Part shown: positions 1 to 64,000 of the stretch, piece by piece
Layout: each line of letters begins with the position of its first letter
Position numbering within the stretch: position 1 is the stretch's first letter
Assembly: GCA_031763025.1 (NCBI GenBank)
Contig: JASSKH010000012.1
Coordinates: forward strand, 310,001-374,000
From: Macrocystis pyrifera
Taxonomy: Eukaryota > Sar > Phaeophyceae > Laminariales > Laminariaceae
Direction: 5' to 3'
DNA length: 64,000 nt
Notes under the pieces: model-generated
Told to the model about the DNA's origin: nothing
The model's database searches: none
What the model saw: only the letters and a program-made list of their open reading frames with translations
Translations under genes and position numbers: made by a program

Positions 1-3000
1 CAAAATGTACAGAAAACGTCCGAGGTGCATGAGAAGCGGCTATCGCTTGCTGTTTCCTTCACCACCGGCACTGTGGAACATTCTTGCCGAGCGTGAACCA
101 AAACGATTCCCTTCGTGGTTGTTTGGGCGACAAAAACAAACTATTTCCGCGTCTCTGCAGTGGTACCTCCGGGACAAACACAACCCACACTTTTACAGGC
201 GGACATGGGCAGAAAACGACAGAGGAGGACAAGAAGCGATCAGCATTTGCTTTTCTCTCGCCTACGGGCACGGGCGGAACGTTCTCCCCTAGCGGGAGCC
301 GAGACGAAACCTTTCTTCACGTTTTGGGGGACAGAAAAAAGCTATTTCCGCGCATCTCCAGTGGTGCCTCGCGGACGAACACAACCCACGTTTTACAGGC
401 GGACATGGTCCGAAAAACGACAGCATAGGACCCGAAGAGGTCAGCATTTGCTTTTTCTCTCGCCTACGGAACGGTGGAACGTTGTTGCGGGACGGTAACC
501 ACAACGAGACTCTTCGTCGTGTTTTGGGCGACAAAACCAAGTTAATTCTGCGCCTCTCCCGTGGTGCCTCCCGGACAAGCATGACCCACGTTTTTTTCAG
601 GCGGATACGGTCTGAAAAACCGCAGAGGAGGACGCGAAGCGGGCTGCTCTGTCTTTTTCATTTTACAACAGGACGGTTGAACGTTCTTGCCGAGCGGGAA
701 CCACAACGAGACTCTTCGTCGTGCTTTAGGCGACAAACTCAAGCTAATTCTGCGTCTCTACAGTGGTACCTCCCCGAAAACCGGAATCACGTTTTTTCAA
801 GGGAAAATGTACAGAAAACGTCCGAGGTGCATGGGAAGCGGCTATCGCTTGATTTTTCCTTCACCACCGGCACTGCGGAACATTCTTGCCGAGCGTGAAC
901 CAAAACGATTCCCTTCGTGGTTGTTTGGGCGACAAAAACAAGCTATTTCCGCGTCTCTGCAGTGGTACCTCCGGGACAAACACAACCCACATTTTTACAG
1001 GCGGACATGGGCAGAAAACGGCAGAAGAGGACAAGAAGCGGTCAGCATTTGCTTTTCTCTCGCCTACGGGCACGGGTGGAACGTTCTCCCCTAGCGGGAA
1101 CCGAGACGAAACCTTTCTTCGCGTTTTGGGAGACAGAAAAACGCTTTTTTTCCGCGCATCTCCAGCGGTGCCTCGCGGACGAACACAACCCACGTTTTTA
1201 CAGGCGGACATGGTCCGAAAAACGACAGCAGGGGACCCGAAGCGGTCAGCATTTGCTTTTTCTCTCGCCTACGGAACGATGGAACGTTCTTGCCGAGCGG
1301 GCACCACAACGAGACTCTTCGTCGTGTTTTGGGCGACAAAACCAAGTTAATTCTGCGCCTCTCCCGTGGTGCCTCCCGGACAAGCATGACCCACGTTTTT
1401 TCAGGTGGATACGGTCTGAAAAACCGCAGAGGAGGACGCGAAGCGGGCTGCTCTTGTCTTTTTCATTTTGCAACAGGACGGTTGAACGTTCTTGCCAAAC
1501 GGGAACCACAACGAGACTCTTCGTCGTGTTTTAGGCGACAAACCCAAGCTAATCCTGCGTCTGTACAGTGGTACCTCCCCGAAAACCCCGAATCACGTTT
1601 TTTCAAGAAAAAATGTACAGAAAACGTCCGAGGTGCATGAGAAGCGGCTATCGCTTGCTGTTTCCTTCACCACCGGCACTGTGGAACATTCTTGCCGAGC
1701 GTGAACCAAAACGATTCACTTCGTGGTTGTTTGGGCGACAAAAACAAGCTATTTCCGCGCATCTCCAGTGGTACCCTCCGGGACAAACACAACCCACATT
1801 TTTACAGGCGGACATGGGCAGGAAACGGCAGAAGAGGACAAGAAGCGGTCAGCATTTGCTTTTCTCTCGCCTACGGGCACGGGTGGAACGTTTTCCCCTA
1901 GCGGGAACCGAGACGAGACCTTTCTTCGCGTTCTGGGAGACAGAAAAAAACTATTTCCGCGCATCTCCAGTGGTGCCTCGCGGACGAACACAACCCACGT
2001 TTTACAGGCGGACATGGTCCGAAAAATGACGGCATAGGACCCGAAGCGGTCAGCATTTGCTTTTTCTCTCGCCTACGGAACGGTGGAACGTTGTTGCGGG
2101 GTAGTAACCACAACGAGACTCTTGGTCGTGTTTTGGGCGACAAAACCAAGTTAATTCTGCGCCTCTCCCGTGGTGCCTCCCGGACAAGCATGACCCACGT
2201 TTTTTTCAGGCGGATACGGTCTGAAAAACCGCAGAGGAGGACGCGAAGCGGGCTGCTCTGTCTTTTTTCATTTTACAACAGGACAGTTGAACGTTCTTGC
2301 CGAGCGGGAATCACAATGAGACTCTTCGTCGTGTTTAAGGCGACAGAAAAATGCTATTTCCGCGCCTCTGCAGTGGTACCTCCCGGACAAACACAACCCA
2401 CATTTTTACAGGCGGACATGGGCAGAAAACGGCAGAAGAGGACAAGAAGCGGTCAGCATTTGCTTTTCTCTCGCCTACGGGCACGGGTGGAACGTTCTCC
2501 CCTAGCGGGAACCGAGACGAAACCTTTCTTCGCGTTTTGGGAGACAGAAAAAAGCTATTTCCGCGCATCTCCAGCGCTGCCTCGCGGACGAACACAACCC
2601 ACGTTTTTACAGGCGGACATGGTTCGAAAAACGACAGCAGGGGACCCGAAGCGGTCAGCATTTGCTTTTTCTCTCGCCTACGGAACGATGGAACGTTCTT
2701 GCCGAGCGGGCACCACAACGAGACTCTTCGTCGTGTTTTGGGCGACAAAACCAAGTTAATTCTGCGCCTCTCCCGTGGTGCCTCCCGGACAAGCATGACC
2801 CACGTTTTTTCAGGTGGATACGGTCTGAAAAACCGCAGAGGAGGACGCGAAGCGGGCTGCTCTTGTCTTTTTCATTTTGCAACAGGACGGTTGAACGTTC
2901 TTGCCGAACGGGAACCACAACGAGACTCTTCGTCGTGTTTTAGGCGACAAACCCAAGCTAATCCTGCGTCTCTACAGTGGTACCTCCCCGAAAACCCCGA

Positions 3001-6000
3001 ATCACGTTTTTTCAAGAAAAAATGTACAGAAAACGTCCGAGGTGCATGAGAAGCGGCTATCGCTTGATGTTTCCTTCACCACCGGCACTGCGGAACATTC
3101 TTGCCGAGCGTGAACCAAAACGATTCCCTTCGTGGTTGTTTGGGCGACAAAAACAAGCTATTTCCGCGTCTCTGCAGTGGTACCCTCCGGGACAAACACA
3201 ACCCACATTTTTACAGGCGGACATGGGCAGGAAACGGCAGAAGAGGACAAGAAGCGGTCAGCATTTGCTTTTCTCTCGCCTACGGGCACGGGTGGAACGT
3301 TCTCCCCTAGCGGGAACCGAGACGAAACCTTTCTTCGCGTTTTGGGAGACAGAAAAAAGCTATTTCCGCGCATCTCCAGCGCTGCCTCGCGGACGAACAC
3401 AACCCACGTTTTTACAGGCGGACATGGTTCGAAAAACGACAGCAGGGGACCCGAAGCGGTCAGCATTTGCTTTTTTCTCTCGCCTACGGAACGATGGAAC
3501 GTTCTTGCCGAGCGGGCACCACAACGAGACTCTTCGTCGTGTTTTGGGCGACAAAACCAAGTTAATTCTGCGCCTCTCCCGTGGTGCCTCCCGGACAAGC
3601 ATGACCCACGTTTTTTCAGGTGGATACGGTCTGAAAAACCGCAGAGGAGGACGCGAAGCGGGCTGCTCTTGTCTTTTTCATTTTGCAACAGGACGGTTGA
3701 ACGTTCTTGCCGAACGGGAACCACAACGAGACTCTTCGTCGTGTTTTAGGCGACAAACCCAAGCTAATCCTGCGTCTGTACAGTGGTACCTCCCCGAAAA
3801 CCCCGAATCACGTTTTTTTTCAAGAAAAAATGTACAGAAAACGTCCGAGGTGCATGAGAAGCGGCTATCGCTTGATGTTTCCTTCACCACCGGCACTGCG
3901 GAACGTTCTTGCCGAGCGGGAATCACAATGAGACTCTTCGTCGTGTTTAAGGCGACAGAAAAATGCTATTTCCGCGCCTCTGCAGTGGTACCTCCCGGAC
4001 AAACACAACCCACATTTTTACAGGCGGACATGGGCAGAAAACGGCAGAAGAGGACAAGAAGCGGTCAGCATTTGCTTTTCTCTCGCCTACGGGCACGGGT
4101 GGAACGTTCTCCCCTAGCGGGAACCGAGACGAAACCTTTCTTCGCGTTTTGGGAGACAGAAAAAAGCTATTTCCGCGCATCTCCAGCGCTGCCTCGCGGA
4201 CGAACACAACCCACGTTTTTACAGGCGGACATGGTTCGAAAAACGACAGCAGGGGACCCGAAGCGGTCAGCATTTGCTTTTTCTCTCGCCTACGGAACGA
4301 TGGAACGTTCTTGCCGAGCGGGCACCACAACGAGACTCTTCGTCGTGTTTTGGGCGACAAAACCAAGTTAATTCTGCGCCTCTCCCGTGGTGCCTCCCGG
4401 ACAAGCATGACCCACGTTTTTTTTCAGGTGGATACGGTCTGAAAAACCGCAGAGGAGGACGCGAAGCGGGCTGCTCTTGTCTTTTTCATTTTGCAACAGG
4501 ACGGTTGAACGTTCTTGCCGAACGGGAACCACAACGAGACTCTTCGTCGTGTTTTAGGCGACAAACCCAAGCTAATCCTGCGTCTGTACAGTGGTACCTC
4601 CCCGAAAACCCCGAATCACGTTTTTTCAAGAAAAAATGTACAGAAAACGTCCGAGGTGCATGAGAAGCGGCTATCGCTTGATGTTTCCTTCACCACCGGC
4701 ACTGCGGAACATTCTTGCCGAGCGTGAACCAAAACGATTCCCTTCGTGGTTGTTTGGGCGACAAAAACAAGCTATTTCCGCGTCTCTGCAGTGGTACCCT
4801 CCGGGACAAACACAACCCACATTTTTACAGGCGGACATGGGCAGGAAACGGCAGAAGAGGACAAGAAGCGGTCAGCATTTGCTTTTCTCTCGCCTACGGG
4901 CACGGGTGGAACGTTCTCCCCTAGCGGGAACCGAGACGAAACCTTTCTTCGCGTTTTGGGAGACAGAAAAAAGCTATTTCCGCGCATCTCCAGCGCTGCC
5001 TCGCGGACGAACACAACCCACGTTTTTACAGGCGGACATGGTTCGAAAAACGACAGCAGGGGACCCGAAGCGGTCAGCATTTGCTTTTTCTCTCGCCTAC
5101 GGAACGATGGAACGTTCTTGCCGAGCGGGCACCACAACGAGACTCTTCGTCGTGTTTTGGGCGACAAAACCAAGTTAATTCTGCGCCTCTCCCGTGGTGC
5201 CTCCCGGACAAGCATGACCCACGTTTTTTCAGGTGGATACGGTCTGAAAAACCGCAGAGGAGGACGCGAAGCGGGCTGCTCTTGTCTTTTTCATTTTGCA
5301 ACAGGACGGTTGAACGTTCTTGCCGAACGGGAACCACAACGAGACTCTTCGTCGTGTTTTAGGCGACAAACCCAAGCTAATCCTGCGTCTCTACAGTGGT
5401 ACCTCCCCGAAAACCCCGAATCACGTTTTTTCAAGAAAAAATGTACAGAAAACGTCCGAGGTGCATGAGAAGCGGCTATCGCTTGATGTTTCCTTCACCA
5501 CCGGCACTGCGGAACATTCTTGCCGAGCGTGAACCAAAACGATTCCCTTCGTGGTTGTTTGGGCGACAAAAACAAGCTATTTCCGCGTCTCTGCAGTGGT
5601 ACCCTCCGGGACAAACACAACCCACATTTTTACAGGCGGACATGGGCAGGAAACGGCAGAAGAGGACAAGAAGCGGTCAGCATTTGCTTTTCTCTCGCCT
5701 ACGGGCACGGGTGGAACGTTCTCCCCTAGCGGGAACCGAGACGAGACCTTTCTTCGCGTTCTGGGAGACAGAAAAAACTATTTCCGCGCATCTCCAGTGG
5801 TGCCTCGCGGACGAACACAACCCACGTTTTACAGGCGGACATGGTCCGAAAAACGACAGCATAGGACCCGAAGCGGTCAGCATTTGCTTTTTCTCTCGCC
5901 TACGGAACGGTGGAACGTTGTTGCGGGGTAGTAACCACAACGAGACTCTTGGTCGTGTTTTGGGCGACAAAACCAAGTTAATTCTGCGCCTCTCCCGTGG

Positions 6001-7300
6001 TGCCTCCCGGACAAGCATGACCCACGTTTTTTCAGGCGGATACGGTCTGAAAAACCGCAGAGGAGGACGCGAAGCGGGCTGCTCTGTCTGTTTCATTTTA
6101 CAACAGGACAGTTGAACGTTCTTGCCGAGCGGGAATCACAATGAGACTCTTCGTCGTGTTTAAGGCGACAGAAAAATGCTATTTCCGCGTCTCTGCGGTG
6201 GTACCTCCCGACAAACACAGCACACATTTTTACAGGCGGGCATGGGCAATAAACGACAGAGGAGGACAAGAAGCGGTCAGCATTTGCTTTTCTCTCGCTT
6301 ACGGGCACGGGTGGAACGTTCTCCCCTAGCGGGAACCGAGACGAAACCTTTCTTCGCGTTTTGGGGGACAGAAAAAAGATTTTTTCCGCGCATCTCCAGT
6401 GGTGGCTCGCGGACGAACACAACCCACGTTTTTACAGGCGGACATGGTCAGAAAAAACGACAGCAGGGGACCCGAAGCGGTCATCAATTGCTTTTTCTCT
6501 CGCCTACGGAACGATGGAACGTTCTTGCCGAGCGGGCACCACAACGAGACTCTTCGTCGTGTTTTGGGCGACAAAACCAAGTTAATTCTGCGCCTCTCCC
6601 GTGGTGCCTCCCGGACAAGCATGACCCACGTTTCTTCAGGCGGATACGGTCTGAAAAACCGCAGAGGAGGACGCGAAGCGGGCTGCTCTTGTCTTTTTCA
6701 TTTTGCAACAGGACGGTTGAACGTTCTTGCCGAACGGGAACCACAACGAGACTCTTCGTCGTGTTTTAGGCGACAAACTCAAGCTAATCCTGCGTCTGTA
6801 CAGTGGTACCTCCCGGAAAACCCCGAATCACGTTTTTTTCAAGAAAAAATGTACAGAAAACGTCCGAGGTGCATGAGAAGCGGCTATCGCGTGCTTTTTC
6901 CTTCACCACCGGCACTGCGGAACATTCTTGCCGAGCGTGAACCAAAACGATTCCCTTCGTGGTTGTTTGGGCGACAAAAACAAGCTATTTCCGCGTCTCT
7001 GCAGTGGTACCTCCCGGACAAACACAACCCACATTTTTACAGGCGGACATGGGCAGAAAACGACAGAAGAGGACAAGAAGCGGTCAGCATTTGCTTTTCT
7101 CTCGCCTACGGGCACGGGTGGAACGTTCTCGCCGAGCGGGAACCTTTCTTCGCGTTTTGGGAGACAGAAAAACGCTATTTCCGCGCATCTCCAGTGGTGC
7201 CTCGCGGACGAACACAACCCACGTTTTTACAGGCGGACATGGTCCGAAAAAACGACAGCAGAGGTCACGAAGCGGTCAGCATTTGCTTTTTCTCTCGTCT
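1..7300. repeat. Higher-order satellite, ~200 bp monomer, ~805 bp four-monomer unit
   Basis: Tandem monomers of 200-202 bp; successive GGAAC starts lie near 75, 276, 476, 678 and 877. Four monomer types (A, with CAAAACGATTCCCTTCG; B, with CGAGACGAAACC; C and D, both with CCACAACGAGACTC) alternate to give a higher-order unit. Type A recurs at about 100, 901, 1708, 3116, 4730, 5535 and 6943, so spacings are ~805 bp or seven to eight monomers. Units between about 2.3 and 5.8 kb are almost identical, a sign of recent homogenisation. The array runs off the left edge. Both strands are open over hundreds of codons because the monomer is close to 201 bp (67 codons). I treat these ORFs as by-products, not genes. 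Satellites of this kind are typical of centromeric or subtelomeric heterochromatin; which one applies here is not known. Confidence 0.95.
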
Positions 7301-10220
7301 ACGGAACGGCGAAACGTTCTTGCGGGGCGGTAACCACAACGAGACTCTTCGCCGTGTTTTGGGCGACAAAACCAAGATAATTCTGCGTCTCTCCAGTGGT
7401 GCCTCCCGGACAATCACAATCCATGTTTGTACAGACGGGTATTGTCAGAAAAACCGCAGAGGAAGACACGAAGCGGGTTGCTCTGTCTTTCTCTTTTTGC
7501 GCCAGGACGGTTGAATGTTCTTGCCAAGCGAGAATGACAACGAGACTTATGGTCGTGTTTTGGGCGAAAAAAACATGCTAATATTGCGTCTGTCCAGTGG
7601 TACCTCCCCGAAAACCCCGAATCACGTTATTACAGGGGAACATGGTCATAAAAGCGTCAGAGGTGCATGGGAAGCGGCTATCGCTTGCTTTTTCCTTCAC
7701 CACCGGCATGGTGGAACGTTCTCACCGAACGTGAACCGAAATGATACCCTTCTCCCCGTTTAGGGCGACAAAAACAAGAAATTCCGCGTATCTCCAGTGG
7801 TACCTCCCGGACGAACACAACCCAGGTTTTTACAGGCGGACATGGTCAGGAAAACGACAGCGGAAGGCACGAAGCGGTCAGCATTTGCTTTTTCTCTCGC
7901 CTACGGAACGGCGGAACGTTCTTGGGGGGCGGTAGCCACAACGAGACTCTTCGTCGTGTTTTGCACGACAAAACCAAGTTAATTCTGCGTCTCTCCAGTG
8001 GTGCCTCCCGGACAAACGCAACCCATGTTTGTACAGGCGGATATGGTCAGAAAAACGGCAGAGGAAGACACGAAGCGGGTTGCTCTGTCTTTTTCTTTTT
8101 GCGCCAGTACGGTTGAACGTTCTTGCCGAGCGGGAATGACAACGAGACTCATGGTCGTGTTTTGGGCGAAAACAACATGCTAATATTGCGTCTGTCCAGT
8201 GGTACCTCCCCGAAAACCCCGAATCACGTTATTACAGGGGAACATGGTCATAAAAGCGTCAGAAGTGCACGCGATTCGGTCGGCGCTTGCTTTTCTTTGA
8301 GCACGAGCAGGGTGGAACGTTATCCCACCGAACGTGAACCAAAATGATACCCTTCTTCGCGTTTAGGGCGACAAAACCAAGCTATTTCCGCGTCTCTCCA
8401 GTGGTACCTCCCGGACAAACACAACCCACGTTTTTTACAGGCGCACATGGGCAGATAAACGACGGAGGAGGACAAGCAGCGGTCAGCATTTGTTTTTCTC
8501 TCGCCTGCGGGCACGGTGGAACGTTCTTGCCGAACGGGAACCAAAACGAGAAATTTCTTCGCGTTTTGGGGGGCAAAAACAAAGCTATTTCCGCGTATCA
8601 CCAGTGGTACCTCCCGGACGAACACAACCCACGTTTTTACAGGCGGACATGGTCAGAAAAACGACAGCGGAAGGCACGAAGCGGTCAGCATTTGCTTTTT
8701 TTCTCTCGCCTGCGGAACGGTGGAACGTTCTTGCGAAATGGGAACCACAACAAGACTCTTGGTCGTGTTTTGGGCGACAAAACCAAGCTAATTCTGCGTC
8801 TGTCCCGTGGTACCTCCCCGAAAACCCCGAATCACCTTTTTATCGGGGAATGTGGTCATAAAGACGTCAGAGGTGCACGCGAAGCGGTCAGTGCTTGTCT
8901 TGTTTTCACCACGGGAAGGGTGGAACGTTCCCGCCGAGCGTTAACCAAAACTATACCCTTCTTCGCGTTTAGGGCGACAAAAACAAGCTATTTCCGAGTC
9001 TCTTCACTGGTACCTCGCGGACAAACACAACGCACGCTTTCGTAGGCGAACACGACCAAAACAAACGACAGCGGAGGACACGAGGCGGTGCGCACTTGCC
9101 TCTTCTCTCGCCTTCGGAACGGTGGAACGTTCTTGCCGAGCGTCAACCAAAACGAGACTTTTGGTCTTGTTTTGGGCGACAAAACATAGTTCCTTCTGCG
9201 TCTCTCCAGTCGTACCTCTCCGAAACACCAACATGGCTTCTATAGGAAAAATATGCTCAGAAAAACGACGGAGGAGGACGCGAAGCGGGCAGCGCTGTCT
9301 TTTTCTTCATTCAGCAGCACGGTTGAACGTTCTGAACGTTCGGCAGGACGCACAGGTAGACTCTTCGTTGTGTTTTGGGCGACAAACTCAAGCTAATTCT
9401 GCGTCTCTCCAGTGGTACCTCCCCGAAAACCCTGAATCACGTTTTCTCAGGTGAAAATGTCACGTTTTCTCAAGAGAAAATGTTCAGGAAACATCCGAGG
9501 TGCACAGGAAGCGGCTATCGCTTGCTTTTTTCCTTCACCACCGGCACGGTGGAAGGTTCTTGCCGATCGTGAACCACAACGAGACTCTTCGTCGTGTTTT
9601 GGGTAACAAACCCAAGCTAATTCAGCGTCTCTACAGTGGTACCGCCCCAAAAACTCCAACCCACGTTTTTTCAGGAGCAAATGGTCAGAAAAAACGTCAA
9701 GGGCGCACGCGAAGGGGTCAGCGCTAGCTTTTCCTCAACACACCGGCACGGTGAAAAGTTCATGCAGGGCGTCAACCAAAACGATACCCTTTCGTCGTGT
9801 TTTGGGCGACAAAACCAAGCTGATTCTGCGTCTCTCCAGTGTTAGCTCTCCGAACCCCCCAAAATACTGTTTTTAGGTAGACGTGTTCATAAAAACGACA
9901 GAGGAGGATGCGAAGCCGTAAGCGCTTGTTTCGTTGTTTACCATGTAACAGCACGGTCGAACGTTCTTGCCGAGTGAGAACCTCAACGAGACTCTTTGTC
10001 GTGTTTGGGGCGACTAACCAAGCTAATTCTGAGTCTCTCCAGTGGTACCTCCCCGAAAACCCCACCCACACGTTTTTACAGGCGGAAAACGTCATAAAAA
10101 TGGCAGAGGAGGACGCGAAGCGGTCAGCGCTTGCTTTTCTTTTTGAACCAGCACAGGTGAGCGTTCTTGCGGAGTGGTAACCACAACGAGACTCTTCGTC
10201 GTGTTTTGGGCGACAACTGC
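7301..10220. repeat. Decayed edge of the ~200 bp satellite
   Basis: The same monomer continues without a regular higher-order pattern. Monomers recur at ~200 bp with the words GTTTTGGGCGACAAAACCAA, GGTACCTCCC and CGTTCTTGCCGAGCG, but neighbouring copies differ at many positions and carry small indels. This is the usual state of the margin of a satellite array, where unequal exchange no longer homogenises copies. The last recognisable monomer fades at about 10,215. Confidence 0.9.
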
Positions 10221-10790
10221 AAACAAGTTCTGTGTTTAGAAGAAATAGACCCAGAATACAGTATTTTCAACAGGTGTTCCAATACGCCTGTCAGAACAAC
10301 CAACATACACCATCCCAGAGACTCCCGGAGCCCCCCATACCAAATAATAGCGTCGGATTTTTTACCATAAACGGCAGGTGTTGTAGTTGTTTTCCCCCCC
10401 TGCGATTTCAAGCTTGTTGAACCCCGGACCTAAATCGACCGACGTGACGCACGTTGCCGTCATTGCCTAATGGTCCCGAAGATGCGCGCGATCTCCACTA
10501 GCTCGCCGCTGTCGGCTTGCAGCAAGGCGTTCGATCAAACAACCCCAAGTCTTGGACGGCTCTCGCCCTGCCATCGTTCTTCATCGCCCACATTGAATCC
10601 GACCGATAGACGGCCGCTGTCATCGTCAGCTTCGTCATTGCTCCGAATCATGGAAAACCTACCGCCAAAGCTTTGATTCCTCATACCCACAGCCAATTTC
10701 GCGCCCACGCTTGCCCTGGAGTCCAGTGCTAGCCAGTTATATCAGGTAGCATTGTAAAAGCCACCTTGTACCGTTGGAATTCCAGACCCG
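10221..10790. other. Unique DNA between satellite blocks
   Basis: No repeat unit and no recognised gene. Short ORFs cross this stretch on both strands (for example reverse strand 10,124-10,411) but run into satellite DNA and resemble nothing I know. The change from satellite to unique sequence at ~10,220 is abrupt, as expected for an insertion or a rearrangement breakpoint. Confidence 0.5.
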
Positions 10791-10793
10791 ACC

Positions 10794-10830
10794 ATTTTTC
10801 TAACGCTAACCCTAACCCTAACCCGAACCC
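10794..10830. repeat. Telomere-like stub
   Basis: The phrase TTTTTCTAACGCTAAC is followed by two perfect and two degenerate CCCTAA units. The same phrase introduces the telomere-like words of the ~210 bp repeats at 16.3-16.85 kb, so this is probably a stray piece of that repeat family rather than an independent chromosome-end fossil. Confidence 0.7.
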
Positions 10831-10834
10831 AGGA

Positions 10835-10950
10835 CCTGGTGCTTGGTTACTGTGCTCGATAAGACTCTAGGCCGCAACGCTTAAAACAAACTTCAACCCT
10901 GAACTGGTGCTTGGTTGCGGAGATTGGCACTAAGACTCTAGATCGCAACA
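10835..10950. repeat. Two-copy ~69 bp tandem repeat
   Basis: CTGGTGCTTGGTT followed by AAGACTCTAG and CGCAAC occurs at 10,835 and again at 10,904, with several differences between the copies. No function is apparent. Confidence 0.6.
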
Positions 10951-11024
10951 GCAAACGTTTGGGCGCATAGTGATTAAGACTGGTGTACATCATCAGAGTC
11001 AAGGCTGCCACATTACACCAGTGG

Positions 11025-11525
11025 ATGCACTTGAACCCAGAGCAAAGGCGACTTTACAATTTCGACGGTGTTTTTTATAGGGACCGCTTTCGAAATCGCT
11101 GTCAGGTGAAACTACGTACGACCGCAATGATAGACAAAAAAAAGTACAGCACCCACCGTAAGCCAGTCATCAGAGTCCACCGACTATCAGCACAACGGAC
11201 CCAGCGAACCACAAGCGCAACACAGGCAGCAGAACAGACGCCGGTATACCCTCGCGCACACAGGGCAGCGTTACGACTGCTGCGCGTCAATTGGAACCGC
11301 CCGAACTACAGTACGTTTCTGGTCTCCTTCCTGTGTTTAGTATGCCTGGTGCTCTTGCTTCATGTCGAGACCATAGCCCTTGGGACGCATAATCTCAGGC
11401 AGCAACAGCAACGGCAAGCACCACTAGGTGCCGCAGGTGCCGCAAGGAGCGATCAGCTACTGCCGAGCGAGGGCGGGCTGAATGAGAACTCGGCTGGATG
11501 CGACAACAGATACTCCTACTGGTAG
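11025..11525 (+). CDS. Hypothetical single-pass membrane protein (166 aa from first ATG)
   Basis: An open frame runs from 10,974 to the TAG at 11,523; the first ATG is at 11,025. The N-terminal half is basic (Arg, Lys, His). A strongly hydrophobic stretch of about 20 residues, with the core FLVSFLCLVCLVLLL, lies about 60 residues before the C terminus and looks like a transmembrane helix. A Gln-rich, then Ala/Gly-rich tail follows. I recognise no family. The frame is not interrupted by satellite sequence, in contrast to other ORFs nearby, which is the main reason to list it. It could equally be a chance ORF or an exon of a decayed gene. No promoter, splice site or polyadenylation signal can be supported. 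Confidence 0.25.
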   Translation: MHLNPEQRRLYNFDGVFYRDRFRNRCQVKLRTTAMIDKKKYSTHRKPVIRVHRLSAQRTQRTTSATQAAEQTPVYPRAHRAALRLLRVNWNRPNYSTFLVSFLCLVCLVLLLHVETIALGTHNLRQQQQRQAPLGAAGAARSDQLLPSEGGLNENSAGCDNRYSYW

Positions 11526-11940
11526 TCTGTTTCGTGTGTACTACTGTAGTAATTGTTGTACTGTGAGTACTGTAGTTCTCAGGGCTCCGTTTAAACCCCT
11601 CTGAGACCCCGAGATAGCGACTAAAACCACGACACCTTCGGTGTTATCAACCGTCTACGAGCAGCCTCAACGCAAAGCTAACCCTGCGCCCGTGCCGTAC
11701 GGCTTCTTGCATCGAATCTCGGAACGCCATTTGTATCGTCCCCCAATGACGCAGTGGCCATTGCTGTAATCGTCATAATTTTCCTCTCTCAAGTTCACAA
11801 GACAAACCGTCGAAAACAAACCACGCACACGAACTCCCACCCCGGGATGGAGAGGAAGCGCCTGCCCGGGAGAGAAAGGAAAGTGCAGCGAAGCGAGGCT
11901 AGACACGCCGCGGCCGGTGAACGGCTTGAGCAGGCGGCTG
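11526..11940. other. Unassigned DNA before the old satellite block
   Basis: No repeat and no gene recognised. The sequence becomes GC-rich towards 11,900 and then enters diverged satellite monomers. Confidence 0.5.
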
Positions 11941-14565
11941 GGCGTCGTCGAGGTTTTGGCAACAAAACTAACCGATTGGGCGGCCCTCTAGTTGTACCGC
12001 CGCGTAGCGCACGTTTCTTAGATGGATGTGATCGGAAACTAAGCCAGAGGCGCAGGACACACGGCCAACGCTTGCTTTTCTATCACCCCCCGGTATGGTC
12101 AAACGTTCTTGCCGAGTGTAAACTGAAACAACACCCTTCATCGTTTTTGGGCGACAAAACCAAGTTTGTTGTGCGGCCCTCGAAAGTAGTAGTATCTCTC
12201 CGTAACGCCCCAGTCCATGTTTTATAGAGGGATATGGTCGGGAAAACACCAGAGGTGCACGCGACACGGCCAACGATTGATTTTCTGTTCACCGCCGGCA
12301 CGGTAACATGTTATCCCAGACTGTCAACGAAAACGAGACCTTCGTCGTGTTTTTAGCGACAGAACCAAGCTAAGCACGGCCCTGCAGTGGTGACTCATTA
12401 ACACCCCAGCCCGCTTTTACAGGAGGAAAAGGTCGAAAACAAATCCAGAAGTGCGCGCGAAACAGCCAACGCATGCATTTCACCGTCGGCACGGTATAGC
12501 ATTAATTCCGAATGTGAATCAAACAACACACTTCGTTGTGTTTTGGGTGACAAAACCAGGCTAAATATGCGGAGTTTCAGCGGTGTATACACGTAACTCC
12601 CCGGCCAACCGGCTTTATAGGGGAACGGTAGGGACAAATGCCAGAGGTGCACGCGACACGGCCAACTAGTGTTTTTTCCTTTCACCGCCGGCACGGTAAA
12701 GCCTTCTTGCCGAGAGTAACCAAAACAAAGCCCTTCGCCGTGTTTTGGGCGACGAGAACAAGCTAAACACGCGAGGTTCCAGTGGTAACTACCCGTATCT
12801 CCCCAGCCCACGTGTTGTGGGAAGATCTGGTCGGGATTAAAGTCAGAGGTTCACGCGAAAGAGTCAACGATTGCTTTTCCTTTCACCTTCTACACGGTAG
12901 TACATCGTTGCGGAGGGTCAACGAAAAGGAGGCCCTTCGTCAAGGTGTTGGCGGCAAAACCAAGCAAATTATGCGGTCTGCCAGCGGTCCCAGCAACGCC
13001 CCAGCCCACGTATTTTCGAGGATATAGCCGGGAAAAAAGCCAGTGATGCACGCGAAACGGCCAACGCTTTTTTTCCCCTTCACCGCCGGCACGTTGGTAC
13101 GAGATTGCCGACAGTTAAGAACAACGACACCCTTCGTCGAGTTTTGACGGACAAAACCAAGCTGATCATGGGGCCTTCTGTGGCAACTCACCTTAACACC
13201 CCAGCCCACGTTTTATGGAAGGATGCGGTCGGGAAACAAAGCCTTAAGTTCACGCGGCACGACGTACGACTGCTTTTATTTTAAAGTGGCACGGTAAGAC
13301 GTTAGTGTAGGGTGTAAACGCAAACGATGCCCTTTGTCGTGTTTTGGGCGACCAAATCAAGCTAGTCATGCGACCCTTCGGCGGTAACTCATTGTCCCCC
13401 CAGCCCACGTTTTGTAGGAGGGCATGCTCGGGAAAAAACGCAGAGGTGCACGCGCCCTGCCCCACGGTTGCTTTTCCTTTCAGCTTTCGCACGATAAAAC
13501 GTTAACCCCGAGTGTCAACGAAAACGGCATCCTTCGCCCAGTTTTGGGCGACAAAACCAAGCTGATTCTGCGCCCCTCCAGCGTTAGCTCCCCGTAACGC
13601 CCTAGCCCACGTTTTGTATGCGGATATGGCCGGAAATAATGTCAGAGGTTCACACAACACGCCGAACGACTGCTTTTATTGCATTTTCCGCACCGTTAAA
13701 TGCATATTTCGAGTGTCAACGAAAACGAGACCCTTTGTCGATGATTGGGCGATGAAACCAAGCGGATTCTGCGGATCTTCAGTTGTAACTCATCCTAACA
13801 CCCTAGCCCACGTTTTATGGGGGAGCGAGGTCGGGAAAAATGCCAGAGGTGTACGAGAAACGGCCTACGCTTGTTTTTCCTTTCACCCCTGGCACGGTAA
13901 AACGTCATTCCCGAGTGTCAACCAAAACAGGATCCTTCGTCGGGGTTTGAGCGACAAAGCCAAGCTAATTGTGCTCTCCTCCAATGCTATCTCCCGTGAC
14001 GCCCCAGCCCACATTTTTAATGCCGATACGGTCGAAAAGGAAGTCAGAGGTTCATATGACACGACCAAGGCTTGTATTTGTTTTCACCACCGGCACGGTA
14101 AAACGTTATTCTCTAGTGTCAACGAAAACAAGACTCTTCGTCGTGGTTTGGGCGACGAAACTAAGCTAGTCATGCAGCCCTTCAGTGGAAACACCCCTTA
14201 GCATCCCAGACCGCGTTTGACAGGAGGACATGGTCGGGAAAAAAGCCAGTGGTGCACGCGAAACAACCAACGCTTGATTTTTCTTTCCCCTCCGACACCG
14301 CAGTACATGATTTGGGAGTCAATGTCGACGAGACACGTCGGCGAGTTTTGGCAAGCTTATTTGCGACTACCAGTGGCAGCTACCAGTAACGCCTCAGACC
14401 ACTCTTTATATGCGGATATGGTCGGGAAGAAAGTTAGAGATTCACACGAAACGCCCCACGGTTACGCTGTACTTCACTTTCTGCACCCTTAAACGTTATT
14501 CCCGAGTGGCGACGAAAACGAGACTCTTCATCATGCTTAAGGCGACAAACTCAAGCTAACTCCTT
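11941..14565. repeat. Old, strongly diverged part of the ~200 bp satellite
   Basis: About 13 monomers of 195-205 bp keep the order of landmarks seen in the young array: GTTTTGGGCGACAAAACCAA, then CCCAGCCCACGTTTT (CCCGGACAAACACAACCCACG in young copies is its counterpart), GGTCGGGAAAA, CAGAGGTGCACGCGAAACGG, CTTTTCCTTTCACC and GCACGGTAAAACG. Copies differ from each other at a large fraction of positions, so this block has escaped homogenisation for a long time. It forms a separate subfamily: CCCAGCCCACG replaces the young array's version in almost every copy. Confidence 0.85.
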
Positions 14566-14790
14566 TTTTTCATTTCCTTTTCAGAGTACAGGTGCCACGG
14601 GCCCGACTCAGACCTGCAGAGGGTCGACAGACTTCGTTTGTTTCGCCACGGCGGGAGTGCTATATTAGTGTATATTCTTGCACCCCCCCTCGTTGTCAGC
14701 TTTTGAGCTTGTCGACCATCCTGGCGGAACCGCCCGCGCGGCAAGAAACGACTTTGCCGTAAAAAACCGAGACCACCTGGACCCAGCATA
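14566..14790. other. Non-satellite insertion within the old satellite
   Basis: About 220 bp that do not follow the monomer pattern. It begins with a pyrimidine-rich tract ending in CAG (near 14,575-14,583) and ends near CACCTGGACCCAGC, where satellite sequence resumes. No terminal repeats or ORF could be assigned. Confidence 0.5.
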
Positions 14791-15560
14791 CGTTTTATAG
14801 ACGAACATGGTCAGAGAAACGCCAAACGTACACGCGAAACGGTCAGCGCTTGGTTTTTCTTTCCCCACCGGCACGATGGAACGTTCATGCCGAGCGTTAA
14901 CCCAAACGAGATCCTTCTTCGTGTTTTTGGAGACAAAACCAAGCCAACTATGCGACTCTCCAGTGGTACCTCCCCGAAACACCCCAGCCCGCGGTTTCAA
15001 AGCGGCACACATGGTCAGGCAAACACCAGAAGTGTACGCGAAGCGGCCAGCGCTTGCTATTTCTTTCGCTACTAGGTTGGTGGAACGTCCATGCCGAGCG
15101 TGGATCAAAATGAGACTCTCAGTCATGTTTCGGGCGACAAAACCAAGCCAATTATGTGGCTCTCTGGTGGTACCTCGCCGAAACACTCCAGCCCACGTTT
15201 TCCAGGCGGACATGGTAAAAAGAACGTCAGAGGTGCACGCGAAGCGGTCAGCGCTTCCTTTTTCTTTCGCCACTGGCCCGGTGGAACGTTCTTGCCGAGC
15301 TTGAAGCAAAACGACACCCCTCGTTGTGTTTTGGGCGACAAAACCAATTGCTCTCCTCACCCTCCAGTTGGTACCCCAGACCGCGTTTTCTTGGAGGGTA
15401 TGATTCGAAAAAACGCTAAAAGTGTACCCGACAGGGTCAAGGCCTTATTTTTCTTTCGCCTCCCGCTCGGTAAAGCACTATTCCCGAGCATCAACGAAAC
15501 GAGAATCTTCGCCGAGGTTTTTGGCAGCAAAACCAGCCTAGTTTAGCAGTTGTACATACG
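14791..15560. repeat. Satellite monomers, closer to the young type
   Basis: Four monomers of ~200 bp (landmarks near 14,805, 15,010, 15,210 and 15,400). They carry GAAGCGGTCAGCGCTT and TGGAACGTTCTTGCCGAGC, which match the 1-10 kb array better than the neighbouring old block. Two age classes of one satellite therefore lie side by side, which points to rearrangement. Confidence 0.8.
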
Positions 15561-16279
15561 TTAGCGGGCGTACATCGCTGTATCTCGACCCCGAGTTCAA
15601 CGTGGGTATGGTCGGACAAAAGACCAGCGGTGCATGGGACTCAACCGACGCTTGCTTGCCCTGTCAGCGCCCGCACGGTAAAAGCAAACAAAAATACCGA
15701 GTGTCAACGAAACCGAAACCCTGAGTCGATTGTTTTTTATACCAAACGAATCGACCGTTTGTCCGTCCAGTTGTACACTCCTGCCCATGTTGTACGCAGA
15801 CGTTCCTGACGAACAGCTGCTTCAAATGTTGCGTATCATGCTAGGCTTGCACTAGTTCTGAGGTAGTGTCATCCTGCACTCTTACATATCCTGAATGAAT
15901 TTCTGCGCTGCCGTCTGAAGCGCGAGGTCGCTACGATCTGCCTTTATCCTGCCAACTTTAGTGTCTCGCCGTGAACCAGGGCCAGCGACAAGTCTTAATG
16001 TGTCGACGACCTCGTGGTGTCGACGAAGACGTCGTATACAACGTCTGTCCTAGTCCCTTTTTGGCTGCCGCCTGGCGGCAGAGCTTGTATTTTCAGTTAT
16101 GACAGCTGCCAAAGTTTACAGCAGCGTGACCGGCTCGGCTTCTCAAAAAATCGAAATCCCGATCAACCGCGAGACGGGCTGGAGACCCGACACACCTTGT
16201 GAAGCCGAAATAGACCTGGGGGTGGTGGTGTGTGGGCGGCAAAAGCAGGCGACTGGGATGACAGAGCGACTTGATTAGC
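15561..16279. other. Satellite fade-out and unassigned DNA
   Basis: Up to ~15,800 weak remnants of the monomer can be followed (GTGTCAACGAAAC, GTATGGTCGGACAAAAG). From there to 16,279 I see no repeat or gene. Confidence 0.5.
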
Positions 16280-16850
16280 AAAATAAATATAGCTTGCGAT
16301 ATCGAAAGTTAATGCGAATAGTGGGTGAGGAGGGGCCTTCGTGGATATCATTTTTTTCTAACGCTAACTCTAACCCAAACCCCAATCTGTTTTTGAAGCT
16401 TTGTCCCAAGTGTCTTGTTTTTGTTTCTACGTGACAACACCGTGTTTATTTTTCCTGGCCACAAGACCATGGTGATCTGCTCCTCCGCAGTAAACGTATA
16501 CCTTCCGATTTCAAAAGTAGATGCCAGCAATGGGTGAGGAGGAGCCTTTGTGGATATCATTTTTTTCTAACGCTAACTCTAACCCAAATCCCAACCCGCT
16601 TCTAAAGCTAAGTGTGTTTTTTTTTTTTCTACGTCACAACACCTTGTTTGTTGTTCCTGGTCACGAGACCATGGTTATCTGCTCCTCCGCCGACCTTAGC
16701 TAGCAATAAACGTAAACCTCCCGATTTCAAAAAGTAGATGCGAGCAATGGGTGAGGAGGAGCCTTTGTGGATATCATTGTTTTCTAACGCAAACTCTAAC
16801 CCGAACCCCAATCCGCTTCTAAAGCTTTGTCCTAAGTGGCTTGTTTCACT
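16280..16850. repeat. ~210 bp tandem repeat carrying telomere-like words (2.7 copies)
   Basis: The anchor TGGGTGAGGAGG occurs at 16,322, 16,531 and 16,748, giving periods of 209 and 217 bp. Each copy contains GTGGATATCATT followed by CTAACGC(T/A)AACTCTAACCC, a degenerate CCCTAA tract. Copies also share the reverse complement of the GGTCTTGTGG-like segment and a T-rich run. Repeats mixing unique and telomere-like sequence are common in subtelomeres. Confidence 0.85.
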
Positions 16851-18149
16851 CCGCGGGTATGTCTTCACGGGTTGATCGGCCATCGACTCTGCAGCGATGG
16901 ATGGAGATTGGTCTTCCCCTCCACGTCGCCCACCGCCACCATAAAAAGGTCCGCGAGGATGAGGTTGCTGACAGCCAGAGGCTGGTTCCTCCTCAGCACC
17001 TGCTACCAACCCCTGGTGCTGGAGCCCGCCGCTTGGGCAACGGCATCCGCGCCTTGGTCAGCGAGGGCTGTTGTAGTATCGTGTGGGGGACAGCGTTCTT
17101 TGTTTCTTCGATACAATACCAGCCTTCTAACAAGGATCCCGAGTTTCTAAGAAATACGTAATCAAGATCGTGTCGACTGATATACACGTCCCGCCGCGGT
17201 CTAGTCTTCGAACAACAGACGACAGGGCTGGTGACATCTTTGTCCGACGAACGCCCCAAAAAACGCTTTGGAAAACAATGCGTGTACAGAAACATACAGT
17301 AGAAGCACGCAGCAGTAGCTGCAAGACCTAGAAAGCAGGCCGCGACCGCAAGACAGGAAAAAACTCTGATGCCTTGCGTTGGTTTGTATCACTCGTCGGG
17401 AAAAAAGTCTGAATGAACTTACAGCGGATCGAAATCGGGACACAGCTGCGAACAATCTCGACTACTCACGCGCCCTAGTCCATGGCAGCGAAGGGCTGGT
17501 CGGGAGGACGGTAGGGGGGGTTGTTTTATCCCAAAGCAATACATTTAACGTAGCTGGTGGAGTTAGACTATGACAAGTTCGGCCCAAGCCACCTAACCCG
17601 ACACAAAACAGTTCCCAAGACTTGAGACTACACGCGACCAAATTAAGCATTGAAGTAGTCCATAGGACCCTGGGGACGGAAACCATTTCGGATAAAGCAT
17701 CAGAACGGACACTGATTGTTTCGAAGGTGTGCTGAAAGATAGCAGTAGATTGTTGTTGCCATTTTTATTCTGACTTCCGGGGCTCCAGAACCTCTACCTA
17801 ATATCGTTTGAACGCCTTTTCCGTTTAATATGTTATTCGTTGTTTATGGAGGCCATCGGATTGCACTTTCAGTTTTATCCTAAAGTTAGTGTTTGGGTGT
17901 GGTAGTCCTCAACCGAGGATCCTAAGAAAAAATAGGTACACCTCTACCGTAGCATGTGTCTTGACGACAGTAGCTGGTGCCCAAATATGTTGCCGCGCTA
18001 GTTCCATGCGACAACTATACTTTTCAAACGTATTAACTGCTGATCACTAACCCAATCCTAAGTGCCAGGTAGGCTTCCGGTGGGTGAGGTGGAAGGCTGA
18101 TCATATTTGTAGACCTTGGCAGGGTGTTCGACAGACGTTTTGCAATATT
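16851..18149. other. Unassigned DNA with short overlapping ORFs
   Basis: ORFs of about 60-126 codons overlap on both strands between 16,630 and 17,690, for example forward 16,841-17,161 and reverse 16,993-17,295. None resembles a known family and none stands out by composition. They could include decayed exons. From 17,700 to 18,149 I see nothing. Confidence 0.4.
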
Positions 18150-19320
18150 CGCCGGCGGCTCCTGCGGATAAAAATTTGTGCGCCACAACAGTGAGTGTTT
18201 TTGTGGGTGGGAGCTTTGTGGGTGGGAGCAGGGTGCCAATATACGAAGTAGCATATGCGGGAATCGAACCGATTGGCGAAAGAGTCGACGGTTCCTGCGC
18301 CCGAACTGTGCCTCTGGATGGGATCAGGGTAGGTGGTGGGCCTCTTGCGGCTCGTGCGAAGAAATATTTATATTTCTGAAATATTTATATTTCTGCACCT
18401 TGTGGGTGGGAACAGGGTGCCAAATGGGAAGATGTTTTCGGCAGATTCGAGGTACCAAGCGGGAGCAGGGTGCCAAACGCAAAAACAACAATACACGGGA
18501 GTGATCCCATTAGGCACCCTGCTCCCACCGCCAAGGCTCACAAATAAAATTGTTGCAGGAGATTACCATTGCGGGGGACCATCGTAAATAGGACCAAATA
18601 CTGCTAGTAAAAAAAGGGAAACATATAGTTTTTTGTGTGTAGGGTCCTAATTACTATGGTCTCCCGTGATACAAACACCCCAATCCCACTCAGAGCTGCA
18701 GAAATCGTCCCCAGACACGAAACTAGCAAATAAAAATATAGGAACTCGCATATGCGGGAGCCGATTGGCGAAAACAAAGACGGGTTTTGAGCCCGAGCTG
18801 TGCCTTCGGGTGGGATCAGGCTGGCTGGTGGGCCTCCGGCGGCTCTTCGGAGGGATGATTCTATTTTTGCACCTTGTGGGCGGGAGCAAGGTGCCAAACG
18901 GGAAGGGCCCACGGCGAGGTCGAGGTACCAAGCGGAAGCAGGGTGGCAAACGCAAACTAAAATTATAGGCAGGCCCGACTCCGATCTGATCCAACCCGGG
19001 TGTGATCACGTTGGCACCCTGCTCCCACCTGTGGCGTCTGGGACATGCATCACGGTTTGAGCACGATCATGCACACCTACACACATAGCTCATAAATGAT
19101 GTTGTGGCCGGAGATCAGTACAAAGCACCCTGATCCTTTTCAGAGGAATAACAATCGTCCGCAGACACGGCAGAAGCAACAAGAAAACATGTACGAACTC
19201 GCATACGCGGGATCGGGAATCGAACCTATTGGTGAAACAATAGACGGATTATCGCCCGAGCTGTGCCTCTGGATGAGATCAGGGTGTCCGGTGGGCCCCC
19301 AGCGGCTTCTTCCACCGGGA
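18150..19320. repeat. ~470-490 bp repeat family rich in GGGANCAGGGTG
   Basis: Related blocks start GGGATCAGG at 18,320 and 18,812 and GAGATCAGGG at 19,275. Each is followed by GGTGGGCC, a CGGCGGCTC-type word, a T/A-rich stretch, then TGCACCTTGTGGG and GGGA(G/A)CAGGGTGCCAAA. Upstream of each lies GCATATGCGGGA, with GGGAATCGAACC in two of them. A 95 bp MITE is inserted between the first two blocks. The short word GGGAGCAGGGT recurs within units, giving nested repetition. Confidence 0.75.
18572..18666. mobile_element. MITE, copy 1 (95 bp)
   Basis: Left end CGGGGGACCATCGTAAATAG and right end, read on the opposite strand, CGGGAGACCATAGTAATTAG continue to GGACC, giving 24 bp inverted ends with three mismatches. 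Too short to code. The same ends recur at 33.2, 40.6, 40.7/41.1 and 45.6 kb. The outer bases and size fit a Tc1/mariner-type MITE; the superfamily is inference. Confidence 0.75.
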
Positions 19321-21170
19321 TGATTTCATTTCTACACCTTCTGGGTGGGAACAGGGTGATAAATGGGAGGGGTTTTCGTCGGATTCAAAGTACTCAATTG
19401 GAACAGGGTGATTTGTAGTATTCTCCGGCTGCTCCTGCCGAGGGCTAAGTATATCTCTAAACCATTAAGTGGGAGCAGGGTGTCAAACGGGAAAAGTTTC
19501 GAAATATTCGAAATACCAAATGGGATCAGGGTAGTTGGTGGGCCTCCGGCGGCTCCTGCGGAGGGCTAATATCATTTCTGCACCTTGTGGATGGGAGCAG
19601 GGTACCAAATGGGATCATATCCGGGTGGGATCAGGGTGCGGCTGGGATCAGGAGGGAAATGCTTAAAGGTCCGCACCACCTGTTTACCTTGCATGAACAT
19701 TGTCTAGTAGTATGTACTGATGGGTGTTGGTCTGATTGTGAGCACGAAGTGGGCACAGGGTGTTTTGTAGTAACTACGGCGGTCCTGAGAAGATTCACGC
19801 CCTCGCAGACGGCCGCTGTTGCGAAACATAGGCCGGTGGGGTGCCTGTGGATGGGATCAGGGTAGTTGGTGGCGCCTCCGGCGGCTCCTTATCGTTTCTG
19901 CACCTTGTAGATGGGAACAGGGTACCAAATGGGATCACATCCGGGTGGGATCAGGACGCGGCTGGGATAAAGAGGGAAAGGCTCGAAGGTCCGCACTGCC
20001 TGTGTACTTTGAGTGAATATTTCTCCCCCATAAATTGTCGAGTGATATGAGGTGTGTTGGTCTGATTGCGAGCACGAATTGGGCACGGGGTGTTTTGTAG
20101 TAGTGTTTTGTAGTATCTACGGCGGTCCTGCGAGGATTTGTGTCCTTGCAGACGACCGCTGCTGCCACACATCGTCCGGTAGGGCGCCTGTGGATGGAAT
20201 CAGTATAGTTGGTGGGCCTCCGGCGGCTCCTGCGGAGGGCTGATATCAGTTCTGCACCTTGTGAATGGGAGCACATAACCCTAAATGAGATCATCTCCGG
20301 GTGGGATCAGGATGGAAAGGATAAAAGAAAGGTCCGCACCGCGTGTTTACCAGGGTGAACATTTATCCCCGAGACGTTGGCTAGTACAACGTACAGATGG
20401 GAGTTGGTCAGATTGCCAGTACCAAGTGGGAACAAAGTGTATTGTAGTAATCTACGGGGATCCTGCGAGGATTAACGTCCTTGCAGACCAGCGCTGCTGC
20501 CACACATACGTGATCCGGTGGCGTGCCTGTGGATGGGATCAGGGTAGTTGATGGGCCGCCCGCGACTCATGCAGGGGGCAAAGAATAAATTTCTGTACTA
20601 CTGTACCTTGTGAAAAGGGAAGGGTACCAAATGGGATCATACCCGGGTGGGATCAGCGTACGGCTGGGATCAGAAGGGAACGGCTCGACGTATTTACCTT
20701 GGACGATCATTTCGCCCGCTATTTCAGCTAGTAGTGCGTACCGATGTGTCTTTGTCAGATTGGAAGTACGAAGTGAGAATACGGTGTTTTTGCACTGGTT
20801 TACGGCGGCCCTGCGAAGATTTGTGTCCTTGCAGACGACCGCTGCTGCCACACATCATCAGGGGGTGATTGAGTATATGATCAGGATAGTTGGTGGGTCT
20901 CCGGCGGCATCATTTCTGTACCTTGTGGATGGGAGCAGGGTACCAAATGGGATCATATCCGAGTGGGACCAGGGCACGACTGGGATCGGGATGGAAAAGA
21001 TCAGAGGTCCACACCACTTGTTCACCTGAAATCGTATTTTCTTCCCAAAAAACATCTTGTAATATTATACAGATGTGTGTTTTGTCAGATTAAGCACCAA
21101 GTTGGAACAAGGTGTTTCGTAGAAATCTACGGCGGTGACGCGAGTATTTATTTCTTGGCAGGGGCTCCTT
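19320..21170. repeat. ~340 bp tandem repeat, about five copies
   Basis: GGGATCAGGGTAGTTGGTGG, or close variants, occurs at 19,522, 19,853, 20,195, 20,535 and 20,876 (periods 331-342 bp). Each unit then contains CCTCCGGCGGCTCC, TGCACCTTGTGGATGGGAGC, CAAATGGGATCATATCCGGG, AAGGTCCGCACC, a TGTTGGTCTGATTG segment, GGTGTTTTGTAG, CTACGGCGGTCCTG and CTTGCAGACGACCGCTGCTG. It shares its core with the 18.15-19.32 kb family, so the arrays probably have a common origin with different unit lengths. Confidence 0.85.
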
Positions 21171-21480
21171 CACTGAGTCTGAGTGCCCAAATCAAACGGC
21201 AACTCTATCGCACGTCTCCCGATCATTCGTACACCTCGATTTCTGCAAGGGTTGATATCGTCTGCACCGCACGGAGTGGTGCAGCCGCATTTCGTTAGAA
21301 TCCCATTCAACGAAAACTTGTTGGTTCAGCAATAAACCATACCTCTCGGGCGTGACGAACTCCACATCAACGCGGTTCTGACCCGGGTACGATGAACACA
21401 GGTATGCCCTGCGTGACTGAGCGCGACTCAAGTATGGCATAAACAAAAAAGGTGATTCTAATGTTTGTAGTCGACGATAT
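21171..21480. other. Unassigned spacer between two satellite types
   Basis: No repeat, gene or terminal structure recognised. It separates the GC-richer 340 bp array from the A/T-rich satellite. Confidence 0.5.
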
Positions 21481-24040
21481 TACCATTTTCGAAATAAATG
21501 ACTTGATTTCAGTATGGTCTATCTGAAATTACTTGGTACTAGTGTGGTGGGCACTAAATTAGTAGGTTTTAGTATGGTCGGCGACAAAAACATTATCTTG
21601 GTGTGTTGGACGGAATGAACTCGATGTGACGATGGTAAAAACAAATCGGCTGGTTTTTAGTATGGTGTATCTGAAATTACTTGTTTTTAGTGTGGTAAAC
21701 AGTAAATTACTTGGTTTTAGTATGGTCGGAGAAAAAAAGTTGATTTTAGTGTGTTGGCCGGAATGAATCCGATTTTTCGATGGTCGACAAAATTGACTGG
21801 ATTTTAGTATAGTATCTGAAAGTACGCGTTTTTAGTGTGGTGGGCACGAAATTACTCGGTTTTAGCATGGTAAATATGAAATCACTTGGTTTTAGTAAGG
21901 TGGGCACGACATGACTTGGTTTTGGTATGGTGAAAAACAACTTGATATATGACTCGATTTTAGTATGATCAATCCGAAATTACTTGGTTTTAGTATCGTG
22001 GGAAACAAAATAACTTGGTTTTAGTATGGTGAAAAAAACTTGATATTTTTGTATTGTCGACGAAAATAACTCGATTTTATCATGGTCGAAAAAATGACTT
22101 GATTTTAGTATGACCGATCTGATATTACTTGGTTTTAGTATGGGGGCACGAACTCACTTGGTTTTAGTATGGTGAAAAAAACTTGATATTTTAGTATTGT
22201 CAACAAAAATAACTCGATTTTATCATGGTTGAAAAAATGACTTGATTTTAGTATGACCTATGCGAAATTACTTGGTTTTAGTATGGTGGCGCACGAAATG
22301 ACTTTGTTTTAGTATGGCGAAAAAAACTTGATATTTCAGAATTGTCAACTAAAATAACTCGATTTTGTCATGGTCACAAAAATGACTTGATTTTAGTATC
22401 GCCGATCTGAAATTACTTGGTTTTAGTATGGTGGGCACGAAATGACTTGGTTTTAGTATGGTGAAAAAGAAATTGATGTTTTAATATTGTCGACAAAAAT
22501 AACTCGATTTTATCCTGGTCGTAAAAATGACTTGATTTCAGTATGAATACTCTGAAATTACTTGGTTTTAGTATGGTGGGCACGAAATGACTTGGTTTTA
22601 GTATGTTGAAAAAAAAATGATATTTTTGTATTGTCGACGAAAACTACTCGATTTTATCATGGTCAAAAAAATGACTTGATTTTAGTATGACCAATCCCAA
22701 ATTACTTGGTTTTAGTATGGTGGGCACGAAATGACTTGGTTTTAGTATAGTAAACCAAACTTGATATTTTTGTATTGTCGACAAAAATAACTCGATTTTA
22801 TCGTGGTCGAAAAAGTGACTTGATTTTAGTATGGCCGATCCGATATTACTTGGTTTTAGTATGGTGGGCACGAAATCACTTGGTTTTAGTATTGTGAAAA
22901 ATAACTTGATATTTTTGTATTGTCGACAAAAATAACTCGATTTTATCGTGGTCGAAAAAGTGACTTGATTTTAGTATGGCCAATCCGATATTACTTGGTT
23001 TTAGTATGGTGGGCACGAAATCACTTGGTTTTAGTATTGTGAAAAAGAACTTGATATTTTTGTATTGTCGACAAAAATAACAAGATTTCATCGTCGAAAA
23101 AATGACTTGATTTTAGTATGACCAATCCGAAATTACTTGGTTTTAGTATGGTGGGCACGAAATGACTTGGTTTTAGTATGGTGGAAAAAAACTTGATATT
23201 TTTTGTACTGTCGACAAAAATAACAAGATTTCATCGTGGTCGAAAAAATGACTTGATTTTAGTATGACCAATCCGAAATTACTTGGTTTTAGTATGGTGG
23301 GCACGAAATCACTTGGTTTTAGTATGGTGGAAAAAACTTGATATTTTTGTATTGTCGACAAAAATAACAAGATTTCATCGTCGTCGAAAAAATGACTTGA
23401 TTTTAGTATGACCAATCCGAAATTACTTGGTTTTAGTATGGTGGGCACGAAATGACTTGGTTTTAGTATGGTGAAAAAAAACTTGATATTTTTTGTACTG
23501 TCGACGAAAATAACAAGATTTCATCGTGGTCGAAAAAATGACTTGATTTTAGTATGACCAATCCGAAATTACTTGGTTTTAGTATTGAGGGCTCGAAATG
23601 ACTTGGTTCTAGTATGGTGAATTTTTTTCTTCATATTTTTGTATTGACGTCAAAAAACCCTCGATTTTATCGTTGTCGAAAAAATGACTTGATTTTGGTA
23701 TGACCAATTGGAAATTACTTGGTTTTTAGTATGGTGGGCACGAAATGACTTGGTTTTAGTACGGTTAAAAAAAACTTGATATTTTTGTATTGTCGACAAA
23801 ATCAACTCGATTTGGTCATGGTCGAAAAAATGACTTGGTTTTAGTATGACCAATCTTAAATAACTTGGTTTTAGTATGGTGGGCACGAAATTATTGTGTT
23901 TTGGTATGGTGAAAAAACAACTTCATATTTGTATAATCGATAAAAAAACTCGATTTTGTCATGATCGAAAAAAATGACTTGATTTTAGTAAGGTCGTTCT
24001 GAAATTACTTGGTTTGAGAATGGTGGGCACGAAATGAATT
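21481..24040. repeat. A/T-rich satellite, ~145 bp unit built from ~29-30 bp words
   Basis: The word GTGGGCACGAAATGACTTGG recurs near 22,432, 22,578, 22,720, 22,865, 23,011, 23,151, 23,298 and 23,441 (mostly 140-147 bp apart). Each unit contains about five variants of a shorter word ending ACTTG(A/G)TTTTAGTATGG, plus TTGTATTGTCGAC and CTCGATTTTATC segments. It is thus a higher-order repeat grown from the same 30 bp word that forms the simple array at 24.4-25.4 kb. Order is looser at the left edge. Confidence 0.9.
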
Positions 24041-24370
24041 GTTTTAGTGTTGCGGTGTCGAAGTGTGGTCATCAGGTGTTAGTGGTACACATCCTCGGGT
24101 GTCATAAGTGGAATGGACTATGGTATAACGGATGTGGTCTACACGGCGGGCTATCCGGGATATCCGGCCCCAAGTCTACTGAAAAGCTTTTGTTTGGATG
24201 TAAAACGGAACTGCTTCTGGTGTGAGACATCGCACACGGCTGTCATTTTCTTTTCTTTTCGTTAACAATTCACGTATCTTTCTTCGAGTCGTCTGGGGTG
24301 CTTGACTCGCTCGAGCGGTACAGCTAATGCCGGCCTCGAGTTTGAGTTAGGTCGTACGGGTCTTACCATA
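24041..24370. other. Non-repetitive island inside the A/T-rich satellite
   Basis: About 330 bp without the TTTTAGTATGG word. It holds short ORFs (longest 63 codons, forward) that I do not recognise. It could be an insertion; I see no terminal repeats. Confidence 0.5.
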
Positions 24371-25440
24371 GAATGAGTTACTTGATTTTTGTATTGTCGG
24401 CAAAATTACCTCGATTTTATCGAAGTCTGAAAAAATGACTTGATTTTAGTCTGGTCATGTTGGAATAACCTGATTTTAGTATGCTCATTTTGAAATGACT
24501 TGATTTTAGTATGGTCATTTTGAAATAACTCGATTTTAGTATGGTCACTTAGAAATAACTTGATTTTAGTCTGGTCATTTCGAAATGACTTGATTATAGT
24601 ATAGTCATTTAGAAATGACTTGATTTTAGTGTGCTCATTTCGAAATGACTTGATTTTAGTATGGTCATTTTGATACGACTTGATTTTAGTATGGTCACGT
24701 TGAAATGACTTGATTTTACCATGATCACCTTGATACGACTTGATTTAAGTATGGTCATTATGAAATGACTTGATTTTAGCTTGGTCATTTTGAAATGACT
24801 TGGTTTTAGTATGGTCATGTTGAAATGACTTGATTTTAGTATGGTCATTTTGAAATGACTTGATTTTAGTATAGTCATGTTGAAATGACTTGATTTTAGT
24901 ATGCTCATGTTGAAATCACTTGATTTTAGTATGGTCATGTTGAAATGACTTGATTTTAGTATGGTCATGTTGAAATGACTTGATTTTAGTGTGGTCATTT
25001 CGAAATGACTTGATTTTAGTATGGTCATGTTGAAATGACTTGATTTTAGTATGGTCATTTCGAAATGACTTGATTTTAGTATGGTCATGTTGAAATGACT
25101 TGATTTTAGTATGCTCATGTTGAAATGACTTGATTTTAGTATGGTCACTTTGAAATGACTTGATTTTAGTATGGTCATTTTGGAATGACTTGATTTTAGT
25201 GTGGTCATGTTGAAATGACTTGATTTTAGTGTGGTCATGTTGAAATGACTTGATTTTAGTGTGGTCATTTTGAAATGACTTGGGTTTAGTGTAGTCATGT
25301 TGAAATGACTTGATTTTTGTATGGTAATGTCGAAATGACTTGATTTTAGTATTGTCGGCCGCAAATGACTTGATTTCAGTATGGTCAACGATTTTGTACT
25401 TGGTTTTAGTATTGATTTCTGAAATGACTTGATTTTAGTG
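24371..25440. repeat. 30 bp tandem satellite
   Basis: About 33 units of the type GGTCATNTTGAAATGACTTG followed by ATTTTAGTAT, in exact 30 bp register over most of 24,470-25,330. The exact 30 bp period keeps the reverse strand open for 289 codons (24,609-25,478) as a decapeptide repeat of the type MTILKSSHFN. I regard that as a consequence of the period, not as a gene. Confidence 0.95.
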
Positions 25441-25555
25441 TGAAATGCCCTCGAAAACGTATATTTTGGGGCGAACACCTATTTAAAGTGCCCATAAGCC
25501 TATTTAAAATGACCGTAGTCTTAAATATTCGACCTTCAGTTCTATTTGCAAATAG

Positions 25556-26804
25556 CAAGGGTGTGTTCGGTACGGTACGGGTACGCTCGGTACCGGTATG
25601 GACATGGTACCGAACGTACCGAAATTCTCGGTAAGGGTATGGACATGGTACCGAACGTACCGAAATTCTCGGTACCGGTATGGGCATCGTACCGAACATA
25701 CCGAGCTTCTCGGTATCGGTACGGTGTATCATACCGATACCGCCGGTAAGGGTACGGACATCGTGCCGAACGTACCGAAGTTTTCGGTAGGGTATAGAAC
25801 TCCAGACCGAACGTACCGAAATTCTCGGTACGATTTAGAACTCCATACCGAACGTACCGAAATTCTCGGTACGGTATAGACCTCCATACCGGTACCGTAC
25901 CGCAGATACCAGCGGTATTTGTCAAACCGAGCGTCGCTCCACAGCAGTACCATGGTATTGCCCATCAAGAATGTGTGTGTCTGCGACAGTTTTTTTTTTT
26001 TTTTTTTTGTTTTGTCATCACATTCATTTCCAGAGTTCGATGGGCGCCTTACCACACCGGCACTACGTACTCTGTGTCGCTACCCTTTTGGTAGATAGGA
26101 GCAGGCCCTCTCACTGGCACACTGCTGTTGCCTCCTCCGCCGTCCACGACCTCTGCCTCGACAACGTCTGCCTCCGGAGGAGCTGGCGCCGGCGCTGGCG
26201 ATGATGAGCTTTGGTCGCCAGCGGCGGGGTCATCATTGTCGTTGTTGCTGGGGGGGGGTGTTGTGGTGCTCATGAGGGCCGCTGTACCGATGAGGCAGGG
26301 TACGCTGCTGTGCTGCTGTGCTGCTGCGTGCTATGTGTGTGGCGGTACTGTACCGGCACCGGGTTGTCCCGAGTCTAACTTCCCGATTAGCCCGGGATCG
26401 GTACTCTCGGTAGGGTATAAGCTCGGTATCGGTACGTTGTGTCATACCGATACCGCCGGTACGATATGGACATGGTACCGAACGTACCGAGGTTCTCGGT
26501 AAGGGTATGGACATGGTACCGAACGTACCGAAATTCTCGGTACCGGTATGGGCATCGTACCGAACATACCGAGCTTCTCGGTATCGGTACGGTGTATCAT
26601 ACCGATGCCGCCGGTAAGGGTACGGACATCGTGCCGAACGTACCGAAATGTTCGGTAGGGTATAGAACTCCAGACCGAACGTACCGAAATTGTCGGTACG
26701 GTATAGAACTCCAGACCGAACGTACCGAATCCTCTCGGTACAGGTATACCGGCGGTATTTTACCGCCGGTAGGCCTCGGTAGTACCGTACCGAACACACC
26801 CTTG
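25556..26804. mobile_element. Complete non-autonomous hAT-like DNA transposon (1,249 bp)
   Basis: Both ends read CAAGGGTGTGTTCGGTACGG followed by TAC, a perfect 23 bp inverted repeat. The element is flanked by identical 8 bp direct repeats GCAAATAG at 25,548-25,555 and 26,805-26,812. An 8 bp target duplication and ends starting CA(A/G)GG are hallmarks of hAT elements. There is no transposase. The termini carry dense arrays of CCGAACGTACCGAAATTCTC-type words (25,580-25,900 and 26,400-26,790), a plausible set of subterminal transposase sites. A segment of about 300 bp (25,600-25,860) is repeated in direct orientation at 26,500-26,740. The central ~450 bp is different and holds a poly(A)-tailed ORF on the reverse strand. 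The intact target duplication argues that the insertion is not ancient. Confidence 0.85.
26049..26273 (-). CDS. Short Pro/Ser/Asp-rich ORF with poly(A) tract (74 aa), likely retrocopy fragment
   Basis: On the reverse strand an ATG at 26,273 opens 74 codons ending in TAA, followed by a short 3' region and an A run (T19 at 25,990-26,008 on the forward strand). The product is low-complexity: an N terminus of the type MSTTTPPPSNNDNDD, then Pro/Ala repeats, acidic Glu/Val, and a C terminus ending YVVPVW. ATG, stop, short 3' UTR and poly(A) together look like a reverse-transcribed mRNA end captured in, or inserted into, the hAT element. The 3' region, CTGGAAATGAATGTGATGAC before the A run, resembles the 3' tail of the SINE family in this window. 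No protein family is recognised and translation is doubtful. Confidence 0.3.
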   Translation of the reverse strand: MSTTTPPPSNNDNDDPAAGDQSSSSPAPAPAPPEADVVEAEVVDGGGGNSSVPVRGPAPIYQKGSDTEYVVPVW

Positions 26805-26820
26805 GCAAATAGGCTTAGAG

Positions 26821-26852
26821 CCCTAACCCTAACCCTAACCCTAACCCTAACC

Positions 26853-26887
<35 letters not shown>
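26821..26887. repeat. Interstitial telomere repeat (CCCTAA)11
   Basis: Eleven CCCTAA units with one AAACCCTAA slip. The block begins eight bases after the target duplication of the hAT-like element. The orientation (CCCTAA on the + strand) is that of a left chromosome end. Short near-perfect blocks like this inside chromosomes arise by end fusion, break repair or telomerase action at a break. Confidence 0.95.
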
Positions 26888-26888
<1 letters not shown>

Positions 26889-27299
26889 GGTGAGAGGTAA
26901 TTCCACGAGGCATGACTGGTCACAAGCCGGGTGATAACAAGACAGGGTGGCTAAAGAGAGCAAGCCATGAAGCATTCACGGGACGCTTGTGTGCAGTAAC
27001 AATTGCGCAAAGGTTATCAAAGACAGACCCGGCTCGAAAACAAAAATCCACATCATCTGATGAGGGCCGTGTCGGGGGGGAGTGAGAAAACAAAGACGAG
27101 ATACATGCCAGGATATCGTCGGCTGACTCTGGAAAGGCGAAGCGTCTCTCACAGATTGGCGAGTTTGACACAAATCATAATGCTGCCTGGTAATAAAACC
27201 ATGAAGTATAGATGGTCTTCAGCCAGGCGATGCCAATATGAGAGTCGGTTGAGAGCACCATACATACAGTAGTATCGGAAAGGCTCAATTAACGAACCC
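26888..27299. other. Unassigned DNA between telomere block and retroelement
   Basis: No repeat shared with the rest of the window and no gene recognised. If the retroelement that follows keeps a 5' terminal repeat, it should lie here or just downstream, but I could not match this stretch to the repeats at its 3' end. Confidence 0.4.
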
Positions 27300-30200
27300 T
27301 CTCGTTACCGAATGCCATATCCTGCTTTTGCGAACTAAGGTCGCAGACGACCTAACCCTAAGGATCGGCGAGCGATACAGATGTCCGGTTTTGAGGGGAT
27401 TGGTCAAGGGGGGGACCAACGTCACGGGAGCCGATTCAGGGGGAAGCGGTTCCGCGGGGGCTGATGTTTTTGATGTCGCTTCAGAATATATCAATTTACC
27501 TGGTACTGAACCAGCACTGGGCATGCTGGGCAACACTAGCGGTCGAATGCACAGGAACGTCGTCGGGTGGCACGCGCGGAAGCGGAAGCGCAGACCGTCA
27601 ATATCACGCAAATGAAAGACACGGTATCCCAGTTGAGCGACATGATGACGGAAATTAAAGATGTCATCGCCGAAGTACAGGCCGGTGAACAGGAGGAGGA
27701 TGACAATGGCGAGGGCGCCGGGACGTTCGAGTCTATCTTACGGGGACAGGAAGCCAAGGTCAAGTTTAAGGAAACCATCGTGGCCTGGAAGAACTCGAGC
27801 GCTCGGAGGATTAGGAATATTTCGGGCGTAATGACGGTGGTTCGGGGGAAACAGTAGAAGCTGCAAGCCGTATTGGCTAACGTAGCACTGGTCACACCCG
27901 CGGTTACCTCCCAAGTCGCGCAAATTTCGGCCTTCGACGTATCGGACCACATGCCACACGGGGCCCCCGGGGATCCGTCGACAGACCTGAACGTGCTAGA
28001 GCAGATGGAACTCCTCGTCGACGTGGTTATCAAAGTGATCGAAAAGGGCGCCGAATCGGTAGAGAGCATTCCGCGCGTGGAGGTCCTACTCAAAGGCTGC
28101 AAGATAGGCGTTGACGCTGTGAAGAAACATAAGCAACAATTCACCAAGTCGACTCGGATTCTGTCTAACAGGAAGCGCTTCGAGAAACGCATCAACGAAG
28201 ATATATTAGTATGGACATCCGCCCTGTTAGACGCATCCGTGACGGCCGGGGGGAAGGTGGACGTCACCACCAAGCATCGAGTAGCTTCCCTCTGTAATGT
28301 GGAGGCTCAGCGTGCCGGGGCTCAAGGTCGATCTCCCGCACCATCAGTCAAGCGGGCGAAGACGCGGGCCGAGTTGCCGTGTTTTGGGTGGGCGTCCCCG
28401 CGGGGATGCGACTAAGGCACAGCGTGCACGTTTGCCCACGCAGCAAGCGAGAAGTGGCGCGAGAGTAGCCGCGCAGGAAGCAGTTCCGGGCGCAAACCAA
28501 GGCAGACCGCGCCAAGACGGGGCTGGGAGAAGGTTCCAGCCCGAACGCGAAGACACGGGCTTATGGATCTAAGCAGGCCCAAGACAGGAGGTGGACAAAC
28601 CGCAGAAATAAAACGATGAGTAGGGACGCGGACCTCGTCTGCCGGCGGGGTCAACTCCGGGACCCCAACACGTGGTGGACTCAGCTCGAGATCCACAACA
28701 TGTTCGGCCGGGGTCGGCATGGAGATTTATATCCGGTGGGGACAAGTGGCTAGCCGTATGGCAGAAACTTTCCACGACACGGGCGGGTAGCGGGAAGGTC
28801 GAAAGTATTATCGGTGGCATGGCCCAGGCGGGAATTAGGTTTCTGCGAAGTAAAGGGGGACGGTTGATTGTATGACAATAATTGAACAACGCTTGCTGCT
28901 GTCGCGGATAACCGCCGAAAGCATACGAACTTGGTTTGGTACGAAAAAACAAAACAAAACAAAACGAAAAAAAAAAACAAAAAAAAAGTAAACCAGACAG
29001 CACAGTTTGCAGTACACGGGGTACGGTTCGCGTTGAAGGAGGAAAGGGAGTATCGGCGGCGCTACGATACAACAATCACGGTAGTATCGGAGCTCACGAA
29101 AAGTGGTTGTTAATCAAGATCCACGAAGACGTTGTATATCAACGCGCGTGGATCTTCCCTCGCGACTCGGTGGACCAGATCCCGGGGTTGAGATTGTCGC
29201 CATTGGAGGTGTGGTCAAAATCCGCATGATTCACGACTTGACATTCTTGCACTGCATCTCCACGCACAGCGTTAAAGCGGACACCGACTTCGAATCGGCC
29301 CCCAGTGTAAGCTAGGACACGTGTTGCGAAATGCAACTTGGCGAGTGCTGTCTTTGCGATGACTGTTCGGCAACACAGCGCGCATAGTGTTGAGTAGAAA
29401 TGTATGTGAAGGATGAATTTCGGCAGGTGGCGGTAGATGCTGCGCGATTCCCGGTGTTTGGGTGCCTGTTTCGTGACCTGTTCATCGGAGGCCAATGCCT
29501 GCAGTTCGGATGGCGCAACAGCCCAGGGTGCTGGTGCCTTTTTGCGCCCGCCCTCGAACACTCGCACAAGCACACGTCGTTGGAATTCGCCGTTGAGACG
29601 AGCCAAGGACGGGCAGCGACCGCCTCCCTGGCATTGGATCATCATTTTCGACTGTTTGACAAGCGACACGCGGGTGACACCCCCCCCCCCCCCCCCGCTG
29701 CTGTCGTCCAGATTTTTTTTTTTGTTTTTTTTTCCTCCGGCGGATTGGTCAAAATAAAGCTTAAGCTCACCACACTTCCACGTTCCCAATTTCGTGTCGT
29801 GTGTCAATTTATCCCAGTTGGGCACAATGACCCGACCTGACCCCCGAGAGGAGCAGGTGCGGTGGAGATAGCCACCCGGGAGAGTCATCTCTCCCGAGTA
29901 GTGTGGGACTTGCGCGAGCTCACCCACTAACAAAAACCAAGGCTATGAGACCTTCCCGCCGGACTCGGACCAGGTACGGTCCACCCTACCCATTGGGGCG
30001 TTGGTCCTCGTCGTCCAGAAAGGTTTTGTCGTGGAACACGCGGTTGGTCGTTTTGAGTTGGGAGATAGACACGGTAGCAATGACCATTTCCTTACTAGCG
30101 GGATAGCTGACACAGCTCCGCAACCTGCTCGCCGCGTGGCCGGCAGAGCACATCGTCGCAACCGAGTCCGAACTTCGGACGCTTTTTGGGAAACTGCTGC

Positions 30201-32071
30201 ACGTGTGCGGAGTAGTGTGGCCGGGGAAGTATTTTGTGCGTCGAATGCTGCTAGCCGTGGGATTGAACCAATTTAACCCGGGGCAAGTAAAATACGGAGC
30301 GGCGGAAAGCTCGCCAACGAGCGGCGTTACCCTTACTCCGGAATTTCATGCGGATGTCGCGTTGTGGGCGTTGATTGTAGACCGCGCGCGCGGCTCATCA
30401 GAGGGAAGGCTCGGTGCTTCCTTACACAGTTCTTATCTCCAGCTGCAATCACACACACAGGTATCCGACGCCTCCGGCACCGTCATGGGCGGGTACTGCT
30501 TGCAATCGGGCCGGTGGTGCGGATAGAGTTGGCAGACGAGGTGCAAAACTCCTGAGGGTGCAAGAGCAGGGTCAGGATGACTTGTCAATTAAGGTGTTGG
30601 AACTGTTGGGTAGGGTAGTCACGGCGTGGGCATTTGTCGGTCCCGCCGGGACGCGGCCGCAGTATGAGGGTGAACGTCTGTTGCCTACAGAAGAGATCAT
30701 GTCGGCAATTCACTGGGTGAATCGGTGTAAGGGGGGCACGGAACCTCGATCGGGGCCGTTGATGCGCACAATAGGGTGTCTAGAAAATATTTCAGGTTGG
30801 TCGTTTCGCGCCAAGCATGTCGCTGGAATAGCCAACACGTTAGCTGATGGTATATCGCGATGGCCGCGCGCGTCCGTCAACGTTTACCTCCAAGAATTCC
30901 GACCCGATCTTGACTGGCAGGAACAGAGGCTGGAATTCGCCGAGGACGCGTTTTGTGCCGGGGTATTGGCCTCCAGTACCTCCGAAACGCAGTTTTCGGT
31001 CTCGTCTGAACAGGCTTACGCATCAGGTTTCGCATCTTGGTCCAGATTTCGCAGAATAATGGAGAGGGACCATTACCCGAGGGCAGACGCGACTGCCGAA
31101 GACAACGAGTTGGCAATCGTTGACTTTGCCGCCTGGTGTGGCGCGTCGCAGGGTAACCAAGAGGGAACGATCGCGAGCAAGATATCCGCAGTGCAATATT
31201 TTCACCGGTTAGAGTACAGGTTGGAACTCCTCACGCAGTCACCAACAGTCATTGAAAGGAATAGCTCGGGGGCACGCTGACGCGGGTACCGCCCGTCGGG
31301 TGCGACATCCGGTGCCATGGGACACGCTGCTCGAAGGGAAGCAGCGCATACCCTCGGGGGGGGGTCGGGGGTCGGGTGTTATGGCTTTGTTTGGCTATTT
31401 ATTTATTTTTTTAGACAGTTCCGACGCGGTGTGGGCCAAGGACGGGGGCGGGGTGCACCCGACGCACTGTTTCACACGGGCCGACATTGGGTTTTATAGC
31501 GGTGATGGCCAGCTGTCGTATTCACACTGGCGACAGGCCGATAAGGTGGAAGTCCGATTTCGTGGACACAAAGGGGATCAAGCAGGGAAGGGTAGCTTAG
31601 TAGTGAGAACATGGGACACCGTGCAGAGCACGCGGTCGGGGCTGACGTCGTTCTTGGGGTGGAACTGATGTTGGGGTGGAACTGATGTCGTATCACTGCA
31701 TGCTGCCCGAACACGCACCTTTTTCCTCGTACCGTAGCAAGGGTAAATTCGTAACATGGCGATACGGCCAAGCAACCCAAGCGCTTAAAGAGATCGTCAC
31801 GGAGTCAGGAGCGAACTCCGACGAATTCACAATACATTCGCTCCGAATCGGGGGGGCCTCAACGCTCGCAGCGGGAGGAACCGTGGCGGAGGCACTAATT
31901 CAGAGGGAAGGAATATGGAAATCGGGGGCGTATAAGGTATACACGCGTAGCACTTGAGAGGGCAACAATCAAGTGTCGCGGAAAATGGCGAACACAGGAG
32001 GAAGTCTCGAGACAATCCGGCCAGGATACGGTCTGGGAAAAACTGTAAAGTATCGGAAGGACCTCGGATTT

Positions 32072-32341
32072 GAATGGTCGAAGACCATTTAGGGGTGCTC
32101 GGTCCTCCGAGACCGTACAGTAGGCCCCAGTCGAGGGGGCCCAAGGGAGCAGGGAGTAGTAGGACTATTACATGGAGTAATAGGGGCTATTACACGGAGT
32201 AATAGGGCTGTTACACGGAGTAACAGGGTGTCGGTATGCACATGGAAAACCGTCAGTGACGTCGGTTGCATGCCGAACAATGGAAAACCCCCTCCCACGT
32301 CTCAGAGAAAAAGAATAACAATAACCTTATTCGAAAGATAA
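32072..32341 (+). repeat. B1 copy of the split direct repeat
   Basis: Starts AATGGTCGAAGACCATT, itself a hairpin, and ends near TTCGAAAGATAA. It contains three short hairpins in tandem and the common tail GTGTCGGTATGCACATGG. It matches 32,852-33,125 at an offset of 780-784 bp. Confidence 0.85.
32165..32226. other. Three tandem hairpins with compensatory changes
   Basis: CTATTAC-atgga-GTAATAG at 32,165-32,183, CTATTAC-acgga-GTAATAG at 32,187-32,205 and CTGTTAC-acgga-GTAACAG at 32,208-32,226. All have 7 bp stems and 5 nt loops. In the third the A-T pair has become G-C on both arms. The same trio lies in the second repeat copy (about 32,949-33,010), where one arm of the middle hairpin has changed. 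Confidence 0.85.
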
Positions 32342-32851
32342 AGGGAAGGCTTGTGAGGAGACTCTGGAACAGATCGAGAAACAATCCGTGTTTTGTTGTG
32401 AACGGGATAATTGCAAACTTAGAGGTTGAAGCATTCTATGGTCGATGAGCGAAAAAATACGACACATACTTTATGCATATCCCTGAGGAGGTCAGGGACT
32501 AGCCGAAAAAAACTAAGCCTGAGCAGGTTAAGCGGACGTCAAAAAGTTACGATGTAATTAATATGAGTCCAAGATTTAAATACCTGGTAAACAAAGAAGA
32601 GACCACCCACACGATTGATTCTCACACAGTTCGACAAGCACAGCAATCTCAAACGGGAAGCGCGCGACCTCAGCTGACCAGTGAACTACTACCACATGAT
32701 CAAGAGCAAAACCTTCCTGGAAGATTGAAGATCAATCTACAAGAATTTCCGTAGTTTCTCCCGCCCACCCACCCCTTTTCTTTCGAAGGTGGAGGAAAGG
32801 AGTTGCTACGAAGTAACAACATTCTGTTAATGTGAATACTGTCAGGAGTTT

Positions 32852-33125
32852 AAATGGTCGAAGACCATTTTGGGGTACTCGGTCGTCCGAGACCTTACTT
32901 CAGTAGGCCCTAGTCGAGGGGGGCGAAGGGAGGGAGTAATAAATAGGACTATTACATGGAGTAATAGGGGCTAATACACGGAGTAATAGGGCTGTTACAC
33001 GGAGTAACAGGGTGTCGGTATGCACATGGAAAACCGTCAGTGACGTCGGTTGCATGCCGAACAATGGAAAACTCCCTCCCACGTCTCAGAGAAAAAGAAT
33101 AGCAACAAACCAATTCGAAAGATAA
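32852..33125 (+). repeat. B2 copy of the split direct repeat
   Basis: Second direct copy of the ~270 bp repeat, with most differences in its first third (around the AGGCCC(C/T)AGTCGAGGGGG segment). It forms the 3' limit of the DIRS/Ngaro-like element. The spacer at 32,342-32,851 is the A2 candidate and has no gene. Confidence 0.85.
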
Positions 33126-33197
33126 AACAACAAAACAGAGTAGTAGTAGTAATAATCCGTATTCGCCCAGCATGATCCGCCGCAGATTTGACTATCA

Positions 33198-33296
33198 CGG
33201 GGGTCCATAGTTAACTGGGCCTATGGTTTACATAAAAACCTATATATTTTCATATTCTTGCTAACAAAATTTGGTCCCGTTAACTATGGACCCCCG
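33198..33296. mobile_element. MITE, copy 2 (99 bp)
   Basis: Perfect 18 bp inverted ends CGGGGGTCCATAGTTAAC, extended imperfectly by GGGCC/GGACC, enclose an A/T-rich core. It is the same family as the copy at 18,572-18,666. The perfect ends make it the youngest-looking copy in the window. Confidence 0.8.
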
Positions 33297-33399
33297 TAAT
33301 ACTACTGCAGGCACAATCACTGAGGTCGCGCCTCATTACCACCAATTGCTAGTACTCAACTTTGCACTATACGCCTGTTCAATATTTATATAATTTATA

Positions 33400-33640
33400 G
33401 ATTTTTGCAGCAAACTACTGCTGTACAGGTGATTGTAGCTGTTTTATGGTATGCATATATCCTGTGTATATCATACACTACTGCATATATTATCTACTGC
33501 TCAAAATCAAGCGTGCGGCATATACCCGGTCCCACCGCCGTATGCTTTGGTAGAATTGTGCTTGCTGTGTTTTTCATATATCAAGAGCAGAAGAGGCCAA
33601 GAACATGCACGATAGTGAGACTCACCAAAAACACGTACAC
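33400..33640 (-). repeat. Dispersed repeat R, reverse copy
   Basis: The segment around 33,560-33,640 is the reverse complement of 42,630-42,720 and 45,850-45,915 (shared words GTTCTTGGC, TCTGCTCTTGATATA and AAAACACAGCA). The boundaries are not clear. No coding potential is recognised. Confidence 0.65.
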
Positions 33641-35280
33641 TTGTACGTCAAGACCTGCTGCAACATTTACAGGGAGTATTAAAATTTTCCGGTGTCTTGG
33701 TGTGTATGTCACGTGTGAACTGCTGTAAACCAACTTTCGTCTGTCTTGTGTACCCCGGCCCTCACGTGTCGATCTGCTGTTTCAGTGCGCGAAATGGTGC
33801 TGGCCGAAATCAATTTGAAATCGAACCAGCTGTAAGTATTATTGTCTCGTCGACCCTGGTGGCATCCAGGGGAGTCTCTGGCCAGTAGTCAAACGCGAGG
33901 GAAATAATGGAAAACGCGCGCGGTTCACGCAGCTTGCAAAGTTGAGTATCGACCGATCTGCCGATCGGTTGAACTCACAGCTGACGTGCTTTCATAGTTT
34001 CTTATAAAAAAAAAAAATGCAGTCCCGTTTTGGGGACAATCTACTCAAATTCTACTGCAAGTAGCTTGTTCCCCAATAGGGACTCCGGTCCTAAAATTGT
34101 GACCTTTTTTATGTGAGAAAAGTTATGTCAATAATTTCGAAGTGATTTCGTTTTCCGTCTGTTCGGACTATTTATCCATTTAAAAGATATTCCGACTCCT
34201 GGATCCGCTTCCTCTCGCAACCTCTTTCTTGTCTCCCATTGTAATGGTAAGAATATTGTATGATGTCAACCACTGCTGCCTGCAACGTTGCAATCTTGAA
34301 TCCGTGGTCTGCCACAGACTGAAACCTAACAAGACTACTTACTTGTGAAAGACTGAGTAGTTCGTAAGAGAGCGTCCAGCAGCACTCGCCTTCTTCTGAA
34401 CCAGGCACCACACATTGTTGCGCCCTTGCCAGACCAGCACACTCCTTCTCGGTTCACTGCAACAGTTAGTTGCTGCGTGCTTCGTGACAGGTACAACAGG
34501 TACTACGTCGGCGGCAGGCTACGACGGTCACTTCAACCTCGGGTTGTCTTTGCGTGTTCTCTGGCAGCAGCCAATCAAGCTATTATATCAAGCTATCAAA
34601 CTTCGGCTCTCTGAGGACGATGAGGGCTGGCAGCCTGCTTGGTTGTCTCCTGCTTGGCCTGCGGAATGGATCAGGTGTGCACACCATGCTGCAATAATTC
34701 GTATTAGTACCTACCTGACTGGATAATTGGAACTTTGCAAGACGACGAGTATGTGTACCCGTGTGAGGTCTTTCACTCGCTCGTGCTCGCCATAGTTCGG
34801 TAGGTATTCTGCAAGTACCCGGTACTTGTGCCGGAACGGCACTACTGCAACGGTGTTGCTGCTGTACAGCAGCAGTAGTAGTACTCCTACGATACAAGGA
34901 ATAATGACTTGTTACGACTGCTATGATAATGCTGTAGTACTGCACAGTTCTTACTACTGTAAACTTTGCAGGTACTGCTTACCAGGCACGTAACGTCAAC
35001 ACATAGCGAGTTGGAGCCAGAGGTTTCTTACTGCTGTACAGGACGCTTATTATTACGAACGGAAATAATATAAAATTATATAGTACGAAGTAAAAAAATA
35101 ATACTGAATTGAGTGTGGAAAGCATGTGTTCTCAAAATGCTCGTGTGAAATCAAGGCTGGACCAGCAATGATATGTCCACGATATTAATTTTATCGATAC
35201 ACTCGTAAAATTCAGTAAAAAAGGCATATGGACTAGACGTATTACGCAGCTTGCAAAGTTGAGCACTATTATTAATAATA
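33641..35280. other. Unassigned A/T-rich DNA
   Basis: Contains scattered words of the TACTGCTGTACAG type and A/T-rich runs but no gene or complete mobile element that I can support. The phrase GCTTGCAAAGTTGAG occurs at about 33,930 and 35,250, which suggests a further dispersed repeat. Confidence 0.4.
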
Positions 35281-35412
35281 GTACAGCAGTTAGTGTTGGA
35301 TATCGAAACGATGAACGTTTCGGCACGATAAGGCCAAAATGACTTCGATAACGATAGCGATAACGTTATCGTACCGATAATCCGGAAAAGTCGATAACGA
35401 TAACGATAACGA
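35281..35412. repeat. Dispersed repeat end plus CGATAA-type simple repeat
   Basis: TTAGTGTTGGATATCG at 35,290-35,305 is followed by CGATA-rich sequence and a run of CGATAA units (35,341-35,412). The inverted form, CGATATCCAACACTAA, lies near 41,530-41,545, preceded there by similar CGATA-rich DNA. The two may be inverted ends of one element family. Confidence 0.5.
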
Positions 35413-35716
35413 TAATGGAGGCAAAAACCGGCGCAAAAGGCCCTTTTTCTTTATTTTTGGGGTCGCGTCATCACCACGAGGACCGGTAATACAAGTGAAT
35501 ACAACACCACAGGGTTCCCAGGATCAACGTATTCCACGTTGTTGTTCTCGCATTAACTCATCGCCACAATACAATGCAGACAAGCTCCCATAACTCTGGA
35601 GTGGAAGAAATACCTCGGTAAAAACAAAACAACCAAAGAATAGTACACACTTGATAACTGAAGCACATGTATGTCCACACGGGCATCGAGCCTCGGGCTG
35701 GGTAGAGAGGGAACCT

Positions 35717-35759
35717 CGCGCGGTCTGGCGAGTGAGCTGTTCACTCTAAGGACCGCGCG
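35717..35759 (+). promoter_or_regulatory. Two-stage hairpin in the LINE-A leader
   Basis: CGCGCGGTC (35,717-35,725) pairs perfectly with GACCGCGCG (35,751-35,759). Inside it GAGTGA (35,730-35,735) pairs with TCACTC (35,741-35,746) around a GCTGT loop, leaving a 4x4 internal loop. It ends 11 nt before the ATG at 35,771, so it could affect translation or RNA packaging. The role is inference. Confidence 0.7.
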
Positions 35760-35770
35760 GGGTGGTGGTG

Positions 35771-36007
35771 ATGAGTTTTATTTTTAACCCGGATGCCGAG
35801 GAGTTCATCCCCGAGGCAGGACGGGTACATCACCACAGCAGAGAGCGCTGCGTGGGTAACCTGGGAGAGGAGAGGCTGGCCACCGCGTGGGTACGCAAGC
35901 GCGACAGGAAGGATGGGGGTGTCGGAGTTGGCTGGGACGGCTGCACCCAACCAACGGAAACCAAGGCGCGAACCGGGCTACAAAGCGGAGAGCCAATATT
36001 ATCATAG
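35771..36007 (+). CDS. LINE-A N-terminal ORF with PAM2 motif (78 aa)
   Basis: The ATG at 35,771 opens MSFIFNPDAEEFIPEAG. Residues 5-14 (FNPDAEEFIP) fit the PAM2 consensus (L/F)NxxAxEFxP, which in other eukaryotic proteins binds the MLLE domain of cytoplasmic poly(A)-binding protein. The rest is polar and basic, with a His cluster after the motif and a GWDGCTQPTE segment, and no recognised domain. The frame ends at TAG (36,005-36,007). The following frame is the same frame and runs straight into the endonuclease ORF, so this may originally be the N terminus of one long protein of about 1,240 residues. Alternatively the TAG is a real ORF1 stop passed by read-through. Binding of poly(A)-binding protein would bring the protein to its own polyadenylated RNA; that role is inferred. 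Confidence 0.6.
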   Translation: MSFIFNPDAEEFIPEAGRVHHHSRERCVGNLGEERLATAWVRKRDRKDGGVGVGWDGCTQPTETKARTGLQSGEPILS

Positions 36008-39000
36008 AGAAAAAGAAGAGACAAAAAAAGCAAAAAAGGAGGAGGGGACGAGCCTCTCGTCGGCTGGCAAAAAAAAGCAGCACGCGAGGCTCGTAAGAGG
36101 CGGAAGGCGGCACTTGTGGTGGTAGCGACCTACAATGTGCGTACCCTGGCCGTAAAGGGGAAGAACGGGTACGGGCATGACGAGTGCGTACTTGCGAAAG
36201 GACGGCAACTCGGTTGTGACTTCATTGGTCTGCAGGAAACCCGACGGTCCGGCAACACGAGATTTCGTGCAGCTGGATACCAAGTTTTTTGTTCAGGTCA
36301 GGAAAAAACAGCAGCGAGACAAGGGTTGTATGGGGTAGGTTTAGCAGTAAAAGACTCAATATGCCGTACGTCTAAGTTCACTCAGCAGTTTATTGACGAA
36401 CGACTTATGTCTATGCGCTTTGAGTTGGACGGTCGGTGCGATGCGGTTAATTTCGTCGTTGCGTACGCCCCAACTGATTGTACCAAAGACTCCAAGCAGA
36501 AAGGCATGTTCTGGCGAAAGTTGGAGGACCTGGTTGAGCAGATTCCTGCTAAAGAGTGTTTGTTTGTGCTTATAGATGCCAATGGGCGAACTGGGGGGAG
36601 GATAGAAGGGTGCGGTGATGATGAATGTAGGGTGCTCGGAGCATACGGACGAGATGTTCGTAGTGATAACGGCAAACGGCTTTTGTCGTTCGCTACCAGT
36701 TGTAAGCTAGCGCTCACCAACACATTTTTCAGCACGCGCAAGGGCGGAATATCGCATACATACAACGGCACCAGCCTGAATGATCGTAAGCGAATCGACT
36801 ACATCCTAACTCGTCAAGTCCACCGACCTAGAGTACATAATGTTACAGTCGTCCCACAGCCCCCACCACCTGCTAAGGCTGATTCAGACCATAACATCGT
36901 GTACATCAAGGCCCGACTTAGTGGTCACTTTTCGTCTAACCGAAGATTGCTGAAACCCCCAAAACGCCGAGAATTCGACAGGCAGCTTTTCTTATCCGAT
37001 GGAGAGCGTCGACACCGAATAGTCGAGAGGGTCGTTTTCACTCTTAACCAACCTACCCAGCCTCGTAACACGTCTGGCATGGTTGAGTTTTTCACCACAA
37101 CTGTCATGAATGCTGTTGAGAAAGAGGTGCCACCTCCACCACGTCGCCACCACCGAAACGGTTGGTGTGAGACCCCCGAAACGGTGGCCGCTTTCAAAGT
37201 AGCATGGACAGCGAGGGAGGATGCGAGACAGCTCCTGCGTGTCTACCCCCGAGATAGTACAGCGTGGAAGAAGTTGAGATCCGCCTGTGCGAATCTGCAG
37301 GAAGTGGTCGCCGCAGGAGTCAATGCGTATTTTGAAGAGTACCTCGCTGAAACCGAGAAATTCCTCGCGAGTTCCGATCAACGAGGGTTCTACAAGCACC
37401 TGAAGAGTACGGTAGGGTTGCAAGGTACGAAAGCGAGGAGTGAACAGTTTATCATGGACGAGGATGGCACGCTGTTGCGAGATCAAGCGCGAATTCGTGA
37501 AAGATGGGCGGGGCACTACCACAAACTATTGAACACGAAATCGCTGAAACTTGACCCCACGATCATCGACCTAGTGCCACCACGACCGCTGAAACTATCC
37601 CTTGGAAATGAACCATCCATTGACGAGATGATGGAAGCAGTGAAGGGTATGTCAAACTGGAAAGCCGTTGGACCAGATGGTCTCCCGGTCGAAGTACTGA
37701 AACTTGACCACCCCGCTTTCGTGCAGTATTTTCACAGTATCCTTGTTAACGTTTGGGTAACGGGAGAAGTCCCCCAGCAATGGAAAGATGCGATCATAAA
37801 AACCCTTCATAAAAAGAAGGATAGAACTGATTGCAACAACTACAGAGGTATTTCGCTTGTTGCTCACGCAGGCAAGGTGTTGCTGAAAATCGTTGCGTCC
37901 CGTCTAAGCAGCTACTGCGAGACCGAGCATATACTCCCTGAAGAACAGTGTGGCTTCCGCCCCGCACGGTCAACAGTCGATATGCTGTTTGTCGTGCGCC
38001 GGTTGCAGCAGCTCGGGCGGCAGAAGAAAATCCCCCTGTACATGTGCTTTATCGACTTGCAGAAAGCGTACGACTCTGTCGACCGAGAACTGTTGTGGGA
38101 GGTACTCACACGCCTTGGTGTACCAACCAAGATGCTCACAATCATTCGCAATTTTCACGAAGGCATGCGGGCTCGCGTGCGTGCGGATGACGGTGAACAC
38201 TCGGACTGGTTCAATGTAACCCAGGGACTGCGGCAAGGCTGCGTACTATCGCCGTTACTGTTCAACGTGTTCTTCGCCGCTGCGATACACATCGTGCTGG
38301 TACGCTTCAGCAAAGACGAATGCATCGTAAGGGATTTGGTTCATCTCGAAGAGGACAGGGTTGTCGGAAAAGAGGAACCGTTGGCATGCGTGCAAAGGGC
38401 TGTGTGGGGCATGTTGTATGCAGACGATGCAGGAATAGTCTCGAAGTCGGCGGAAGGCCTTGCGAGAATGATGACAGTCATCGTGACTGTCTTCGAAGCA
38501 GTAGGTCTCACGGTATCCGAGAAGAAGACAGAGACGATGCTACTACGAACACCGGATCAGACGTTTACCACCTCACCGCTCGCGATCGAAGCTGCAGGCC
38601 AAAAGTATAAACAGACGACCCAGTTTTTGTACCTAGGAGGCATTATCCACGAGAACGCTGACCTCTCCTTCGAAATCGAGCGACGAATCCGTCTGATGCG
38701 GGCATGCCTCAAACGGTATGGTCCGGAACTGTACGATAGGACGAACGCACCGCTTAGTCTGAAAGTCCGGATGCTGAAGGCCGAGGTGATTGAGACCTTG
38801 CTGTACGGTTGCGTGACGTGGACCCTCAATGCGGACCACTTCGCCAAGCTTCGATCAGCCCACCACGAAGTCCTTCTGCGAGTCATTGGTTTCCAGCGCC
38901 GACTACGCACCGACCACACCACCCTCTCGTATGCGAAGGCGCTCAGGATAACACGATGCGAAAGTATCGAAACGACCATCCGTAAACGGCGACTCTTCTT

Positions 39001-39496
39001 TGCGGGGGCTGTGGTGCGGCAACACGAGGGGCGATTGCCCAGTCGGTTGATGTTCGGGACGATCGCTGGTGGGGGGAGCCCGAAACCAGGCGGGCAGCCT
39101 AAGACTTGGCCTAGGGCAATTGCTGACGACCTTAGAGTGTTCAAAGCCTCAGAGGGATCAACGGAAGACTCCCCCTTAGTCTTTGGAGTTGGGACCGCAC
39201 TGTGGCCCACTGCAGCAAAACAGACGGGAAAGTGGTACCGGGGAATCCTCGAAGCAGCTGAACAGTTCATGGGCAGGTGGCACGAGGCTGAGGCAAAGCT
39301 GAGTAGACAGCGCCGTGCATCCGCTGCAGGTAGTGTTAGAGGGAATGGGGGGAGGGGTAACAGCAGGAGGGGTAGAGGGAACACCGTACAAGTGTATAGG
39401 GGCAGGGGGGGGAACAGGAGGAGTAGAAGGGAAACCGCGGTAGAAGAGAGTAGCAGAGAGACCGCAGATAGGGTAGCAAGGTACCAGGCCGACTAA
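36008..39496 (+). CDS. LINE-A endonuclease-reverse transcriptase (about 1,160 codons)
   Basis: The frame opens after TAG at 36,005 with a very basic leader (Lys/Arg-rich, 36,008-36,115). Counting residues from the GTG at 36,116: APE-type endonuclease 4-265, with YNVRTL (6-11), LQETRR (39-44), DANGRTG (154-160) and catalytic SDH (257-259). Reverse transcriptase lies at about 505-850, with GPDGLPVEVL (519-528), YRGISL (576-581), CGFRPARST (612-620), FIDLQKAYDSVDR (645-657), LRQGCVLSP (705-713), catalytic YADD (768-771) and YLGG (839-842). A C-terminal LLYGCVTWTL region follows, then an Arg/Gly-rich tail (about 1,071-1,105) instead of a zinc knuckle. No ATG occurs before residue 98, which lies inside the endonuclease, so translation must come from upstream through the TAG or start at a non-ATG codon. 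All catalytic residues I can check are present. Confidence 0.9.
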   Translation, partial: RKRRDKKSKKGGGDEPLVGWQKKAAREARKRRKAALVVVATYNVRTLAVKGKNGYGHDECVLAKGRQLGCDFIGLQETRRSGNTRFRAAGYQVFCSGQEKTAARQGLYGVGLAVKDSICRTSKFTQQFIDERLMSMRFELDGRCDAVNFVVAYAPTDCTKDSKQKGMFWRKLEDLVEQIPAKECLFVLIDANGRTGGRIEGCGDDECRVLGAYGRDVRSDNGKRLLSFATSCKLALTNTFFSTRKGGISHTYNGTSLNDRKRIDYILTRQVHRPRVHNVTVVPQPPPPAKADSDHNIVYIKARLSGHFSSNRRLLKPPKRREFDRQLFLSDGERRHRIVERVVFTLNQPTQPRNTSGMVEFFTTTVMNAVEKEVPPPPRRHHRNGWCETPETVAAFKVAWTAREDARQLLRVYPRDSTAWKKLRSACANLQEVVAAGVNAYFEEYLAETEKFLASSDQRGFYKHLKSTVGLQGTKARSEQFIMDEDGTLLRDQARIRERWAGHYHKLLNTKSLKLDPTIIDLVPPRPLKLSLGNEPSIDEMMEAVKGMSNWKAVGPDGLPVEVLKLDHPAFVQYFHSILVNVWVTGEVPQQWKDAIIKTLHKKKDRTDCNNYRGISLVAHAGKVLLKIVASRLSSYCETEHILPEEQCGFRPARSTVDMLFVVRRLQQLGRQKKIPLYMCFIDLQKAYDSVDRELLWEVLTRLGVPTKMLTIIRNFHEGMRARVRADDGEHSDWFNVTQGLRQGCVLSPLLFNVFFAAAIHIVLVRFSKDECIVRDLVHLEEDRVVGKEEPLACVQRAVWGMLYADDAGIVSKSAEGLARMMTVIVTVFEAVGLTVSEKKTETMLLRTPDQTFTTSPLAIEAAGQKYKQTTQFLYLGGIIHENADLSFEIERRIRLMRACLKRYGPELYDRTNAPLSLKVRMLKAEVIETLLYGCVTWTLNADHFAKLRSAHHEVLLRVIGFQRRLRTDHTTLSYAKALRITRCESIETTIRKRRLFFAGAVVRQHEGRLPSRLMFGTIAGGGSPKPGGQPKTWPRAIADDLRVFKASEGSTEDSPLVFGVGTALWPTAAKQTGKWYRGILEAAEQFMGRWHEAEAKLSRQRRASAAGSVRGNGGRGNSRRGRGNTVQVYRGRGGNRRSRRETAVEESSRETADRVARYQAD

Positions 39497-39960
39497 TAGG
39501 TTGGACGTTTCTTTGCTACTCGTACCGCCAACTGCTGCGGCCGTTCGGTATGCATTTTGATTTTTTTCCCTTCTTATCCTTACGAAAGAAGTACTACATA
39601 GTGGGTGGGTGACGAGCGTATTTTGGCCCACTCACTATTGCTCTTTTTACTTAGTTAAGCGTTCACCAGGATGCATAGTCCCCTTTTTCCTTCTCGTATC
39701 TTTCCCCTTGCACGTCCCTTTTGGCTCATGCTCGGGGTAAGTATGTATGTGTCTGAGCTTTGGCTTCCCATTTTATTTATTTATTTGGGATTCTTCTCCT
39801 TTTCTTTTTCTTTTTCTTGTTCTTTTTCGGTTTGGTTTTTTTCGTTGCTTCTCTTTCTTTATGGTGTATTTTGGTTGCTGGCGTATGTATGTATGTTGTG
39901 TCGGCCGCACCTAGTGCGAAGGCATGGTATTACGTAGGCTATTAATGCATTACGGTGTGT
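39497..39960 (+). other. LINE-A 3' untranslated region
   Basis: No ORF of note. It contains a pyrimidine-rich stretch (about 39,770-39,860, TTCTTTTTCTTTTTC-like) and GTATGTATGT words near 39,885. I see no long poly(A) at the end, so the tail type is unresolved. Confidence 0.5.
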
Positions 39961-39971
39961 TATCTCTGTGT

Positions 39972-40097
39972 CGTAGTCTGTGACCACAGAGCTCGTATCT
40001 TTCTAGGGTGAAGAATCAGCACGGACACTGGGCTTGCTGGATGTCGACGAGTAGAAGAACGGTTTAATGTGAAGAACACACACACACACACACACCT
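39972..40097. repeat. Dispersed repeat next to the LINE-A end, with (CA)n
   Basis: CTGTGACCACAGA, then AGAATC(A/G)GCACGGACACTGG and GGATGTCGAC, ending in a (CA)n run at 40,076-40,096. The same order occurs at about 43,791-43,912 and 46,018-46,135. This marks where LINE-A stops. Confidence 0.7.
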
Positions 40098-40608
40098 CAG
40101 ACAAAAATAAAAGTGAGGTCCGCGCACGTACGTATCAGATACATGCGGTAGGCTGTACAAGTCGCCACAGAAACCGAGAAGACCACATATTACCCAGAAG
40201 AAATCGACAATATGAAAAAAACAACTCGACGTCGAAAAATCGAAATCAAAATCGGGGAAAAAAAAAACAAAAATCGAAAAGGGACGAGAGATAAAAAAAG
40301 TTCAATTCAGGCAAGAAAGCAAGAAATCTAGAAAGGACACATACGAGAGAATGCGCATGTTTTCGCGGATTTCAGGCTCGCACACTACGCGAGGGGTGTA
40401 GAACAGAGATAAGAACGAAAAGACAAACGTACGTACTCCGCTACTACAACACCAGAGAGGCACAAAAGAGACTTACAGACTAAAAAAATAAAGGAAGACA
40501 GGTAGGTATTGGCTACCAGGTATACAGGGTATTATTGTGTATTGTGTACCATGTACATGAAAAAAGAAAAAATACACCTGATCAGGTTTATTATGCTGTA
40601 TTATTTTG
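40098..40608. other. Unassigned A-rich DNA
   Basis: A-rich stretches (for example around 40,210-40,300) and no gene or complete repeat recognised. Confidence 0.5.
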
Positions 40609-40680
40609 CGGGGGACCTTACATAGTAAATAGGACATACGGTACACACAAAAACCTATACATTCCCTATTTTTTCTATTA
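40609..40680. mobile_element. MITE, copy 3 (decayed)
   Basis: The left end CGGGGGACCTTACATAGTAA ATAGGAC is clear (a 3 bp insertion relative to other copies); the right end is decayed into CCCTATTTTTTCTATTA. A further copy abuts it. Confidence 0.55.
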
Positions 40681-41130
40681 CAGGGGACCATAGTAAATAG
40701 GGACCAAAATTGGTTAGTAAATATAGGTAAATATATACCAGGTTTTTATGTATGTATACCATTTTTTTTTTTTTTTTTTTCATCACTTTTACTTTCCAGC
40801 CCACTCGTGGGAGGTTTTACCCTCGACGATCTTCTGGACAAGCCGTGATGGTCACAGGTATCGTCCCTTCTCCCCCCCGGTACGTGCCTTTTTCTTTTGT
40901 CGTGCATAGGGTTCAGCATTCCCACTGCTCGTCGATTTTCATCGAATGTAACCAATTCACGCTTTCGCGCTTTCGCGCTTTTCAATTTTTTATGCAAGAA
41001 AAAATCCCTATGAGCATGCACTCGGTGAGACTGAACCCACGAAATTGATCTTGACGGGCACGCGGACCACCTATCAAGCCACCGGGGACGCCGGTACATA
41101 CCTGGTAGGTCCTATTAACTTGGGTCCCCG
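40681..41130. mobile_element. MITE, copy 4, split by a SINE
   Basis: The left end CAGGGGACCATAGTAAATAG is at 40,681. The matching right end GGTCCTATTAACTTGGGTCC lies at about 41,106, on the far side of the SINE at 40,762-41,092. Without the SINE the MITE would measure about 120 bp, close to the other copies once a target duplication is allowed for. Confidence 0.6.
40762..41092 (-). mobile_element. SINE copy 1 (331 bp, reverse)
   Basis: Read on the reverse strand it begins GGCGTCCCCGGTGGCTTG, an A-box-like TGGCTTGATAGG region. It continues to GTGGGTTCAGTCTCAC (B box / T-arm like), then a ~230 bp body with CGATGAAAATCGACGAGCAG and GGCACGTACCGGGGGGGAG, and ends CTGGAAAGTAAAAGTGATG plus A19. The head is a tRNA-like pol III promoter. 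Full length and inserted in a MITE. Confidence 0.85.
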
Positions 41131-41630
41131 TAATAACAATATTTGGTAATATTTACCATGTATGCCCCCCCGTAATAATAGTAGAAGATATGTAGCTGTT
41201 AAGTACCCGGGCGCAACGACACAACCACAGCTCAACACAAAATGTACATAATGCCGCACAATGCTATTCGGAAGAACTTGTATACGTACTCACGAACAGC
41301 GAACCCAACCGTCGCCGCCACACAAAAAACAAAAATCACTTGTCCTTCCCGCCGAGCGCCTCCTGTGAGATTCCGCTTGACCATGCCAATCCGTGCGAAC
41401 CGTCCAAAAACACGAGTGTATCGACAGTAAAAACATCTATATATCTCTATATATATCGAAATACCGGACTTTTTTTCGGTTCGATAAAAAAAAATAAAAT
41501 TATCGAACGATATATCGAAATTTTCGGTACGATATCCAACACTAACATCAGAACTATTATTAATCAGTCCAACTCACGGCTGACGTATTTCATATTTTTA
41601 CAAAATACAAAATACAACAGCAGTATAGCG
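41131..41630. other. Unassigned DNA with repeat fragments
   Basis: A second MITE-like end (GCCCCCCCGTAATA, about 41,165-41,178) and, at 41,420-41,545, CGATA-rich sequence ending CGATATCCAACACTAA, the inverted counterpart of 35,290-35,305. No gene is recognised. Confidence 0.45.
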
Positions 41631-42292
41631 GGCGTCCCCGGTGGCTTGGTAGGTTGTCCGCGCGCGTGCCGATCAAGATCATGTTTTTGGGTTCGAGTCA
41701 CCGAGTGCATGCACGTAGGGAGCAGGGACTTTTTCGTGCATACAAAAATGATTAGCGGAAAGCGCGAGAGCGTGAGTTGGCTACATTCGATGAAAATCGA
41801 CGAGCAGTGTCAGAATGCTGTGAATCCCTTTTTCTTTTTTTTTTAAACATCACTTTTACTTTCCAGGCTAACTCTCGTAGGAGGTTTTACCCTCAGCGGA
41901 CACAAGCCGTGGTCACAGGTGTCGTCCCTTCTCCCCCCCGGCACATACATGCCTTCATTTTTTGTCGCGCATAGGGTTCAGCATTCCCACTGCTCGTCGA
42001 TTATCATCGAATGTAGCTATTTTACTCACGCTCCAGCGCTTTCCGCTATTTATTTTTTTTTGCAAGAAAAAGTCCCTGGAGCATGCACTCGGTGAGACTC
42101 GAACCCACGAAGTTGATCTGGGCAGGCACGCGGACCACCTACCAAGCCACCGGGGACGCCGTCTATGCGCGACAAAAAAAAGGCACGTACCGGGGGGATA
42201 AAGGGGCGACACCTGTGACCCCGTGCCGCTTGTCCAGAAGATTGCTGGGTAAAACCTCCCACAACGAAGACTGGAAATTATAAGCGATGATA
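41631..42292 (+). mobile_element. SINE copy 2 (forward), split by SINE copy 3
   Basis: The head and first ~200 bp are at 41,631-41,828, ending GAATGCTGTGAATCCC. The remainder starts TATGCGCGACAAAA at 42,164 and runs to the CTGGAAATTATAAGCGATGA tail at about 42,292. The two parts join at the point where other copies read straight through (GAATGCTGAACCC then TATGCGCGAC). Its B box is GGGTTCGAGTCACC. Confidence 0.75.
41829..42160 (-). mobile_element. SINE copy 3 (reverse), nested in copy 2
   Basis: Full length on the reverse strand: GGCGTCCCCGGTGGCTTGG head, GTGGGTTCGAGTCTCAC T-arm-like segment (5 bp stem, TTCGAGT loop), the common body, CTGGAAAGTAAAAGTGATG and an A-rich tail (T run at 41,829-41,844). 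Its B box is closest to the tRNA consensus of all copies here. Confidence 0.85.
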
Positions 42293-42534
42293 AATCATAT
42301 AAAATACAAACGAAGTCAAGTATAATATTAATAGTGTCCAGCTCCTACCCAGCACTGCTGTACCACATAGTACCTGGTACCTGCAGGTATGAACGCAGTG
42401 CAAGACCGCAGCTTTTGCAGTTGAACATCATTCCGTATATATGATGCCGCCGCGTTTGCCTTGAACGTAATACTTTTACAGCAGTATTAATACTATTAAT
42501 AGTAATTGGTGGTAATGAGGCGCGGCCTCTCAGT
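42293..42534. other. Unassigned DNA
   Basis: About 240 bp with TACTGCTGTA-type words. No gene or mobile element is supported. Confidence 0.4.
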
Positions 42535-42770
42535 ACTACCTGCAGTAGTCCTGTCTGCGATGCATCATGCTGGGCGTATACGGATTATTCTGTTTTGTGC
42601 TGAACCAACACGAACGAACGTCTATACCTACTCCGCCGTCGATGGTGAATCTCAATATCGTATATGTTCTTGGCGTCTTCTGCTCTTGATATATACCTGG
42701 TATATGAATAAAACACAGCAGTAGTACGCACACACCAAATACTGGATTTTGTCGTGTGTATGGCACGGGC
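42535..42770 (+). repeat. Dispersed repeat R, forward copy 1
   Basis: TGCAGTAGTC, GATGCATCATGCTG, ATACGGATTATTCTG, TGCTGAACCAACACGAACGA, ATGTTCTTGGCGTC, CTGCTCTTGATATA and TTTTGTCGTGTGTAT occur in this order. The order is repeated at 45,754-45,970, and part of it in reverse at 33.56-33.64 kb. Confidence 0.75.
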
Positions 42771-42899
42771 AAATTTTATACGTCACGGGACAGCTTACGC
42801 GGACTTTAATTGCGCGACGCGCAATGTATGTAAAACCCCTGTTTTGGCAGATACTGGAGCGATGTATAGTCATTCCCAGTGACTAGAGCCAACTTTTAT

Positions 42900-43365
42900 G
42901 AGAATCCTCGGCAGACATCGATCGACAAAACCAACGACACCGTCATGAAATCTGAACGGAATGCGCTGGTTAAGGTCTCCGACCCAGCCTAGTGTCACAG
43001 TGCTCACACCTCGGTCGGTGATATGTGGCGTGGGCTGACCAGGCGTCTGATAAAAAAAACATTTTGGCACTGGTCTGTAGAAGACAGACGACAAAAAATC
43101 TCTACCCCTCACCGATGACAAGAAATAGACAATTTCTCAGGTTTGACATCGATCGACAAACCCAACGATTACGTCACGAACTCTGAATGAAGTGGGCTGG
43201 TTAGAGGCTCCGACCCACATTAGTATCACAGTTCTCACACCTCGGTCGGTGATATGTGGCGTGCCAGGCGTCTACTGAAGACATATTTGGCACCTGGTAT
43301 GTAGAAAACAGACGACAAAAACTCTCGATTCCTCTCCGTTGGCACGAAACAGAACTTTTTGAAAG
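42900..43365. repeat. Two-copy ~231 bp tandem repeat
   Basis: CATCGATCGACAAA occurs at 42,916 and 43,147. Both copies continue with CCAACGA, CTGGTTA, CTCCGACCCA, CTCACACCTCGGTCGGTGAT, ATGTGGCGTG, CAGGCGTCT and CAGACGACAAAAA. The copies differ at many sites and by indels. Reverse-strand ORFs across it (for example 42,870-43,121) are not recognised. Confidence 0.8.
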
Positions 43366-43729
43366 CTCTGACGAAGAGCATAGGACGCCGCGGCCAACCT
43401 CCCACCCCCTAGACGACGGATTCCAATTATACGTCCCAGGCCATAATTTAAACTCATTGGCCTTGCCCGGTACCAAGTTCGTTGACCATGGGTGGAGTAT
43501 ATGTCGAGATCGAAGGTCAATCGTCGCGTGACTGCGGGTGTGCGAGCTGCGAGCTGTGTCTTTCTTCTTCTAGTTTGTGTGCGGCGTGATTTCACGTGGT
43601 TCCCGTGGTTCCCGTTAATACAGCGATTTTATTGGAAGATGGCTCCCGTCGTTCGCGTTATTTCAGCCATTTGATTGGAAGATAGCTGGCGTCAACTGCC
43701 CCGTGTTAGTTCAGACTTTTGCCCGTGGG
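43366..43729. other. Unassigned DNA before the duplication
   Basis: Short ORFs on both strands only; no family recognised. Contains CGTGGTTCCCGTGGTTCCCG, a small direct repeat. Confidence 0.4.
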
Positions 43730-45312
43730 TATCCTGGTTTCCACCTCGAAATCCGGCATGATAATTTGAAGACGAAAAATCTACAACCGCTGTGACCACA
43801 GAACTTGTACGTATTCGTCTTGTATCTCTCTTTTAGTTTCAAGAATCGGCACGGACACTGGTTGTGCTGGATGTCGACGGGTAGAAAGAACAAGAACACA
43901 CAAACACACACCGGGAGCGTTTTTCCGAACAGCAGTGTTTTCTGCTCGTACCCCCACGAATAGAGTACTACGGTAGATGGTCTTCTTCCTCACTGTGTCA
44001 ACCCTTCCCAGGCTGTCTCCCTAGTTCAACCAACTGCACTCATCATGAACTCTATGCACCTCTTGCCCATCCCCTCTGTCCAAGCATGCCAACGATTCAA
44101 TACCTCTCCACAAACCCCAGATTTCCTCCGTTCAATACTCTACACAACAATTTGAAGACGAAAAACCTGCATATGAAATGTTTTGTCCAACAGAAAGAGC
44201 TTCTTTCTCGTAGCAGGTGCCACCACTACTTTTGTTTGTACTGATGTATTATACCACATCTACAGCAGCAGCAGTATTTCTCCAACACCATACAGCAGAA
44301 GCAGTAGCAGTAGGACGCGAGAGGCCAGGGTCAGCGTGGCTGTACGGTCGGCTTGTCGATCTATCCCTTGAACCCTTTGTACACGTACTCCATTTGGTCC
44401 TGTGTTGGTTCTGAACTCCAAAATCGGCATAGTTTGAAGACGAAGAATCTGCACCCGACATGCACTAGAGATGTCCAAGAGAGAGAGAACTTCTCGTAGC
44501 AGGTAGCAGGTGCCACCGCTACTACTGATGTACGACATCTACAGCAGAGCTTCTCCAGCAGCAAGACAGCAGCAGCAGTAGCAGTAGGATCCACGAGGCC
44601 AGGGTCAGCATCGCTGTACGCTCGGCTTGTGTGTGAACCCTTCGTACATGTGTTTCCTGGTTCCGCACTCGTAATTTGAAGACGAAAAAATATACATCCT
44701 GACATGTGTGTCCAACAGAGCTTCTAGCAGTGCCACCGCTACTATTAATATTACTGTACAACAACTACAGCAGATCTTCTCCCGATTCTCCGTCCCCTCC
44801 TCAGTAGGAGGGTCGGCCTGACAATACCACCTGCAGCATGTCTCGGGGGACATGGCCCGAGCGCTCGTTGCTGTGGACAGGCACAGTCTGCCTACCAGTA
44901 CTCGTAGAGCTGGGTTTCGTTTGGTAGAACTAAAAAAAAACAAAACCGCTATAATATTTTATATTTTTAGTGTTGGTTCTGTGTATTTTCAACATGGCCC
45001 AGCACAACATGTGCCTTCAGACGTTGCCGCACCTAGCTCGACCAACTGTGAACGACTCACCACCGCTCCAGCACGAGACGGTTTCGTTTGTGTGTGTGCG
45101 TGCAAAAGAGCCCGCCGGGACTGGAATTGGTGCCGTGTGCGTTGAGCGCGGTGGTCAAACGTGGCCCAAAAAAATGTTGAATCACACACACATACCAGAG
45201 AAACTCAAAGCAAGGCACCCTACCCTCGTATCCGAGCCGTTATGAAGAGGCTGTTTTTTCCATGGAAGACCAAGAAAGAAAAGGCTCGCGCTGCGCGCCT
45301 CGCGCCTCATTA
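43730..45312. repeat. Segmental duplication, copy 1
   Basis: The shared order of landmarks with 45,959-47,662 is: TATCCTGGTTTCCA, GACCACAGAACTTGTA, GGCACGGACACTGGTTGTGC, TTGTCCAACAGAAAGAG, GTAGCAGGTGCCACCACTAC, a CAGCAG-rich segment, GTCCAAGAGAGAGAGAACTT, ACCACCTGCAGCATGTCTCG, GACATGGCCCGAGCGCTCGT, AAAAATGTTGAATCACA and GAGCCGTTATGAAGA. This copy lacks a SINE. The paired ORFs near 44,970-45,245 and 47,313-47,594 are not conserved as one protein, so I do not call a gene. Confidence 0.85.
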
Positions 45313-45753
45313 TTAATAGTCTGAACTCAATATTGTCCTCTCAAGTCTATGTATATATACTCGCGAGGCGCTTATCACAACACCATTAACTCCACACTAT
45401 CTTTGTCGTAAACCGTTGATGCTGTCACTGCTTCCGCTGCCATCGGTTCTTCAATTGCCGCCTGCAGCATGGGAGGTCGAACTGAAGGAACTCGTCAATC
45501 CATCGCTCACCAAAATTACGGACAGCCCTTCTAGCGGCCGGGACCAGACCTGTGCACCCGACGGGTGTATAGGCGTGCTCACGAGGGTGAGTGCCTCGGT
45601 TTATTGACACTACAGGGGATCATCGTAATCAGGACCAATCATGCACAAGGTACTCTGAAGGTACCAGTATTACCTACTTCGTACTTAGTGCCAGGATTCA
45701 AAGGCCGATGGATTGCCCAGCCCAGAGTAACACTCCCCCCCCCTCTGAACTGC
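45313..45753. other. Unassigned DNA with a solo MITE end
   Basis: CAGGGGATCATCGTAATCAG then GACC at about 45,612-45,635 is one MITE end without a partner. The rest holds no recognised feature. Confidence 0.45.
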
Positions 45754-45958
45754 AGTAGTCATATCTGGGATGCATCATGCTGAGCGAATACGGATTATTC
45801 TGTGTTGTGCTGAACCAACACGAACGAACATCCACCTACGACGTCGTTGGTTGGCGAATTTCAATATCGTAAATGTTCTAGGCCTCTCCTGCTCTTGATA
45901 TAACAAACACGGCAGCAGTACGCACACACCTGTAACAAATACTGAATTTTGTCGTGTG
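45754..45958 (+). repeat. Dispersed repeat R, forward copy 2
   Basis: Same landmarks as 42,535-42,770 (GATGCATCATGCTG, ATACGGATTATTCTG, CTGAACCAACACGAACGA, CTGCTCTTGATATAA). It leads directly into the second copy of the segmental duplication. Confidence 0.75.
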
Positions 45959-47662
45959 TATCCTGGTTTCCATCTCGAAATCCGGCATAATAATTTGAAG
46001 ACGAAAAATCTGCACTGCTGTGACCACAGAACTTGTATTCGTATGGTACCTCTCAGGGATTGAAGAATCGGCACGGACACTGGTTGTGCGGAATGTCGAC
46101 AGGTAGAAGGAACAAGAATACACAAACACGCATACCTGACATGTTTTTCCAACAGCAGTGTTTTCTGGTTGAAATCAGCATATTTTGCAGACGAAAAATC
46201 TGCATATGAAATGTTTTGTCCAACAGAAAGAGTTTCTTTCTCGTAGCAGGTGCCACCACTACTTGCTTGTATTGATGTTAGCCGGCGTCCCCGGTGGCTT
46301 GGTAGGTGGTCCGCGTGCCTGTCAAGATCATTTTCGTGGGTTCAAGTCTCACCGAGTGCTTGCTCATAGGGACTTTTTCTTGCTTAAAAAATTGATTAGC
46401 GGAAAGCGCGAGAGAGCGTGAGTTAGCTACATTCGATGAAAATCGACGAGCAGTGGGAATGCTGAACCCTATGCGCGACAAAAGATGAAGGCACGTACCG
46501 GGGGGGAGAAGGGACGACACCTGTGACCACGGCTTGTCCAGAAGATCGTCGAGGGTAAAACCTCCTACGAGTGGGCTGGAAAGTAGAAGTGATGAAGAAA
46601 AAAAAAAAAATAAAAAATTGATGTACGACATCTACAGCAGCAGTGTGTTTCTCCAGCAAAAAAAACAGCAGCAGTAGCAGTAGGTCAGCGTCGCTGTACG
46701 CTCGGCTTGTCAATCAAACCCTCGAGCCTTTTGTACACGTACTCGATCTTATCCTGTGTTGGTTCCGAGCTCGAAATTCCTCTTAATAATTTGAAGACGA
46801 AGAATCTGCACCCGACATGCTCTAGAAATGTCCAAGAGAGAGAGAACTTCTTGTAGCAGGTAGCAGGTGCCATCGCTACTACTGGTGTACGACATCTACA
46901 GCAGAGCTTCTCCAGCAGCAAAACAGCAGCAGCAGTAGCAGTAGGACACACGAGGCCAGGGTCAGCGTCGCTGTACGCTCGGCTTGCGTGTGAACCCTTT
47001 GTACATGTGCTTCCTGGTTCCGCACTCGTAATTTGAAGACGAAAAATCTATAACCTGACATGTGTCCAACAGAGCTTCTAGCAGTTCCACCACACTACTA
47101 CTGCTGTACAATAACTACTGCAGATCTTCTCCTGATTCTCCGCCCCCTCATCAGTAAGAGTGTGGGCCTGACAATACCACCTGCAGCATGTCTCGGGGAC
47201 ATGGCCCGAGCGCTCGTTGCTGTGGACAGGCACAGTCTGCCTACGTATAATCGTGGATCTGGGTTTCGTTAGGTAGATCTCAACCAAACAAAACCCGTTC
47301 TAATATTTTACGTTGTTGGTACTGTGTTTTTCAACATGGCCCAGCGCAAACGTGTGCCTAAACACGTTGCCGCACCTATTTCGACCAACTGTGAACGACT
47401 TACCACCGCACCAGCACGAGAAGGGTTCGTTTGTGTGTGCGTGCACAGAGTCCGCCGGGACTGATATTGGCGCCGTGTGCGTTGAGCGCGGTGGTCGAAC
47501 GTGGTCCAAAAAAATGTTGAATCACAGACACCTACACACACATACAGTGACACTTAAAGCGAGGCACCCTACCCTTGCATCCGAGCCGTTATGAAGAAAC
47601 TCTTTCTTCCTTCGAAAACCAGGAAAATAAAGGCTCTCGCTGCGCGCTTCGCGCGTCTCATT
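45959..47662. repeat. Segmental duplication, copy 2
   Basis: Second copy of the 43.73-45.31 kb block, offset by about 2.23 kb at the start and 2.35 kb at the end. Most of the length difference comes from the SINE at 46,279-46,616, offset by smaller deletions. The copies have drifted by many substitutions, so the duplication is old relative to the SINE. Confidence 0.85.
46279..46616 (+). mobile_element. SINE copy 4 (forward, full length, 8 bp target duplication)
   Basis: Head GGCGTCCCCGGTGGCTTGG, B box GGGTTCAAGTCTCACC, body, tail CTGGAAAGTAGAAGTGATGA plus an A-rich run. It is flanked by ATTGATGT at 46,271-46,278 and again at 46,617-46,624. The matching site in duplication copy 1 (about 44,237-44,255) has a single ACTGATGTA-like target and no SINE. 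It is a clear example of target-primed insertion. Confidence 0.9.
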
Positions 47663-47782
47663 AACATTGTGTTGATCTTAATAAGCATATTTCGTCCTGA
47701 AATCTATGTTCCGGGTAAAGCAATATTATGTTCTGGGTTGCGTGTCAGGCGCGATTGCTGACGCATCTATTGGCACAGGAGG

Positions 47783-48631
47783 GTTATACCACTTTTTATG
47801 CAGTCGGAAACTAGGATCGTAAAAGCCGGTTTCCGATCGGTTATTTTTCCGACTGGAATGTGAATAGCTACCCTTTTTATCGTCCGTCGGATCGAGTATT
47901 CAGTTTTGTATTTTTTCTGGAGACGTTTGATGCAAGTAGCGGAGTGACTTCCAATATATGGACTATTAATAGCTCCAAGACAAGAAGTGTAGGGCAGGCG
48001 GAAGTCGGTTCAAACCTGCTTCTTCGTAATGCTCCTGGGGTCAGGGAGGTCTTCATCCTCCAGCAGCTGCGCCCAACCACAAATGCGTGCTGATGTCTCG
48101 CTTCTTCCTTGTGCAGCGTGTGAGCTTCACACGCGGTGCGTTCTCGTCCATCTCGTCCTCGGGGCCATCGCGGCGCTGGATTTGTTCGAGTGTCACGAAC
48201 GCCACAGCCAGCGCAGCAGTTGGCTAAAAGTCATCGATACCATCGGGTGCTGTCACGTGGTGCTGACGGGCATAGAGAAGGATGTATCTCCCTGACTCGC
48301 GCCGAGCAGCAGCAGAAGGGGCAGCAGCCAAGCCAGCGTCGCCGATGCTGTGGTGTGGGATCGTGTCGTGTGTCGTGTTGTTGCGTGGGTGTGTTGTACT
48401 CCTACGAGTATGCCGCGGGACTTTATAACATCTCCGATGCATGAATCCGACTGGCGAGTTGGATCGAAAACCTCAGTTTTTTCGACTGCCTGGTCCAGTT
48501 GGAAATCATAATCGAAAAATCGTGAATTGAAAAGGCGCCTTTTCACTGCATAAGATCGCCAATTTTGTCTTCGATCGAAAACCGACATTTTCAATCCATG
48601 TTTCCGACTGCGTAAGAAGTGGCCTTATAAC
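47783..48631. mobile_element. DNA transposon candidate with ~60 bp terminal inverted repeats (849 bp)
   Basis: The left end reads GTTATACCACTTTTTATGCA then GTCGGAAAC. The right end on the opposite strand reads GTTATAAGGCCACTTCTTACG then CAGTCGGAAAC. Similarity continues to a shared CGGTTT(T/C)CGATCG near 50-60 bp. Inside are short ORFs on both strands that I do not recognise. No target duplication was evident, so the superfamily is open. Confidence 0.6.
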
Positions 48632-48670
48632 AACGATACATAATGTGCGTGCTATATATATATATATATA

Positions 48671-48998
48671 TTTTTTTTTAATCATCACGTTTACTTTCCA
48701 GCCTAAATCGTAGGAGGTTTTGCCATTAGCGATGTTCTGGACAAGCCGTGGTCACATATGTCGTCCTTTCTCCCCCCTGGTACGTGCCTTTATTTTTTGT
48801 TGCGCATGGGGTTCAGCATTCCCACTGCTCACTGTTTTTCATCGAATGTAGCTAACTCAAGCTTTCGCGCTTTCCGCTATTATAATGCTCAATTTTTATG
48901 CAAGAATAAGTCCCTACGAGCATGCACTCGGTGAGACTTGAACCTACGAAATTGATTTTAGTAGGCACGCGGACGACCTATTAAGCTAGCGAGGACTT
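48671..48998 (-). mobile_element. SINE copy 5 (reverse, diverged)
   Basis: The A tail (T9 at 48,671-48,679), CTGGAAAGTAAACGTGATGA, the body with GGCACGTACCAGGGGGGAG, and the B box AGGTTCAAGTCTCACC are all present. The head is decayed (GTCCTCGCTAGCTTAATAGG). This is the most diverged of the full-length copies. Confidence 0.8.
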
Positions 48999-50289
48999 TA
49001 GTTGACATACGAATAAAACTAGAACATACACTGCTGTAATATCGTTTACAGTAGTAGCATTCGTAAATATGTTGTACTGGAAAATTATTTCGTATATATG
49101 AGTACTGGAGCACTATTATACTACTGTAACTGCTGAGTCATTGCTGTTGATGGCAGGGTTAGGGTCTTATTCTTGGACGCTGCACGCATTGAAACGACGA
49201 TTTCCTGGGCTGGGTACTGACGCAGGACTTGTAATGTGCACTGCACTGCAAGTCAGAAACATTTACAGGTAAACCTATTATTGCTCGTATGCGAAAGTCT
49301 GTACAGCCAGCAGAGAGAGGTGCCTGGGGACTGGATAGATTCACTGAACAGAGGCTTCAGGGTTGGTCACTGGCGCAGTAAGTGCTTCACGTACAGTTGC
49401 CATTGTTGATAGAAGGAGTACGTTGTACTCCCACTTCAGTTACACTGATACACTTTTCAATAGAGCCATCTGGGATCATCGCTGAAGGGTGGCATGTCTG
49501 GACACTGACCGCACTGAAGCATTTTGTTGGTTGGGCGGGGCACTGGCACATAGTGTTCCGGCCTGTATATTCGCCAATATTTTTTTACTACGTACGTCCC
49601 ACCCAATGTGTCTCCAGAAGCGAGAAGAGGGAAGGAGGAGCTCTCCGCCTTTCCGGCAGTCACGCTGTCGCGATTTATGCCCCCTCGCGAGTTACATTTG
49701 GTGCACATACCAAGCGCTAAATGAAGGGGAGGGGTGGATGATGCATGGCATTAAGTCAAGACCTATTATACTCATGAAACAACCACCTTGCATTTGATCG
49801 ACCACATGACCTAAGAGAAGGAGCACCAAGCGGTACGTAGATATCTTGATATCTTGAAGGATAGAAACCGGTACAAAATGTGGGGGGATTGTTGGCCAAG
49901 CTTTCGGCAGTGAAGGTCTACTCGGGAGCATTAGTGGGGTAGTTACCCATGGTGAAACGTACATATGACGGAGAAAACGACGTACGGGGCATCCCGATGT
50001 GTGAGTAAGACTTTGTGTTATGCAAGCCGCCCTTGAACCTTGCACGGTGAAAATAACCTCCCTGGAGGAAAGTAACCAGTACAGCAGCGGGGCAAGAAGA
50101 TAGAAGATACGATCGTGGGACGCCAGGATGGTTACCATGCAGATCGCCTGACACAAACGTGGGGTACTTGTGTTAAGGGTGTTGAACTTGGCTCCCGGCT
50201 ACGAGCCCGTGTTGGAGACACTATTCAGTGTGGTGCGCCGGCAAAAGAACTGAAAGACACCAGACCCTCAACGAGTACTAGGATTGGGA
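48999..50289. other. Unassigned DNA upstream of LINE-B
   Basis: No host gene or element recognised. Overlapping short ORFs (for example reverse 49,692-50,156, 154 codons) resemble nothing known. LINE-B probably begins near the end of this stretch. Confidence 0.4.
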
Positions 50290-50324
50290 AGTCCCAGTAA
50301 CTTGAACACTTCCCACTACCACTA

Positions 50325-53300
50325 TGAACACAAACAAGCTGGAGATATTCTCGGAAGAGATTAGGAGAAAGACGGTGAGGAAGGGTGGGTGGAGAAAGAA
50401 AGATTGGTAGGGTAAAGTACTAGTAGTGCTGATATTTGGAGTTCCTAGCGACATGACAAGGATTGAGTTCAAGAGGAAGTGCGACGAAGTAGGACTGTAT
50501 TGCTTCGCAATAGGAAACGTAGAACGAGAAGGAGAACACTTTCGAGTCACTCTGAAGCTGAAAGCGAGCATGGAATGGCAGAGGATAGAGACAGAAAAAG
50601 TGTCGGCATGGGTTAGAAGACTAGGATGGAGAGTATGCATAGCAAATGGAATATCGAAACTAAGACGCAGCCCTAGGGTGAACGAAGGTAGGGGGAGGCA
50701 AGAAACAGCAGGTGGCTCAAAGGGAATGGGGGAGAAACATAGCTCAGAACAAGCAGACAAGAACAGGAACGGAAACGAAAATAATGCTCAAAGAAGAGAT
50801 AACGGAAATACTCGTGGCGACAACGGAGAACGAACAGGTAAGACTAGAGCGGATAGTGAAACGAAAAGGAGGCTGAGAATAGGATCATGGAACGTATGTG
50901 GCTTCGCCACGGAAGAGCGCAAAAGAATCGAAATTGCCGAACAAGTAAGTAAGCGCGACCTAGACATAGTGGGAATTCAAGAGTCGTGGGAGAAAGAAGG
51001 AGGGGAGATAGGATCCAAAGTTGGAGAGTACGCATGGATAGGGAAAACGAGGAAGGGACAGAATAGCAAGAATAGGGGGGCGGGGGGTGTGGGGTTCCTA
51101 GTCAAAGAATACATGTGTGACATAATAGAGGTGATCAAAGACACTAAATTCGACGAAAGCATATGGATTAAGATTCCAGGGGAGCGGGGAGCGAAATATT
51201 ACCTCTTAGGAAACATATATATATGCCCCCAGAGTCGAAGAATACGATAAAAGATATACAGAGGAAGTTCAGAGAAGTAGCAGTAGATGTACAGAAGTAT
51301 AAGAGGCAAGAAGAAGTAGTACTAGTGGGAGATTTTAACTCAAGAATTGGGAGGGCAAGCAAACTGAATGAGAACATTGGACAGTATGGGGAAGTAACTA
51401 AGAATAAGAATGGGGAAGAGATGTTGAAGTTCCTCAAGCACAACGAGATGAAAACGTTGAACGACAGAGTAAAAAAGGCAGAACCGGAATGGACTAGACA
51501 GTGCATACAAAAGGGAGAAAGCTCTGTCCTTGACTTTATAGTAGTAGGAAATGGAAGTGGTAAGGAAACGGAACTACATGTATGCGCAGCGGACATAGGA
51601 ACTACGGATCACTGTCTAATACGGACAGACAGTCAACAGACGAGAGTTATCAAACATAGAAGAGGTAGGAAATTGTATCGATGGAGAATAGATAAACTAG
51701 AAGTAAAAGAGAAACGGGAAGAGTTCCAAGAAGAGATGGCCAAAAATGCAGAGAAATTTTACGAGCTGTTGGAAATAATAGGTACAACAAGGAAAGATAT
51801 AGAAAGGGATGATGCAGGAGCTAGGATAATAGAAGGATGGGAGCAGTTGGTCAAGACCACAGCAAGTAAAGTAAAAGGGAAGAAGTTGATAGTATGCAAC
51901 AGAGCGGTAAAATGGTGGGATGAAGAAGTGAAAGAGGCTATAAGAGCAAGGAGAAAGGCACACGCAAGGTATACATCGAGTAAAACTTCGACAGGGTGGG
52001 AGGAGTATACTATAGCTAGAAAGAAAGTAAAAGAGATGGTAGAGAAGAAGAAGAAAGGGATATGGAAAGACGTAGTAAATAAAACAAATGAAGACTTTGA
52101 GGGCGGGATGAAGCAGATGTGGGTGGGGATAAAAGGGATACTTGGTAGACAAGCAGGAGAGGCAGACACGGGAATAGCTACTCTAAGAACACAGAACGGT
52201 AAAATGGTTATTAGTTCGAAGGGGAAATGGGAGGTACTAGTAGAGCATTACCGAAAGCTAGGAACACCCACAGCCAACGAAACGTTCGATGCAGAATTCG
52301 AGAAGCAAATCAACGCGTGGGCAGACGCGAACGTAGATACATCAGAAAGGGAAGACAGTGGTTCGGGAGGGTTACAGAGAGAGTTCACAAGGGAAGAGGT
52401 AAAGAAGTGTGTAGCTAAACTTAAGAATAGAAAGGCAGCAGGGGCAGACCAAATAGTGAATGAATTTATGAAGTACGGGGAAGAAGGAATGCTTACCATG
52501 ATGTTTATGTTGTATAACTGGATATGGAAAAACGAATACGCACCTAGGAGGTGGAGAGAAGGAGTACCAGTAAATATATTCAAGAAAAGAGATAAGGCTG
52601 ACCCGGGGAACTATAGAGGGATAACGCTACTAAGCACAGTAGGTAAAATATTTTGTGATTTTGAACGATAGAATGGGAACGATGATGGAGAAGGAAGACA
52701 AAATAAGCGAAGGACAAGCAGGGTTTAGGCCAAACCGTAGCTGCGTAGACCATGTGTACACCTTAGGTAAGATTATTCAAGGTAGGAAAGACGCGGGACT
52801 AACAACGTACTGTTTCTTTCTAGATGTGCAGAAAGCCTACGACACAGGATGGAGAAATTGATTGTGGAAAAAACTGTGGGAAATAGGAATCAGAGGAAAG
52901 ATGTGGAGAATGATGAAAAAGATGACGGAATGTGCGAGAAGTGCTGTGATGATGGACGGGGAAATATCGAAGTATGTTGATATTTTACAAGGTGTTGCAC
53001 AGGGATGTACGTTGTCACCTAACTTATTACATAATATATTTATATTAACGACCTGATAGTAGCAGTTGAGGGAGCAAGGCAGGGAGTCACGGTAAGGGAA
53101 GATACGGTGTCGGGATTGATGTTTGCGGATGACTTCGTGGGGATATCAGAAACACCCGAAGGATTGCAGAAACAAATAGAGAAGGCGCTAGAATACACCA
53201 GGAAATGGAGGGTGACGGCGAACGTCAAGAAATGCGCAGTAGTTGTTTGCAACGAAGATAAGGTAAACCCCGTAAGTTTCAGTTGGAAGTGGGGAGAAAA

Positions 53301-54460
53301 TGAATTGCCGATCGTAGACCAGTATACATACCTTGGCGTAGAGATCTCTAAAGACTGCTGTTGGGATACACATATAGCAAAAGTAATAGGAAAGGGTAAG
53401 GCACAAGTAGGCAAGATGGAGGCGATCCTAACAGACCAGAACCTTAACACTAGGATTAAGAGATGTATCTTGCTGAATATGATAGTACCAAAGCTAGAAT
53501 ATGCAGGAGAAGTATGGGAAGGGAACGCGAAACTCGTAAAACAGTTGGAAACAGTACAAATTACAGCAGCTAAAAAAATCCTAAGATGCTGAAGTACGAC
53601 TAGTAATACAGTATTAAGAGCAGAACTGGGAATGCGCCCACTCAAGACAAATAGAGACATGAGAAAGTTGAACTAGCAATATAAAGCAAGGAACATGCCA
53701 AAAAAGAGTGTTGCTAGCCATAGTTGATAGAGCTGTATGGGAGAAAATATCAAAAGGGCCAGCTGGAATAAGGTGGGATGGCGTAGTTGAGAAAGTATGG
53801 AAGGATCTAGGGGGAAACCAAGTAGAGATGATGTCCGCCGGGAAGTTTGGGACGTACAAGGCAGACGTAGGAGAAAGGATAGAAAGAAGGGAAAGGCCAG
53901 CGCTAAGAAACAAGGTGGAATCGGAAAAACACTTAGAGATATACGGGGGATTGAGGGAAGGAATAGGAATGAAAACGTATTTCCATGGCCCAATGGACTT
54001 CGCGAAAACGCTGAAACTGCGCTTTCGTGTAGGGGACCTGGACCTGCCAGAAAGAAGAAAGGGGTACACCAGTAGCCGGGAAGAGGAGGAAGTAGACGCA
54101 CAGATGTGCCCGTGTGGCAAAGCAATATAGAGTAGAACTCACATAGTAGGAGTATGTGAAATATACAAGGAGGAACGGGATTTGTTAGAGGAGATGAGGA
54201 AAATAGACGAATGTGACATGGAGGAGTTTGATACAATGAATAGCAGCGAGAAAACGATCGCTATCCTAGGAGATAGATGGTGCCCACAGGAGGCCAAACA
54301 GGAAGGGGATAAGATTAGCAAAAAGTTTCTATGTAATTTATTGAAACAACGTAATGAGCGCCCAATTGTTGGAGGTGTCTCTATTAGGAGTAGGAACGGT
54401 GCTCCGTCTCGAAAGGGATGCGTGGTCAATGGTCAAATGACTAAGGCAAGCAACAAATGA
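50325..54460 (+). pseudogene. LINE-B polyprotein remnant (RRM-like, endonuclease, reverse transcriptase)
   Basis: From the ATG at 50,325 a short frame leads into 50,426-51,250: VLIFGVPSDMTRIEF looks like the first strand and helix of an RRM-type fold. A low-complexity linker follows, then endonuclease with GSWNVCGF and GIQESWEK. A frameshift at a C run near 51,225 moves the frame to 51,223-52,671: LVGDFNSRIG, TTDHCLIR, then RT motifs KAAGADQIVNEF and NYRGITLLSTVGK. After a second shift near 52,660 come GFRPNRSCVDH and FFLDVQKAYD, an in-frame stop at 52,859, QGCTLSP (52,998), another shift, and the catalytic LMFADD near 53,113-53,130. A TGA at 53,590 and more breaks follow. At least six disruptions show it is dead. 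The order matches LINEs of the CR1/Jockey/L2 type; the clade is inference. Confidence 0.85.
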
Positions 54461-54465
54461 GTACG

Positions 54466-54534
<69 letters not shown>
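54466..54534 (+). repeat. C homopolymer, 69 bp
   Basis: Directly follows the conserved LINE-B 3' end AATGAGTACG. Runs of this length are hard to sequence, so the exact number may be off. Confidence 0.9.
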
Positions 54535-54535
<1 letters not shown>

Positions 54536-55087
54536 CGAGTTATGGGCCCGCTTGACCATAATATCTACCCCCCTCCTCCAATATGTTTACCCCCCCCCTC
54601 CCCAATATTTCGCACGCTTCCTCGAATATATGAACCCCCCCATATACAGTTACCGTCCCCCATATATTCACCCCCTATCCGATGTACTAGGGTTGATATA
54701 GCCTTATCACCCGCGGAAATACTAGGAGGGATACAAAATATGCGAGGTTAGTGTCAATATGTACTTATCCACCCCACCCCCTAGGATAACACCTATTCAT
54801 GGTTTTTATCACCCGTTGCGTTTTACATACTAGATGTGGAGTACATTATCTGACGAGATGAATATTACAGTATATCAACGGGCCATATTGTATATCAACG
54901 TGGATGTATCATCCGTTGATATTCCATATCACCTGTTGATCTAGCAGGGGGGGGTGAATTCGTGGGGTTAGTATACGCAATGATGGGGATAATGTATATT
55001 AGGGGGGGCGTTGCTATATTGGGGGGAGGGTGGATAGGGTGAATATATGAGGGGGCAGGGGGGGACTGAGGGTTAAGGTTAGATAGG
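54535..55087. other. C-rich/G-rich mirrored region
   Basis: From 54,565 to 54,690 the strand is rich in C runs with ATATATTCACCCC-type words. From 54,940 to 55,070 it is rich in G runs with GGGTGAATATATGAGGGGG. The two halves are roughly inverted around ~54,815. The middle has several CGTTGATAT-type words. No gene is recognised. Confidence 0.6.
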
Positions 55088-56185
55088 AGATATAAGGCGC
55101 TACGCTCGCTCAGGAAGGAAAACTACATCAAATTATACGAAGCATACAGGAGTCCATGATCGAAAATAGTTTTATATGATGATTGTAGCTGCAAATTGGC
55201 GACTTGATAATGTCAATTGTCCCGCCACCATGCTCCAGGAGAAAACGGCTAGGACGCCACATACGCTTCGCGTCGCCTGCGGTTCCGCCCGCTACGCTCG
55301 CTCAAACGTCGCGCGTATGTACATACCCCATGTAGGGTATTTAGTTTCTCCTTTTGATTTGCTGTGTGTCTGTACTTGTACAAAGAGAAAGTACAGCACG
55401 GCAGAGAAGCACCGCAAAAACATTGAACACGAAACCGAAAAATTCACAAAGAAAGACAAAACCCGTCCCCTCTCGTGTAGTAATTTCCTGCCTGATTGGA
55501 GCACCTTCCACTAGTCAAAACATAAAAAAAAACACCAGAGCTTGTCCCTTACTCGCGTACGCCAGCCGCCGCGTTCGCGACCATTTCGCAACCGATTCGG
55601 TCCTTGTAAGGCTTTCGTCTCTCTCTACCGCAGTGAGCCCCGTCGCCCGCCTCGCGTGAAGCCTGGTTGCTCACCGTGGCCCTCGTTTGCCAGCTCGACA
55701 ATGTTGGTGCTTAGATTGCCTCGCTCTCTCTAATGATGTTTAGTTCCGTCGCAAAAATAATCACCGCTTTACTTTTATTTTGCATATCAAAACGACCCTT
55801 GTATACTTGTACATAGTACAACTGGAACCACACCAGGAGGCCAGACAGAGTCTATTGATGCTTCCCTCTTGTCTCGAGGCACACGCGACGCCTAGCCACG
55901 ACAACGGCGACCGTGCTCCTTGCAACCTCCCCCCTACCCGCCAATATCCGCTGACACCCGCGACAGAGCCGCGCTCGTCCGTGGTGCCATGGTCGGAGTA
56001 CACGCCCGCACACGAAACAACAGGAGAAATAATGAAAACAGGAGAGAAATGGATAAAACAAAGAAACGCTGGAAAGGTCCGGCAATTAATAAAAGGAGGC
56101 GATTTCCAAGTGGAAGCTCTGAGAGGCCAGGGATGTATCAACCGAGCACGCTCAAAGAGTAAGATATCTATAAGTAGTTCTATGT
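55088..56185. repeat. Left arm of a large fold-back element
   Basis: Outer landmarks AAGGCGCTACGCTCGCTCAG and GAAGGAAAACTACATCAAAT; then CGCCACATACGCTTCGCG, GTACATACCCCATGTAGGGT, a CGAACGCGGCGG-type region, GCCAGCTCGACAATGTTGGT, GAGGCACACGCGACGCCTAG and TCTGAGAGGCCAGGGATGTA, in that order. All reappear inverted and in reverse order at 60,384-61,560. Short ORFs here are shadows. The arms differ by substitutions and indels. Confidence 0.85.
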
Positions 56186-56683
56186 GCTCGATCTCATACA
56201 TAGCTATAGTCGTATAACCATAGACTCTCGCATCCTCACAATGCCGGGGCGGAACATGTCCGGTTTTCACCGACCAGGCAGACATTGCTTGCACCAGGCG
56301 CGAAGCACCGGGAGTTGTCCGGCGAGTCGCATGAAGGGTAAGCTGCATCCGACTGAGAACCGCTTGTGAGGTGGACTTGTGTGGGTGACAGCCTCAACAA
56401 GTTGATTTAATTGCCGGTGTAGACACTTCGAGAGGCAACAATGGGAGCACTACGTAGCTGCCTTTTGCGTGCCTTTACCATAAACACTACCACGTGATAC
56501 GACCATTCGCACTAGTGCGATGTAAAGGTTGTTCACCTGTCACAAATGACCTAACTCGACAACCAGCTGTGACCGACCGCCAAAACAAGAAGAAATAAAA
56601 TGAGGTACTGTGGTTGTCTAGCGAGTGGCATGCTTTACAGTGTCGTTGCCAACCGACGCCCACCCACACTATATATAGTATGA
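56186..56683. other. Unassigned DNA in the fold-back loop
   Basis: No gene or repeat recognised. A TATATATAGTATGAGG stretch precedes the reverse LINE-B copy. Confidence 0.4.
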
Positions 56684-58740
56684 GGGAGGGCGTACTCATT
56701 TATCGTCTGCCTTCGTCTTTCAACCATTGACACGCATCCCTTTCGAGACGGAGCATCGTACTCCTAGTACATAGAGCACCTCCAACATCTGGGCGCTCAT
56801 TATGTTGTTTCCGTATTGTACATACAAACGTTTGCTACTCTTATTCCCTCTTCGAACAACATCCCGTTCCTCCTTGTACAATTCATTTTCTCCTACTTTG
56901 TGAGTTCTACTCTCTACTGTTAGAGTACACGGGCACATCTATGCATCCGCTTCCTCCTCCTGCAGGCCGCTGGTATACATCTTTGTTCTTTCTGGCAGGT
57001 CCAGGTCACCTATACCTAATATCGGGTTCAGCGTTATCGTGAAGTTGCTTGGGCCGTGTAGATATACTTTTGCTCAATCCCCGTATATGAGTTCAGTGGT
57101 TCTCCGGTTTCACCTTGTTTATTAGCGCTAGCCTTTACCTTCTTTCTGCCCTTTGTTCCACTTCTGTCTTGTACACTTAAACTTCTCAGCGGTTATCTTT
57201 TCTTGATTCCTTATCTAGTCTTTTTGTGAACTATGTTGTTCCACCTTTTTACCGCTCGCTCTTATGTTAGTTTCTCTCATCCAGCTCTATCAACTATGGC
57301 TGGCACCTCTTCCTCGGTATGTTCCTCACTTCGTGTTGCCTTTTCAACAATTTATGTTCTTAAGAATGTAGTATAATCGTACTTGAGCATCTCAGTGTTT
57401 TTTGCTGATGATGTCATCTGTACTGTTTCCCATTGTTTTACGAACTTCGCGTTTCCTTCGCATACTTCTCGCCCATATTCTAGCTTTAATACTACCACGT
57501 TCATCACTACCTCGCGTGATCCTACGGTAAAGGTGTGAGTCCGTTAGGATCGCATCCATCTTATACCTACGTGTTAGCATCCTTTCATAGTACTTCAATG
57601 GGTATGTTTAAGATGTTTGCACCAAGGTACGTACACTGGTCTACGCTCGATAGTTCATCATCTCCCCATTTCCACTCAAACTCACCGGGTTTACCTTATA
57701 TCTTCGTTGCATACAAGTAGTGCGTACTTCTTGATGAAGCCGTCACTCTCCACGTCCTTGTGTAGTTTAGCTCCTTTTCTATTTGTTTCTGTAATTTTTG
57801 GGGTGTTTCTGATGTCCCCTTAAAGTCATCCGCAAACTTCTATCCCCAACCCGTACCCCCCCCACCGTGACACCCTGCTTTGCTGCTTCGACTGCTTCTA
57901 TTATATTCTCACTATATACCTCAAATGGACTAGGCGATAGCGTACATCCCTGCGCAACTCCTTGTAAGATGTCATCGTGCTTCGATTTTTCCCCGATCAG
58001 CAACACCGCTTCTTGCCTATTCCGTCACATATCTCGTCATTCTCCACACGTTCCCTCTCATCAATATCTCCCACAGCTTTGTCCACATTCGATTTCTCCG
58101 TGCTGCGTCGTAGGCCCTCTGCACACATGAAAAGAAACATCACGTTGTTAGCCCCGCGTCTTCTCTACCTCGTGTTATGTTACCTGTTGTGCACTCATGG
58201 TCTACGCAGCTACGTTTTGGCCTGAACCCTGCTTGCCCTTCACTTGTTTTGTATTCCTTCTACATCGCTGTTCCCCTTGCATGGGGGGGGTATCTCCCCC
58301 TCCGTGACACCCTGCTTTAATGCTTCGACTGCTTCTATTAGATCCTCACTGTATACCTCGAATAGACTAGGCGATAGCGTACATCCCTGCGCAACTCCTT
58401 GTAGAATATCATCGTACCTCGATTTTTCCCCGATCAGAATCACGCCACTTCTTGCCTATTCCGTCACATGTCTCATCATTCCTAGGCCCACGCGTTCCCT
58501 CTAATCCGTATCTCCCACAGCTTTGTCCACACTCGATTTCTCCGTGCTGCGTCGTAGGCCCTCTGCACGCATGAAAAGAAACATCACGTTGTTAGCCCCG
58601 CGTCTTCTCTACCTCGTGTTATGTTACCTGTTGTGCACTCATGGTCTACGCAGCTACGTTTTGGCCTGAACCCTTCTTGCCCTTCCATTGTTTTGTATTC
58701 CTTCTACATCGCTGTTCCCCTTGTATGGGGGGGGGGGGGG
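56684..58740 (-). mobile_element. LINE-B 3' part, reverse copy, with internal tandem duplication
   Basis: Read on the reverse strand it goes from RT (GGGTTCAGGCC, 58,670) through AGTTTGCGGATGAC (57,835) to the 3' end GGATGCGTGTCAATGG ... AATGAGTACGCCC at 56,690. About 436 bp of the RT part are present twice in tandem (57,867-58,302 and 58,303-58,738), each copy beginning next to a C run (G8 at 58,283-58,290, G14 at 58,727-58,740). There are many stops and shifts, so it cannot code. The 5' parts (endonuclease) are absent, as in typical 5'-truncated LINE copies. Confidence 0.85.
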
Positions 58741-58779
58741 TATATATAAAGGTTGTATGAGGGGTGAATATATACGAGG

Positions 58780-59005
58780 GGAGGAGGGGGGCGGAGCCCG
58801 GGGCATACTTGTCTGTGCTTGCTTCAGTCATTAAACCTTTGACCACGCATCCCTTTCCAAAACGGAGAACGGGGTGGGGGAAATGTATAGAAGGAGTGAA
58901 AACATGGGGGGGGGGGGGGGGGGGGGCGTACTCATTTTGCGCTTGCTATAGACATGCCATCTTTGACGACGCATCCTTTTCAAGACGGAGTATAGAAGGG
59001 GCATG
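58780..59005 (-). mobile_element. Two short LINE-B 3' ends, reverse
   Basis: Near 58,795-58,865: GACCACGCATCCCTTTCCAA AACGGAG. Near 58,927-58,992: GTACTCATTTTGCGCTTGC, then GACGCATCCTTTTCAAGACGGAG, next to G21 at 58,906-58,926. Both are only the last ~70-80 bp of the element. With 54,534 and 56,690 they give four copies of the same 3' terminus. Confidence 0.8.
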
Positions 59006-60383
59006 AATAACCACACGCCTCTCTCCCGGCAGTTGTGCCTTATAACGTGTTCCTTTCTCCGTTGTTTTAGTGTGTGGTCTCTTTCTCTTCACTGAGTGCA
59101 TGGTATCTGATACTGCTTATGTTGGCGTTTTCGTTCATTGGGATTGTTTGTTTTATTTCTGTGGTCATCTGTTCTTTCCTGTGTGTGTTTTTCTGCTGGT
59201 AAGAGCTTTCTACTCTGTGCCCCAAGGGTAGGATCGATGGAGTGACACTCAGTAGTACGACGTCTATATCCGAACGATTTAAACTAAATTTGCGCGGAAA
59301 CCTCTCACTTGAAGATCGTCACATCATCGCCATACTATGCATGCATTTTTTTGGTTTCTGATCAATTTTCTTTCGTGCCAATGACACCAATACCCCCAGG
59401 CCAATGCGGGTTTGAGCTTCGATCGTTACGGAAAATGAAGCGCAATATCGGGATTTTTTTTTTATTTCTCCCGGTGGCGCATTCAGCACGGGGGGCTGTT
59501 CAGCCGGAAGGGGTGCTATTAGCCGAGCTAGGTTCGGCCGACTTGCTTTGCTCGGCATTTCTTGCTTTGAGAGGCCTGTATACTGTTGCAATCTAAGCAC
59601 GGATTAATTTTATTGCCAGTATCAGTGCTATTGACCAAGTCAGCCAGTCATCAGCTCTAGTTTTTGGGGATGGGTATTGGCGCAATATGTACCGCTATTA
59701 CAAATATTCTTGCAGTATAGTGTTGCACCGATTGTTTTTGGCACAAATACCTCATTTCTCCTCACCACAACTACAAACCAGGCTTCATCTATGAGAGTAC
59801 GAGTCTGGGCCGGTGGCGAGAGACAACGTTTTTCCCGAAAGCCCCCTTCTTTGTCTCTGCTCTTCCTCTCGTTGGTTCATGACCTCGATTGTGACATTTT
59901 ATGTTGTATGAGATTGCGTATAGTGGGACACATCAATGCGTACACTAAAATTCTCAGTTTGTAATACCCAGAATATATTGGTAGTTGCAAATATGTTTGT
60001 CTGTCTGTCCGCATCCCTTTTTTTTCTCAAATTTATATAGTTAATACTATGTTCCAATGATCGATATATAAGGTCGGCACAGATGATATCTATACGACGT
60101 ACTCGACTCTTACAGACCATATACACGGAAACATGACGTACCACCACGCAATATTTAGCTATCTAATACATATCCCCACTCCGTACCATCATACCATACC
60201 ACCAGTATACATTATGACATATCGTGATTTTTCCAAATAATGTATCAAACCGTAGCATATACCATACCAACACTCACTTACCATGCCACACCGCGAACCA
60301 AGTCACACCGTACTGCGGTACCACATACCATACCATATATACCCATACTATACCAACACTACCCGAGGGGCGCAATCAAACGA
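59006..60383. other. Unassigned DNA in the fold-back loop
   Basis: ORFs of up to 95 codons overlap on both strands near 59,310-59,600 and are not recognised. From 60,170 to 60,360 the sequence is built of ACCATACCA-type words. Confidence 0.4.
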
Positions 60384-61560
60384 GGACTGAAAGAGTAATG
60401 AACTACTTATAGATATCTCACTCTCTGAGTGTGCTCGGTTGGTACATCCCTGGCCTCTCAGAGCTCCCACTTGAGAATCGGCTGCATTCATTTGTTGCCG
60501 GACCCTTGCAGCGGCTCTTTGTTTTCTCCATTTCTCTTTGCACTTTCGGTTCTTCCTTCCTTTTTTCTTATTTCGCTCCGTGCGCGTGCGTGTACTCCGA
60601 GCACGGCACCGCGGGCGAACCCGGCATCGGCGCGGGTGTCAGCGGGTGCTGGCGGGTAGAGGGGGAGTTGCAAGGAGCACGGTCGCCACTTTGGTGCCTA
60701 GGCGTCGCGTGTGCCTCGAGACACGAGGGATGCATCAATAGACTCTGTCTGGCCTTTTTTTGTGATTTTTGATAGAGTACGTACTAGAATTTAAGGGTTG
60801 TTCGGGATTGTAAGATAATAATCAAGCGGTGCTTATTTTTGCGACCGGTTTGAAAATCACAGAGGGACGTACCCAGCCTGTGCACCAACATTGTCAAGCT
60901 GGCGAACGAGGTACACGGTGAGCACCGGGCCTCACGCGAGGCGGGCGATGGGGCTCACTGTGGAAGAGAGGGAGGAAAGATTTACCCGGACCGGATCGAT
61001 GGCGAGATGGTCGTGAGAGGGGCAGGCGGCGTATGAGGCTGAGGGAGAAGCTCTGCTATTTGATTTTATTTCGTTATTCATTTTTATTTTCGACCGGTGT
61101 AAGGTGTTCCAATCAGGCCGTAAATTATCACACGCAAGGGGACGGAGATTTATTTCTTTCAGAAAGTTTCGGTTTCATTTTCATTGGTCTGTGTTTTGCT
61201 GTGCTGCTATGCCGTGCTGTGCTTTATCTTTCGTACATACGAGTACAGACACAGAGCATATCGAAAGAAGAAAACAAGTACCCTACCTGGGGTATGTACG
61301 TACGTACGACATGTGAGTGGGCGTAGCGGAAAACCGCCCGCGACGCGAAGCGTATGTGGCGTCCGAGCTGTTTTCTCCTCAAGCATGCTGGCGGGACTCT
61401 TGGCATTTTCAAGTCGCCAGTTTTCAACTACATACAGTCATGAAAACAACAACATTCAATCATGGACCTCTCTCCGCTTCATATAATTTGACGTAATTTT
61501 CCTTCCTGAGCGAGCGTAGCTGGCGGCGTAATCCGCCCGCGGGGCGAAGCGCCTTGTAGA
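60384..61560. repeat. Right arm of the fold-back element
   Basis: Inverted counterpart of 55,088-56,185: CATCCCTGGCCTCTCAGA at the inner end, CTAGGCGTCGCGTGTGCCTC, ACCAACATTGTCAAGCTGGC, ACCCTACCTGGGGTATGTAC, GCGACGCGAAGCGTATGTGG, TTTTCCTTCCTGAGCGAGCG and CGAAGCGCCTTG at the outer end. This arm has an extra CCGCCCGCGGGGCG segment near its outer end. Confidence 0.85.
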
Positions 61561-62084
61561 TACATACCATACGGCTATGCCATCAAACACCACGACAAAT
61601 GCACAAGAGCATGCCTGCAGGGCGACAGAGCAGGAGCGAGTATAGATAACATACTGCTGTACCAACACCACACCAACGAGTATAGATACCATACCGCTGG
61701 TGTACTGAGATACCATAGTGCAGCTGTTGTACCAACACCACACGAACGAAATCCCGCTGGAGAAAATAGTTGGAAACCCTGCTGTTGCGGCACGTTCAGG
61801 AAACCCCGCTGCATAAATGCCGAAATTACGTCGGAAATACTGCTGTTGCATGATACCATACCGCTGTTGTACGAACAACACAGAAACGAAGATAGATAAT
61901 ACTGTACGTTGAGTTTGGCAAAATGGTCTCCATAGGCAGTAAGTATTTGAACAAAGACGGGATGACAAGAACAAGACCAAAGCGAGACAGATACCGAACA
62001 ACTATTAATATTATAAGTTAAAAGCAGATGATGTTTTTCCACCTGCCCGTGCAGACTCTCTTTTGTTTCAGAGGGTTACTTGGC
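61561..62084. other. Region of short dispersed words
   Basis: ACCATACCGCTG, TGTACCAACACCACAC and AAACCC(T/C)GCTG recur at irregular spacing (61,565-61,880); related AGAAACCCCGCTGTAGAA-type words return at 62,430-62,510. No gene is recognised. Confidence 0.5.
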
Positions 62085-62135
62085 AAAACTCGATGAAAAT
62101 CGACGAGCAGTCGGGAATGTTGAACCGTGTCGGCG
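62085..62135 (+). mobile_element. SINE body fragment
   Basis: CTCGATGAAAATCGACGAGC then AGTCGGGAATGTTGAACC matches the middle of the SINE family (CGATGAAAATCGACGAGCAG, GGGAATGCTGAACC). Neither head nor tail is present. Confidence 0.65.
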
Positions 62136-63093
62136 ATAAGATTAGAGCGGAAAATGGACAACACATGCGCCTACGGTTGGTCCAGAAGCGGAAAAACAAA
62201 AAGAAGACAACCAGGATACCTCCCCCCAGAAAATACGCTATTGGCCTCTTTCTAAAGCATGTGCCCCACTCAAGATTCGCAACTGACACGATCCTCTAAC
62301 GGACGTCGCAGCCGCGATATCAACTTCAAGACGAAACGTCTTTTACTTGTATATTCTCTGTGTGGTACAGACATCTCTTGGCTATTCGCCTGTCCGTTCC
62401 TTTATTTCCGCCGTGCGTACAAGCGCAGTATCAGGAAACCCCGGTGTAGAAAGTATTCGGAAAGGCTCTGTTGTTCCGGAACTATCAAGAAACCCCGCTG
62501 TAGAACATACTCAATAGCGGTCATGTCAGTTACGTGTCGACCTCGTCCATCTCATCCGCCCTAGGAGGTACGCATCCACGCATGAAACCCTCGACCTCAA
62601 AACTGAACACAAAGCACAAAGGTTGTAGGGTGTTGAATGCCCTTTACGAACCAAGGTGAATATCCCATATCCCCACACAGTACGACCACGCGTAGTACCG
62701 ATAGCCAGGACGCAGACGATCAGTACGAGCCAAACCCGGGTGCTGGGGTGTCGTCTATGATAATACCGGCTAGTCTCCCTCGTCACTATCACCAACTACA
62801 ACTAACTGCGACTGCACAAGACAATATGACAAGCAAACTGAGCACAGCGCTCTAATGCATTTTATCGACGGTAATGACAATAGCATATATCGCTTGCAAT
62901 GCATAGTTCGATCTACTTGGTGCCCTCGGCTAGTGTCAGTATAATACGAGTATACTTTGCCCTCTCCGTACCTTTAGCTCCAGCACCCAGCCGTCCACAA
63001 TCACGCGTTGTATGAACCGATTGCGACAGAGGGATCATATATTAGCAGCCGCTACAATACTGGCACAATACATCGCTTTACCTGTACGCACCC
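62136..63093. other. Unassigned DNA
   Basis: No gene or complete repeat recognised. Confidence 0.4.
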
Positions 63094-63420
63094 ATGCTGC
63101 AGGAGGGCGGTTTGCTTAGAAGTTCCCAACACAAACTTTCTCCGGAAACTGTTTGTTTTTTTCAGGACGGATCTCAGAGTCTGGGCACGCGGTACGGCTG
63201 CACCCAACCAGAGCTCGGCGGTTTTCCCGGCGCCTGCACTGTGAAGTACAGATTGAATGAGGAGCCATACGGCGGCGGAATCCAGTACATCCTCTCTTCG
63301 GTTCACGTAGGTTCGTTGTGGAACAAGCGACGGCAACAAAAGGAAGGTTTCACGAAGCATCATTCCCTCTCACCCACTTCTACTGGTCTGCCACCTAACA
63401 GCCTTGGGGGCGGGAAATGA
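63094..63420 (+). CDS. Possible exon region of an unrecognised gene (108-codon ORF)
   Basis: An ATG at 63,094 opens 108 codons to TGA at 63,418. A pyrimidine tract ending in CAG (TTTGTTTTTTTCAG, ending at 63,165) is a good 3' splice site. Downstream TTCACGTAGGT at about 63,303-63,313 offers a donor. The part between, starting DGSQSLGTRYGCTQPE and running through GACTVKYRLNEEPYGGG, has balanced composition and two cysteines, unlike the low-complexity shadows elsewhere. A second donor-like CTGGTAGGTAG lies near 63,470. I recognise no family. It could be an exon of a gene running beyond the window, or chance. Confidence 0.25.
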   Translation: MLQEGGLLRSSQHKLSPETVCFFQDGSQSLGTRYGCTQPELGGFPGACTVKYRLNEEPYGGGIQYILSSVHVGSLWNKRRQQKEGFTKHHSLSPTSTGLPPNSLGGGK

Positions 63421-64000
63421 AGAAGAAGACCTGTTCACTGATGACTTGGTGATACGAATCATTACCCTGGTAGGTAGTTGTTGTACGGGGCCGATAACTA
63501 CTTGCCGCGGGGGCATTTGCGTTCAAGAACACCGGTATACGTTGCTCGCGTCCAAGCGCGCCACGCCGACCAATTTGATTTTTACCCTATCCGCGCTACT
63601 GCCCTCGATAGACCGCCTGCCATACGAATATTCACTCTGTCGTTGGCTTCCCGTGAATACGATGAGCAGCAGTCCTAATATCGAGGAAATGTGCAATCTG
63701 CTTCGACGGTGTCGATAGCGGTTAATGCACACGTACATTCTTGTCGTGCTCACCAGCCCCACCCTCAATGTTGCAATAAAAAGATTGCTCGTCGCTGTTC
63801 CATGCCGTCTATAGATACATATAGATACTTGTATCTACCACCTGTCGTTTTGATCGACGGCGCTTTCCTCTGGAGAAGGAATTGACACGTCCACCCCCAC
63901 GTACCTATAGAGTTGCCTTGGTTGTGTCTTCACGAACTAAATATCGCGTAATCTCCCCACAGGTCGTGAACATGTACCGTTTATGCTGTAGTTTGCTTAT
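63421..64000. other. Unassigned right edge
   Basis: Two overlapping frames (about 63,404-63,718) of ~100 and ~67 codons without recognised domains. If 63,094-63,420 is part of a gene, further exons could lie here. Confidence 0.35.

Follow-up and report, generated by a model that had tools for sequence, protein, structure and literature searches.

The window, by which we mean the whole 64,000-nt stretch of Macrocystis pyrifera DNA analysed here, carries a copy of a LINE (LINE-A) whose start codon at 35771 opens the peptide MSFIFNPDAEEFIP, encoded by ATG AGT TTT ATT TTT AAC CCG GAT GCC GAG GAG TTC ATC CCC (35771-35812). The parts of this copy are collected in Table 1. Alignment shows that about 65 nt of the 5' UTR present in another copy, L011, are absent from the window copy. 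Elements with a full 5' end (L011 and others) begin with GGCCTGCCCCGTCCTTGGGGTGGGCC, and a similar hairpin is found upstream in L090, a relative described below. A second LINE at 50411-54100 is of another type, purine-rich and frame-broken, with pieces of endonuclease and reverse transcriptase (RT), and a pattern search in six frames found no PAM2-type match in it (50.4-54 kb). The window also holds an ORF with pentapeptide repeats on the minus strand at 24609-25478 (Pentapeptide_4, 102.3 bits).

Table 1. Features of the LINE-A copy in the window
Feature	Position	Strand	Basis or remark
LINE-A copy ending in (AC)n	35675-40095	+	alignment with 20 near-identical copies
Stem-loop CGCGCGGUC...GACCGCGCG, just 5' of the start codon	35717-35759	+	folding in A, B and X; altered form in C
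9-bp stem with the start codon, 5' arm GUGGUGAUG	35765-35773	+	common to four lineages
PAM2-type motif MSFIFNPDAEEFIP, N terminus	35771-35812	+	translation, Pfam, conservation
78-aa ORF of the broken window copy	35771-36007	+	stop TAG 36005-36007
PAM2 core FNPDAEEFIP	35783-35812	+	N, P, A, E, F, P invariant in four lineages
9-bp start-codon stem, 3' arm CAUCACCAC	35828-35836		common to four lineages
GGG, frame-shifting, one base short compared with 20/20 copies	35863-35865	+	copy alignment
Remaining LINE frame: basic region, endonuclease, reverse transcriptase, Arg/Gly-rich tail	36008-39496	+	
Frame-shifting run of 8 A; 7 A in 17/20 compared copies	36069-36076	+	copy alignment
Exo_endo_phos, APE-type endonuclease domain	36125-36892	+	Pfam PF03372, 31.2 bits
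Reverse transcriptase domain	37811-38638	+	Pfam PF00078, 120.1 bits
Arg/Gly-rich (RGG-like) C-terminal tail, limits approximate	39330-39450	+	read off the translation
(AC)n 3' end of LINE-A	40076-40095	+	same end about 4.27 kb past the motif in 19/20 copies

Alignment with the 20 copies shows that two 1-nt indels disrupt the frame of the window copy: because a base is missing from the GGG and an A is added to the A run (Table 1), the motif in the window opens a 78-aa ORF only. The copies came from a 5'-end search that gave 826 first-look candidates, the best 40 of which were scored; one was the window itself, and the next 20 were fetched. In six of the 20 (L011, L013, L015, L016, L020, and L021) a single 1,241-aa ORF runs unbroken from the PAM2 Met through the endonuclease and the RT, which makes the motif the N-terminal end of the complete LINE protein. 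The placement of the motif at a LINE N terminus in the preliminary description thus holds for the intact copies, where there is one ORF, but not for the window copy, whose short frame ends at the TAG at 36005. Nineteen of the 20 copies read the motif in the frame of the ATG; L023, with a 1-nt insertion between the two, is the exception. In L016, Glu replaces Asp8. A copy of another family, B (L105), has a 1,242-aa ORF beginning MFFLLNPDAKEFIP. The order of the protein is PAM2 motif, linker, basic region (residues about 81-115), endonuclease, RT, and Arg/Gly tail. Its identity as a LINE follows from an APE-type endonuclease (PF03372) and an RT (PF00078) within one ORF, and from many dispersed copies with a common 3' end (826 candidates; (AC)n in 19/20). 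The solved chains nearest to the RT domain of L011 are those of LINE-1 ORF2p and R2, and the best for the whole L011 protein are those of LINE-1 ORF2p.

The ATG-led, PAM2-like peptide proposed in the preliminary description was recovered when the window was read and translated, and FNPDAEEFIP agrees with (L/F)NxxAxEFxP at all core positions, as had been claimed. Cellular proteins with PAM2 include PAIP1, PAIP2, ataxin-2, eRF3, TOB, and PAN3, with the core consensus LNPxAxEFxP; these are products of host genes, whereas the kelp motif sits on a retrotransposon enzyme. The core of one LINE copy, LNPNAKEFVP in L106, is identical to the PAIP2 core. For the 78-aa ORF, Pfam lists one family, PAM2 (PF07145), which scores 14.9 bits where the cut-off is 20. 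LINE proteins scanned whole score 14.2-19.0 bits, also under Pfam's 20, and the family is unlisted for full-length L011; human PAM2 peptides score 27.9-37.3 bits with the same model. When the genome was searched in six frames with Pfam PAM2 (best 150 of 398 candidates scored), known LINE copies reached 20.6-25.5 bits and L106 reached 27; L069, L073, L064, and L105 are among the copies above 20 bits, and a non-LINE place, L068, also passes the cut-off (20.5 bits). A search of solved structures with the first 25 residues of the LINE protein gave no match at E up to 10. The pattern [LFPVIM][NP]xxAx[EPAS]FxP has a single match in the six frames of the window, which is the LINE-A N terminus, and the stricter [LF]NxxAxEFxP occurs once in the window and in none of 150 simulated 64-kb windows (second-order Markov). 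Genome-wide, DNA coding for NPxAxEFxP occurs 376 times (188 + 188), versus 2 times (1 + 1) for the reversed pattern.

Several subfamilies, at about 70-85% nucleotide identity, retain the motif, with the core forms FNPDAEEFIP in A, LNPDAKEFIP in B, FNPNAEEFVP in C, and FNPNAKEFVP in L108, in addition to that of L106. The A form has 150 occurrences within 3 mismatches, all of them exact among the matches listed, and many family A copies are near-identical. Of eight places retrieved with other motif forms, six are divergent copies of LINE-A type (L062, L063, L064, L066, L067, and L069), and at two (L065 and L068) the motif match lies away from any LINE 5' end. Because pattern matches carry the motif by construction, we also sampled copies through the endonuclease, using the start of the family C endonuclease as query and scoring the best 150 of 1,177 candidates; about 30 of these 150 lie in open frames of at least 1,200 aa, as judged by eye. 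We took the 5' regions of 7 further family C matches and of the first 13 family B matches. Seven of the eight family C copies (L064 included) reach the 5' end, L071 being the exception, and NPxAxEFxP is present in five of the seven; the changes are Leu for Phe12 in L070 and Ala for Pro7 in L075, and L073 and L074 are without the ATG. In family B, all copies except L087 reach the 5' end (12/13), and all 12 retain the motif region, with exact NPDAKEFIP in 10, Tyr for Phe12 in L082, and Asp for Asn6 in L085; the ATG is in frame in 9 of the 12. Such single changes are expected, since several of these copies have broken frames.

A search of contigs from other genomes found two related loci, L090 and L091, in JALZUO01, a bin labelled bacterial. 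L090 has an unbroken 955-aa frame from MRFSLNPDAEEFTP into the RT, up to the contig end, with 71% amino acid identity in the best segment and 66% over query residues 1-398. The closest kelp DNA is 74% identical to it at the nucleotide level (best 40 of 1,037 candidates), so L090 is not one of the kelp families seen in that comparison. The bin is labelled Oligoflexales bacterium, and because it holds LINE contigs of eukaryotic type it is probably contaminated. L091 shows 49% amino acid identity in its best segment, and its contig starts inside the endonuclease, so that the N terminus is absent; no second copy was found in the JALZUO01 assembly. A search with L091 as query returned further families at 52-75% to L091, from which 13 upstream regions were taken. 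One, L103, belongs to family C and reads FNPNAEEFVP. Two (L095 and L098) align only from inside the frame and L102 aligns to neither query, which leaves the start region uncovered in these three. The nine L091-type relatives that reach the start region, most of them decayed, show no canonical PAM2; they are family E (L092, L093, L094, L100, and L101) and family F (L096, L097, L099, and L104). L092 and L101 have MASDMAEIFLAEF after the ATG in a similar setting, with the register set by eye; we rejected it as a PAM2, since the A and F are kept but the N and P are not. PAM2 may have been gained in the clade of A, B, C, and L090, or lost in E and F. Among viral contigs, 22 stretches matched the pattern and 0 were confirmed as relatives.

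We then measured constraint with Nei-Gojobori counts on one representative of each of four lineages (A, L011; B, L105; C, L064; X, L090; six pairs). The pN/pS ratio is 0.10-0.34 in the motif (residues 5-14), 0.71-0.82 in the linker (residues 15-80), 0.18-0.34 in the basic region (81-115), and 0.19-0.29 in the endonuclease from residue 116; taken over all of residues 2-14, it is 0.11-0.60. Within residues 5-14, N, P, A, E, F, and P are invariant, and replacements occur only at positions 5 (F/L), 8, 10, and 13. All 6 core residues are invariant against 22 of the 66 linker codons (Fisher p = 0.0024), a modest statistic given that the motif has 10 codons. Codons change synonymously at P7, F12, and P14 and not at N6, A9, and E11 among the four representatives; in other copies, synonymous AAT at N6 and GCT at A9 occur in L067, and GCT also in L045 and L114. 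The preliminary description had predicted an excess of synonymous over non-synonymous change at the Asn, Ala, Glu, and Phe positions. Constraint at the protein level is indeed seen, and the Phe codon varies only synonymously, but the Asn, Ala, and Glu codons are unchanged among the four representatives. Chance resemblance preserved by recent common descent would be in keeping with the near-identity of many family A copies; it is nevertheless extremely improbable in view of the excess of the pattern over its reverse, the conservation in L090 at 71% amino acid identity, and a pN/pS below that of the adjacent linker.

The level at which the motif is held was judged from synonymous divergence. The pS of the motif (0.47-0.83) is about as in the endonuclease (0.50-0.66), so the motif appears to be held at the protein level. 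In the linker (35813-36010) synonymous divergence is low (pS 0.16-0.41), which indicates that it is held partly at the nucleotide level and suggests an RNA element inside the coding region; part of the motif conservation could therefore also lie at the RNA level. RNA structures are predicted close by. The start codon lies inside a 9-bp stem (35765-35836) whose loop encodes PAM2; all four lineages keep the stem, C having C-G in place of one U-A pair and X a U-G pair. The stem-loop just upstream is strong; A, B, and L090 share it, some of the changes between them being compensatory, and C has an altered version. An Rfam search with L011, L105, L090, and L064 (E up to 5) gave four matches, all under the gathering scores. 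One could suppose that conservation acts wholly on RNA, the loop of the start-codon stem happening to encode a peptide without a partner, and both the stem, with its U-A to C-G change, and the low divergence of the linker agree with this. We consider it very unlikely, since the motif shows about the synonymous divergence of the endonuclease and its replacements are confined to four positions. Taken over the copies and lineages compared, sequence analysis confirms that a PAM2-type motif at the LINE N terminus is real and conserved. The preliminary description had named absence of the motif or the ATG from other full-length copies, and neutral codons, as findings that would speak against it; we looked for each, and found the motif and the ATG kept (6/20 copies intact; B and C sampled through the endonuclease) and the codons constrained.

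A partner for such a motif is predicted in the same genome. Two kelp places score over the cut-off for the MLLE domain (PF00658; E 0.001): one, on C208, spans two exons, and the other, on C201, is an intronless copy. The C208 sequence, with its exons joined by hand, matches the MLLE of Polyadenylate-binding protein 1, presumably the human entry, at 82.9 bits; poly(A)-binding protein (PABP) entries top the list of matches, followed by UBR5/HYD, and three further PABP entries rank below UBR5. The peptide-binding signature KITGMLLE of C208 spans the hand-made exon join, and C201 reads KITDMLLE. The kelp genome is thus predicted to encode an MLLE domain of PABP type, as judged from the MLLE sequence. 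The C201 copy (C201:7875684, L029) is intronless where the C208 gene has its intron, and its RRM4-like piece lies on the opposite strand from the linker and MLLE; twin priming would give this arrangement, and the copy resembles a 5'-inverted retrocopy. No A tract is present right after its coding end. The genome may also encode PAM2 proteins of its own. Ten places were picked among ranks 1 to 24 of the PAM2 search; nine are copies of LINE-A type, and one is not. The latter, L109 (C204:3524750-3525250), carries the PAM2-like SLNPQASEFIPSG within an open frame of 324 aa, does not match the LINE, and is a candidate host PAM2 protein.

The 3' end bears on what PABP binding could be for. In 19 of the 20 copies the element ends in ...GAAGAACACACAC(AC)n at about 4.26-4.35 kb past the motif, followed by unrelated flank; in L024 such ends occur only at other distances (-430 and 2,966), with none at the expected place. 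None of the 19 copies with the end at the expected place has six consecutive A's in the next 15 bases, and none has a 3' poly(A) tract of LINE-1 type. RTE-type LINEs have a single main ORF, an N-terminal APE-type endonuclease, and short tandem repeats at the 3' end, and we know of none with a PAM2. The kelp LINE resembles them, as far as these general features go, in its single ORF, its APE-type endonuclease, and its tandem-repeat 3' end, which lacks poly(A) in 19 of 20 copies. The preliminary description held that the motif would give the element access to its own poly(A) for copying, a proposal at odds with 19 copies of 20 ending in (AC)n and no A tract. In its broader form, in which PAM2 leads the enzyme to poly(A) RNA of any origin (its own, SINE, or host mRNA) for reverse transcription, the proposal could draw on the apparent presence of a host mRNA retrocopy, the intronless PABP MLLE copy on C201. 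This we regard as quite unlikely, given the (AC)n ends of 19 of the 20 copies and the lack of an A tract right after the coding end of that retrocopy. Because the 3' end is (AC)n, poly(A) priming is a less likely purpose of PABP docking than translation, RNP assembly, or cis-preference. Any binding of PAM2 to PABP would occur on a polyadenylated transcript, polyadenylation itself being presumed, or in trans.

Because the peptide has persisted while the sequence next to it diverged, the LINE probably uses the host PABP directly. The reading we favour, and hold to be fairly probable on sequence grounds, is that of a single-ORF LINE with a functional PAM2 at the start of its protein, which would dock on MLLE for cytoplasmic assembly. 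The N terminus of the nascent protein would bind the MLLE of a PABP that occupies the poly(A) tail of the mRNA under translation, and the basic region and the Arg/Gly tail would then bind the same RNA. This would favour capture of the element's own mRNA (cis-preference), RNP assembly, and continued translation, and the endonuclease-RT would later prime on the element's own (AC)n 3' end. Since that end is (AC)n, PABP docking would be a step of cytoplasmic assembly and not of priming. PAM2 might instead be mainly a device for translation or stability, occupying MLLE so that deadenylation or repressor proteins of the TOB, PAN3, and PAIP2 types stay away from PABP, or raising translation, without a part in selecting the RNA that is copied. 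With an (AC)n end, priming has no obvious need of PABP, PAM2 proteins of these three types are known among host proteins, and the genome contains the PAM2-like stretch of L109, all of which would suit such a device. We nonetheless think it unlikely: the endonuclease-RT itself carries the motif, an arrangement that suggests the enzyme is tethered. Extending the docking reading, we see about an even chance that a LINE clade, known from kelp and at least one further DNA source, built PAM2-MLLE docking into the N terminus of its sole protein, the enzyme thereby joining the PABP of its own mRNA during synthesis.

The nearest known parallel is human LINE-1. Its ORF2p has a linker site, PIE (residues 272-297), predicted with AlphaFold3 to bind RRM1 of PABPC1; in PIE mutants both retrotransposition and co-localisation are lost, and the contact is proposed by the authors to act co-translationally and to give cis-preference (PMC7617806). 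The PIE site is also cited in PMC12632535, where PAM2, in the portion of the article drawn on here, is named only for LARP1 and ataxin-2 proteins. PABPC1 and PABPC4 are stable components of the cytoplasmic LINE-1 RNP, an association that may run through poly(A) (PMC5821459). The words PAM2 and MLLE have 0 occurrences in PMC7617806 and PMC5821459, and among titles and abstract starts in open-licence PMC we found no report of PAM2 in a LINE. The likeness to LINE-1 is a LINE enzyme in direct contact with cytoplasmic PABP, a contact that is predicted for the kelp element. The differences are that the LINE-1 linker is predicted to meet RRM1, whereas the N-terminal PAM2 of the kelp LINE would meet MLLE, and that LINE-1 cis-preference requires a poly(A) tail (PMC7617806), whereas the kelp LINE ends in (AC)n. 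The kelp LINE may therefore work like the PABP contact of LINE-1, with a different peptide, a different PABP domain, and a different tail. Unlike in LINE-1, docking on PABP would have no tie to poly(A) priming, since the copies carry (AC)n at their ends.

It has long been asked how the protein of a LINE recognises its own mRNA. The motif is short, and one or two residue changes would be enough for a test. If the docking reading is true, a second LINE that acts on PABP, through PAM2 and MLLE, would represent convergent use of the same host protein. The (AC)n tail would then allow the role of PABP in RNP assembly to be separated from its role at a poly(A) end, and cis-preference would be separable from the choice of tail.
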